The position numbers and the translations under genes are program-made. The notes below the pieces were generated by a model. The model saw only the letters and a list, made by a program, of their open reading frames with translations. It made no database searches and was not told the origin of the DNA. Shown here piece by piece: positions 1 through 45,585 of a stretch of 45,585 nucleotides of DNA (positions are counted from its first letter, which is position 1; the number at the start of each line of letters is the position of its first letter). This DNA is from Isosphaera sp. (GTDB taxonomy: Bacteria; Planctomycetota; Planctomycetia; Gemmatales; Gemmataceae), in assembly GCA_013822345.1 (NCBI GenBank), contig PNKH01000061.1:1-45585 (forward strand). Direction: 5' to 3'.

Positions 1-50
1 AGCGCGCCACGTCGGCGCCCGCGCTCCGCTCCGAGGACTCCGCGTCGCGG

Positions 51-1436
51 CTAAACATGGTGGCCCTTCTCCGGCACCGTCAGGAAGCCCCACCGCAGGG
101 CCTGGTCCTGGGTGTAGTTCTTCCCGAGCGTCAGCGCCGTGACCGCCTTCGCGAACTCGTACCCCAGGTAGAAGGCGTGGGACGGGTCGAGCTTCGGGTC
201 GGCGGCGGCCAGCTCCGCGAACACCGCGAACGGGTCGGCCCCGTGCAGGTACACGCTGCCGTTGAAGACGTGGATCTCGCCGCGCTCCGCGAAGACGCGG
301 TAGTTCCGGTCGGTCACCCGGGCCGCGAGTTCGCGTAGCGCCTCCTCGCCCATCGGCGAGAGCTTCGGGTCGCGGAGCAGCACCAGCCCCGGCTCCAACC
401 GCTTCGGCAGTACCCCCTCGCGCATCGCGTGGAACACCAGCCGGCGGGCCAGGTCGAACTCCCGCACCGCCGACCGCGCCCAGTTCCCGACCTCCGTCGT
501 CAGCACGCTCCGGACGCCGAGTTCCTGGCAGAACCCGGCGAGCAGCACGTTCACCCCGGCCGAGTCCGCGTCGGTCAGCTCGGTGAGGTTGCCGACGCCC
601 ATCATCAGTTCCGCGCCCGGGAACCGCCGGCGCGTCTCCGCGTACCGCCCGAGCGACGCCGCGAACCCGAACCCGATCGGCTCCAGGATCGGGTCGAGGC
701 GGTGCTTGACCCCGAGGTCGCGGAGGGCGTCGGCGGTGCGGGCGAGGCTGTCGAGGTCGGTCGGGGTGTCGGGGATGGCGACCACCGCGGCGGCGGGGAA
801 GCGGTCGTGCCACCGGCGGGCGTGGGCGACGTTCGACCCGTTCACGCTGAGCACCAGCTCCGCCCCGGCCGCGAGCGCGGCGTCGACCTCGTCCGGGTTG
901 AAGCTGTCGACCGAGACGCGGAACCCGTCGGTGACCAACATGCGCACCGCGTCGGCCACGCCGGGCCAGGTGCCGCCGGGGTCGCACCCGAGGTCGATCA
1001 CGTCGGCCCCGCTGTCGCGGTAGTGCCGGGCCTCGGCGAGGATCGCGCCGGGCGACTTCCGCGGGGCGTGGTTCACCTCGGCGAGAATCTCGATGTCGGA
1101 CCCGCCGTACCCCGGCGGCGGGCCGGACGGCTTGCCGAAGAACTCCGGCAGGTCGCGGAGGTCGGCCGGGCCCCGCTCGGCCGGCACGCCGGCGGCGCGT
1201 GACACCTCGTTGACATCACCCGAGCAGAGGCCGGGAAGGATCAGGCGGTCGGCGGCGGTCGGCGGGAGGTGGCGGGCGACCCAGGACGTCGTCAGGAGGG
1301 CGGCGACGGTGATGTTGAGGACGGCGACCTCGGCGTCGAACCCGGCCTTCGGGGCGAGGTCGGCGAGGACCCGCCGGAGGGCCGGCTCGGCGAGCTTCCC
1401 GGTGACGAACAGGATGCGCGGCCGCGCCGGGGTCAT
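51..1436 (-). CDS. DUF6513 / dihydropteroate-synthase-like protein
   Basis: A 461-residue protein with an N-terminal domain (about 1-105) and a TIM-barrel resembling dihydropteroate synthase. Pterin-binding-like stretches are visible: GADVIDLGCDPG at 143-154 and VSVDSFN at 174-180. The C-terminal part (about 345-461) is a separate domain. Proteins of this build (DUF6513) are known from bacteria with tetrahydromethanopterin-linked C1 metabolism, including planctomycetes, so a role in pterin or H4MPT cofactor metabolism is inferred; no other C1 gene is in the window. The ATG start is the only good one. It is the last gene of a four-gene minus-strand run, 70 bp after the GT2 gene, with a short hairpin (1460-1484) in the gap. 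Confidence 0.8.
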   Translation of the reverse strand: MTPARPRILFVTGKLAEPALRRVLADLAPKAGFDAEVAVLNITVAALLTTSWVARHLPPTAADRLILPGLCSGDVNEVSRAAGVPAERGPADLRDLPEFFGKPSGPPPGYGGSDIEILAEVNHAPRKSPGAILAEARHYRDSGADVIDLGCDPGGTWPGVADAVRMLVTDGFRVSVDSFNPDEVDAALAAGAELVLSVNGSNVAHARRWHDRFPAAAVVAIPDTPTDLDSLARTADALRDLGVKHRLDPILEPIGFGFAASLGRYAETRRRFPGAELMMGVGNLTELTDADSAGVNVLLAGFCQELGVRSVLTTEVGNWARSAVREFDLARRLVFHAMREGVLPKRLEPGLVLLRDPKLSPMGEEALRELAARVTDRNYRVFAERGEIHVFNGSVYLHGADPFAVFAELAAADPKLDPSHAFYLGYEFAKAVTALTLGKNYTQDQALRWGFLTVPEKGHHV

Positions 1437-1459
1437 GGGTCGGGGGCGGGTTTGGTCTT

Positions 1460-1484
1460 CACCTCTCCCCAGCGGGGAGAGGTG
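1460..1484. repeat. short palindrome, family D (copy D1)
   Basis: Perfect 11-bp arms (1460-1470 and 1474-1484, CACCTCTCCCC type) around a 3-nt loop, between two co-directional genes. The same CTCTCCCC/GGGGAGAG core occurs twice more in the larger inverted repeat at 6740-6919. It could work as an mRNA hairpin, but no T-tract follows it on the minus strand. Confidence 0.7.
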
Positions 1485-1506
1485 GAAGCCCCGAGCCGGG
1501 CCCGGG

Positions 1507-2337
1507 TCATGGGGTCGGGCCCGGGCCGTCGGGCGTCGGCAGCCCGGGGTCGGTCGCGGCCGGGTCGCCGAGGGTGAACTGCGGGTCGCGGAACACCTTC
1601 CGGCGGTCGGCCCGCGTCTCCCCCACCGGCGGCGGGCGGTCCGGCTTCGGGGTCAGCGGCACCTCGTCCATCACCGACGTCAGGAACGTCGCCTTCGCCA
1701 CCAGTTCGGTGTGGACGAAGTCCCCGTCGGACTGGATCGGGAACCGCCGCAGGAACGCCGTCCGGTACAGCTTGAAGCAACTGTTCACGTCCGCCAGCGG
1801 CACCCCGTACACCCACCCGACCCGGGTCCGGTACCGGAAGTGGTCCCACCCGTGCCACGGGGCCGGGGCCGTCATCGGCAGGCCGGAGAACACCCGCCAG
1901 AACAGCCGCCACGCCCGCCCGCCCCACCGCAGCGGGAGCGGCGCCGTCAGCCCGGTCCGGCACCCGCTCACCAGGTCCGGCGGGCGGCCGAGGACCTCGT
2001 CCTTCAGGTCGATCCGGGCGAGCAGGTTGCGGACGTCCGACGGGGTGTACGGGTAGTCGAGGGCGGTGTAGAAGAGGAGCGGGTGGCGGGCCTCGGCCAG
2101 CGCCGTCCGGAGGCACGCCCCGAACCCCTGCCGCTTCTCGTGCCGCAGCACCCGGGCCTTCGACTCGCGGGCGGCCAGCTTGTCGGCGGTGCCGTCGGTG
2201 CTGCCGTCGTCGACCGCCAGGATCTCGAACGCCCGCCCGGCCTTCTCCAGCGCCACCCGCCACCCGCCGACCCGGTCGAGCCGGTCGGCCGCGTTGTGGA
2301 CCGGGATCACGGCCGTGACGGGGTCGGGCTTGGTCAT
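1507..2337 (-). CDS. Family 2 glycosyltransferase
   Basis: A 276-residue GT-A fold glycosyltransferase. The N-terminal strand VTAVIPVHN leads to the nucleotide-sugar motif DDGSTDGT (43-50), and ALDYPYT supplies a DxD-like metal site. No membrane segment follows, so it is a soluble or peripheral enzyme, probably a dolichol/undecaprenyl-phosphate-sugar synthase type or a glycan glycosyltransferase; the substrate cannot be read. ATG at 2337 is chosen because the GT-A fold begins a few residues later, and the longer reading frame upstream is antisense noise over the neighbouring gene. It lies downstream of an ArnT/PMT-like transferase that would use a lipid-linked sugar, so this enzyme could make that donor (inference). 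Confidence 0.85.
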   Translation of the reverse strand: MTKPDPVTAVIPVHNAADRLDRVGGWRVALEKAGRAFEILAVDDGSTDGTADKLAARESKARVLRHEKRQGFGACLRTALAEARHPLLFYTALDYPYTPSDVRNLLARIDLKDEVLGRPPDLVSGCRTGLTAPLPLRWGGRAWRLFWRVFSGLPMTAPAPWHGWDHFRYRTRVGWVYGVPLADVNSCFKLYRTAFLRRFPIQSDGDFVHTELVAKATFLTSVMDEVPLTPKPDRPPPVGETRADRRKVFRDPQFTLGDPAATDPGLPTPDGPGPTP

Positions 2338-2391
2338 GGGAGGGTGGGCCGGCGGCGGACGGTCGCGGGAGCGGATCGGGGCCGCGTAGCC

Positions 2392-2450
2392 GGGCCGCCA
2401 CGGAGGGCGGCCCCTACCAGATTTGTAGTGGCCGCCCTCCGTGGCGGCCC
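2392..2450. repeat. long palindrome F
   Basis: Perfect 21-bp arms at 2392-2412 and 2430-2450, with an inner CTAC/GTAG pairing. It fills most of the gap between the GT39 stop codon and the GT2 start. No T-rich tail is seen, so it is not a classic terminator. It belongs to the structural class of long near-perfect palindromes found throughout the window. Confidence 0.85.
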
Positions 2451-2456
2451 GCTCGG

Positions 2457-3947
2457 CTAATCGGCCGTCCGCAGGAACACCAGGGAGCGGAACCGGTCGC
2501 CGCCGGGGTCCGGCTGGCGGGCCACCTCGGCGAGCCGGCGGCTCGTCACGATCCGGCCGGCGGCGTGGACGTACTCCGGCGGCATGACCACGACGTGCGG
2601 GCCGGGGGCGGCCAGGCGGTCGTTCAACTCCCCCCACTCGACCAGGGTATGGACCGGCGGCCCGAGGTGGTAGGACAGCAGGTGCGACTCGGTCCGGAAC
2701 TGCAGCACCACCGCCGGGGCCGGGGCGTGCTCCCGCACCGCCGCCGCCAACTCCCGCCGCCCGTCCGGCACCGGCTCCACCGCCGCGACCACCACCGCCC
2801 ACCCGGCCGCGACCGCGGCCAGCGTCAGCCCGACGCCCCATTTCGCCAAGCGGGCGGTCCGGGCGGTGCGGGTGGCGAGCCACGCCTCGGCGGCGCACCC
2901 CAGGGCGACCGCCGCGAACGGGTACGCCGGCAGGAGGTAGTCGGCCCGCTTGAACCGGGCCGTCGACAGCACCGCGACCATCGCCACCGCCGCCACCACG
3001 CCGAACCGGAATGCCGGGTCGGCGCGCCAGTACCCGGACCGCACCGCCCACCACCCGAGCAGCACCAGGGCCGGCGTCCACGGGAGGAAGTCGAGGGCGA
3101 GCCGCGGCAGGTAGTACCACGCCGGGTGCGACGCCAGGAGCGGCGAGCTGCCGGTGTACCGGGCGACGGTGTGGTGCCAGAAGAAGACGCGGCCGAACTC
3201 GCCGCCGGTGGCGTGGTTCGCCCACACGAACCACGGCAAGGCGACGGCCGCGACGACGAGCGGGCCGAGGAGCACGGACGTGAGGGGGAGCCGGACGGCG
3301 GTGTGCCGGCGCTCGACGACGAGCCACGCCACCGCCGCCGGGCCGATCAGCGCGAGGGCCACCGGCCCCTTCAGCAGGACGGCGATCCCCGCGGCGACGG
3401 CGGACAGGAGGTGCCAGGCGAGCGGGTGTCCGTCCGAGCCGGAAGCGTGAGCGACGGAAGGCCAAGACCCGTCACAGACGTTTACGGCTCGGACGGAGCG
3501 GCAGCCGCGGTAGAACGCCACCAGCGACACCAGCACCGCGCACGCCAGCGGCACGTCGACCCGGGCCGTCCGGCTGATCGCGGTGAAGTGGGTCGCGGTC
3601 GCCAGCCCGACGGCCGCCACCCACGCCGCGGTCGGCCGGCCGTCCGCCCGCAAGACCAGGTACACCAGCCCGACGCACGCCAGCCCCGCCGCCGCCGCCG
3701 GCAGCCGCACCGCCCACCCGGTCACCGCCCCGCCGTTCGCCCACCCGACCGCCGCCGCCGCCCAGTAGTACCCCGGCGGCTTCTGCAGGTCGGCCCGCCC
3801 GTCGAACAGGACCGGCAGGCCCCACTCCCCGGTGTCGAGCATCCGCTGGGCGTTCTGCGCCGCCCGCGCCTCGTGGCTGCTGACCAGGTCGCGGGTGCCG
3901 AGGGTGGCGAGGAACGCGACCGCGGCGACCCCGGCCGCGACGCGCAT
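2457..3947 (-). CDS. ArnT/PMT-like (GT39 family) membrane glycosyltransferase
   Basis: A 496-residue multi-spanning membrane protein. The first periplasmic loop carries SSHEARAAQ (HEAR at 25-28), and PPGYYW (57-62) and the later KRADYLLPAYP motif are typical of the PMT_2/ArnT group, which moves a sugar from a polyprenyl-phosphate carrier to lipid or protein outside the membrane. Substrate unknown. The ATG at 3947 shares one base with the TGA of the ABC gene (TGATG), suggesting translational coupling. Residues about 151-173 (RSVRAVNV...ASGSDG) are encoded by a copy of palindromic repeat A, so the gene carries an in-frame repeat insertion in a loop between membrane helices. Enzyme class is fairly sure; substrate is not. 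Confidence 0.85.
   Translation of the reverse strand: MRVAAGVAAVAFLATLGTRDLVSSHEARAAQNAQRMLDTGEWGLPVLFDGRADLQKPPGYYWAAAAVGWANGGAVTGWAVRLPAAAAGLACVGLVYLVLRADGRPTAAWVAAVGLATATHFTAISRTARVDVPLACAVLVSLVAFYRGCRSVRAVNVCDGSWPSVAHASGSDGHPLAWHLLSAVAAGIAVLLKGPVALALIGPAAVAWLVVERRHTAVRLPLTSVLLGPLVVAAVALPWFVWANHATGGEFGRVFFWHHTVARYTGSSPLLASHPAWYYLPRLALDFLPWTPALVLLGWWAVRSGYWRADPAFRFGVVAAVAMVAVLSTARFKRADYLLPAYPFAAVALGCAAEAWLATRTARTARLAKWGVGLTLAAVAAGWAVVVAAVEPVPDGRRELAAAVREHAPAPAVVLQFRTESHLLSYHLGPPVHTLVEWGELNDRLAAPGPHVVVMPPEYVHAAGRIVTSRRLAEVARQPDPGGDRFRSLVFLRTAD
3430..3496. repeat. palindromic repeat family A, copy A1, inside a coding sequence
   Basis: The left arm (3430-3457) differs by one base from the left arms of copies A2 (16321-16348) and A3 (29186-29213). 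The right arm is decayed and keeps only the outer 12 bp (3485-3496). The 67-bp unit sits in frame in the glycosyltransferase gene and adds about 23 residues. Confidence 0.85.
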
Positions 3948-5980
3948 CACGCCGCCCTCCGGGCCGACCCCGGGTCGCACAGCCGCTGGTACAGCGGGCA
4001 CCGGGCGATCAGCTCGGCGTGCGTCCCCACGTCGACCACCGCCCCGGCGTCCATCACCACGATCCGGTCGGCGACCTCCAGGGTGTGCAGCTTGTGGGTG
4101 ATCAGGAACACCGTCCGCCCGCGGACGAACTCCTTCAGGGCGGCGTGGATGTCCGCCTCGCTGGTCGGGTCGATCTGGCTGGTGAACTCGTCGAGGATGA
4201 GGACCGCCGGGTCGCGGAGGATCGCCCGGGCCAGGGCGATCTTCTGCCGCTCCCCGCCCGACTTCTGCCCGCCGGCGTCCCCGATCCGGGTGTCGTACCC
4301 GTGCGGCAGCTTCTCGATGAAGTCGTGGGCGTGCGCCTTCTTCGCCGCCGCCACCACCTCGTCCCGGGTCGCCCCGCGCTTCCCGAACGCGATGTTCTCG
4401 AACACCGTCCCGTCGAACAACAGGGTGTCCTGGGTGACCAGGCCGATCATCCGGCGGAGCGACCGGAGGTGGGCCGCCCGCAGGTTCACCCCGTCGATCA
4501 GCACCGCCCCGTGGTCCGGGTCGTAGAACCGCGGCAACAGCCCGAGCAGCGTCGTCTTCCCGCACCCGTTCGGGCCGACCACCGCGACCGTCTCGCCCGC
4601 CCGCACCACCAGGTTCACCCCGTCCAGCGTCGGGGTGCCGCCCGGGTGGTACGAGAAGCAGACGTTCCGGAACTCGACCCGGTCCCGCACCCCGTCCGGC
4701 CGCGGGCCGTCGGCGTTCGCGGTCACCGCCGGCATCCGGTCGTACAGCTCGAACACCCGGGTGGCGGCCGCCTCCCCGGTCTGGAGCTTGGTGTACACGC
4801 TGGTCAGCCGGCGGATCGGGTCGGCGGTCGCGGCCAGGAACGCGTACAGCTGCAGCAGGGTGGCGAACCCGAGCGGCTGGGCGGTCATCCGCACCCCGAG
4901 CAGGTGGGTGCTGCCGGACACCACCAGGTACGTCCCGGCGGCCAGGGCGAGGCTGATCGCGGCGACCACCAGGACCTCGACCACCGGGCCGGCGGCGGCG
5001 TCGATGTAGATCACCCGCATCGCCTTCCGCATGTACTCCCGGCTCGCCACCCGGAACCGCCGCCGCTGGTGCGGCTCCCGGGTGAACCCCTTCACCGCCC
5101 GCACCCCGTCGAACGACTCCCGCACCACCCGGTACATCGCCGACATGCGCTCGAGCACCGACCGGGCCGCCCGCCGCATCAGCCGGCTCACCCGGACCAG
5201 GGCGACGATGGTGAGCGGGACCAGCAGCACGAACACCAGGGTCAGCTGCCAGCTGATGGCGCAGGCGACGGCGAAGCAGGCGACGGCCTTGAGCGGCTCC
5301 CCGACCACCCGCCCGAACAGCACCTTCAGCCCGGTCCCGACCTGCTCGGTGTCGTTGGTGAACCGGGCCATCAGCTCGGCCGTCCCGGTCGCGGAGAGTT
5401 GCCGCACGTCCTGGTGCAGGGCCCGGCGGAAGAACCGGTTGCGGAGGTCGAACAGGGTGCGGTTGGTGACGCCCCCGACGAGCGTCTCGTGGAGGAACTC
5501 GAACACCCCCTTCAGGGCCAGGCCGACGAGCACCACGACCAGGATCCAGACGACCGTCTCGAACCGGTCCTCGGGGAGGTGGCGGATCACCTTCGCCTTC
5601 GCCCACTGGTACCGGTACGCCCAGGTGTTCAGGTCCGCCCGCTCCCCCTCGACCTTGGCGATCTCCTCGGTCGTCTTCCGCAGCCGGGTCTCGGCCCCCG
5701 GCTGGGTCGGGTTGTCGGCGAGGCCCTTCTGGACGGCCCGGAGGTGGTCCAGTTTGGCCTCGCTCCGGTCCGGGTGGTTGAGCTGCTTCTGGTAGTCCTC
5801 GATCTCGGCGTCGACCCACTGCTGGAGGTTCTTGTCGGTGCTCAGGATCTTCAGCACCGGGTAGATGGCGGAGAGGTTCAGGCTCCACAGGGCGGCGACC
5901 ATCAGGGCGCAGCCGACGGACGCGGCCAGCCGCCACCGGTACGGCCAGGCGTGCTTCAGGACCCGCAGGAAGTTGCGCAT
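3947..5980 (-). CDS. MsbA-type ABC exporter (fused permease and ATPase)
   Basis: A 677-residue half-transporter with an N-terminal transmembrane domain (about 15-390) and a C-terminal ATPase. Walker A is GPNGCGKTT (469-477), the Q-loop is Q517, the signature is SGGER (574-578), Walker B is LILDE (594-598) and the switch His is H629. It would form a dimer in the inner membrane and export lipid, lipid-linked glycan or drug, like MsbA. It is about 100 residues longer than MsbA because of a charged, coiled-coil-like insert (about 48-135) between the first two membrane helices, which would face the periplasm. It is the first gene of the run with two glycosyltransferases, which suggests export of a glycolipid precursor. 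It diverges from the HU gene across a 241-bp gap. Confidence 0.9.
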   Translation of the reverse strand: MRNFLRVLKHAWPYRWRLAASVGCALMVAALWSLNLSAIYPVLKILSTDKNLQQWVDAEIEDYQKQLNHPDRSEAKLDHLRAVQKGLADNPTQPGAETRLRKTTEEIAKVEGERADLNTWAYRYQWAKAKVIRHLPEDRFETVVWILVVVLVGLALKGVFEFLHETLVGGVTNRTLFDLRNRFFRRALHQDVRQLSATGTAELMARFTNDTEQVGTGLKVLFGRVVGEPLKAVACFAVACAISWQLTLVFVLLVPLTIVALVRVSRLMRRAARSVLERMSAMYRVVRESFDGVRAVKGFTREPHQRRRFRVASREYMRKAMRVIYIDAAAGPVVEVLVVAAISLALAAGTYLVVSGSTHLLGVRMTAQPLGFATLLQLYAFLAATADPIRRLTSVYTKLQTGEAAATRVFELYDRMPAVTANADGPRPDGVRDRVEFRNVCFSYHPGGTPTLDGVNLVVRAGETVAVVGPNGCGKTTLLGLLPRFYDPDHGAVLIDGVNLRAAHLRSLRRMIGLVTQDTLLFDGTVFENIAFGKRGATRDEVVAAAKKAHAHDFIEKLPHGYDTRIGDAGGQKSGGERQKIALARAILRDPAVLILDEFTSQIDPTSEADIHAALKEFVRGRTVFLITHKLHTLEVADRIVVMDAGAVVDVGTHAELIARCPLYQRLCDPGSARRAA

Positions 5981-6137
5981 CGCCGCCCTCGACCGCCGGA
6001 CAGTCGCCGGGGCGGCTTATACCCCGCCCCGGGCGGGGCGGACAAGCCGGCTTGCCGCGCCGGGGTCGGCCCCCCGCGGCCCCCCACCTTGCCCGCCCCG
6101 CCCGGCCCGCCGGGGGCGGCGAGCGGCCCTTATTTCC

Positions 6138-6166
6138 TTGACATGAACCCATGCCATATCTACAGT
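6138..6166 (+). promoter_or_regulatory. sigma-70-type promoter for the HU-like gene
   Basis: TTGACA at 6138-6143, a 17-bp spacer, then TACAGT at 6161-6166 (four of six matches to TATAAT). Transcription would start near 6173 and give a leader of about 50 nt before the GTG. The flanking bases are less GC-rich than the surroundings. Confidence 0.6.
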
Positions 6167-6221
6167 TACGCCCAGACTCCTGATCTACCTCCGGACCGCC
6201 TCCTCGCGAGGGTCAACGCTC

Positions 6222-6698
6222 GTGACCAAGAAAGAGATCGTCCGGGACATCTGCGAGCGCGCGAACAAGGAAGAGCTGATCTCGAAGGGGAACCTGACGC
6301 AACTCGCCACCAAGGAGATCGTCCAGTGGACGTTCGAGGCGATCATCGAGACGCTGGTCCGTGAGGGCCGGATCGAGTTGCGGAACTTCGGGGTGTTCGA
6401 GGTGAAGCAGCGGAAGCCGCGCAAGGCGCGCAACCCGCGGACCGGGGAGCGGGTGGACGTGGAGGCGAAGAACGTCGTCACCTTCCAGCCGGGCAAGACG
6501 ATGGAGGAGAAGGTGCGGCGGCTGGCCAAGCCGGTCGAGCCGAAGAAGAAGGCGAAGAAGAAGGGGCGGCCGGCCGACGCCCCGCCGCCGGACGGCAAGC
6601 CGTTCGGGCCGCCGGAGTTGCGCGACCGGACGCTGGTGGCGGCCGGCGCGGACGGGGCGGTGGTGGCCGAGCCGGAGCCGACCGGGGCGGCGCCGTGA
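6222..6698 (+). CDS. HU/IHF-family DNA-binding protein with a basic, proline-rich tail
   Basis: A 158-residue protein. Residues 1 to about 95 form a complete HU/IHF domain: N-terminal KKEIV helix, then [27 protein letters not shown], which is the beta-arm region with its conserved R-x-x-R-N-P-x-T-G. A Lys-rich stretch (about 107-117, KKKAKKKGR) and a Pro/Ala tail follow, resembling histone-like extensions; HU is usually about 90 residues. The start is GTG, with GAGG about 9 nt upstream. It probably bends and packages chromosomal DNA. It diverges from the ABC exporter gene. Confidence 0.9.
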
Positions 6699-6739
6699 CC
6701 GGCGGCGGGTCGGCGGTCGGGTTTCTCTGAAGGTGGTTT

Positions 6740-6919
6740 CCCCTCACCCGGCCCGGCGAAGCGCCGGGCCGACCTCTCCCCGGCGGGGAGAGGTGGGGCT
6801 GGGGCGGCCCCTCCCCGCCTGCCCCGATCTGCAGACCTGGCGAGAAGGCCGGCGGCCCCCACCTCGCCCCGCGTCAGCGGGGAGAGGTCGGACCGAGTCC
6901 GCGAGGGCCGGGTGAGGGG
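6740..6919. repeat. 180-bp compound inverted repeat, family D (copy D2)
   Basis: The outer arms CCCCTCACCCGGCC (from 6740) and its complement (to 6919) enclose a first hairpin (about 6751-6770) and two inward copies of the CTCTCCCC/GGGGAGAG core (about 6772-6795 and 6862-6888). It fills the middle of the 409-bp gap between the HU and lipoprotein genes; I see nothing else convincing there. It looks like a non-autonomous repeat rather than a gene. Confidence 0.7.
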
Positions 6920-7107
6920 GCGCCACGCACACGGCCACCCGGCCACGTCCGCTCGCCCCATCCCGTCGCGGGGAAAATCCGGATCGGTTTCAAGGGCCGT
7001 GCGGGCGGTGCCGATAGTAACGCCACAGCCCCTGCCGGTGGGGCGGCCTTGTGGGGGAACAAGGCCGTCCGCCGGCGGGTCGGGAGCTCCCGCGCACGGA
7101 GGCCGGT

Positions 7108-7329
7108 ATGGTCCGCAAACTCATCCTCGGGCTGGTCGCCGGCTACGCCCTGGCGGGCAACACCGGGTGCCTCCTGAACCAGTACTCGAGCAACCCGGAC
7201 GAGCGGATGCAGCAGCTGCTGTACCAGTCCGAGGACCTGCGGCAGATCAAGAACGAGTGGCGGCGGTTCTGGTTCAACGACCAGCCGAGCCACCTGACCG
7301 GTGAGCGGATCCACGGCGGGATCTTCTGA
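7108..7329 (+). CDS. small planctomycete-type lipoprotein
   Basis: A 73-residue protein: basic N-terminus (MVRK), hydrophobic core ILGLVAGYALAG, and a lipobox-like NTGC with Cys22 as the probable acylated residue. The mature part ends with WRRFWFNDQPSHLTGERIHGGIF. That W-x-x-F-W-F-x-D-Q-P-S-H pattern resembles a small conserved family I recall from planctomycetes (unverified). The ATG has a GGAGG Shine-Dalgarno 5 nt upstream, which decides the start. Function unknown; location inferred as membrane-anchored and periplasmic. The -3 lipobox residue (Asn) is atypical. Confidence 0.75.
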   Translation: MVRKLILGLVAGYALAGNTGCLLNQYSSNPDERMQQLLYQSEDLRQIKNEWRRFWFNDQPSHLTGERIHGGIF

Positions 7330-7535
7330 GGCCGTGGTCAGTCGCGGCCGCGGCGCGAGGGTGGACCGGCGGTCGCCGTCGAGGGCGGCCGTGCGCGGGC
7401 GAGGGGCACGAGAGCTTCGGCAACCCTCCTGCCACCCCGCCACGGGCGGCCACCGACAACCGGCATCCGTCGAGTTGAGGTGGCACCCGGTGCGAGGCGT
7501 CCGCCGCCGGATGCCCCACCACCCCGGGACGCCCT

Positions 7536-9674
7536 CTACTTCGCCGCCGGGGCGTACACCACCCGGAACCCGACGTCCGGCCGGGTGTCGGCCGGGCGGA
7601 GGGAGTCCCGGGCGGCCGACCGGACGGCCGCCGCCGGCGTCCTGAACGACCCGCCGCGGACTACCCGCCGGTCCCCCTCGGTCGCCCCGGTCGGGTCGGC
7701 CCGCGCCTCCCCGGGATACCCCGGCTTGTACCAGTCCGAGCACCACTCGGCCACGTTCCCGTGCAGGTCGTGCAGCCCGAACGGGTTCGCCTCGGACTTT
7801 CCCGCCTCCAGGGCCAGGCTCGGCGGCTTCAGGGCCTCGTCCGCGACCCCGAGTGGGTCGTCCTTGCCCGGCCGGAACACCGCCTGCCGGCCGAACACCA
7901 CCTGCGGGCCGAACGCGAACGGGCCGGCCGTCCCGGCCCGGGCGGCGTACTCCCACTCGGCCTCGGTCGGGAGCCGGTACGCCCACCCCCGCCGGGCCCA
8001 CGGCTGGTTCTTCTCCGCCTCCGTCAGCTTCTGGCAGAAGTCGTTCGCCTCGTCCCAGGTGACGGACTCGACCGGCAGGTGCCTGGCCCGGGCCGCCTTC
8101 CCCCCGGCCGACGCCGGGCTGGACCCGGTCACGTTCAGGAACTGGGAGTGGGTGACCTCGGTGGCGGACATCAGCAGCGGGCCGCGGACGGTCACCTCGT
8201 GGGCCGGCCCCTCGTCCGCCTTGCGGCCCGGCTCGTCCGCCGGGGAGCCCATCCGGAAGGTGCCGCCGTCCAGCCGCACCATCCGCATCCCCTGGGAGTT
8301 GGTGAACGCGTCGGGGGCCCCGCCGGGGGCGCGGAGGAACTGGACGTACACCACCGCCCCGAGCAGGGCGGCGACCGCCGCCGCCCCGAGCCCGAGCATC
8401 ACCGTCCCCCACGGGAACCGCGGCTCGGCCCGGCGGCGGATCGGGTCGTCGGCGGTCGTCTGCGGCGGGAGCCGGAAGATCTGGCTGCTGCGGTTCGGGT
8501 CCGCGTCCGGGACGGGCACCGGGACCGGGACCGGGACCGGGTACGGGACCGCGGCCGGGTACGCCCCCGGCGGCGGGACCGGGTGCCGGCCGGACGCCGG
8601 GCCGGCGAACCCCGGCGCCCGGGCCGGGCAGAACGGGGCCAGGGCGTCGGCCAGCTGCCGCGGGGTCTGCGGCCGGGCCGCCTTGTCCTTGGCCATGCAC
8701 CAGTGGATGATCTGCTCGACCGGGGGGGGGGCGTCCGGCCGCCACGGCAGCAGGAGCGGGGGCGGGTCGGTGCAGTGCCGGACCAGCTTCTCGGTCGGGT
8801 TCGCCCCGTCGAACGGGACCCGCCCGGTGAGGATGTAGTACAGCGTCCCGCCGAGGGCGTAGATGTCGGCCCGGATGTCGACGGCCATCGGGTTGCGGGC
8901 CTGCTCGGGGGCGAGGAAGTCGGGGGTGCCGATGACGAACCCCTCCTGGGTGATCCGCCCGGCCTCCTCGCCCCCGGCCGCGTCCGCGTTCTCCATCACC
9001 CGGGCCAGCCCGAGGTCGACCAGCTTGACCAGCCGCTTCTCCGGCCGCCCGTCCCGGGAGACCAGGATGTTCGACGGCTTGACGTCCCGGTGGACCAGCC
9101 CCATGTCGAGGGCGTGCTGGAGGCCCAGGGCCGCCTGGCGGATGTACTCGCACCCCTCGGGGACCGGGAGCGGGCCGCGGTCCCGGACCAGTTTCGTCAG
9201 GTCGGTCCCGTCGATCAGCTCCATCACGTAGAAGTGGGTGTCGGCGGCCCGGCCGGCGTCGAACACGGTGACCACGTTCGGGTGGGACATCTTGGACAGG
9301 GCCTGGATCTCCTGCTCGAACCGGGCGGCGGCGGCCGGGTGCTTGAGCTTGTCCGCCCGGATCACCTTGACCGCGAGGTCCCGGCCCAGGCGGGTGTCGT
9401 GGGCCTTGTACACCCGGCCCATCCCGCCCTCCCCGAGGAGGTCGAGCAGGACGTACCGGTCGAGGGTCAGGGCCCGGCCCCGGCCGTGGTACACCTCCCT
9501 CACCTGGAACGCGGTCAGCAGCCCGCGGCGGGTCAGCTCCCGGGCGACCGCCTGGACGTTGGCCCGCCCGCTCCCGGACCACACCCACAGGTCCTGGAGC
9601 TGGGCCGGGGTGACGAGCCGGGCGGCCCGCAGGTTCGAGAAGAAGGCGGCCGTCGGGTCGGCGGCGCTGCTCAT
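7536..9674 (-). CDS. Ser/Thr protein kinase fused to an FGE-sulfatase (SUMF1-like) domain
   Basis: A 712-residue protein. After a 70-residue N-terminal region comes a complete PknB-type kinase: glycine loop GEGGMG (81-86), catalytic Lys in AVKV (K103), HRDVKPSN (195-202), metal-binding DLG in place of DFG (220-222) and APE (255-257). A Pro-Val repeat linker, encoded by a CCGGGA hexanucleotide repeat near 8519-8545, precedes one transmembrane helix (about residues 425-447). The rest is an FGE-sulfatase domain (FRMGSP start, ending GFRVVYAPA). The kinase is predicted in the cytoplasm and the FGE-like domain outside, as in planctomycete receptor-like kinases; the ligand is unknown. A run of ten G (8722-8731) lies inside the kinase coding region. 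Confidence 0.92.
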   Translation of the reverse strand: MSSAADPTAAFFSNLRAARLVTPAQLQDLWVWSGSGRANVQAVARELTRRGLLTAFQVREVYHGRGRALTLDRYVLLDLLGEGGMGRVYKAHDTRLGRDLAVKVIRADKLKHPAAAARFEQEIQALSKMSHPNVVTVFDAGRAADTHFYVMELIDGTDLTKLVRDRGPLPVPEGCEYIRQAALGLQHALDMGLVHRDVKPSNILVSRDGRPEKRLVKLVDLGLARVMENADAAGGEEAGRITQEGFVIGTPDFLAPEQARNPMAVDIRADIYALGGTLYYILTGRVPFDGANPTEKLVRHCTDPPPLLLPWRPDAPPPVEQIIHWCMAKDKAARPQTPRQLADALAPFCPARAPGFAGPASGRHPVPPPGAYPAAVPYPVPVPVPVPVPDADPNRSSQIFRLPPQTTADDPIRRRAEPRFPWGTVMLGLGAAAVAALLGAVVYVQFLRAPGGAPDAFTNSQGMRMVRLDGGTFRMGSPADEPGRKADEGPAHEVTVRGPLLMSATEVTHSQFLNVTGSSPASAGGKAARARHLPVESVTWDEANDFCQKLTEAEKNQPWARRGWAYRLPTEAEWEYAARAGTAGPFAFGPQVVFGRQAVFRPGKDDPLGVADEALKPPSLALEAGKSEANPFGLHDLHGNVAEWCSDWYKPGYPGEARADPTGATEGDRRVVRGGSFRTPAAAVRSAARDSLRPADTRPDVGFRVVYAPAAK

Positions 9675-9793
9675 CGGGGCGGCTGTCCGGGGTCGGGGGT
9701 GCGGGTCCCAGACTGTTGTACCCCACCGGCGGCCGGAAGGAAGTCGGGCGGCCGCGCCGGCAGGGCCGTTTCGTTCTCGGCGGTGGTGGGGCT

Positions 9794-9860
9794 CACCCGC
9801 TCCCTGACGGTCGCGGTTCGCCGCCGCGGGTGGCGAACCGCGACCGTCAGGGAGCGGGTG
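9794..9860. repeat. palindromic repeat family C, copy C1
   Basis: Perfect 29-bp arms (9794-9822 and 9832-9860) around a 9-nt loop, in the 296-bp gap between divergent genes. A second copy with one changed base pair in the stem lies at 26166-26232. No gene is visible in the rest of the gap. Confidence 0.92.
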
Positions 9861-9970
9861 CGAGACCACACCAACCACCCACACCCACGAACCCAACCGC
9901 TCCGCCCGCGCATTCGCCTTGACCCGGCGGCCGCCGGCCGGTATCCCCGGCCGGCTCCGAGGACCACGCC

Positions 9971-11194
9971 GTGCGGGTGGACGTGATGACAGCCAGCCCC
10001 CCGGGGCCGGGCCGGGTGGCCGCGTACCTGGTGCCCTTCGCCCTCGCCCTGGCGGCCGCCGCCGGGTGCTCCGGTAAGCCGGTCGACTGCCCGCCGAGGA
10101 CCACGGTCGGGAAGCCGTTCGCCAACGCCGGCGAACCCGTTCCCGCCCGCGACGGCGACACCGACGCGGTCGCCGGGCTGTCCGCCGTGCTCGCCGGCAC
10201 CCCGCCGCCCGCGAACCCCGGCCGGCCGCTCAACCTGCTCATCATGTCCGGGGGCGGGAAGTACGGGGCGTTCACCGCCGGGGTGCTGAACGGGTGGACG
10301 TCGGCCGGCAGCCGGCCGACGTTCGACGTGGCCACCGGGATCAGCAGCGGGGCCCTGACCGCCACCCTCGCGTTCCTCGGGCCGAAGTACGACCGCAAGC
10401 TGGCCGACCAGTTCACCGACCTCCGCCGGTCCGACATCTACCGGTGGCAGCCGGTCCGCGGGCTGGCCCGCGGGACCGGGCTCCTGACCGCCGAGCCGCT
10501 CGACCGGCTCCTGGCCCGGGAGATCAGCCCGGAGTTCATGGCCGACCTGCGCGACGCCCACGCCGCCGGCCGCCGGCTGTACGTCGGGACCGGGGAGGTG
10601 CTGACCAACCGGCTGGCCGTTTGGGACCTCGGGGCGATCGCCTGCTCCGGCCGGCCGGACGCCCCGGAGCTGATCCGCAAGGTGCTGCTCGCCGCGTGCT
10701 CGGTCCCCGGGCTGGTCCGCCCGGTCGACATCGACGTGGAGGTGAACGGGGTGCGGTACACCGAGCTGCACGCCGACGCCGGGAACTTCGCCCAGGCGTT
10801 CGTCCGCACCCCGGCCGGGATCCCGCCCGGGTCGGTCGCCTGGGTGCTGTCGGCCGGGAAGTACTACCGGGACCCGGTGCGGGACCGGCCGCGGATCATC
10901 ACCCTGTTCGCCGGGGCGGTGTCGAACTCGCTGTACGCCCTGTTCCGGGCCGACCTGGTCAAGCTGTACGCCCTGTGCGCGGTGTCCCGGGCCGAGTTCC
11001 GGCTGCTCGCCCTGCCGCAGGACTTCTCCGCCACGGCCAGCTCGTTCGAGTTCGACCCGGAGGAGCTGTCCCGGCTGTACCTGATCGGGTATCAGTTGTC
11101 GGCCGGCGGGGCCCCGTGGCGGACCGCCCCGCCGGACACCTTCCCCGGGGAGGCGTCGCCGCCGCGGACCGGGACGGTGTTCACCGCCCCGTGA
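9971..11194 (+). CDS. patatin-like phospholipase, lipoprotein
   Basis: A 407-residue protein. A hydrophobic N-terminus ends in a lipobox AAAGC (Cys33), so it is probably a membrane-anchored lipoprotein. The patatin fold shows the Gly-rich oxyanion loop SGGGKYG (93-99), the nucleophile elbow GISSG (123-127, Ser125) and the dyad Asp in DAG (269-271, Asp269). The predicted activity is acyl-ester hydrolysis of lipids. GTG at 9971 is chosen because GAGGA lies 7 nt upstream; an ATG at 9986 is the alternative. Palindrome G begins right after its stop codon. Confidence 0.88.
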   Translation: MRVDVMTASPPGPGRVAAYLVPFALALAAAAGCSGKPVDCPPRTTVGKPFANAGEPVPARDGDTDAVAGLSAVLAGTPPPANPGRPLNLLIMSGGGKYGAFTAGVLNGWTSAGSRPTFDVATGISSGALTATLAFLGPKYDRKLADQFTDLRRSDIYRWQPVRGLARGTGLLTAEPLDRLLAREISPEFMADLRDAHAAGRRLYVGTGEVLTNRLAVWDLGAIACSGRPDAPELIRKVLLAACSVPGLVRPVDIDVEVNGVRYTELHADAGNFAQAFVRTPAGIPPGSVAWVLSAGKYYRDPVRDRPRIITLFAGAVSNSLYALFRADLVKLYALCAVSRAEFRLLALPQDFSATASSFEFDPEELSRLYLIGYQLSAGGAPWRTAPPDTFPGEASPPRTGTVFTAP

Positions 11195-11268
11195 GTAGCA
11201 GGCACACTCCGTGTGCCGTCCGCCGCGCGACCCGAAACAGCGGACGGCACACGGAGTGTGCCTGCTAC
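11195..11268. repeat. long palindrome G
   Basis: Perfect 29-bp arms (11195-11223, 11240-11268) with a 16-nt loop. It begins on the base after the patatin stop codon and ends 12 nt before the sugar-kinase ATG, so it fills the intergenic gap. Confidence 0.93.
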
Positions 11269-11280
11269 ACTACCCCCACC

Positions 11281-12321
11281 ATGCTCACCACCGACCTCGT
11301 CGAGCGGGTGCTCGCCACGGTCCCCGGCAAGACCGTCGGGGTGCTCGGCGACCTGTTCCTCGACCGCTACCTGGACATCGACCCGGCCCTGAACGAGCCG
11401 TCGGTCGAGACCGGGCTGACGGCGTACCAGGTGGTGCGGGTGCGGAGCTACCCCGGGGCGGCCGGGACGGTGGTGAACAACCTGGCGGCGCTGGGCGTCG
11501 GCCGGATCTACCCGATCGGGTACGTCGGCGACGACGGCGAGGGGTACGAGCTGCGGCAGGCGCTGCGGCGGCTGCCGGCGGTGGCGGAGGGCGGGGTGTT
11601 CGCGCTGCCGGACCGCCGCACCCCGACGTACACGAAGCCGATGCTCGGGGCGGCCGAGCTGAACCGCCTCGACATCAAGAACCGGGTGCCGACGCCGGCC
11701 GGTGTCGAGGAGCACGTCATCGACCTGCTGGACGAGGCGTGGCCGCGGCTCGACGCGCTGCTGGTGCTGGACCAGGTGAGCGAGGAGGACTGCGGGGTGG
11801 TGACGCGGCGGGTGCGGGAGCACGTGGCGGAGTTGGGCGGGCGCGAGCCGGACAAGTTCGTGCTGGCCGACAGCCGGGAGCGGATCGGGCTGTTCCGGAA
11901 CGTCTGCGTGAAGCCGAACGCCGAGGAATGCCGCAACTCAGTGAGTCCGCCGCTCGGCCCCGAAGCCGCCGAGGTCGTGCGGACCACGGTCATCTACCTG
12001 CAAGCGCTGGCAAAACGCACCGTGTTCTGCACGGCCGGCTCCGACGGCATCGTGGTGAGCAAGGAGGTTCGCGAGTCGAGCCATCGCGCGGCCACGGTGC
12101 CCGCGTACCCCGTGTCCGGTCCGATCGATGTCGTCGGGGCGGGGGACAGTTGCGCGGCGGGGATCGCGTGCGGGATGGTGTCGGGGCTGACCCACGAGCA
12201 GGCGGCGGCGTTCGGGAACCTGGTCGCGTCGATCACGGTTCAGCAGATCGGGGTGACCGGGACCGCGACGCCGGAGCAAGTCCGGGCGCGGTGGCGCGAG
12301 GTGCAACCGCCCCCGGGTTAG
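11281..12321 (+). CDS. PfkB-family carbohydrate kinase, HldE/RfaE kinase-domain-like
   Basis: A 346-residue ribokinase-family protein. The N-terminal GDLFLDRYLDIDP and the SYPGAAGTVVNNLAALG stretch match the kinase domain of heptose-7-phosphate kinases (HldE/RfaE). The C-terminal GAGD anion-hole motif (286-289) carries the catalytic base Asp289. It would phosphorylate a sugar or sugar phosphate with ATP in the cytoplasm; a heptose substrate for envelope glycans is plausible but not shown. The nucleotidyltransferase half of HldE is absent. No clear Shine-Dalgarno precedes the ATG. The stop codon lies inside inverted repeat H. Confidence 0.82.
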   Translation: MLTTDLVERVLATVPGKTVGVLGDLFLDRYLDIDPALNEPSVETGLTAYQVVRVRSYPGAAGTVVNNLAALGVGRIYPIGYVGDDGEGYELRQALRRLPAVAEGGVFALPDRRTPTYTKPMLGAAELNRLDIKNRVPTPAGVEEHVIDLLDEAWPRLDALLVLDQVSEEDCGVVTRRVREHVAELGGREPDKFVLADSRERIGLFRNVCVKPNAEECRNSVSPPLGPEAAEVVRTTVIYLQALAKRTVFCTAGSDGIVVSKEVRESSHRAATVPAYPVSGPIDVVGAGDSCAAGIACGMVSGLTHEQAAAFGNLVASITVQQIGVTGTATPEQVRARWREVQPPPG

Positions 12322-12370
12322 CGACGCGTCTGCGACGCGTCTGGCGGACGCTTCTCCGAAGCGTCGCTAA
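12318..12370. repeat. inverted repeat H with tandem GACGCGTCT units
   Basis: Outer 10-bp arms TTAGCGACGC / GCGTCGCTAA (12318-12327, 12361-12370) enclose two near-identical GCGACGCGTCT units and a GCTTCTCCGAAGC hairpin. The left arm contains the TAG stop of the sugar kinase. It lies 9 bp before the MFS start. Confidence 0.7.
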
Positions 12371-12379
12371 ACGAGCGGT

Positions 12380-13621
12380 ATGCCCGATACCGTCGAACCG
12401 TCCGGGTGGCTCAACCGCACCGTCGTCGGGGCCGGCGCCACCAGCTTCCTCGCGGACGCCGGCTACGAGATGGCCACGTCCGTCCTGCCGGCGTTCCTCC
12501 TCGTCCTCGGCCTCCCGCCCGACCTCGCCGCCCGCGCCCTCGGCGCCATCGAGGGCGTCGCCGACCTCCTCTCCAGCGCCGTCAAGCTGACCGTCGGGTG
12601 GTACTCCGACCGGATCGGCCGGCGGAAGGCGCTCGTCGTCGGCGGGTACGCCCTGACCGGGTCCGCGTTCGCCCTGTGCGCCCTCGCCGTCGGGTGGCCG
12701 CTCGTCCTCCTCGCGAAGTCACTGGCGTGGGTCGGGAAGGGACTCCGCGGGCCGCTCCGCAACGCCATCCTCGCCGACGCCGTCGAGCCGCGGCACGCCG
12801 GCAAGGCGTTCGGGTTCCACCGGGCCGGCGACACCCTCGGGGCGATCGCCGGCCCGCTCCTCGGCGCCGCCCTCCTCGCCGGGATGCCGGCCGCCTGGTT
12901 CGCCACCCCCGACGAACCCTACCGCGTCGTCTTCCTCGTCACCCTGATCCCCGGACTCGGGGCGGCGCTGGCGTTCGCGCTGTTGGTGCGCGAACAGCGG
13001 TTCACCCCGAAGCCGGGGCTGCGGCTCGGGGCGTCGGTGCGGGCGCTGCCGGCCGGGTTCCGGCGGTGGCTCGGGCCGGTGCTCGTGTTCGGCCTCGGCG
13101 ACTTCTCCCACGCCCTCCTCGTCCTCGCCGCGACGGTGCTGCTCGAACCCGCCTACGGGTTCCAGACCGCCGGCGCGGTCGCCATCTCGCTGTACGCGGT
13201 GAAGAACGCCGCCGGGGCGGCCGCCGCGTTCCCGGCCGGGTGGCTCGGCGACCGGCTCGGGCACCGCCCGGTGCTGGTCGCCGGGTACGCCCTCGGGGTG
13301 GTGACGATGGCCGGGTTCGCGGCGCTGTTCGTGACCGAGACGCGGAGCGTCGCCTGGCTCGCGGCCCTGTTCGCACTCGGCGGGGTGTACGTCGCGGTGC
13401 AGGAGGCGCTGGAGCCGGCGACCGCGGCCGACCTGGTGCCGGAGAAGGAGGTGCGCGGGACGGCGTTCGGGGTGCTGGCGGCGGTGAACGGGGTCGGCGA
13501 CTTCGTGGCGAGCGTCGGCGTCGGGGCGCTGTTCGCGGTCGCCCCGGCGGTCGGGTTCGTCGCGGCCGCCGGGGTGATGCTGGTCGGGACGCTCTGGCTC
13601 GCCGGGCAGCGGCGGGCGTGA
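12380..13621 (+). CDS. MFS transporter
   Basis: A 413-residue protein with about 12 hydrophobic segments. The motif DRIGRRK (77-83) in the loop between helices 2 and 3 is the MFS signature, and DRLGHRP is its counterpart in the second half. It is a cytoplasmic-membrane secondary transporter; the substrate cannot be read. The ATG is preceded only by a weak GAGCGG. It runs in the same direction as the sugar kinase but is separated from it by repeat H. Confidence 0.88.
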   Translation: MPDTVEPSGWLNRTVVGAGATSFLADAGYEMATSVLPAFLLVLGLPPDLAARALGAIEGVADLLSSAVKLTVGWYSDRIGRRKALVVGGYALTGSAFALCALAVGWPLVLLAKSLAWVGKGLRGPLRNAILADAVEPRHAGKAFGFHRAGDTLGAIAGPLLGAALLAGMPAAWFATPDEPYRVVFLVTLIPGLGAALAFALLVREQRFTPKPGLRLGASVRALPAGFRRWLGPVLVFGLGDFSHALLVLAATVLLEPAYGFQTAGAVAISLYAVKNAAGAAAAFPAGWLGDRLGHRPVLVAGYALGVVTMAGFAALFVTETRSVAWLAALFALGGVYVAVQEALEPATAADLVPEKEVRGTAFGVLAAVNGVGDFVASVGVGALFAVAPAVGFVAAAGVMLVGTLWLAGQRRA

Positions 13622-13687
13622 CTCGCGTCCGGCCCCCGGGTCGGGTATCGTGGGGTCGTCCCGCTCGCCCGACACCGGGAGGCCGCC

Positions 13688-14395
13688 ATGTTCCTGCTCG
13701 CGCTGATGTCCGCGATCGAGACGCTGCCGGGGCACGAGGCGGACGCCCTGATCCAGAAGGCCGACGCGTACACCGTCCGGGTGACCGCCCCGGGGGTGGA
13801 CCTGCCGATCCCGTTCCGGGCGACCACCGACGGCCGGCCGACCCACGGGGCCGGGTGGGTGCTGGTGCCGTCGTTCGTCCGGCGGACGACCGCCGCGACC
13901 GGCGCCGGCGAGGTCCGGCTGACGTTCACGTTCCCGGGTCGCCCGGGGCCGGTCGTCCTGCGGTCGAAGGGGCTGGCCGAGGACGTGTACCTGCTCCGCC
14001 ACCTCGGGGGCGAGCGACAGGCGGCGAAGTGGCTCGACGCGGCGGTGCCGGCGTCGAAGCTGGTCGTCCGGTGGCCCGACGACCACCCGTGGGGGCGACC
14101 GGAGTACCGCGACCCGCCGGCCGGGCTGGCCGCCGCCGTCGCCCTCGGGAAGGCTGCCTACGACGCCAAGCGGCCGGAACTCGTCCGCCGGATCACCCGC
14201 GACTCCCTGCTCCTGCTCCCGCCGGCCGCCGCGGCCCACTGGGACGCGTCGTTCACGGCCGACACGCTGACCCTCGACACCCGGTGGTCCGACAGGATGT
14301 ACTTCGCCTTGGTCCGGGTCGAACTCCGGAAGACTGCGAAAGGGGAGTGGGAGGTGACCCGGGTTCTCGCCGACGAGATCCTGAAGGGCGAGTGA
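13688..14395 (+). CDS. conserved-looking protein of unknown function
   Basis: A 235-residue protein that I do not recognise. The start is decided by GGGAGG about 6 nt upstream of the ATG. The N-terminus (MFLLALMSAIETL) is mildly hydrophobic but is not a clear signal peptide. The first half is rich in beta-strand-like segments (YTVRVTAPGVDLPIPF, EVRLTFTFPG). The end resembles a small mixed domain with WSDRMYFALVRVEL. No Cys or metal motif is seen. It lies between the MFS gene and the sigma-54 activator, with gaps that do not suggest an operon. Confidence 0.7.
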   Translation: MFLLALMSAIETLPGHEADALIQKADAYTVRVTAPGVDLPIPFRATTDGRPTHGAGWVLVPSFVRRTTAATGAGEVRLTFTFPGRPGPVVLRSKGLAEDVYLLRHLGGERQAAKWLDAAVPASKLVVRWPDDHPWGRPEYRDPPAGLAAAVALGKAAYDAKRPELVRRITRDSLLLLPPAAAAHWDASFTADTLTLDTRWSDRMYFALVRVELRKTAKGEWEVTRVLADEILKGE

Positions 14396-14516
14396 CCCGG
14401 CTGCCCGGTCCCCGTGCGATTCGTGTGGCGAGTGCGGGCACCGCTTGCTATACTCACTCTGCCCGCCGTCGGAATGGGTCGGATCTGTGGCTTCCTCTCC
14501 CGGAAGCACTCGGTCG

Positions 14517-15623
<1,107 letters not shown>

Positions 15624-15653
15624 GGGCCCGGGGCGCGGGCGTCCCGGCCGCTC

Positions 15654-15764
15654 TTCCTGGACCGCGGCCGTCCCGGCCGCACGTCTACTGCTGGGTCGGC
15701 TCCGGAGTTCCCCCGAAGCCTCCCGAAAGGGGTACCGGCGGCCGGGACGGCCGCGGTCCAGGAA
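15654..15764. repeat. palindromic repeat family B, copy B1
   Basis: Perfect 27-bp arms (15654-15680, 15738-15764) around a 57-nt loop, filling the gap between the sigma-54 activator and the precorrin-2 dehydrogenase gene. The right arm ends in AGGAA, 4 nt before the next ATG, so it also acts as the only Shine-Dalgarno candidate. Other copies lie at 30333-30450 and 31920-32033. Confidence 0.93.
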
Positions 15765-15768
15765 AGCC

Positions 15769-16341
15769 ATGCTCCCGGTGATGCTCGACGTGGCGGGGAA
15801 GCCGGTGGTGGTCGTCGGCGGCGGGGCGGTCGGCACCCGGAAGGCGGCCGCCGCCCGGGCGGCCGGGGCGGTGGTGACGGTCATCCCCGAGGCGTACCGG
15901 CCGGAGCACCTCGACGGGGCGTTCCTGGTGTTCGCGTGCGCCCCGCCGGAGGTGAACGCCGCGGTGGTCGCCGACGCCCGCGCCCGTGGGGTTCTGGTCT
16001 GCTCCGCGTCCGACCCGCCGGCCGGGGACTTCGTCCTGCCGGCGGTGGTCCGGGCCGGCGGCCTGGCCGTGGCGGTGAGCACCGGCGGGGCGGCGCCGGC
16101 GCTGGCCCGGCGGATCCGCGAGAAGCTCGAAGCCGAGTTCGACGCGGCGTTCGGCGCGTGGGTGCGGGTGCTGGCCGAGGTGCGGCCGGTGGTGCTGGCG
16201 AGAGTCACCGACCCCGCCCGCCGGCGCGAGCTGCTGGACGCGTTCGCCGACTGGCCGTGGCTGGCGCGGGTCCGCGCCGAGGGGGCCGACGCGGTGAAGG
16301 CCGCGATGCTGGCGGCCGTTCCGTCCGAGCCGGACGCGTGA
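15769..16341 (+). CDS. precorrin-2 dehydrogenase / sirohydrochlorin ferrochelatase-like (CysG N-domain, Met8p type)
   Basis: A 190-residue Rossmann protein. GGGAVGTRKA (17-26) is the NAD-binding loop and STGGAAPALARRIREKLE (from 104) is the family signature. It would oxidise precorrin-2 to sirohydrochlorin and possibly insert iron, leading to siroheme in the cytoplasm; the methyltransferase half of CysG is absent, as in stand-alone enzymes. The last residues and the TGA stop (16339-16341) come from palindromic repeat A2, so the C-terminus PSEPDA is repeat-encoded. The Shine-Dalgarno seems to come from repeat B1. Confidence 0.85.
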   Translation: MLPVMLDVAGKPVVVVGGGAVGTRKAAAARAAGAVVTVIPEAYRPEHLDGAFLVFACAPPEVNAAVVADARARGVLVCSASDPPAGDFVLPAVVRAGGLAVAVSTGGAAPALARRIREKLEAEFDAAFGAWVRVLAEVRPVVLARVTDPARRRELLDAFADWPWLARVRAEGADAVKAAMLAAVPSEPDA

Positions 16342-16387
16342 GCGACGGCCGACCAAGACCCGTCGCTCACGCGTCCGGCTCGGACGG
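16321..16387. repeat. palindromic repeat family A, copy A2
   Basis: Perfect 28-bp arms (16321-16348, 16360-16387) with an 11-nt loop. The left arm supplies the stop codon of the upstream gene. The right arm ends 5 bp before the stop codon of the convergent serine hydrolase gene, so it may form a bidirectional hairpin between convergent genes. Confidence 0.95.
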
Positions 16388-16392
16388 CACCG

Positions 16393-17601
16393 TCACTTCC
16401 TGCCGACCGCCCGGCCGACGATCGTGCCGACCTCCCGCCGCAGCGGGGTCGCGTTCCCCTTGTCGTCCGGGTGGACGCGGTTCGTCAGGACGATCACGGC
16501 CGTCTTCGACCCCGGGTCGACCCACAGGCTGGTGCCGGTGAACCCGGTGTGGCCGAAGCCCGTACCCTTCGTGAACGCGTCCCCGCGCGGGGCCGAGTAA
16601 CCGGTGTCCACGTCCCACCCGTAGGACCGGGCGAGCTTCGGCGCGGTCCCGTCCTTCCCCGGCGGCCCCGGCACCGGGTGCGGCTCGGTGAACCGCTTCA
16701 CCGTCTTGTCGGACAAGACGCGGGCGCCGTCGAGCTCGCCGCCGCGGAGGAGCATCCGGGCGTACCGGGCCAGGTCGTCGGCGGTGCCGAACAGCCCGGC
16801 GTGCCCGGCCACCCCGCCCATCTTGAACGCCCGCGGGTCGTGGACCTCACCCGAAATGACCTTCCCGTCGCGGAGCCCGGTCGGGGCGACGCGCTGCTTC
16901 AGCGCGTCGGCGGGGGTGAACCCGGTTTCGGCCATCTTCAGCGGGTCGAAGACGTGCTTCCGGGCGAACGCGTCGACCGGCAGCCCGCCGACCCGCTCGA
17001 CCAACTCCCCCAGCACGATGAACCCGACGTCGGAGTAGCGGAAGCGGGTGCCGGCCGGGGCTTCGAGCTTCAGGGCGGCGACCCGCTCCAGGGCCTTGGC
17101 CCTGCCGTCGGCATAATCGGCAAGGGCGTTGTCGGCGGTCAGGCCGGACGTGTGGAGCAGCAGCTGTTCGACCGTGACCTTATCCTTGTCATTCGCGGCG
17201 AACGCCGGCCAGTGCTTGGCCACCGGGTCGGCCGGGTTCAGCTTACCCTGCTCGATCAGCAGCATGACCGAGGTGGCGGTGGCGACCGGCTTCGTGAGCG
17301 ACGCCAAATCGAAGATGGCGTCGGCAGTCATCGGCGCCTTCTCGGGCTTCAGCGCCCGGTGCCCGTAGGCCTTGCGGAACACGACCGCGTCGCCGTGGAC
17401 GACGACCACGACCGCCCCCGGGACCTCGCCCTTCTCGATGGCGGACGCGACGGCGGCGTCGATCTTGGCGAGCTGGGCGGCGTCGAGGTCGGCGGCGCGA
17501 GCCGGTGACGGAAGCAGAAGCGGCTCACCACAGAGGGCACAGAGGGCACAGAGGGCACAGAGAAAAGCCCGGAGAGTTTGAACACGGGATGTCACGGTCA
17601 T
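16393..17601 (-). CDS. secreted serine hydrolase, beta-lactamase/PBP4-like family
   Basis: A 402-residue protein with a signal peptide ending near ARA (36). The class C beta-lactamase-like fold shows SLTK (101-104, nucleophile Ser101), Y189-S-D191 as the second motif and HTG (351-353) in place of KTG. The family includes esterases, D-aminopeptidases and PBP4-like enzymes; the substrate cannot be told. GGAG about 7 nt upstream supports the ATG at 17601. Odd: the hydrophobic core of the signal peptide (residues 14-25) is encoded by three 9-bp repeats of a palindromic element whose other arm lies just upstream of the gene. Confidence 0.88.
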   Translation of the reverse strand: MTVTSRVQTLRAFLCALCALCALCGEPLLLPSPARAADLDAAQLAKIDAAVASAIEKGEVPGAVVVVVHGDAVVFRKAYGHRALKPEKAPMTADAIFDLASLTKPVATATSVMLLIEQGKLNPADPVAKHWPAFAANDKDKVTVEQLLLHTSGLTADNALADYADGRAKALERVAALKLEAPAGTRFRYSDVGFIVLGELVERVGGLPVDAFARKHVFDPLKMAETGFTPADALKQRVAPTGLRDGKVISGEVHDPRAFKMGGVAGHAGLFGTADDLARYARMLLRGGELDGARVLSDKTVKRFTEPHPVPGPPGKDGTAPKLARSYGWDVDTGYSAPRGDAFTKGTGFGHTGFTGTSLWVDPGSKTAVIVLTNRVHPDDKGNATPLRREVGTIVGRAVGRK

Positions 17602-17644
17602 TTCAACTCCGCCTTTCCTCTGTGTCCTCTGTGTCCTCTGTGGT
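17527..17644. repeat. inverted repeat N made of 9-bp CACAGAGGR units
   Basis: The left arm (17527-17569) has three CAGAGGGCA units and ends AGAAAAGCC. The right arm (17611-17644) is its approximate complement with two CTCTGTGTC units. The loop holds the start codon of the serine hydrolase. Tandem CACAGAGG units of this type are known as dispersed repeats in several bacterial groups (from memory). Confidence 0.85.
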
Positions 17645-17651
17645 TCAGTCT

Positions 17652-17975
17652 TCAGCCGAGCGAGTCCAGCAGCCCTTGCATCTCTCCCTGGGCGTGGGTG
17701 TCGCCGGCGCGCCGGGCGGCCTCCACCCCGGCCCGCAACACGTCGCACGCCTCGGCGGTCCGGTCGAGCCGCGCCAGCGCCTGGCCCGCCTGCAGGTACG
17801 CCGGGACGTACGGCTTCGCCGCCGACCGGGCGATCACGTCGTGCAGCACCGCCACGCACGCCGCGTCGTCCCCGGCCCCGGCGTGCTCCATCCCCAGGAA
17901 GTACCGCAGCTCGTGGTCGTCCGGGTCGTCCGCCAGCAGCGCCTCGATCTGCTCCATCCGCGGGGTCCGGGCCAT
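17652..17975 (-). CDS. small TPR-like protein
   Basis: A 107-residue all-helical protein with about two tetratricopeptide-like units (DHELRYFLGMEHAGAGDDAACVAVLHDVI and YVPAYLQAGQALARLDRTAEACDVL contain the usual spacing of small and aromatic residues). There is no signal peptide, so it is probably a cytoplasmic scaffold or adaptor. The ATG at 17975 is chosen because the helix pattern begins at once. It lies upstream of the serine hydrolase on the same strand with a 50-bp gap that contains the right arm of repeat N. The 279 bp between this gene and the divergent protease gene are GC-rich and show no gene. Confidence 0.75.
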   Translation of the reverse strand: MARTPRMEQIEALLADDPDDHELRYFLGMEHAGAGDDAACVAVLHDVIARSAAKPYVPAYLQAGQALARLDRTAEACDVLRAGVEAARRAGDTHAQGEMQGLLDSLG

Positions 17976-18254
17976 CGTCCACGCTCCGCTTCGCGCCGCC
18001 GCTAAACACCCACCCGTGTCAACGGTACGCGGCCGGCTCGCGCGGGACAACCACCCGCACGACCGGACCGACCGGCACACCCGCCCGAGCCGGCCGACCG
18101 CCCCACCCGGTCCGCCGGGCGCCGGCGGCGCAAGCCCGCCGCCGACCCGCGGTCCGCCCGCCCCGGCCCCGCCCGGCGGTGGAGCCGGCTTCCCCGCCGG
18201 GTCGAACTCTCCCGTGCCGTTCGGACAGGACTTCGCCGCTGGCACGGGGGCCAC

Positions 18255-19670
18255 ATGCGTTCCGCCTCGCTCACCACCCTCCTCCGGGCGGCCCGCCGCC
18301 GCCTCCTCGTCCCGGCCGGCCTCGCGGCCGCCGTCGCCGTCGCCGCCCTCCTCCCCACGCCCCCGGTCCCGGCCGCCCGGGTCGACGCCGCCGACCGGCA
18401 GGTCACCCCCGGGAAGCGGAAGGACCAGGTCGTCGAGGTGTACGACCGGGTGAAGGCGGCGGTGGTGAACATCCACAGCGAGCGGACCGTCGCCGGGGCC
18501 GACGACCCGTTCGCCGGCCGGCCGGTCCAGCCGCAGCGGGTCAACGGGATGGGGACCGGGATCGTCCTCGACGCCCGCGGGTACGTCCTCACCAACTTCC
18601 ACGTCGTCGACGACGTGCATTCGCTCCGCGTCCGGCTGCACGACGGGACCGGGCTGACCGCCCGGGTCCTCGCCACCGACAAGGAGGCGGACCTGGCCCT
18701 GATCAAGATCGACCCCGCTCGGCCGCTGCCCGTTCTCGGGTTCGGCACGTCGTCGGACCTGATGGTCGGGGAGGCGGTGATCGCCATCGGCAACGCCTAC
18801 GGGTACGAGCACTCGGTGACCGACGGGCGGGTGTCGTTCAAGGGCCGGGACGTGTCGCTGAACAAGGACATGGGGTACAAGGGGCTGATCCAGACCAGCG
18901 CCCCGATCAACCCGGGGAACAGCGGCGGCCCGCTCCTGAACGTCCTGGGCGAGGTGGTCGGGGTGAACGTCGCCATCCGGGCCGGGGCGCAGAACATCGG
19001 GTTCGCCCTCCCGTCCGACTTCGTCGTCGGCCGGGCCGCCGACCTGCTCGGGCGGAAGCGCGGCGGGGTGCGGCACGGCATCCGGGTCCGCGACGTGGTC
19101 ACCCGGGACGCGGTGGAGGGCCCGGCCCGGCGGCAGGCGGTGGTGGACTTCGTCGAGGCCGGGTCACCGGCCGCGGCCGCCGGGGTGAAGGCCGGGGACG
19201 TGCTGGAGCAGGTCGACGACCTCGCGGTCGCCACCGGGATCGACCTGGAGCGCGGGTTCCTCGACCGCCCGGCCGGGGCGAAGGTGTCCGTCAAGGTGAC
19301 CCGCGACCGCACCTGCCTGCCGCTGGAACTGACCGTCCCGGGGGCGACCCCCAGGGCGGTCGCCCCGGTTGACGCGACGTGGGCCCGGCTCGGGGCGAAG
19401 TTCCAGCCGGTCGGGGCGGACGCGGTGGCCCGGGCGAACCCGGAGCTGCGCGGCGGGCTGCTGGTGACCGAGGTCGCGCCGGGCGGGGTGGCGGCGGCGT
19501 CCGGCATCCGCCGGGGCGACATCCTGGTCGGGCTGCACACCTGGGAGACGCTGAACCTGGACAACGTGTCGTTCGTGCTGAACCACAAGGACTTCGCCAC
19601 CTTCCAGCCGCTCCGGTTCTACCTGGCCGGGGACGGCAAGGTGCGCGAAGGCCGGCTCGCCGGGCCGTGA
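18255..19670 (+). CDS. HtrA/DegP-like trypsin-fold protease with two PDZ domains
   Basis: A 471-residue protein. The N-terminal hydrophobic segment (about 17-41) is a signal peptide or anchor. The trypsin-like domain has the full triad: His116 in TNFHVV, Asp146 in EADLALIKI and Ser223 in NPGNSGGP. Two PDZ domains follow (about 290-370 and 385-470), the first with SPAAAAGVKAGDVL, the second with GGVAAASGIRRGDIL. A periplasmic quality-control protease is the likely role. The linker between the domains is longer than in DegP. The gene runs alone; an inverted repeat (I) begins 12 bp after its stop. Confidence 0.92.
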   Translation: MRSASLTTLLRAARRRLLVPAGLAAAVAVAALLPTPPVPAARVDAADRQVTPGKRKDQVVEVYDRVKAAVVNIHSERTVAGADDPFAGRPVQPQRVNGMGTGIVLDARGYVLTNFHVVDDVHSLRVRLHDGTGLTARVLATDKEADLALIKIDPARPLPVLGFGTSSDLMVGEAVIAIGNAYGYEHSVTDGRVSFKGRDVSLNKDMGYKGLIQTSAPINPGNSGGPLLNVLGEVVGVNVAIRAGAQNIGFALPSDFVVGRAADLLGRKRGGVRHGIRVRDVVTRDAVEGPARRQAVVDFVEAGSPAAAAGVKAGDVLEQVDDLAVATGIDLERGFLDRPAGAKVSVKVTRDRTCLPLELTVPGATPRAVAPVDATWARLGAKFQPVGADAVARANPELRGGLLVTEVAPGGVAAASGIRRGDILVGLHTWETLNLDNVSFVLNHKDFATFQPLRFYLAGDGKVREGRLAGP

Positions 19671-19681
19671 CTGCCACCGTT

Positions 19682-19738
19682 GCACAAGCGCCCTCGCTTG
19701 TGCCCCGTTCGTCGTAGCACAAGCGAGGACGCTTGTGC
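19682..19738. repeat. inverted repeat I
   Basis: 22-bp arms (19682-19703, 19717-19738) with one mismatch; each arm is itself nearly palindromic (GCACAAGCG...CGCTTGTGC). It follows the protease stop codon by 11 nt. The remaining 190 bp before the next gene shows nothing convincing. Confidence 0.85.
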
Positions 19739-19928
19739 TACGACCGACCCGCCCCGGCCTTCGCCGGGGCGGTCGGCATTTCGGGCCCTCCCGCCGTGTC
19801 GGAAGAACGCGGAATGGTGGGGGGTTGGGCGGACTGGGGCGCATTGTTTGCGGGTTTTGCGGGACCGGGGTGGCACTCCCGGCGGCCGTGTCGGCCGCCC
19901 CGCCCCGCACACCCTGTGAGGGATCGCG

Positions 19929-20531
19929 ATGCGTCTGTTCGTTTGGTCTGCGCTGGCCCTGGCCGGGACACTGGCCGTGGCCGACGACGCCTCCGCCATC
20001 GGCCGGCGGAAGGGGAAGTCGAACGGCTGCGGCGGGTCCGTGGTGGCGTACCCGGCCTACGGGTCCGGGATGGGTTACCCCGGCGGCTGCGGCGGGTACG
20101 CGGCCGGGTCCGGGATGGGTTACCACCACGGCGGGTACGCGGTGGGGTACTCCGGCGGCTGCGGCGGGTACATGGCCGGGTCCGGCGGCGGGTACGGCAC
20201 GATGTACTCCGGCGCCGGGTACGGCGGCCAGTACACCACCTCCGGCTACCCGTTCTACGGGTCCACGACTTCCGGCTACCCGATGTACTCGACCTCGGGC
20301 TACCCGGGGTACGGCCCCGGGATGACGGGGTTCCCGGGCGGCACCGGCACGCCGCCGCGGGCGATGCCGGGCGGGGTGACGCCGGCCGGCGGGACGACCA
20401 CGCCCGGCACCGGCGGCACGGGCACGCCCGGCACCGGCGGGACGGGGACGGGCGGGACGGGTACGCCGGGCACCGGCGGGACGGGCGGCACCGGGACCGG
20501 CGGGACGGGGACCACGCCGCCGCCCCGGTGA
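19929..20531 (+). CDS. secreted Gly/Tyr/Ser-rich low-complexity protein
   Basis: A 200-residue protein with a signal peptide (core FVWSALALAGTLAVA, cleavage likely after ASA at 22-24). The mature chain is Gly, Tyr and Ser rich with repeated GYxxG blocks and SGYP units up to about residue 135, then a Gly-Thr-Pro tail built of GTGGTGTPGTGG repeats. GAGGGA about 5 nt upstream fixes the ATG. Such proteins are common as surface or wall-associated components in planctomycetes; no enzymatic domain is present. Its two Cys-Gly-Gly blocks (GGCGGY) recur. The repeats make copy-number change likely. Confidence 0.8.
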   Translation: MRLFVWSALALAGTLAVADDASAIGRRKGKSNGCGGSVVAYPAYGSGMGYPGGCGGYAAGSGMGYHHGGYAVGYSGGCGGYMAGSGGGYGTMYSGAGYGGQYTTSGYPFYGSTTSGYPMYSTSGYPGYGPGMTGFPGGTGTPPRAMPGGVTPAGGTTTPGTGGTGTPGTGGTGTGGTGTPGTGGTGGTGTGGTGTTPPPR

Positions 20532-20544
20532 CCCGCGTCCGGTC

Positions 20545-21231
20545 TCACCGGAACTGCCGGCGGACGCGCTCGCCCGGATACCGCGCGGTCGTCGGGTACC
20601 GGTCGGCCCCGATCAGCGGGACCACCCAGTCCTGCGGCGGCTCGGGGCCGGCCGGGAACGTCCCGCCCCGGGCGTACAGGGTGGCGAGCCGGGCGGTCCC
20701 CGGCTCGCCCACCCGGATCACCGGCTGCGGGTAGCCCTCCACCCCCGGGTCGGCGTGGGTCAGGGCGTGGACGCAGTTCACCACCGTCCGGTTCAGGCTG
20801 AACGAGTCGACGGACCGGAACCGGACGGCACCGGACTCCAGGAACGCGGCCTGCCGCCGGGCCAGCTCGTACCGCCCGGCGTCGATCTCGTACGGCCCCC
20901 ACCGGGACACCTGCGCGTCGTTCCCGGCGACGATCGCGAGCGTCTCCTCCAGGGTGTAGTTCCTCCCCTCGACCGACCGCCGGAGCGGCTGCACCGGGCC
21001 GCTCGCCGGCAGCCAGCTGATCGTCACCGTCTCGACCGCCAGGCCGCCGGGGGTCGGCGTAACCTTGGCGTAGGCGCCCCAGGTGTGGGCGGTCCGCGGG
21101 CGGAACGGGACCGACTGCCCGCCGAACAGGGTGAAGAAGTACCGCGACTCGCCGGGCGGCTCCGGCGCGGCCTCGGGGGGCGCGGCGAGGGCGGCGGCGA
21201 GGGCGGCGGCGAGGAGCAGGCTGGGGGACAT
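20545..21231 (-). CDS. secreted protein of unknown function
   Basis: A 228-residue protein with an Ala/Leu-rich signal peptide (MSPSLLLAAALAAALAAPP). The mature part has a conserved-looking core: ESRYFFTLFGGQSVPFRPRTAHTW, then TISWLP, and near the end NCVHALTH and QPVIRVGEPGTARL. I do not recognise the family; it looks like a planctomycete exported protein. GGAGG 4 nt upstream fixes the ATG. It is convergent with the Gly-rich protein, 13 bp apart. Confidence 0.75.
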   Translation of the reverse strand: MSPSLLLAAALAAALAAPPEAAPEPPGESRYFFTLFGGQSVPFRPRTAHTWGAYAKVTPTPGGLAVETVTISWLPASGPVQPLRRSVEGRNYTLEETLAIVAGNDAQVSRWGPYEIDAGRYELARRQAAFLESGAVRFRSVDSFSLNRTVVNCVHALTHADPGVEGYPQPVIRVGEPGTARLATLYARGGTFPAGPEPPQDWVVPLIGADRYPTTARYPGERVRRQFR

Positions 21232-21354
21232 GCGGCCTCCGCGGGTGGGGTCACCCGACTGTACCCGCCGCGGCCGGCGGCGGGGGCGGGGCGGCCGGGG
21301 GAAAGCGGGGGAGCGGTGCCGGCCGGGCGGCAGAGGCGCCACGCCGGGAAAAGG

Positions 21355-21380
21355 AACACCCCGCCGGGCGGCGGGGTGTT
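21355..21380 (-). terminator. rho-independent terminator after the thioredoxin-like gene
   Basis: A perfect hairpin with 11-bp arms (AACACCCCGCC / GGCGGGGTGTT) and a 4-nt loop, 28 bp downstream of the stop codon, followed on the minus strand by CCTTTTCCC. This is the best terminator-like structure of its kind here. Confidence 0.75.
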
Positions 21381-21408
21381 CGGGTCGTCGGGGTTGTCGG
21401 GGCGGCGG

Positions 21409-22320
21409 TCACCGGCGGATCCGGTTCCCGTCCTTGTCGACCCACGAGAACGGGGTGACCACGTCCACCGGCTTGGTGCTGATCTTCTCCCCCAGGATGT
21501 TCTCGAACACCGTCCCGTATACCCGCTCGATCGGCACGAGGCAGTGGGCGGCCATCACCTGGTGAACCAGCCCCTGCGGGGTGACCACCACCCGCTTGCC
21601 GGACCGGCACTCCGCGTACCGGTTCCCCGGGGCGGCGGCCGCGGCCTTCTGCAGGGCCTCGAACTTGGCGTCGGTCAGGGTCACGTCCGGGCCGTCGATC
21701 GGCGGCGGCGGGAGCCGCGGGGCGAGCGGCTGGCCGGACGGGTCGCGGTACGTCAGGGCGTCCTTGTCGTCCTGCGGGTCGGGCGGGTCGAACGTGACCG
21801 CCGGGACGACGATCCCGAACTCCCGCCGCAGCTTCTCGGCGTGGGCGGTGCGGAACAGTTCCTTGAACTTCGCCCCCGCCCCCTTGCTGTCCTTGATGCA
21901 CGCCTTGGCCGTCTCGACGACCCACTTCGCCTCCCGCAGGAACGTCGCCGCGTCGACCGGGCCGGCCACGCAGTGCAGGACCCGCCCGTCCGGGGCGCAG
22001 AAGTACGCGGCCACGTTCCCGCCCTGCTTGTTCCCGCCGACGATCTTGAACGTCGCCACCTTCTGGAACGACGACACCATGTGCTCGTTGACGTATTTAC
22101 CCACGTCCGGGTTGGTCAGGGCGCCCACACGGAGCGCTTCGGCGTTGTTTCAGGTCAACCCCGGGTCTTCGAAGTGACCCGACACGTGCAGCACCAGGAC
22201 CAGCTTCTCCTGCTTCTTGGCCAGGGCCGCCGCCTCCTTCGGGGAGCCCACGAACTCGATCGTGGTGCCGTACCCGCAGGACTCGCCGGCCGCCGCCAGG
22301 GCCATCACCGCGCGGTTCAT
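21409..22320 (-). CDS. thioredoxin-fold protein, candidate selenoprotein (in-frame TGA at 22150-22152)
   Basis: The reading frame runs 304 codons from an ATG with GGAGG 7 nt upstream to a TGA at 21409, interrupted only by one TGA at codon 57. The coding pattern is continuous on both sides: KLVLVLHVSGHFEDPGLT, then the TGA, then NNAEALRVGALTNPDVGKYVN. Compared with the thioredoxin-like pattern C-x-x-C followed eight residues later by S-D-P-x-V, the TGA falls on the nucleophilic Cys. The later AYFCAPDGRVLHCVAGPVD fits strands 4-5 of that fold. A SECIS-like hairpin lies at 22121-22137. If the TGA is selenocysteine the product has 303 residues and a redox role. Otherwise it is a nonsense-disrupted gene, possibly with reinitiation at the GTG at 22128. 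A terminator follows. Confidence 0.65.
22121..22137 (-). promoter_or_regulatory. candidate bacterial SECIS hairpin
   Basis: In the mRNA, 12 nt after the UGA, a 6-bp stem (GCGCUC with GGGCGC, one U-G pair) closes a 5-nt loop CGUGU with G as its second base. The loop starts 18 nt after the UGA, within the 16-37 nt range of the bacterial SECIS consensus. Hairpins are common at this GC content, so this supports but does not prove recoding. Confidence 0.5.
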
Positions 22321-22436
22321 CGCCACACCTCCGTTCCGGGAAACCCGCCCCGCGCCGCGGGGCGGGTCCACCACCGCCAGGATACCAACCGTCCGACGCC
22401 GCCGCCGCCCGTCCGGATTGGGCCGTTACACGCCCG

Positions 22437-23729
22437 TTACCGCGTCGGGCCGTCGTACCGGCCGAGGAACAGGGCCGCCCCGGTCGCGTTCTCCCGGATC
22501 GCGAACACGAACGGCCGGTCGGCCCGGAACTCGACCGGGTCCGGCGGGGCGCTCGCCCGCCCGATCACGACCCCGGTCGCCCCCGCCGCCTCGCTCCCCT
22601 CCTCGGTCACCTCCACGAACGCCTTGTGCAGCACGTCGGTGACGGACAACTCCCTCCCGCGCGGCGACATCCCGGTGAAGTCGGCCGGGCCGAACGCCGC
22701 CTTCATCCCCAAATCCTTCAGCGGCTTGTTCAGCGAGTAGCCCGTCTCGACCTTGAACCGCGGCAGGGTGACGTCCACCTCCCGCTCCCGCCAGGCGAGC
22801 CCGTCCGGGGCGAGGTGGGCGGGGGTGAGCAGCCCGGCGACGGCGCGGACCGACCGCGGGTCGCGGGGCAGGAACAGGACCATCGACAGCTCCCGGCCGG
22901 CGTACGGCAACTCCAGCGCCTGCACCGGGTACTCCGGGGCGGGGCCGACCTTCCGCGGCGGGTGGCCGGCGAGCTTGAACTCGGCGTACCGGAAGTCGCC
23001 GGCGAGGTGCATGAGCGGGGCCTTCGCGGCCGACCCGTCGGCGGTCGTGAACGGCTCCTCGCGGGTCCGCTTCGGGTCGAACCTCGTCGCCCAGTCGCCC
23101 TTGAAGTACACGGCGTTCGCCAGCACCATCCGGGTGAGCGGGGTGACCACCCCGGCCGGGAGCAGTTCCTTGATCCGGTCGCGCGTCTGCTTCTCGGCCC
23201 AGTCGTTGACCCGCTTCCGGGCCGCCTCCGGCTCGCCGAAGTCGACCTCCTCCGGCCCGGTCCCGTAGTGTTTTCGGGTGAAGTCGGCGAACTCCTTCCG
23301 CCACGGGAAGTCGGCGTGCGCCCAGATCGCGTTGGCGACGGCCAGCTCGTACTTCCGCGGGCACCGGACGGCGTACGGGCCGGTCCGGTTCAGGCGGTGG
23401 AGCAGGTCGCCGTAGGCCGGGTGCGGGTCGGCCGGCAGGCGGAGCACCTTGGTCATCTCGGCGAGCGTCTCGCCGGCGGCCCCGGCGCTGGTCATGGCCA
23501 GCGCGGCGGACACGCTGAGGGGGGAGAAGAACAGCCCGCCGTTCTCCCCGGCGAGTTTCGCCTGCAGGTCCAGGCCGAAGGCGTTGACCGCCGCGGCCAT
23601 GTCCTTCGCCGGGTCGGGCGGCGGGGCGTCGCCGCAGGCGCGGGCGGCGGGGCGGGGGGCCAGGCCGCCGGCCGCGAGGGCGGCGGACGCGGCGAGGAAC
23701 CGGCGGCGGGTCACTGGGGACGGGTGCAT
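22437..23729 (-). CDS. serpin with Tat-type signal peptide
   Basis: A 430-residue protein. RRRFLAASAALAAGG (8-22) is a twin-arginine-like signal, so the mature protein is probably exported folded. The serpin fold is complete: FFSPLSVSAALAMTSAGA, VLANAVYFKGDW, and DRPFVFAIR near the C-terminus (404-412). The reactive-loop hinge EEGSEAAGAT (376-385) matches inhibitory serpins (Gly15, small residues at P12-P9). Counting from it puts the scissile bond near R-A-S (about 391-393), which suggests an elastase- or trypsin-like target. AGGAGG 6 nt upstream fixes the ATG. The gene is upstream of, and on the same strand as, the thioredoxin-like gene. Confidence 0.92.
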   Translation of the reverse strand: MHPSPVTRRRFLAASAALAAGGLAPRPAARACGDAPPPDPAKDMAAAVNAFGLDLQAKLAGENGGLFFSPLSVSAALAMTSAGAAGETLAEMTKVLRLPADPHPAYGDLLHRLNRTGPYAVRCPRKYELAVANAIWAHADFPWRKEFADFTRKHYGTGPEEVDFGEPEAARKRVNDWAEKQTRDRIKELLPAGVVTPLTRMVLANAVYFKGDWATRFDPKRTREEPFTTADGSAAKAPLMHLAGDFRYAEFKLAGHPPRKVGPAPEYPVQALELPYAGRELSMVLFLPRDPRSVRAVAGLLTPAHLAPDGLAWREREVDVTLPRFKVETGYSLNKPLKDLGMKAAFGPADFTGMSPRGRELSVTDVLHKAFVEVTEEGSEAAGATGVVIGRASAPPDPVEFRADRPFVFAIRENATGAALFLGRYDGPTR

Positions 23730-23931
23730 CGGAAGCCTCCTGAGTGACACCCGGCTGTCACTGCGACGCCGGGCGGCACACCCTCCCGACGGGCCGGCGG
23801 CCGGCCGGATTGCCCGCGTTACACCGCCGTTACCGCCCCCCGGCCGCGGGCGGCGGATTGCCCCGGCCGCGGGCGGCGGCTAGGTTAAACCCCGGCCTCT
23901 CCCGGCCGCCACCTACCTGCGAGGACATTCG

Positions 23932-24795
23932 ATGTTCACCGCGCCGGTCCTGCTCGTGCTCGCCGCCGCCCCCGGCGACACCTACCCGCTCCAGTGGAAG
24001 CTGAAGGCCGGGGACACGTTCTACAACAAGACGACGGTGGACATGGACCAGTCGATCGAGGTGATGGGGCAGAAGATCCCGCAGAAGGTGACGGTCAAGA
24101 CGGTGGTCCGGTTCAAGGTCAAGTCGGCCGACCCGAAGGCGACGGTGGTGGAGATGACGTACCTGGAGAACAAGATCGACGCCCAGGGGCTGCCGGGGGC
24201 GAACGTCGGGGACAAGCTGAACAACATCACCTTCACCGCCACCCTGAACGACAAGATGGAGGTGACCAAGCTGGAGGGGTACGACAAGTTCGTGGAGGCC
24301 CTGGCGGACGGGGACGAGGCCCAGAAGGCGCTGATGAAGGCGATGATGCCGGAGTCGGCCATCCGCCAGGCGTTCTCCCAGACGTTCGTGGTCGGCCCGG
24401 GCAAGCCGGTGGCGGTCGGGGAGACCTGGACCCGGACCGACAAGGTCGGGCTCGGCCCGCTCGGGAACGTGGAGACGAAGTCGGAGTTCAAGCTGACCGG
24501 GGTGAAGGGGGACGCGGCGGCGATCGCGGTGAAGGGGGACCTGACGTTCAAGGCCGGGGACGGCGGGGACGCCGGGCTGCCGTTCAAGATCACCAAGGCG
24601 GACCTGAAGGCGGACAAGTTCAGCGGGACCCACACGTTCGACCTGAAGGCCGGGCGGGTGGCCGAGTCGAAGGTGGAGATGGCGATGTCCGGGACGATGA
24701 CGATCGAGGCGGCCGGGCAGAAGATCGACGCCAAGCTGAGCCAGAAGATGTCGACCACGTCGGTCGTCACCGACAAGAACCCGATCAAGGACTGA
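23932..24795 (+). CDS. DUF6263-family exported protein
   Basis: A 287-residue protein, mostly beta-strand, with the DUF6263 pattern (YPLQWKLKAGDTFYNKTTVDMDQ; QTFVVGPGKPVAVGETW) seen in planctomycetes. Function unknown. The N-terminus is a short hydrophobic stretch (MFTAPVLLVLAAAPG), a probable signal peptide. GAGGA 6 nt upstream fixes the ATG. It reads convergently with the TA-like pair, 15 bp apart. Lys codons are unusually frequent for this window. Confidence 0.8.
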   Translation: MFTAPVLLVLAAAPGDTYPLQWKLKAGDTFYNKTTVDMDQSIEVMGQKIPQKVTVKTVVRFKVKSADPKATVVEMTYLENKIDAQGLPGANVGDKLNNITFTATLNDKMEVTKLEGYDKFVEALADGDEAQKALMKAMMPESAIRQAFSQTFVVGPGKPVAVGETWTRTDKVGLGPLGNVETKSEFKLTGVKGDAAAIAVKGDLTFKAGDGGDAGLPFKITKADLKADKFSGTHTFDLKAGRVAESKVEMAMSGTMTIEAAGQKIDAKLSQKMSTTSVVTDKNPIKD

Positions 24796-24810
24796 CCGGG
24801 GCCGCCCGGG

Positions 24811-25299
24811 TCAGGGCCGGGTCTCGTACGGCTCGGGCAGGGCGATCCGCATGTACGTGACGGCGAAGTGCTGGGCGAGGTGCTCGCGGTACGGGGTCAG
24901 GACGCGGCAGACCCGCCTCCCCTCGGTCGCGAGCCGCTCCAACAGCGCCCGCGGGACCGTGTGCAGGTCGCGGAGGTTGACGATCGACTCGGCGAGCGGG
25001 AGCGGGTCCGCGGCGGCCGGCAGGAAGTACCACCCGAACACCTGCCCGCGGCGGACCTGATCCCGGACTGCTGGGGCCTTCAACTCGCCCCGCTCGACGA
25101 CCTCGCCCGCCGGGAACACGGTCGCCACGACCACCCGGTCCGCCCGCGTCTGGGCGATGTCGCACGCCTGGGTGAGGACCACGACGCGTGCCGTCTGCAC
25201 CTCGAACCCGCCCCCGGGGAGCGCCCGGACGACGGGGCACCCGTCGATCACGTCCCCCTGGGTCAGCAGTTCGTCGGCCGGGACGACGTGGTAGATCAT
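24811..25299 (-). CDS. protein of unknown function, second gene of a TA-like pair
   Basis: A 162-residue protein that I cannot assign. It has a compact conserved-looking core: GDVIDGCPVV, then VVVLTQACDIAQTRADRVVVATVFPAGE. The LTQACD stretch (about 42-47), followed by a strand carrying VVVATV, is its most distinctive feature. The ATG overlaps the stop of the preceding gene by four bases (ATGA), so the two are translated together. The small upstream partner resembles a ribbon-helix-helix antitoxin, so this could be a toxin or effector; no nuclease motif is visible, and that role is inference from position. Confidence 0.7.
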   Translation of the reverse strand: MIYHVVPADELLTQGDVIDGCPVVRALPGGGFEVQTARVVVLTQACDIAQTRADRVVVATVFPAGEVVERGELKAPAVRDQVRRGQVFGWYFLPAAADPLPLAESIVNLRDLHTVPRALLERLATEGRRVCRVLTPYREHLAQHFAVTYMRIALPEPYETRP

Positions 25300-25565
25300 T
25301 CCCGCACCTTGTCCTCGTCGAACCAGAACTCCAGCCGAGCCGGCCCCCCGTCCCGGGGGACGATTGGCACCCCGGGACCGGGCAGTTCGGGGTCGAACGG
25401 GGCTGTGATTTCCGGACTGGGAATGTATTCCGGGCCGTCCGCCGGCGACAGGGAGGCGAGCAGGGCGCGCGCCTCCTCCTCCACCGTCCGGTTCGCCCGG
25501 GCGGCGCGGGCGGCCAGGTACGCGAGGGTGGACGGCGGCAAGTCTGTGATCGTCAGGGTGGCCAT
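25296..25565 (-). CDS. ribbon-helix-helix antitoxin-like protein
   Basis: An 89-residue protein whose first 45 residues (MATLTITDLPPSTLAYLAARAARANRTVEEEARALLASL) have the ribbon-helix-helix pattern of FitA/CopG-type antitoxins: a short beta-strand, then two helices. The C-terminal half is acidic and Pro-rich with FDPELPGPGVP and WFDEDKVRE, typical of a disordered toxin-binding tail. GGAG 7 nt upstream fixes the ATG. It is first in a two-gene unit and probably represses it. Confidence 0.7.
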   Translation of the reverse strand: MATLTITDLPPSTLAYLAARAARANRTVEEEARALLASLSPADGPEYIPSPEITAPFDPELPGPGVPIVPRDGGPARLEFWFDEDKVRE

Positions 25566-25602
25566 CGGCGGTCTCCGGTCGGGCGCCCCCATTCTACCAC
25601 CG

Positions 25603-26037
25603 TCAGTCCCGCCGCCACATCCGCTCCTCCGCCCGCTCCCGGTTCCGTCGCGACAGGCTCGGGAAGTACGTCGACCGGCCCGGCTCGTTCGGCTCCGTCA
25701 TCCGCGGCGACACCACCCCCCGCAGCTTGTCGTACAGTTTCGACAGCAGGTTCTGGTCCCCGGCCCCCGGGACCGGGGCGACCACCTGGCTCGGGTCGAG
25801 CGACGACCCCCGCAGCGCGTCGAGCGGGCGGCTCGGGTCCTGCCGCCGGAGCATCGCGCTCTCGGCCGGCAGGTTGACCGGCCGGCCGGCCGTCGGGGCC
25901 GCCTTCGGGACCGCCCCGCCGACCGGGTTGACCGCGTACCCGCTGCCGACCACCTGCCCCGGCATCGCCGGCCCCTGGGCCGCCGCCAGCCCCGCCAGCG
26001 CGCACGCCGCCCCCGCCGCCAACGCGAGTTGACGCAT
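25603..26037 (-). CDS. small exported protein of unknown function
   Basis: A 144-residue protein with a signal peptide (MRQLALAAGAACALAGLAAAQG, cleavage near AAA-Q). The mature part is Pro/Ala/Val-rich and then basic near the C-terminus (SLSRRNRERAEERMWRRD). No known domain. It is 37 bp upstream of the antitoxin-like gene on the same strand but has its own leader. Confidence 0.65.
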   Translation of the reverse strand: MRQLALAAGAACALAGLAAAQGPAMPGQVVGSGYAVNPVGGAVPKAAPTAGRPVNLPAESAMLRRQDPSRPLDALRGSSLDPSQVVAPVPGAGDQNLLSKLYDKLRGVVSPRMTEPNEPGRSTYFPSLSRRNRERAEERMWRRD

Positions 26038-26165
26038 GACCGCCCCCGGTGTGGTGAGAGTGCTCCGGGAACGCGTATGCCGCGGCCGCCGCCCGGCGTC
26101 AAGACGGGTCTCGGGAACGCACAGGGCCGTTCGGTGTATGGGTCTGGGCGGTCCGGGCGGCGTCG

Positions 26166-26253
26166 CACCCGCTCCCTGGCGGTCGCGGTTCGCCGTGCGC
26201 CGGGGCGAACCGCGACCGCCAGGGAGCGGGTGAACCCAACAGGGAGCGGGTGA
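26166..26253. repeat. palindromic repeat family C, copy C2
   Basis: Perfect 29-bp arms (26166-26194, 26204-26232) with a 9-nt loop, the same lengths as copy C1, then a partial third arm (CAGGGAGCGGGTGA, 26240-26253). The rest of the 303-bp gap up to clpC holds the terminator at 26291-26320 and no gene. Confidence 0.92.
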
Positions 26254-26290
26254 CCCAACCCCCCCACCGAACGGCCCTGCGGGAACGCAA

Positions 26291-26320
26291 GAAGCCCACC
26301 CCCGTCTGGGGGTGGGCTTC
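26291..26320 (-). terminator. clpC terminator
   Basis: Perfect 13-bp arms (GAAGCCCACCCCC and complement) with a GTCT loop, 21 bp past the clpC stop. On the minus strand it is followed by TTGCGTTCCC, only moderately T-rich. Confidence 0.7.
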
Positions 26321-26340
26321 GGTGTGGCGAGGGCCCGGGG

Positions 26341-28878
26341 TCACGCCGGGCCGGCGACCGCGGTCGGGACCGGGTCGCCGGTCCGGACCACGTCGAACCC
26401 GAGCTTCTTCTCGCCCTCCACGTCGGCCAGCCGGACGGTCACCGCCTCGGCCCCGTGGAACGTCCCCTTCAGGATCTCCTCGGCGAGCATGTCCTCCAGG
26501 TGCTGCTCGATCGCCCGCCGCAGCGGCCGGGCCCCGAACTCCAGGCTCGACCCCTTCTCGATCAGGTACTCCTTCGCCTCCTCCGTCACCTCCAGCTTCA
26601 GCCCCTTCTCCAGCAGCCGCTTCGACACCTTCGCCAGCTCCATGTTCACGATCTGCTTCAGGTTCTCCTTCGTCAGCGACCGGAACACGATCACGTCGTC
26701 CAGCCGGTTCAGGAACTCCGGCCGGAACTCCTTCTCCATCCGCCCCTTCAGCTTCTTCTGCATCTCCTGGTACGTCGCCTCCTCGTTCCGCTTGATCCCC
26801 TTGGTGAACGCGGAGGTCATGTCGTCCGAGGCCACGATCGTCTCGGCCCCGATGTTCGTGGTCATGATGAGGATGGTGTTCTTGAAGTCGATCACCCGCC
26901 CCACGTTGTCCGTCAGCCGGCCCTCCTCCATGATCTGCAGGAGCATGTTCCACACGTCCGGGTGCGCCTTCTCGATCTCGTCCAGGAGCACCACCGAGTA
27001 CGGCTTCCGCCGGATCTTCTCGGTCAGCTGGCCGCCCTCCTCGTACCCGATGTACCCGGGCGGGGCGCCGACCAGCCGCGAGACGTTGTGCTTCTCCATG
27101 TACTCCGACATGTCCAGCTGCACGATGTTGTTCTCGTCGCCGAACATGAACTTCGCCAACTGCTTCGCCAGCAGCGTCTTCCCGACCCCGGTCGGCCCGG
27201 CGAAGATGAAGCTGCCGATCGGCCGCTTCGGGTCCTTCATCCCGCTCCGGCTCTTCCGCACCGCCCGGGCGATCGCCTTGATCGCCTCGTCCTGGCTGAT
27301 CACGGTGCCGTGCAGCTCGGCCTCCATGTTCAGCAGCCGCCGCGTCTCGTCCTCCCCGACCTTCTTCAGCGGCACCCCGGTCATCTTCGAGACGACCTCG
27401 GCCACCACCTCCTCGTCGACCACCCCGTCCGTCTCCCGGGCCTTGTCCCGCCAGTCCTTGTGCAGCTGGTCCTTCTTCTTCTTCAGCTTCTCGGCCTGGT
27501 CGCGGAGGTGCGCCGCCTTCTCGAAGTCCTGCTCCATCACCGCCGCTTCCTTCTCGGCGTTCAGCTTGTCGATCGACTCGTCGATCTCCTTCAGGTCCGG
27601 CGGCCGGGTCATGGCCTTCAGCCGGACCCGCGCCCCGGCCTCGTCGATCACGTCGATCGCCTTGTCCGGCAGGCAGTGCCCGCTGATGTACCGCTCGCTC
27701 AACTCGACCGCCGACTTCAGCGCGGCGTCGGTGATCTGCACCCGGTGGTGCGACTCGTACCGGTCGCGGAGGCCCTTCAGGATCTCGACCGTCTCGGCCA
27801 TGCTCGGCGGGTTGACGATGATCGACTGGAACCGGCGGGCCAGGGCCTGGTCCTTCTCGATGTACTTCCGGTACTCGTCGAGGGTGGTCGCCCCGATGCA
27901 CTGGATCTCGCCGCGGGCCAGGGCCGGCTTCAGCACGTTGCTGGCGTCGATGGCGCCCTCGGCGCCGCCGGCCCCGACCAACGTGTGCAGCTCGTCGATG
28001 AACAGCATCACGTTCTTCGCCCGGCGGACCTCGTTCATCACCGCCTTGATCCGCTCCTCGAACTGCCCGCGGTACTTGGTCCCGGCGACCATCATGGCGA
28101 GGTCGAGGACGACGATCCGGCGGTCCCGGAGCAGCTCCGGGACGTTCCCCTCGACGACCATCTGGGCCAGGCCCTCGACGATCGCGGTCTTCCCCACGCC
28201 GGCCTCGCCGAGGAGGACCGGGTTGTTCTTCTGCCGGCGGGACAGGATCTGGATGACCCGCTCGATCTCGTTGGCCCGGCCGATGACCGGGTCGAGCTTG
28301 TTCTGGCGGGCCAGTTCGGTGAGGTCGCGGCCGAAGCTGTCGAGGGCCGGGGTCTTGCTCTTCCCGCGGCCGGCCGACCGCTCGGTGTTGCCGCCCCCGC
28401 CGCCGCCGCTCCCGGACTCGGATTCGTTCGGCATGTTGTGCCCCAACAGGTTCAGGACTTCCTCGCGGACGTCTTCGAGCTTCAGCCCCAGGTTCATCAG
28501 GACCTGGGCGGCGACACCCTCCTGCTCGCGGAGCAGGCCGAGCAGCAGGTGCTCGGTGCCGACGTAGTTGTGGCTGAGGTTCCGGGCCTCCTCGACCGAG
28601 TAGTCGATGACCTTCTTGGCCCGCGGGGTGTGCGGGAGGCGGCCCATCACCACCTGCTCCCCGCCGGGGCCGTGCTGGACGATCTTCTCGACCTCGAGCC
28701 GGATCTTCCGCAGGTCGATGTCCAGGTTCTTCAGGACGTTGGCGGCCACCCCCGAGCCTTCCTTGACGAGGCCGAGCAGGATGTGCTCGGTCCCGATGTA
28801 CTCGTGGTTGAACCGCTGGGCCTCCTGGTTCGCCAGCTGCATCACCTTGCGGGCCCGGTCGGTGAATCGCTCATACAT
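26341..28878 (-). CDS. clpC: ATP-dependent Clp protease ATPase subunit ClpC
   Basis: An 845-residue Hsp100 protein. The N-terminal double Clp repeat (1 to about 148) is followed by a Gly/Ser linker. The first AAA+ module has Walker A GEAGVGKT (224-231). A UVR-like coiled-coil region with the [15 protein letters not shown] stretch marks the middle domain of ClpC rather than ClpB. The second AAA+ module has GPTGVGKT (561-568) and the conserved [20 protein letters not shown] loop. It unfolds substrates for ClpP in the cytoplasm; clpP is not in the window. The start is the ATG of [12 protein letters not shown], the usual ClpC N-terminus, with GGGGGAG about 11 nt upstream. A terminator follows. 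Confidence 0.97.
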
Positions 28879-28965
28879 CTACGCCGTCTCCCCCCCGAAG
28901 GGATGGAAGGGGTGGAACTGCCGGTCGTGTCGGTCCGGGCGGGCGGCCCGCGCGACCTCGCTCCC

Positions 28966-28971
28966 ATCATA
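28966..28971 (-). promoter_or_regulatory. possible -10 element for clpC
   Basis: On the minus strand TATGAT (five of six matches to TATAAT) lies about 90 bp upstream of the clpC ATG. No good -35 is at the right distance; TTGGTG at 28991-28996 is 19 bp away. Weak call. Confidence 0.3.
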
Positions 28972-29174
28972 CGCCCCCGGCCCCGGTCGGCACCAACCGG
29001 GGCGGCGGGCGGGGTGAGCGTCCGGGGCCGGGGGTGGGTGCGGGCGTGGGGAGGAGCCCGCCGGGGACGGCCGGGGTGAGAGTGGGGGCCGAAGCTGCGG
29101 AATTCTAGGCCGGGTTCGGGGGTGAATCAAGGCGAGCGTTTGCCCTGGACGCGGCGGCCGGAAACGGGCCATAC
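28972..29174. other. GC-rich divergent intergenic region without a gene
   Basis: The gap between clpC and the SGNH gene is 395 bp. Apart from the possible -10 and repeat A3 I see only G-rich low-complexity sequence (29001-29090). It probably carries control signals for both divergent genes, but none could be identified. Confidence 0.5.
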
Positions 29175-29263
29175 TCCGCCCCGTTCCGTCCGAGCCGGAC
29201 GCGTGAGCGACGGGTCTTCCTCCTCCGTCGCTCACGCGTCCGGCTCGGACGGAACGGGGCGGA
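29175..29263. repeat. palindromic repeat family A, copy A3
   Basis: The longest copy: near-perfect 39-bp arms (29175-29213, 29225-29263) with an 11-nt loop. The inner 28 bp equal copy A2. The loop read on the other strand ends AAGAC like the loops of A1 and A2, so this copy is inverted. Its right end overlaps the GGAGGG Shine-Dalgarno (29261-29266) of the SGNH gene. Confidence 0.93.
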
Positions 29264-29273
29264 GGGCGAAGCC

Positions 29274-30467
29274 GTGGCCGTCGGCGGGGTGGCGCGAGTC
29301 CGGGTCGGGGCGGCGGTCGGCCGCGCGCGGCGGGTCGCCCTGGCGGCGGCCGGCCTGGCACTGACCCTGGCGGTCGGGCTCGCGGCCGGCGAGGTCTACC
29401 TGCGGGTGACGCCGCCCGGCGACCTGGCCCAGTACCTCGGCGCGGCCGGGCCGCAGGCCGGCCCGTTCCGCCCGGACCCCCGGTACGGCGCCCAGTACCG
29501 CTCCCTCGACGCCCTCGCCGCCGACAACCCCGGACGCCTCGACCCGTTCCGCCCGCTCTTCGGCGACCCGAGCCCGCCGCGGGTGTGGGCGTTCTTCGGC
29601 AGCTCGTTCGCCCAGGCCCCCGGGATGCTCGCCGACACCACCCGGGAACACGTCCCGCGGCGGACGACATTTCACCTCGGGAAGAACGAGATCGTCCCGG
29701 TCCGGCTGGCGCAGGCCGAGTTCCTCCTCGACGCCGGGCTCCCGGTCGAGCGGGTCATCGTCGTGGTGATCCCGCTGGACGGGTACTCGTTCGCGCTGCA
29801 CGGGCTGGACCAGGTGCGGGTCACCGCCGGCGGCGGGCTGGCGTACGAGCCGCGCCTGCCGTCCGTCGGGGCGGGGCTGGTGCGGGAGAGCCGGCTCGCC
29901 CTGAAGGGGTGGACGCAGACCGGCCTGCACCTGAACCGCCCCGGGTACGCGACGCGGCAGCTCAACACCCGGTTCGACGGCGCCCCGCTCACCGACTTCA
30001 CCGCCGCGTTCGGCCATTTCGCCGAAGCCCTCGCCCGCTGCCGGGTGCCGGCGACGGTGCTGCTGCTGCCGAACCACGAGCAGGTGACGCGCGGGGCCGG
30101 GTTCGCGTTCCAGGACGCGGTCGCGCCGGCGTTGCGCCAGCAGGGTTACGACGTGTGCGACGTGCGGGCGGCGTTCCTCGACTACCCCGACAAGCCGGGG
30201 CTGTTCATCCCGGACAAGCACTTCTCGCCGGCCGGGAACCGGCTGCTGCTGGCGGCGCTGCTCCGCCACCTGAAGGCCACCGACCCGCGGTCGGCCGACC
30301 TCCCCGACCCCGACGCGGTGCGGCCGGCCGCTCCCCTGGACCGCGGCCGTCCCGGCCGCCCCACCGACACGGCGCGGGGACGCCAGCGGCCCGCCCGGGA
30401 GCGGGCGGGTCGGGGCAGGCGGAGCGGCCGGGACGGCCGCGCTCCAGGGGCGGGGGTGCGGCCGTGA
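29274..30467 (+). CDS. SGNH-hydrolase-like protein, AlgJ/AlgX-type O-acetylation partner
   Basis: A 397-residue protein with an N-terminal membrane anchor (about 19-40). FFGSSFAQ (Ser110/Ser111) matches the nucleophile block of SGNH/AlgX-like acyltransferases, and PDKHFSPAGN near residue 315 supplies the D-x-x-H-like pair. It probably works outside the membrane, moving acetyl groups supplied by the MBOAT protein onto a polysaccharide. GTG start, fixed by GGAGGG 7 nt upstream. The gene overlaps the MBOAT gene by four bases (GTGA). Residues from about 354 to the end are Arg/Gly/Pro-rich and encoded by palindromic repeat B2, so the native protein probably ended near residue 350. Confidence 0.82.
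   Translation: MAVGGVARVRVGAAVGRARRVALAAAGLALTLAVGLAAGEVYLRVTPPGDLAQYLGAAGPQAGPFRPDPRYGAQYRSLDALAADNPGRLDPFRPLFGDPSPPRVWAFFGSSFAQAPGMLADTTREHVPRRTTFHLGKNEIVPVRLAQAEFLLDAGLPVERVIVVVIPLDGYSFALHGLDQVRVTAGGGLAYEPRLPSVGAGLVRESRLALKGWTQTGLHLNRPGYATRQLNTRFDGAPLTDFTAAFGHFAEALARCRVPATVLLLPNHEQVTRGAGFAFQDAVAPALRQQGYDVCDVRAAFLDYPDKPGLFIPDKHFSPAGNRLLLAALLRHLKATDPRSADLPDPDAVRPAAPLDRGRPGRPTDTARGRQRPARERAGRGRRSGRDGRAPGAGVRP
30333..30450. repeat. palindromic repeat family B, copy B2, inside a coding sequence
   Basis: 27-bp arms (30333-30359, 30424-30450) with one mismatch and a 64-nt loop. It lies in the 3' end of the SGNH gene and encodes its last 40 or so residues, up to 13 bp before the MBOAT start. Confidence 0.92.
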
Positions 30468-31903
30468 GCTTCGAGCAGAAGCCGTTCCTGATCCTGTTCG
30501 CGGTGGTGTTCGCCGGGTGGTGGGTCGTGCGCCGGCGGGAGCAGGCCGCCGTCGCCTGGCTCGTGTCCGGCAGCCTGCTGTTCTACGCCTTCAACCACTG
30601 GTTCCTGCTGCCGATCCTGCTCGCGTACTGCCTGGTCGACTGGCTCGTCGCCCTGCGGATCGAGCGGAGTCCGCGGCCGCGGCTGTGGGTGTGGCTCGGC
30701 GTCGGGTTCAACCTGCTGGTGCTCTGTTACTACAAGTACACCCCGCTCCTGTGGGAGGCGGCCGCGGACCTCTTGCCGGGGGTCGTCCCGCAGCTGCCGG
30801 CCGACGCCCTGGCCGGGTGGAGCATCCCGTACGGCATCTCGTTCTACGCCTTCACCGGTGTCGCCTACGTCGTCGACGTGTACCGGAAGACGACGCCGGC
30901 GGAGCCGAGTTTCTGGCGGTACACGCTGTCGGCGTGCTTCTTCCCGCACCTCGTCGCCGGGCCGATCCTCCGGCCGAACGAGTTCCTCGACCGGGTGCGG
31001 CCGGGGCAACTCCCGACCGAGCCGGAGTCGCCGGGCGAGGCGTGGTGGCTGATCGCCCGCGGGTTCTTCAAGAAGCTGGTGGTCGCCGACCGGATCGGGC
31101 TGGCGATCGACCCGTTCTTCGCCCACGTCAGCGACCCGACCACCGACGGCGTCTGGGCGTTGCCGTATGTGTGGCTCTACGCCCTGCAGATCTATTTCGA
31201 CTTCTCGGCGTACACCGACCTGGCCCGCGGGTTCGGGCTGCTGTTCGGGTACCGCTGGCCGGAGAACTTCGACCGCCCGTACCTGGCGGCGTCGGTGGCG
31301 GAGTTCTGGCGGCGGTGGCACATGACGCTGTCGCGGTTCCTGCGCGACTACGTGTACGTGCCGCTCGGCGGGAACCGGAAGGGCCGCTTCCGGACGCACC
31401 TGAACCTGATGCTGACGATGCTGCTCGGCGGGCTGTGGCACGGGGCGAGTTGGTCGTTCCTGGTGTGGGGCGGGTTGCACGGGGCGTTCCTGGTGGTGCA
31501 CCGGCTGTGGTCGGGGACGCGGCTCGCCGGGTTCTTGAGCGGGCGGTGGGTGTGGCACCTGGCGGCGGTGGTGCTGACGTTCCACTGCGTCTGTTTGGCG
31601 TGGTGCTTCTTCCGGCTGACGGCGTTCGCGGACAGCCTGGCGTGCGTGCGGAAGTGGGTCGAGTGCGACCCGGCGAAGATGTGGGGCGGGCCGTGGGCGG
31701 ACCCGGCGGTGTGGCTGGCGGTCGGGCTGTACGCGGGGTTCGTGTGGGCGGCGGACGGGTGTCGGCGACTGGCGTCCGCGGGCGGCGACCGGGCGGCGTT
31801 CGCCGGCGGGGCGGTGTGGGGCGTGCGACTGGCGACCCTGGCCCTGGCGGTGCTGATCGCCCCGCCGGGGACCAAGGCCGCGTTCATCTACTTCCAGTTC
31901 TGA
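30464..31903 (+). CDS. MBOAT-family O-acyltransferase (AlgI/DltB type)
   Basis: A 479-residue membrane protein with about 11 hydrophobic segments. The family core is clear: FYAFTGVAYVVDVYR, then FFPHLVAGPILRP, FDFSAYTDLARG, EFWRRWHMTLSRFLRDYVYVPLGGNRKG, and GLWHGASWSFLVWGGLHG, whose first His (326) is the conserved catalytic residue. It would carry acyl groups, usually acetyl, across the cytoplasmic membrane for exported glycans. The GTG start overlaps the SGNH stop (GTGA), so the two genes are translationally coupled, as expected for an acetylation pair. Confidence 0.93.
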   Translation: MSFEQKPFLILFAVVFAGWWVVRRREQAAVAWLVSGSLLFYAFNHWFLLPILLAYCLVDWLVALRIERSPRPRLWVWLGVGFNLLVLCYYKYTPLLWEAAADLLPGVVPQLPADALAGWSIPYGISFYAFTGVAYVVDVYRKTTPAEPSFWRYTLSACFFPHLVAGPILRPNEFLDRVRPGQLPTEPESPGEAWWLIARGFFKKLVVADRIGLAIDPFFAHVSDPTTDGVWALPYVWLYALQIYFDFSAYTDLARGFGLLFGYRWPENFDRPYLAASVAEFWRRWHMTLSRFLRDYVYVPLGGNRKGRFRTHLNLMLTMLLGGLWHGASWSFLVWGGLHGAFLVVHRLWSGTRLAGFLSGRWVWHLAAVVLTFHCVCLAWCFFRLTAFADSLACVRKWVECDPAKMWGGPWADPAVWLAVGLYAGFVWAADGCRRLASAGGDRAAFAGGAVWGVRLATLALAVLIAPPGTKAAFIYFQF

Positions 31904-31919
31904 CCGGGGGTCCGTCTAT

Positions 31920-32033
31920 CCTGGACCGCGGCCGTCCCGGCCGCTCCACCGGTGCGGCGCGGGGGGCTGGTCGGTGACAAGCCTGCGCGCCGGCGCGGGG
32001 CAGGTGGAGCGGCCGGGACGGCCGCGGTCCAGG
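31920..32033. repeat. palindromic repeat family B, copy B3
   Basis: Perfect 31-bp arms (31920-31950, 32003-32033) with a 52-nt loop, starting 16 bp after the MBOAT stop codon. With B1 and B2 it shows that family B keeps its arms but varies its loop. Confidence 0.94.
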
Positions 32034-32109
32034 GGGCGCGGCGTTTGCCGCTACGCCCCCGGCCGGCTGGGTGGTACACTACCGGGGACCCGCCCTGGAG
32101 CATTCCCCG

Positions 32110-34329
32110 ATGCCCCCGTCCCGGCTCCTCGCCCCGCTCGCGCTGCTGCTCGCGCCCGTCGGGAACGCCCGCGCCGCCGTGTCGTTCGAGCGCGACGTGC
32201 TGCCGGTCCTCACCCGGGCCGGGTGCAACCTCGGGGCGTGCCACGGGAACCTGAACGGCAAGGGCGGGCTGAAGCTGTCGCTCAAGGGCGAGGACCCGGC
32301 CGCCGACCTGGCCGCCCTCACCCGCGAGATGCTCGGCCGCCGCACCGACCCGCACCGCCCGGCCGACAGCCTCATCCTCCTCAAGGCGACGGGCCGGGTG
32401 CCGCACGAGGGCGGCGTCCGCTTCTCCCCACTCAGTACGGAGTACTCCGTACTCCGGACCTGGATCGCCGGCGGCTGTCGGCCCGAGCCGGCGGACGCCC
32501 CGAAGCTGGTGCGGCTCGACGTGACGCCGGCCGCAAAGGTGCTCGTCGACCCGGCCGACCGCTTCCCGGTCGCCGCCACCGCCCACTTCACCGACGGCAC
32601 CCGCCGCGACGTGACCGGCCTCGCGGCGTTCGAGTTCACCACGGTCGGGGTGGCGAAGATCACCCCGGCCGGCGAGGTGGTCCGCGAGTCGCCCGGGGAG
32701 ACGGTGCTCCTCGTCCGCTACCTGGCCGAGGTGAAGCCGGTGCGGGTCGTGTTCCTGCCGGACCGCCCGGCCGCGAACGTGCCCGACCCGCCCGGGGCGA
32801 CCGCCATCGACCGCCTCGTCTACGCCCAGCTTCGCGAACTGCGGCTGAAGCCCGCCGACCTCGCCCCCGACCACGTCTTCCTCCGACGGGCGTACCTCGA
32901 CACCCTCGGCGTGCTGCCGACCGTCGCCGAGACGCGGGCGTTCCTCGCCGACCGCGATCCGAAGAAGCGCGAGACGCTGATCGACCGACTGCTGGAGCGG
33001 CCGGAGTTCGCCGAGTACTGGGCGCAGAAGTGGTCGGACCTGCTGCGGAACGAGGAGAAGGCGCTGGACAAGAAGGGCGTGGCGGTCTTCTACCGGTGGA
33101 TCGCCGGGCAACTCGCCGCCGACCGCCCGCTGAACCTGTTCGCCCGGGACGTGCTGGCCGCGACCGGCAGCACCTACGCCAACCCGCCGGCGAACTTCTG
33201 GCGGGCGGTCCGCGAGCCGACGGCACGGGCGGAGGCGGTGGCCCAGGTGTTCCTCGGGGTCCGGGTCGGGTGCGCCCGGTGCCACAACCACCCGTTCGAC
33301 CGGTGGACGATCGACGAGTACTACGGGTTCAGCGCCCTGTTCGCCCGGGTCGACTACCGGGTGCCGGCGAACGACAAGAAGGACCGGCTCGACAAGCACG
33401 AGTTCGTCGGCGAGCAGGTGGTGTACCAGGCCCGTGACGGGGAGGTGACCAACCCGCGGACGAAGGGGCCGGCGAGGCCGGTCTTCCTCGGGGCGAAGGC
33501 CCCCGACTTCGGCCCGGACGGCGACCGCCTCACCGCGCTGGCCGAGTGGGTCGCGGCTCCGGACAACCCGTTCTTCGCCCGGGCGCAGGTGAACCGCGTC
33601 TGGCTCCACCTGATGGGCCGCGGGCTGGTCGACCCGAACGACGACTTCCGGGCGACCAACCCGCCGACGAACCCGGAGCTGCTCGACCACCTGGCGAAGG
33701 AGTTCGCGGCCGGCGGGTTCCGCCTGAAGCCGATGGTGAAGCAGATCATGGCGAGCCGGGTGTACCAACTTGCGTCGACGGTGCGGGATGGGACGACGAT
33801 GGGGGACGAGTTGCACCACTCGCACGCGGCGGTGCTGCCGCTGGAGGCGGAGCAGTTGCTGGACGCCCTGGCGCGGGTGGCGGACGTGCCGGTGCGGTTC
33901 GAGGGGTATCCGTTGGGGCTGCGGGCGAACCAGGTGCCGGCCCCGCCGCAGAGCGGCCGCCGCGGGGTCGGGGACGGCATGGGCGAGCGGTTCCTGAAGG
34001 TGTTCGGGAAGCCGGACCGGCTGCTGACGTGCGAGTGCGAGCGGAACGACGACCCCGGGCTGCTGCAGGCGTTCCAGCTCATCACCGGCGACCTGACGAA
34101 CGACCTGATCCGGGCGCCGGACAACCGCGTCGGCCGGCTGCTGTCGGCCGGGAAGGGTGACGCGGAGATCCTGGACGAGGTGTACCTGGCGGCGCTGTGC
34201 CGGCCGCCGGCGGCGGCGGAGGGGAAGAAGCTGCTGGCGTACCTGGGGGCCGCGAAGGACCGCCGGGCGGCCTGGGAGGACGTGCTGTGGGCGGTGGTGA
34301 ACAGTAAGGAGTTCCTGCTGAGACGGTGA
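32110..34329 (+). CDS. DUF1549/DUF1553 (PSD1-type) protein with CxxCH motif
   Basis: A 739-residue exported protein. Signal peptide (LLAPLALLLAPVGNARA), then a cytochrome-like segment with CNLGACH (39-45), a BIG2-like beta domain (about 130-215), DUF1549 (about 235-440) with CARCHNHPFD (C388, C391, H392), and DUF1553 at the C-terminus. These proteins are abundant in planctomycetes and usually sit next to a DUF1501 protein, as here; biochemical function is unknown, possibly extracellular sugar or polymer breakdown. GGAG about 10 nt upstream supports the ATG at 32110. Confidence 0.93.
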   Translation: MPPSRLLAPLALLLAPVGNARAAVSFERDVLPVLTRAGCNLGACHGNLNGKGGLKLSLKGEDPAADLAALTREMLGRRTDPHRPADSLILLKATGRVPHEGGVRFSPLSTEYSVLRTWIAGGCRPEPADAPKLVRLDVTPAAKVLVDPADRFPVAATAHFTDGTRRDVTGLAAFEFTTVGVAKITPAGEVVRESPGETVLLVRYLAEVKPVRVVFLPDRPAANVPDPPGATAIDRLVYAQLRELRLKPADLAPDHVFLRRAYLDTLGVLPTVAETRAFLADRDPKKRETLIDRLLERPEFAEYWAQKWSDLLRNEEKALDKKGVAVFYRWIAGQLAADRPLNLFARDVLAATGSTYANPPANFWRAVREPTARAEAVAQVFLGVRVGCARCHNHPFDRWTIDEYYGFSALFARVDYRVPANDKKDRLDKHEFVGEQVVYQARDGEVTNPRTKGPARPVFLGAKAPDFGPDGDRLTALAEWVAAPDNPFFARAQVNRVWLHLMGRGLVDPNDDFRATNPPTNPELLDHLAKEFAAGGFRLKPMVKQIMASRVYQLASTVRDGTTMGDELHHSHAAVLPLEAEQLLDALARVADVPVRFEGYPLGLRANQVPAPPQSGRRGVGDGMGERFLKVFGKPDRLLTCECERNDDPGLLQAFQLITGDLTNDLIRAPDNRVGRLLSAGKGDAEILDEVYLAALCRPPAAAEGKKLLAYLGAAKDRRAAWEDVLWAVVNSKEFLLRR

Positions 34330-34339
34330 CGTTCTTCCG

Positions 34340-34540
34340 AGCCGCGGAGCGGCGACCGAGGGTAGCCAGGGGTGGAGCGCAGCGCAACCCCTGGCGGCGG
34401 ACCGAGACAACCCGGGTGTCCGCCGACGCCCGCCAGGGGGTTGCGCCCCGGCCCGTCCGTGTGCGCCGCCAGGGGTTCCGGCCCCGCCCTCGCGGGCGGG
34501 ACCTCCACCCCTGGCTACCGTCGGCCGCCGCTCCGCGGCT
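34340..34540. repeat. nested inverted repeat J
   Basis: Outer 37-bp arms (34340-34376, 34504-34540) with two mismatches enclose a second inverted pair (34382-34397 and 34430-34446, GCGCAACCCCTGGCGG type) and a third related unit near 34464-34476. It occupies nearly the whole 236-bp gap between the DUF1553 and DUF1501 genes. Confidence 0.88.
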
Positions 34541-34565
34541 ACAAACGAGCGCGAGGGTGATGTCT

Positions 34566-35927
34566 ATGGTCGGATCGCGTCCTGTCTCCCGCCGGGCCGT
34601 CCTCCGCGTCGGCGGGGCCGGCCTCCTCGGCATGTCCTTCCCCCGCCTCCTCGCGGCGGCCGACAAGCCGGCCGCCCGGCTCAAGGCGACGGCCGAGGCC
34701 GTCATCTTCCTCCACCAGTGGGGCGGGCCGGGCCAGCACGAGACGTTCGACCCCAAGCCGGACGCCCCGGACAACGTTCGCGGCTGGTACGGGGCGACGA
34801 AGACGAAGATCCCCGGGGTGATCTTCGGCGAGAAGATCCCGAAGATCGCCGCGCTCGCCGACAAGTTCAGCCTGGTCCGGTGCCTCCAGCACGGGATGAA
34901 GAACCACAACTCGGCCGGGTACTACTCGCTCACCGGGGTCGCCCCGCCGACCGACGACCAGCGGCTCCGCGACACCCTCGAACTCTTCCCCGCCTACGGC
35001 TCGATCGTTGACAAGCTCGCCCCGGCCCCGCGCGGCACTGCGACGTTCGTCAGCTTCCCGCACGTCATCGCCGACGGGTCGATCACCCCGGGCCAGCACG
35101 CCAGCTTTCTCGGCAAGGGGCACAACCCGCTGTTCGTCAACCAGGACCCGAACCGGCCGGACTTCAAGCTCCCGGAACTCACCCTCCCGGACAGCCTCCC
35201 GGCCGAGCGGCTGGAGGCCCGCAAGGACATCCTCAAGCTGATCGACGAGCAGAGCGAGTTGCTCGAAACGTCGCTGGTGGCGCAGGGGCTGGACGAGAGC
35301 TACCAGAAGGCGGTGGCGATGCTCATCAGCCCTCGGTTCAAGGCGGCGTTCGACCTGTCGAAGGAGGACAAGAAGACCCGCGAGACGTTCGGCCACACCA
35401 CCTACGGGCAGAGCTGTCTGCTCGCCCGGCGGTGCGTCGAGGCCGGGGCGAAGTTCGTGAACGTGTACTACTCGGCCCGCATCCAGGGGACGGGGAACGG
35501 GTGGGACTACCACGGGTTCCGCGGCGAGGACGTGCCGGCCCGGCTCCGCGAACTGCTCCCGATCGCCGACCAGACGCTGCCGGCGCTGCTCACCGACCTG
35601 GAGGAGCGTGGCCTGCTCGACACGACGATGGTGGTGTGGGTTGGGGAGTTCGGGCGGACGCCGAAGATCAGCTCGAACGGCGGCCGGGACCACTGGCCGC
35701 AGTGCTACCCGGCGGTGGTCGCCGGCGGCGGGGCGAAGAAGGGGTTCGTGTACGGGGCGAGCGACAAGCTCGGGGCGTACCCGACGGTCGGCCGGGCCGG
35801 GCCGGAGGACCTGGCGGCGACGATGTTCGCGGCCCTCGGCATCGACCCGGACGCCGAGGTGCACGACAAGCTGAACCGCCCGCTCCCGGTGTCACGCGGC
35901 AAGCCGATCGCCGACATCCTGGCGTAG
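34566..35927 (+). CDS. DUF1501-family exported protein
   Basis: A 453-residue protein with a Tat-type signal (SRRAVLRVGGAGLLG, 8-22). The family core is clear: FLHQWGGPGQHETFDPKP, GEFGRTPKISSNGGRDHWP, and a sulfatase-like alpha/beta fold. DUF1501 proteins are the usual partners of DUF1549/DUF1553 proteins and probably act outside the cytoplasmic membrane; the reaction is unknown. GAGGG about 8 nt upstream favours the ATG at 34566 over the one at 34560. Confidence 0.94.
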   Translation: MVGSRPVSRRAVLRVGGAGLLGMSFPRLLAAADKPAARLKATAEAVIFLHQWGGPGQHETFDPKPDAPDNVRGWYGATKTKIPGVIFGEKIPKIAALADKFSLVRCLQHGMKNHNSAGYYSLTGVAPPTDDQRLRDTLELFPAYGSIVDKLAPAPRGTATFVSFPHVIADGSITPGQHASFLGKGHNPLFVNQDPNRPDFKLPELTLPDSLPAERLEARKDILKLIDEQSELLETSLVAQGLDESYQKAVAMLISPRFKAAFDLSKEDKKTRETFGHTTYGQSCLLARRCVEAGAKFVNVYYSARIQGTGNGWDYHGFRGEDVPARLRELLPIADQTLPALLTDLEERGLLDTTMVVWVGEFGRTPKISSNGGRDHWPQCYPAVVAGGGAKKGFVYGASDKLGAYPTVGRAGPEDLAATMFAALGIDPDAEVHDKLNRPLPVSRGKPIADILA

Positions 35928-35930
35928 ACG

Positions 35931-35984
35931 GGGTGGGGCGGACATTCCTGTCTGCCCCGGCAGGCAGGAATGCCTGCCCCACCC
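35931..35984. repeat. long palindrome K
   Basis: 26-bp arms (35931-35956, 35959-35984) with three mismatches and a 2-nt loop, starting 3 bp after the DUF1501 stop. An ATG in the right arm (35970) would be a false start for the next gene. Confidence 0.88.
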
Positions 35985-36005
35985 GGGTCCCCCAGCGAGA
36001 GCCCC

Positions 36006-37388
36006 GTGCCGCCGCGCGTCGCCGTCTTCACCGGCAGCTTCGACCCGCCGACCGCGTTCCACCGGCGGGTGGCCGGTCTCCTCCGGGACCGCGGGTTCGC
36101 CGAGGTCGTCGTCCGCCCGACGGTCCCGCGGCCGGACCGCCCGGACGGGGAGCACGCCGACCCGGTCCACCGGGCGGTGATGGCCGACCTCGCGTTCCGC
36201 GACATGCCCGGGGTGTCGGTCGACCTCTCCGACCTGGACGAGGGCCGGCCGACCGACGACTACCGGTTCGACGACCGGTACCGGGACCTGGGGGAGGTGT
36301 GGCACGTCGTGTCGGCCGACTTCCTGGCCGGCGGGCGGGGCGGGGCGTCGTTCATCCAGACCCGGTGGCCGCGCGGGCGGGAGCTGTGGGCCGGCGGGCG
36401 GTTCGTCGTCCTCCACCCGACCGGGGCCCCGCCGGACCCGGCCGACCGCCCCCCGGCGTGCGAGCTGGTCCCGGCCGACGACCACGTCCCGACCGCGGCC
36501 ATCCGGCTGCGGGTGTTCCAGGGCGGGGGGGCCGACCCGGACGTGCCGGACGGGGTGGCCGGGTACATCCGCCGGTACCGGCTGTACTCCGGGGTGCCGG
36601 TCCCGCGGGAGACCCGGGTGCGGCTCGGGGCCCCGCGGCTGATGGTGGTGGCGGACGAGTCGAACCCGCGGGCCCGGGCGGTGGCGGAGCGGTTCCGCCG
36701 GCTCGAGCACCCGGACCCGACCCTGATCCTGGTGGTCGGCGGGGACGGGACGATGCTGTCGGCCATCCGCCGGCACTGGCGGCGGCGGCGGCCGTTCCTG
36801 GGGCTGAACGCCGGGACGCTCGGGTTCCTGATGAACGAGGCCCTGTCGGACGACCTGCCGGGGTCGGAGTTGGTGGTGTACCGGATGCCGATGCTGCGGG
36901 TGGACACGGTCGGGGAGGACGGGGCGGCGGCCCGGGACCTGGCGTACGCCGACGCGTGGGTGGAGCGGGACAGCGGGCAGGCGGCGTGGCTGCGGGTGGA
37001 CGTGGACGGGCGGGTGCAGGTGCCGAAGGTGGTCGGGGACGGGCTTTTGGTGGCGACCCCGTCCGGGTCGAGCGGGTACGCCCGGGCGATGGGGGCGACC
37101 CCGGTCCCGCTCACCGCCCCGGTCCTGACGCTCGCCGGGTCGAACGTGTTCCGCCCGTACTTCTGGAAGCCGGCCGCCCTGCCGGAGGCGTCGGCGGTGC
37201 GGCTGACCAGCCTGGACGACACCGGGAAGCGGCCGGTCCGCGGGTTCATCGACGGCCGGCCGCTCGGCCGGGTGCGCGGGCTGGAGGTGCGGGTGAGCAC
37301 GGTGGCGGCGGTGGAGCTGGCGTTCACCCCGCAGTTCGACATGGGCCAGCGGCTGCTGCGGTCGCTGTTCCCGTCCGGCGAGGTGTGA
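36006..37388 (+). CDS. fusion of a NadD-like nucleotidyltransferase and NAD kinase
   Basis: A 460-residue two-domain protein. Residues 1 to about 195 form a nucleotidyltransferase of the NadD type: TGSFDPPTAFH (9-19) at the place of the GGxFDPxHxGH motif, PTAAIR (162-167) for the ISSTxIR motif, and VAGYIRRYRLY at the end. The NAD-kinase half has VVGGDGTML (243-251), NAGTLGFLMNE (268-278) and GLLVATPSGSSGYA. It may link the last step of NAD synthesis to NADP synthesis. The first motif is degenerate, with TAFH for HxGH, so the adenylyltransferase half may be altered or inactive. GTG at 36006 is preferred; the ATG at 35970 lies in palindrome K. Confidence 0.85.
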   Translation: MPPRVAVFTGSFDPPTAFHRRVAGLLRDRGFAEVVVRPTVPRPDRPDGEHADPVHRAVMADLAFRDMPGVSVDLSDLDEGRPTDDYRFDDRYRDLGEVWHVVSADFLAGGRGGASFIQTRWPRGRELWAGGRFVVLHPTGAPPDPADRPPACELVPADDHVPTAAIRLRVFQGGGADPDVPDGVAGYIRRYRLYSGVPVPRETRVRLGAPRLMVVADESNPRARAVAERFRRLEHPDPTLILVVGGDGTMLSAIRRHWRRRRPFLGLNAGTLGFLMNEALSDDLPGSELVVYRMPMLRVDTVGEDGAAARDLAYADAWVERDSGQAAWLRVDVDGRVQVPKVVGDGLLVATPSGSSGYARAMGATPVPLTAPVLTLAGSNVFRPYFWKPAALPEASAVRLTSLDDTGKRPVRGFIDGRPLGRVRGLEVRVSTVAAVELAFTPQFDMGQRLLRSLFPSGEV

Positions 37389-37453
37389 CGGCCGCGGCCG
37401 GCGGCCTGGCCGGTACCCGGTGGCGAATCATCACGGACCCGAGGTGCGAGCCG

Positions 37454-38461
37454 ATGGGCGAGTCACTGCCGACGCGGCGGGGGGTGCTGGCGGCCGCCGG
37501 GGCGGCCCTCGCCGGCGGACTCGCCCGGGCCGCGGGCGTGGAGACGGCCCCGGCCCCGCGGCCGAAGCCCGGCCCGCCCCTCGTCGACAGCCACTTCCAC
37601 CTCGTCGACCCGCGCCTGCCCGGCACCCCCGACATCGCCGCCCCGGACGAGGGCGTCCCCCTCGCCCCGTTCCCGGAGGGGGGGGAGCGCGACGGGGCGC
37701 GGCGGCTGGCCCGGGCGATCGAGGCGACCGCCGCCGAGTCCGGGATGGTCGCCGCCCTGTGCATGCCGCGGACCGAGGTGAGCGACCGGGATCCGCTGGG
37801 GATCAAGGAGATCGAGGCGGTGGCCCCGCTGGTCCGGGGGGTGAAGCTGCACCCGGTCGGGTTCGCCAACCCGGAGCGGTTCGACCGGGACCACCTGGCC
37901 CGGGTGGAGGCGGTGCTCCGCCAGGGGCGGGTGAAGGCGCTGAAGGTGTACCTCGGGTACCTGCACTACGGCCCCGACCACCCCGGGTATCGGCCGTACT
38001 ACGCCCTGGCCGCGAAGTACCTGGTGCCGGTCGTGTTCCACACCGGGGACCCGTACTCGCGGAAGGCGAAGGTGAAGTTCGCGCGCCCGCTCCCGGTGGA
38101 CGACGTGGCGGTCGACTTCCCGGACACCCGGTTCGTGCTCGCCCACTTCGGGAACCCGTGGCTGGCGGACGCGGCCGAGGTGGTGTACAAGAACCCGAAC
38201 GTGTGGGCGGACCTGTCCGGGTTCCTGGTCGGGGACCGGGAGGCGTTCGCCCGGTACGGGAAGGCCGGGGTGTTGGGGCGGGCGGCGGACCGGGTGCGGG
38301 CGGCGATCGAGTTCACCGGGGCCCCGGACCGGTTCCTGTTCGGGTCGGACTGGCCGCTCGCCCCGGTCGCCGTGTACCGGGACTTCGTCCGCACGCTGTT
38401 CCCGGAGGAGGAGCACCCGGCGGTGTTCCGCGACAACGCCCGCACCCTGTTCGGGGTGTGA
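37454..38461 (+). CDS. Tat-exported amidohydrolase (TIM-barrel metal hydrolase)
   Basis: A 335-residue protein with a Tat-like signal ([16 protein letters not shown], 7-22). The metal-dependent hydrolase fold has DSHFHL (His47 and His49), FHTGDP and LAHFGNP with further His ligands, and GSDWPL with the catalytic Asp, as in amidohydrolase_2 enzymes (decarboxylase or lactonase group). GAGGT 8 nt upstream fixes the ATG. It is 65 bp after the NAD kinase fusion on the same strand; no functional link is evident. Confidence 0.88.
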
Positions 38462-38465
38462 GGGG

Positions 38466-38532
38466 CGGGTCCGAGCCCGAGCGCCAGCGAGGGTCAGGCC
38501 CGGACCCTCGCTGGCGCTCGGGCTCGGACCCG
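38466..38532. repeat. long palindrome L
   Basis: Perfect 30-bp arms (38466-38495, 38503-38532) with a 7-nt loop, starting 4 bp after the amidohydrolase stop codon. The remaining 71 bp before sucD holds its leader. Confidence 0.95.
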
Positions 38533-38603
38533 GTTCGCCCGCTCGCCGGTCGCCGCGGCCGCCCGTATCACACGGGGAACCGAACCCCCCGCGGGACCCC
38601 GCC

Positions 38604-39518
38604 ATGAGCATTCTGGTCGACTCCGGCACCAAGGTGATCTGCCAGGGGATTACCGGCAAGTCCGGCACCTTCCACACCGACCAATGCCTCTTGTACGGGT
38701 CGAAGTTCGTCGGCGGGGTGACCCCGGGCCGCGGCGGGGCGACCTGGGAGGGGCCGCAGTCGAAGGCGAAGCTGCCGGTGTTCAACACCGTGGCCGAGGC
38801 GGTCCGGGCGACCGGGGCGACGGCCAGCATGGTGTTCGTCCCCCCGCCCGGCGCCGCCGACGCGATCATGGAGGCGGCCGACGCCGGGGTCACCCTGATC
38901 GTCGCCATCACCGAGGGCGTCCCGGTCCTCGACATGGCCAAGGCGAAGCGGTACTTGACGACCAAGCCGGGCGTCCGCCTGGTCGGCCCGAACTGCCCCG
39001 GGGTCATCACCCCGGGGCAGTGCAAGATCGGCATCATGCCCGGCTACATCCACAAGCCGTGCGGCCCGGGCCAGAAGGGCGTCGGGGTCATCAGCCGCAG
39101 CGGCACCCTGACCTATGAGGCGGTGTTCCAGCTCACCTCGCTCGGGTACCCGCAGTCGACGTGCGTCGGGATCGGCGGGGACCCGATCATCGGGACGGTA
39201 CAGACGGAGTTGCTGGAGCTGTTCGAGAAGGACCCCGGGACGGAGGCGATCCTGCTGATCGGGGAGATCGGCGGGAACGCGGAGGAGGTGGCGGCGGAGT
39301 ACGTGGCGAAGCACGTGCGGAAGCCGGTGGCGGCGTTCATCGCCGGGCAGACGGCCCCGCCCGGCCGGCGGATGGGCCACGCCGGGGCGATCATCTCGGG
39401 CGGCAGCGGCAGCGCCGCGGACAAGATCGCGGCGCTGAAGGCGGCGAAGATCGAGGTCGCCCCGACCCCGGCCGACCTCGGGGCCGCGGTGCAGAAGGCC
39501 ATCGCGGCGAAGAAGTAG
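38604..39518 (+). CDS. sucD: succinate-CoA ligase (succinyl-CoA synthetase) subunit alpha
   Basis: A 304-residue protein. The CoA-binding Rossmann domain starts [18 protein letters not shown], then [24 protein letters not shown], and [10 protein letters not shown] with the phosphorylated His259. It forms a cytoplasmic complex with SucB/SucC and makes ATP or GTP from succinyl-CoA in the TCA cycle. The beta-subunit gene sucC, normally directly upstream, is not here; an unrelated amidohydrolase and palindrome L precede it instead, so the subunits are made from separate loci. Confidence 0.96.
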
Positions 39519-39545
39519 TCCCCCGCGTCGCCGCGACGCGTTCGG

Positions 39546-40409
39546 TCACTTCTCCTTGAGCCTGGCCTTCAGGGCGTCAACTTGGGCGGCGGCGGCGTCC
39601 GCCACCTTCTTGGCCGCCGCGGCCGCGTCGGCGGCTTCCTTCGCCTTGGCCCTGGCCGTCTCGATCGCCCCGGGCCGCACCCGCCCGCGCCGGGCGACGT
39701 CCTCGATCTGCTGCAGCTCGGCGGCCGCCGCCTTCGACCCCTCCTCGGCCTTCTTCGCCGCGGCCGCCGCCCGGTCCGCCTCGGCCGACGCCGCGGCCAG
39801 CATGGCCTTCAGCTCGGCGACCACCGGGTCGGCCGGCGGGACCGGGTCCGTCCCCGGGCGGGCCGGCGGCGGGATCCGCTCGACCGGGTCGGCCGGGCGG
39901 ACCGGCCGCTCGACCGGCACCGGGCGGCCGGCCGGGGCCGCCTTCGCCTCGTCCAGCCGCTTCCGGGCGTGCTTGATCTTCACCTCCACCTCCTTCATCT
40001 CGGCCACCCGGACCTCGAACTGCGCCTTCGCCGCCTCGACCTCCAGCCGGGCCTTGTCCGCCTCCTCCCGCGACACGGCGCCCTTCTCGACCAGCTTGTC
40101 GAACCGGGCGGCGTTCACCTCCGCCACCTTCACCCCGACCTCGGCCGCCCGGACGTGGGCCTTCCGCACGTCCCGCCCGGCCTCCAGCGTCTCGACCTCC
40201 TCCTCCAGGGCCGCGACGCGGGCCGCCGGCACGAGGGCCGGGCGGACCGGCTGCACCGCCGGCTGACCCGGGACGGGTCGGACCTGAATCACCTTCGGCT
40301 GGGCGGCGGGGTTCGGCGGCGGCGGGTCGTCGGCCATCGCCAGCGTCACGGTGGAGATCGTCAGGCCCGCGATGGCGAGCGCCGCGAACGCGAACAGGAA
40401 CCGGGTCAT
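39546..40409 (-). CDS. exported coiled-coil protein
   Basis: A 287-residue protein with a signal peptide (FLFAFAALAIAGLTISTVTLAMA) and two long Ala/Glu/Lys-rich coiled-coil stretches (about 65-160 and 205-287) joined by a Pro-rich linker. No catalytic motif. It resembles the periplasmic hairpin of membrane-fusion or adaptor proteins, or a surface structural protein, but has no lipoyl or beta-barrel domain. GGAGG about 7 nt upstream fixes the ATG. Convergent with sucD, 27 bp apart. Confidence 0.75.
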   Translation of the reverse strand: MTRFLFAFAALAIAGLTISTVTLAMADDPPPPNPAAQPKVIQVRPVPGQPAVQPVRPALVPAARVAALEEEVETLEAGRDVRKAHVRAAEVGVKVAEVNAARFDKLVEKGAVSREEADKARLEVEAAKAQFEVRVAEMKEVEVKIKHARKRLDEAKAAPAGRPVPVERPVRPADPVERIPPPARPGTDPVPPADPVVAELKAMLAAASAEADRAAAAAKKAEEGSKAAAAELQQIEDVARRGRVRPGAIETARAKAKEAADAAAAAKKVADAAAAQVDALKARLKEK

Positions 40410-40489
40410 CGGCGGTCCTCCGGGGGGAAAGGTGCGGCGGCGGGCGGGTCCACTTCCGGACCTGGTTCGCGGAAGGCTCGCGGCCCCGC

Positions 40490-40574
40490 CGATGCGCAAC
40501 CCCGGGGTTTCGCCCGGGGACCACGACCGGCGGGGTTGTTCCAGGCCCGGGCGAAACCCCGGGGTTGCGCATCG
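40490..40574. repeat. long palindrome M
   Basis: Perfect 29-bp arms (40490-40518, 40546-40574) with a 27-nt loop, in the 372-bp gap between divergent genes. I see no gene or clear promoter in the rest of the gap. Confidence 0.95.
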
Positions 40575-40781
40575 ACAGCGGGGCTGGAACAGCCTTCCCC
40601 GCGGCGGATCGGCTGGAGTGCTCCCGGACGACGCAACATCGTCCTGCTGTAGAACAGCGAGCTGGACCGTCGCCCGCCGCCGCTGCCGGTGGTTGTACCC
40701 CGCCGGCGGCCGTCGGAGAAGGTCTGATCGCCGTTTCGACCCCGGCCGCTATCCTGCCCTGATCCCCGCCGAGGCACACCC

Positions 40782-41807
40782 ATGCGCGCCATCCAACTCG
40801 AGAAGCCGGAGCACTTCCGCGTCATCGACGTGCCCGAGCCGCCGGCCCCCGGCCCCGGCGACGCGGTCGTCCGCATCCACCGCGTCGGCATCTGCGGCAC
40901 CGACCTGTCCGGCTACCTCGGGAAGATGCCGTTCTTCAGCTACCCGCGCATCCCCGGGCACGAACTCGGCGTAGAGGTGGTGGCGGTCGGCCCCGGCGTG
41001 ACGAGCGTAAAGGTCGGCGACCGGGCCGCGATCGAGCCGTACATCAACTGCCAGACGTGCTACTCCTGCACCCGCGGGCACACCAACTGCTGCGAGAACC
41101 ACAAGACCCTCGGCGTCCACGTCGACGGCGGGCTGACCCCTCTGTTCACCATCCCGGCCCGGAAGCTGCACATCTCGGCGAAGCTCACGTTCGAGCAACT
41201 GGCCCTCGTCGAGACGCTCGGCATCGGCCTGCACGCGGTGAACCGGGCGAACCCGAAGCCGGACGAGACGGTGCTGGTGATCGGGGCCGGGCCGATCGGG
41301 CTGTCGGTGGTCGAGTTCGCGAAGCTCGCCGGCTCGCGGGTGATCGTGATGGACATCAACGAGGGTCGTCTGCGGTTCGTGCGGGACAAGATGGGTGTGA
41401 GTGAGACGATCGCCGCGAAGGGGTTCGAGGATGATGTCAAAATGTTCACCGAGATGACGGGCGGGAAGTTGGGGAACGTGGTGGTGGACGCGACCGGCAG
41501 CGCGAGGAGCATGGCGGCCGCGTACCACTACGCCGGGTTCGCCGGGCGGGTGGTGTTCGTCGGCATCACGCAGGACCCGATCACCTTCACCCAGCCGCTG
41601 ATGCACCGGCGGGAGGTCAGCTTCCTGGCGAGCCGGAACGCGGTGAGTCCGGAGTTCACGCGGATCGTCCGGCTGATCGAGGGCGGGATGCTGGACACCC
41701 GGCCGTGGGTGACGCACTCGGTCCCGTTCGACGCGATGATCGGCGAGTTCCCGAAGTGGCTGCGGCCCGAGACGGGGGTGGTGAAGGCGATGGTCGAGGT
41801 GAACTAA
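40782..41807 (+). CDS. zinc-dependent medium-chain alcohol dehydrogenase
   Basis: A 341-residue protein. The catalytic zinc site is Cys38 and His60-Glu61 (GHE). The structural zinc site is C90-x2-C93-x2-C96-x7-C104. The NAD-binding loop is GAGPIG. It resembles sorbitol/L-idonate dehydrogenases or L-threonine 3-dehydrogenase, so a sugar alcohol or sugar acid is a likely substrate, but the sequence does not fix it. Its last 87 bp are duplicated at 43971-44057. Confidence 0.92.
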   Translation: MRAIQLEKPEHFRVIDVPEPPAPGPGDAVVRIHRVGICGTDLSGYLGKMPFFSYPRIPGHELGVEVVAVGPGVTSVKVGDRAAIEPYINCQTCYSCTRGHTNCCENHKTLGVHVDGGLTPLFTIPARKLHISAKLTFEQLALVETLGIGLHAVNRANPKPDETVLVIGAGPIGLSVVEFAKLAGSRVIVMDINEGRLRFVRDKMGVSETIAAKGFEDDVKMFTEMTGGKLGNVVVDATGSARSMAAAYHYAGFAGRVVFVGITQDPITFTQPLMHRREVSFLASRNAVSPEFTRIVRLIEGGMLDTRPWVTHSVPFDAMIGEFPKWLRPETGVVKAMVEVN

Positions 41808-41889
41808 CCGGGCCGCCGCCGGAAATCCCCCGGCGGGGGGAGCGAACACCCACTCAGCGGCGCCCGCAGGGTCCCTCACGAGCCTGGCC

Positions 41890-43230
41890 ATGTCCCGGAC
41901 CACCTTCCTCGTCACCGCGACGGCCGCGACCCTCGCCCTCGTGTGTGCGGTGGTCTGGTACGCCATCCGCCCGGGGTTGCCGTCCGAGATCCGCATCGCC
42001 GCCGGCCAGCCGGGCGGGCTGTACCACTCGTTCGCCGTCGACTACGGGCGGCGGCTGGAGGAGCGGACCGGGCGGCCGGTCCGGGTGCTCGAGACCGGCG
42101 GCAGCGGGGACAACGCCCGGCTGCTCCGCGAGGGCGGGGCGGACCTGGCCCTGATGCAGACCGTCTGCCTCCCGCCGGACGGGGTGGTGGCGGTCGCCCC
42201 GCTGTTCCCGGAGCCGGTCCACTTCGTCGTCCGGAAGGGGAGCGACATCCGCTCGCCGGCGGACCTCGCCGGCCGCCGGGTCGGGCTCGGGAAGCCCGGC
42301 TCGGGGGTCCGCCAGAACGCCGACGTGATCCTGTCGCACTACGGGGTCGCGCCGGAGAAGGTGCGGGGGGCGGACGACCCGTTCGGCTCGCTCGCCGGCA
42401 GCGGCGACCTGGACGCCGCCCTGGTCACCAGCGGGTGGATGAACCCGACCCTGGAGAGGGTGCTGAGGGGCGGGGAGGTGGAGTTGGTCGGGCTGGCCGA
42501 CCCGGAGGGGCTGGCCGCCCGCCACCCGTGGCTGGTCCCGGCCACCATCCCGCGCGGGCTGTACTCGGGCAGCCCCTCGGTCCCGCCGGAGCCGGTGCGG
42601 ACGGTCGCGGTGACGGCGCTGTTGGCGGCCCGGTCGGACGCCCCGCGGGAGGTGGTGCGGGAGGCGCTGGCGGCCCTGTACGAGACGGACCTGCGGGCGG
42701 CGTACCCGCTGCTGCTGTCGGCCCGGGCCGCCCGGGAGTCCGACGCCGCCGTCCTGCACCCGGCGGCGGTGGCGTACCACGACCCGTCGGCCCGGTTCCA
42801 CCGCCTCGCGCAGGCGATGGAACTGGCGGCGAAGTCGAAGGAGGTGCTGGTCGGGTTGGTCGCGCTGGCCGTGCTGGTGTGGGGCTGGGTGCGGCACCGC
42901 CGCGGGCTCCGGGCGGCGGCCGAGGACCGGGCGCAGAAGCAGAAGCTGGACGAGTTCATCGGGCGGACGCTGGCGGTCGAGGTGGAGCAGATGGACGTGA
43001 CCGACCCGGAGCAGTTGCGGCCGTTCCTCCGGCGGGTGACGGCGGTCAAGCAGGAGGCGCTGAAGGAGCTGACCAGCGAACGGGTCCGCGGCGACCAGTT
43101 GTTCGCGATCTTCCTGTCGCAGTGCGCCGCCCTGAGCGAGAAGATCCAGATGCGGATGATCTACGGGCGGGTGACGGCGGCGGGCGACGCCGCTTCCGTC
43201 GCGGCCGGCGAACTCGCGGGCCGGGCCTGA
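41890..43230 (+). CDS. TAXI-family TRAP-type solute-binding protein with a C-terminal membrane anchor
   Basis: A 446-residue protein. An N-terminal membrane segment precedes the TAXI binding domain (IRIAAGQPGGLYHSFAVDYGRRL; ETGGSGDNARLLREGGADLALMQ). A second membrane helix (about 318-334) leads to a charged, helical cytoplasmic domain (about 340-446) with no family I recognise. The usual TRAP permease subunits are not adjacent, so it may be a sensor or adaptor rather than a transporter part (inference). The Shine-Dalgarno is weak. It is convergent with the PIN toxin. Confidence 0.8.
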   Translation: MSRTTFLVTATAATLALVCAVVWYAIRPGLPSEIRIAAGQPGGLYHSFAVDYGRRLEERTGRPVRVLETGGSGDNARLLREGGADLALMQTVCLPPDGVVAVAPLFPEPVHFVVRKGSDIRSPADLAGRRVGLGKPGSGVRQNADVILSHYGVAPEKVRGADDPFGSLAGSGDLDAALVTSGWMNPTLERVLRGGEVELVGLADPEGLAARHPWLVPATIPRGLYSGSPSVPPEPVRTVAVTALLAARSDAPREVVREALAALYETDLRAAYPLLLSARAARESDAAVLHPAAVAYHDPSARFHRLAQAMELAAKSKEVLVGLVALAVLVWGWVRHRRGLRAAAEDRAQKQKLDEFIGRTLAVEVEQMDVTDPEQLRPFLRRVTAVKQEALKELTSERVRGDQLFAIFLSQCAALSEKIQMRMIYGRVTAAGDAASVAAGELAGRA

Positions 43231-43236
43231 CCCGCC

Positions 43237-43686
43237 TCACACGGTTGCCGGGTCGAGTACCACGACACCCGGCGGGGCGGCGGCCAACCGGGCGAAGTGC
43301 CCCACGTTGAACGTCAGCACGTGTGCCACCCCGTGGACGTGGCACACGGCCACCAGCCGCGCGTCGTGGACCTGCTTGCCGACCACCCCGACCGCGGCCA
43401 CCAGCGCCTTCCACGCCGGGTAGATGTCCGGCGTCTCCGGGAGGAGCGGGAACCGCGACTCGAACGTCGCGGCCAGGGCTTCGGCGTCCGCGACCGGGAG
43501 CCCGAGCCCGTTGACGGCCGCCGGCCGGGTGGCGACGTTGCGGAACTCGACCAACACCTGGGGGGTGACGTGGAGCACCTCCCCGCGGCGGTGCAACTCC
43601 AGCACGGCCCGGGCGGCCGCCGCGTGCTGGGCGTCCGCCGCGTTGGCCAACCGGCCGAGGACGCTGGTGTCGAGGAGGACGGCCAT
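43237..43686 (-). CDS. PIN-domain toxin, VapC-like
   Basis: A 149-residue protein with the PIN nuclease pattern: Asp6 (LLDTSVL), Glu47 (LVEFRNV) and Asp108 (VHDARLVAV). The usual fourth acidic residue is replaced in TFNVGHF (His130). It would cleave RNA, often tRNA. Its ATG shares a base with the stop of the antitoxin gene (TGATG). Together they form a VapBC-type toxin-antitoxin unit. Confidence 0.88.
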   Translation of the reverse strand: MAVLLDTSVLGRLANAADAQHAAAARAVLELHRRGEVLHVTPQVLVEFRNVATRPAAVNGLGLPVADAEALAATFESRFPLLPETPDIYPAWKALVAAVGVVGKQVHDARLVAVCHVHGVAHVLTFNVGHFARLAAAPPGVVVLDPATV

Positions 43687-43913
43687 CAGTCGTACAGCCC
43701 GTCGCTGCTCAGGGCCGCGTCGGGGAGGGAGACGCCGCAGTCCCGGGCCGCCGCCAGCAGCCCGCGCTCCCAGTCGTCGATGGGGGCCGGGGGAGAGGCC
43801 GGGAGGAGGTGTCGGCGGAGGATGTCGAGGGCCAGCGCGTCCGGGGCGAGGCCCCGCCGGCCGGCCTGCTCGGCCAAGGCCGACTCCAGTTGGGGTGGCA
43901 CGGTGAGGACCAT
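43686..43913 (-). CDS. antitoxin of a VapBC-like pair
   Basis: A 75-residue protein whose N-terminus (MVLTVPPQLESALAEQAGRRGLAPDALALDILRRHL) is a ribbon-helix-helix-like DNA-binding region, followed by an acidic toxin-binding tail. ATG at 43913 is chosen because GGAG lies 7 nt upstream; a GTG at 43940 would add nine residues. It is the first gene of the pair and probably represses it. Confidence 0.75.
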   Translation of the reverse strand: MVLTVPPQLESALAEQAGRRGLAPDALALDILRRHLLPASPPAPIDDWERGLLAAARDCGVSLPDAALSSDGLYD

Positions 43914-43946
43914 CGCTCGCTCCGGATCGAGGCGGGTCACCCGGTC

Positions 43947-43952
43947 ATTGTA
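43947..43952 (-). promoter_or_regulatory. possible -10 element of the vapBC-like operon
   Basis: TACAAT on the minus strand, about 34 bp upstream of the antitoxin ATG. No convincing -35 is found; the -35 position falls in the dehydrogenase remnant. Low confidence. Confidence 0.35.
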
Positions 43953-43968
43953 TCCGACACCTGCCAGG

Positions 43969-44057
43969 CGGTCCCGTTCGACGCGATGGTCGGCGAGTTC
44001 CCGAAGTGGCTGCGGCCGGAGACTGGCGTGGTGAAGGCGATGGTCGAGGTGAACTGA
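43969..44057 (+). pseudogene. 3' remnant of a second alcohol dehydrogenase gene
   Basis: An 89-bp segment almost identical to the end of the dehydrogenase gene at 41719-41807, with five differing bases (TGA for TAA at the stop). It encodes the 28 C-terminal residues (VPFDAMVGEFPKWLRP then ETGVVKAMVEVN) in frame and nothing upstream; the homology starts abruptly next to the vapBC-like unit. A paralogue or duplicated copy was lost except for its tail. Confidence 0.85.
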
Positions 44058-44196
44058 ACCCGTTTCACGCCGCGACGAGCGTCTCCATCCGCAAGCCCTC
44101 TGGTGGCCGAACAAACAGGCTCACCCGCACCGGCCGAGTGAAGGGCTATGAAGACCCGGAGCCGATGCCGCCGGGTCCGGTGCGGCGCCTAGTGGG

Positions 44197-44964
44197 TCAG
44201 TTGCGTTGCCCGTAGCCATTCCTCTTGCGAACCGGCCGCCGGGTCGTTGCCCCCGACCCGCCGACCCGATGCCGCCGGTCTCGCTGCCGCTTCCGCCGCG
44301 CGGCCCGCCTCCCGCCCCACTCGAACGGCGTCGGGTCGGCATTCCACCGGGCGGCCACCGCCTCGAACCACCCGATGATCTGACCGGGGTGGGTCGGCTC
44401 CTGCCCGCCCAGCGCCCGGCCCTTCAGGATCCGCTGGATGCTCTCGGCCATGTTCAGCCACGACCCGCCCAGCGGGGTGTACACCGGCATCACCCCGTGG
44501 GCGAACAGCCACAGCACCAACTCGGGCGTCCGGTGCCCGGCCAGGTTGTCCAGCACCAACAGCACCCGCAGCGGGGGCAGCTCGGCCGGCAGCGTGATCC
44601 GCTCCTTGAGGCCCGCCTGCCACCGCTCCCACGCCGCCCGCGACCGGTCGGCCGTCGGGGGCAGGGCCGGCAGCCCGCCCAGGACGGCGGCCAGCTCCTG
44701 CTTCAGCCACGGGTGCAGGACGGCGCTCGGGCAGCTCGTCACCCCCTTCAACCGGACGCGGCCGTCGGCCGGGCGGAGCAGGGTCATCACCTTGGCCGTG
44801 CCGTTGCGGACGTACTCGTGGGGGATCCGGGCCGGGTGCCCCTCGGGTCGCCAGCCCCGGCCCGGGTGCGGGACCGTCTGGAACGGCCCGGCCTGGTCGG
44901 CGCACCACACCTCCAGCCCGAGCCCCGGGGCCAGCCGGTAGGCGTCCTCGATCAGCTTTTTTTC
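44197..44964 (-). CDS. IS630-type transposase, DDE part (orfB, -1 frame)
   Basis: A 255-residue open frame taken from the slippage site. The DDE residues are visible: Asp23 in CADQAG, Asp139 in VLDNLAGH and Glu174 in SWLNMAES, with the SWLN block typical of IS630. It has no start of its own that makes sense and is expected as a frameshift fusion with orfA. The stop codon (44197-44199) lies inside the left terminal repeat. Confidence 0.88.
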
Positions 44965-45509
44965 GCACCGGCGTCGCGGTCGGTGACGGTCACCCGGCCG
45001 GACTTCCGCTTGCGGACGGCCCGCCCGGTCGGGCACCAGGTGCGGGTCCGCGGGAACGAGTACCCAGCCTCCCGGAGCACCCACCAGATGGTGAACGTCG
45101 AGACCCGGGGCAGGCCGCCGGGGGCCGACCGCAGAACTCGTCGGAGGATCGACAGGGGCCAGGTCGCGGTCCCATCACGCTCGGGCGTCGGGGTGCGAGC
45201 GACCTCCTGGAGGATGCGGTCCCGGGCGGCGGTGTCGTAGGTCGGCGCCCGCCCGCCGCCGTGCCGGGGCGTCACCGCGGCGAGTCCCTCGTGGTTGAAC
45301 CGGGCGACCAGGTGCGCGACGGCGTCCCCGCTCTTGCGACCGGCAGCCCGGGCGGCGTCCTGGTAGCTGGACCCGTCGCTGACGAGCAGGATGAGGGTGG
45401 CCCGGGTGACCTCGGCGGCCGGCGCCGTGCGGGACCGGCGGAGGCGGCCGAGTTCGCGCCGCTCGGCGGTGGTGAGCCGGCGGAGGGGGTCCTTCTGGGG
45501 GCGGGGCAT
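44952..45509 (-). CDS. IS630-type transposase, HTH part (orfA)
   Basis: A 185-residue protein with the N-terminal helix-turn-helix region of IS630 transposases ([31 protein letters not shown]). It ends 9 bp after a run of seven A (minus strand). GGAGGAG upstream of the ATG supports the start. Alone it would be a DNA-binding fragment; the full transposase needs the -1 frame. Confidence 0.88.
44957..44963 (-). promoter_or_regulatory. A7 slippage site for transposase frameshift
   Basis: Seven A (GCG AAA AAA AGC in the orfA frame) at the point where orfA ends and orfB becomes readable by a -1 shift. The shift could be ribosomal or transcriptional; both are known in IS elements. Confidence 0.75.
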
Positions 45510-45585
45510 GCGGGCTCCTCCCGAGTGATCGCCCGTAATTCTAGCCGCCCCCGAATGGCCACGCCCGAGCCAACTGACCCACTAG

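Follow-up and report, generated by a model that had tools for sequence, protein, structure and literature searches.

We analysed the complete contig C61 (45,585 b; the window), which comes from a draft assembly comprising 226 contigs and 7,468,024 b; genomes, contigs and loci are designated below by G, C and L numbers, respectively. A gene on its minus strand codes for a membrane glycosyltransferase and contains, in frame, a copy of a palindromic repeat (repeat A, copy A1), of which two further copies and a related palindrome occur elsewhere in the window (Table 1).

Table 1. Features of the window relevant to repeat A (positions refer to the window; strand given where assigned)
Feature	Position	Strand	Description
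Host gene (496 aa), membrane glycosyltransferase of the PMT family with an ArnT fold	2457..3947	-	Pfam, AlphaFold2 model and structure search
Repeat A copy 1 (A1)	3429..3497	-	In frame; residues 151-173 (SVRAVNVCDGSWPSVAHASGSDG)
A1 left arm, 28 nt	3430..3457		1 difference vs A2 and A3
A1 hairpin loop, 11 nt	3458..3468		RNA fold and model match
A1 right arm, 28 nt	3469..3496		6 differences vs A2 and A3; variant motif also in 5 other sampled copies
Repeat A copy 2 (A2)	16321..16387		Own TGA at 16339-16341 = stop of predicted + strand gene 15769-16341
Repeat A copy 3 (A3)	29186..29252		Arms run on 12 nt into the flanks
Palindrome D, related	38467..38531		Scores 59 bits with the repeat A model; the Y1 gene at G000:C35 is flanked, by eye, by the same family

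Repeat A1 and its host protein

The A1 unit of 68 nt at 3429-3496 is 85% identical to positions 16320-16387 and 75% identical to positions 29185-29252. With its flanking T and A it spans 3429-3497, that is 69 nt or exactly 23 codons, and it keeps the reading frame of gene 2457-3947 on the minus strand. We built a covariance model (R1) from 32 other copies, including A2 and A3 and excluding A1. In the window search this model matched A1 at 65.7 bits (E 1.8e-11), which makes A1 a member of the dispersed palindromic family A; A2 and A3, both part of the build, scored 92.0 and 91.2 bits. The RNA fold of A1 has an energy of -42.9 kcal/mol (z -6.7), and its stem is imperfect.

The host protein was matched by the Pfam families PMT and PMT_2. 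By sequence, no solved relative of the protein was found at E <= 10, and a structure search with its AlphaFold2 model (15 aligned sequences, mean pLDDT 87.8, pTM 0.89) gave ArnT of Cupriavidus metallidurans (5f15) as the best match, with a TM score of 0.77 by query length. In this model the segment encoded by the repeat falls between the helices 131-153 and 175-193, and the only segments with pLDDT <50, residues 156-159 and 161-171, are both within the repeat-encoded stretch.

A preliminary description of this DNA had proposed an in-frame palindromic repeat in a glycosyltransferase gene, with a left arm almost the same as in A2 and A3 and a product of about 23 residues (151-173) lying in a loop. 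All of this stands: the match to the A1-free model is accompanied by an intact frame, the left arm has, by eye, a single difference from A2 and A3 over its 28 positions, and the residues form a loop, modelled as disordered, between two helices. The same description considered the right arm, which by eye differs at 6 of 28 positions, as decayed, and took this as a sign of an older event or of selection for coding. We do not retain simple decay or the age drawn from it, because A1 shares the motif AAACGTC.GTGACGG (in one arm, with at most 1 mismatch) with five more of the sampled copies; of the six copies, A1 and the one in TilS are inside genes. The best reading of A1 is that it belongs to an asymmetric subfamily and carries a few private changes. 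Its right-arm variant is largely a subfamily trait and therefore holds little information on age.

Copies of repeat A in the genome

The repeat A model has a stem of 28 bp, 97.8% paired. A pattern made from its outer arm gave 101 matches genome-wide and 0 in a reversed control. Across genomes the model matched 20 of 41 (the window's own included), belonging to 6 of 21 genera, among the best 126 candidates scored per genome; in this search the model also picks up related palindromes. In 142 flanks a target motif with a strong consensus was not seen; the only tendencies were a lower frequency of A close to the junction and G or T at -1. Among the genomes searched there was no close relative whose empty site would show a target-site duplication of the MITE type.

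At A3 perfect 40-nt arms (29174-29264) extend 12 nt past the repeat into locus-specific DNA. We considered arm growth by template switching as a general trait and rejected it: arms were extended by at least 5 nt in 2 of 71 copies (0.36 expected), hence the extension is not general to repeat A. The window also holds an 87-nt direct repeat, 95% identical, at 41719-41805 and 43969-44055, perhaps from paralogous genes.

For the placement of the copies we sampled 1.638 Mb of the genome, represented by the window and 80 stretches that were not randomly drawn, and called the genes by means of a home-made caller (1,347 genes, 85.6% coding). The model found 91 distinct places in this sample. The 50 places with a score of at least 60 bits consisted of 34 intergenic ones, 8 overlapping the 3' end of a gene by 21 nt, 7 in genes and 1 overlapping a 5' end, while the 41 places below 60 bits were intergenic in 38 cases and in genes in 3. 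The overlap of 21 nt corresponds to the position of the repeat's own TGA and involves A2 and seven other copies of at least 60 bits. Copies outside genes show a preference for gene 3' ends. Precisely, a 3' end was located within 25 nt of 33 of the 38 non-genic copies, overlaps counted, against 11.5% of random positions and 38.6% of random gaps, two controls that cannot overlap genes; a gene start was nearby for 13 of the 38. The stretches L174-L176, picked for holding copies, were excluded from this 3'-end count and retained in the placement counts and in the palindrome census described below, in which they hold 0 of the 31 in-gene palindromes. We also considered the copies as intrinsic terminators. 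In none of 43 non-genic copies was TTTT present within 12 nt on either side, and copies at 3' ends therefore do not qualify as canonical U-tract terminators.

The seven in-gene copies of at least 60 bits are in the genes for the glycosyltransferase, TilS (named by TIGR02432), a PutA-like and an alcohol dehydrogenase-like protein and, by eye, a GT2, an Hsp70-like and an SH3-like protein. Those of the TilS, PutA-like and alcohol dehydrogenase-like proteins fall in gaps of the alignment to solved relatives. The three weaker places are in the genes for DnaX and, by eye, a second GT2 and a CobW-like GTPase, the palindrome of the latter belonging to another family than A. The preliminary description, according to which the repeat can insert into coding DNA and be tolerated, had proposed a search for further copies inside genes, and such copies are present in the sampled 1.638 Mb. 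The consensus arm has TGA in one frame only, so that two of the three frames are open on each strand; the sole in-gene copy in the TGA-bearing frame carries TCA at that point.

A scan of the same 1.64 Mb for strong inverted repeats of any family gave 31 palindromes in genes, 4 at gene edges, 61 overlapping genes and 338 between them, against 0, 0, 21 and 362, respectively, in one codon-shuffled control. The 31 in-gene palindromes, which extrapolate to about 140 places per genome, consist of 7 of the A superfamily, 8 of family B and 16 others. Family B is present in the window at 9794-9860 and 26166-26232.

The same loops in related genomes

A protein search matched the host protein in 55 of 59 genomes, and none of the 59 had a homologue closer than about 70% identity. 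We added 16 named loci to the orthologue set, eight of which are second copies of the same records. Loops were obtained for 44 of 46 loci (L090 and L091 were not anchored), and L083 was dropped since its loop was mis-anchored, with a length not multiple of 3. The nearest orthologues, L032, L033 and L034, are 66-68% identical. In two of them the loop is short, 9 residues in L033 and 4 in L034 compared with 26 in the window gene, and in L032 it has 38 residues encoded by an unrelated repeat. The segment is hence missing from the orthologues, as the preliminary description had expected. By eye, the same residues were in none of the other 43 loops (the eight duplicate records and the mis-anchored L083 among them), and the only similar loop, that of L080 from a named MAG, is itself encoded by an A-like palindrome (by eye); an orthologue with the same residues in an organism free of repeat A, which would have spoken against an insertion, was thus not encountered.

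Glycosyltransferase loops of at least 20 residues occurred in 6 of 18 same-genus loci and in 0 of 12 loci outside the genus (Fisher p 0.057). The long same-genus loops differ in sequence, and most of them encode strong palindromes: one of 114 nt, imperfect, in G005, one of 138 nt in G007, one of 72 nt in G015 and a nested one of 243 nt in G016, that of G002 being weak. When the inserts were searched against their own genomes, with the best 40 candidates scored each, those of G005, G007 and G016 gave 40, 83 and 76 match rows, a number that counts both strands and the query place, and that of G015 gave four weak other places. Judging from these matches, the loop inserts are clearly dispersed repeats in three of the four congener genomes searched (G005, G007 and G016; not G015). 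We also mapped the coding-sequence palindromes with an inverted-repeat score of at least 15 (33 of the 46 loci given), and 4 of 4 in the glycosyltransferase were in the loop; the window copy and the G005 copy are below this cut.

Of 31 genomes, 28 gave a TilS gene, the exceptions being G004, G007 and G018. The TilS loop in which the A copy lies was at least 20 residues long in 12 of 15 same-genus loci and in 0 of 8 outside the genus (Fisher p 0.00034), where it measured 11-15 residues; L203 was dropped from this comparison. Six of the 12 long loops have an inverted repeat above the cut of 15, those of G005, G008, G010 and G013 have strong folds and, by eye, C-rich palindromic repeats, and those of G012 and G017 have no palindrome. 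All the 7 assignable TilS palindromes mapped (score of at least 15, 24 loci) were in the loop, and 4 more at edges were not assignable. In L214, the TilS locus of G010, the loop consists of 382 nt of stacked palindromes with stops and a length not multiple of three, so that the gene is broken or the hairpins were misread in sequencing. DnaX was considered as a third hotspot and rejected: its linker varies in length, but the alignment of congeners shows by eye no repeat-like peptide, and the DnaX palindrome is present, by eye, in the window's species only.

The loops of the glycosyltransferase and of TilS, bearing unrelated families in several congeners and short in others, represent replicated natural experiments on sites that tolerate foreign peptides.

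Candidate transposases, proposed origin of the insertion and known systems

Pfam Y1_Tnp was found at five places of the window's own genome, four of which are flanked by inverted or palindromic repeats. The Y1 gene of C35 has family D on both sides, that of C49 is flanked by the family present in the window at 15627-15764, 30333-30455 and 31920-32035, the match of C75 by the family of window 34340-34540 and that of C14 by another family; the place in C28 has no clear flanking repeat, and repeat A itself flanks a transposase at none of the five. The C49 family consists of the unit CCTGGACCGCGGCCGTCCCGGCCGC in inverted pairs, and the same unit flanks the Y1 gene in L093. An inverted pair with GTAGCCAGGGGTGGAG is present at 34340-34540, and its family also occurs on the flanks of the Y1 match in L092. 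In G003 a Y1 gene has repeat A on both sides (69.6 and 73.2 bits), so that copies of A in that genome, and of the related D in the window's own, flank a Y1 HuH gene, as for RAYT/TnpA_Y1-associated repeats. The loop family of G015 resembles, by eye, the repeats flanking the Y1 genes of G009 and G011.

More in general, the two 400-nt flanks match each other with at least 40 bits at 26 of 29 Y1 loci and at 0 of 43 control loci (TilS 14, DnaX 16, glycosyltransferase 13), with a cut that was set after the scores had been seen and with some matching flanks that are not palindromic-looking (L258, L251). This test covered 29 of 35 loci, omitting L096 (duplicate of L241), L266 (other half of L259), L254, L256, L262 and L265; for L259 the end of the gene was placed manually. 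In the transposases with A or D on their flanks the motifs HVH and Y....Q are present, the latter as YTLHRQ in L241 and YTVNEQ in L244. NCBIfam gave only a sub-threshold IS200 match for the C35 protein.

We consider it probable that A1 arose when a dispersed palindromic element of the REP-like type inserted, in frame, into a loop of the ArnT-fold glycosyltransferase that tolerates it; in this, the mobility of repeat A and the function of the protein are what we infer. The element would have been copied in by a RAYT-like (TnpA_Y1) transposase, with the hairpin being cut and joined, as single-stranded DNA, by the Y1 nuclease. Insertions in open frames and flexible loops would survive because the fold is left alone, and most others would be lost. 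The cost would thus depend on the site, with none after stop codons and little in loops, and copies in structured segments would be removed. The added peptide of 23 residues would have no function of its own.

A different history, in which one early ancestral palindrome in the loop was later overwritten by other families through conversion or nested insertion, so that the species do not represent independent insertions, seems to us unlikely. The nested or stacked palindromes in the loops of G016 and L080 fit such a history, and the tree leaves room for it: when the loop is left out of the tree, at least 4 changes are required for the label 'long loop', the shuffled mean being 5.4 and 51 of 500 shuffles being as low, hence the label is scattered and the tree alone is no proof of independent gains. 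However, loops free of inserts interleave on the tree with insert-bearing species, also beside the window's own species, as G009 and G014 (which have matches to the repeat A model and a short glycosyltransferase loop) do with G000 and G005, and the inserts have by eye no sequence in common.

It is quite improbable that the hairpin or the peptide is retained because it serves a purpose, for example translation pausing, the end of transcription inside the gene or regulation of the enzyme. Non-genic copies do stand at gene 3' ends with stems that stay paired, and changes on both sides were counted in 18 cells, compared with 8 in shuffles, although the pair number (3) is reached by 79 of 500 shuffles; but the loops of the near orthologues are short, the model shows a disordered segment and stem mismatches are more numerous in the in-gene copies of at least 60 bits than in the remaining ones (7 vs 43, Mann-Whitney p 0.0098), a difference that over all the 91 places is not significant (p 0.14, ungapped counts). 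Finally, chance resemblance or an assembly artefact, which a draft of 226 contigs could suggest, is hardly credible given the E value of 1.8e-11 from the A1-excluding model, the protein frame that is intact and aligned with orthologues on both sides of A1, and the different palindrome in the same loop of G016, a genome of 2 contigs.

Beyond the insertion of A1, we suggest only tentatively, as a rather doubtful possibility, that RAYT-type palindromes could be a standing source of new protein loops in this genus, with each species' own families repeatedly landing in, and replacing one another in, the same permissive loops of conserved enzymes (the ArnT-like transferase and TilS). If this were true, about 140 in-gene places per genome (by extrapolation) would be affected, and the length and sequence of loops would evolve by repeat turnover and not by point change. 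The repeats are tied to candidate transposases, and therefore the question of whether coding palindromes are selfish or useful is directly testable.

Among known systems, the Rickettsia palindromic elements (RPEs), of about 150 bp and integrated 44 times in genes of R. conorii (PMC10969869), are similar to repeat A as short palindromes in frame in unrelated genes. Compared with RPEs as they are described, repeat A differs in its length of 69 nt, in its planctomycete host and in that most of its sampled copies are at gene 3' ends, with a link to transposases. The GTAG/CGTC REPs are high-copy palindromes, mostly downstream of genes and in some cases intragenic (Di Nocera 2013, PMC3733652); GTAG repeats supply stop codons, and for recB an insertion at the same site is reported there in two species of Xanthomonas, as a single case. 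Repeat A shares with them the high copy number, the 3'-end preference, the presence of some copies in genes and the supply of stop codons. These REPs have, however, an unpaired GTAG or CGTC tag, and stems of 8-9 bp in the CGTC families (PMC3733652), whereas repeat A has no unpaired tag, its CGTC being inside a paired, symmetric stem, and this stem measures 28 bp.

The class 3 TnpA_Y1 transposases, present principally in Planctomycetes, Acidobacteria and Proteobacteria, have a Y----Q motif and high-copy hairpins with the foot CnGA (PMC6006769). The A- and D-flanked transposases have the Y....Q motif and their repeats contain CCGA (A, D) or CGGA (G003), a class-likeness at the level of motifs; the CnGA of repeat A differs in being paired within the stem. 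The same source describes frame-keeping REP insertions within transposase genes and suggests that loops and linkers may tolerate them; in the parts consulted it does not mention in-gene insertions of class 3 hairpins. In the literature, mostly at the level of listings, we found no report of in-gene palindromic insertions in Gemmata; nothing was listed on RAYT in Gemmata or on intragenic REPs that share a site between orthologues, and among the entries seen for in-frame palindromic elements and Planctomycet the only one was PMC3733652. Intragenic insertion of a REP or RPE is a known kind of event, and the novelty appears to consist in the breadth within one genome, in unrelated repeats that recur in the same loops and in coding repeats tied to class 3-like transposases.
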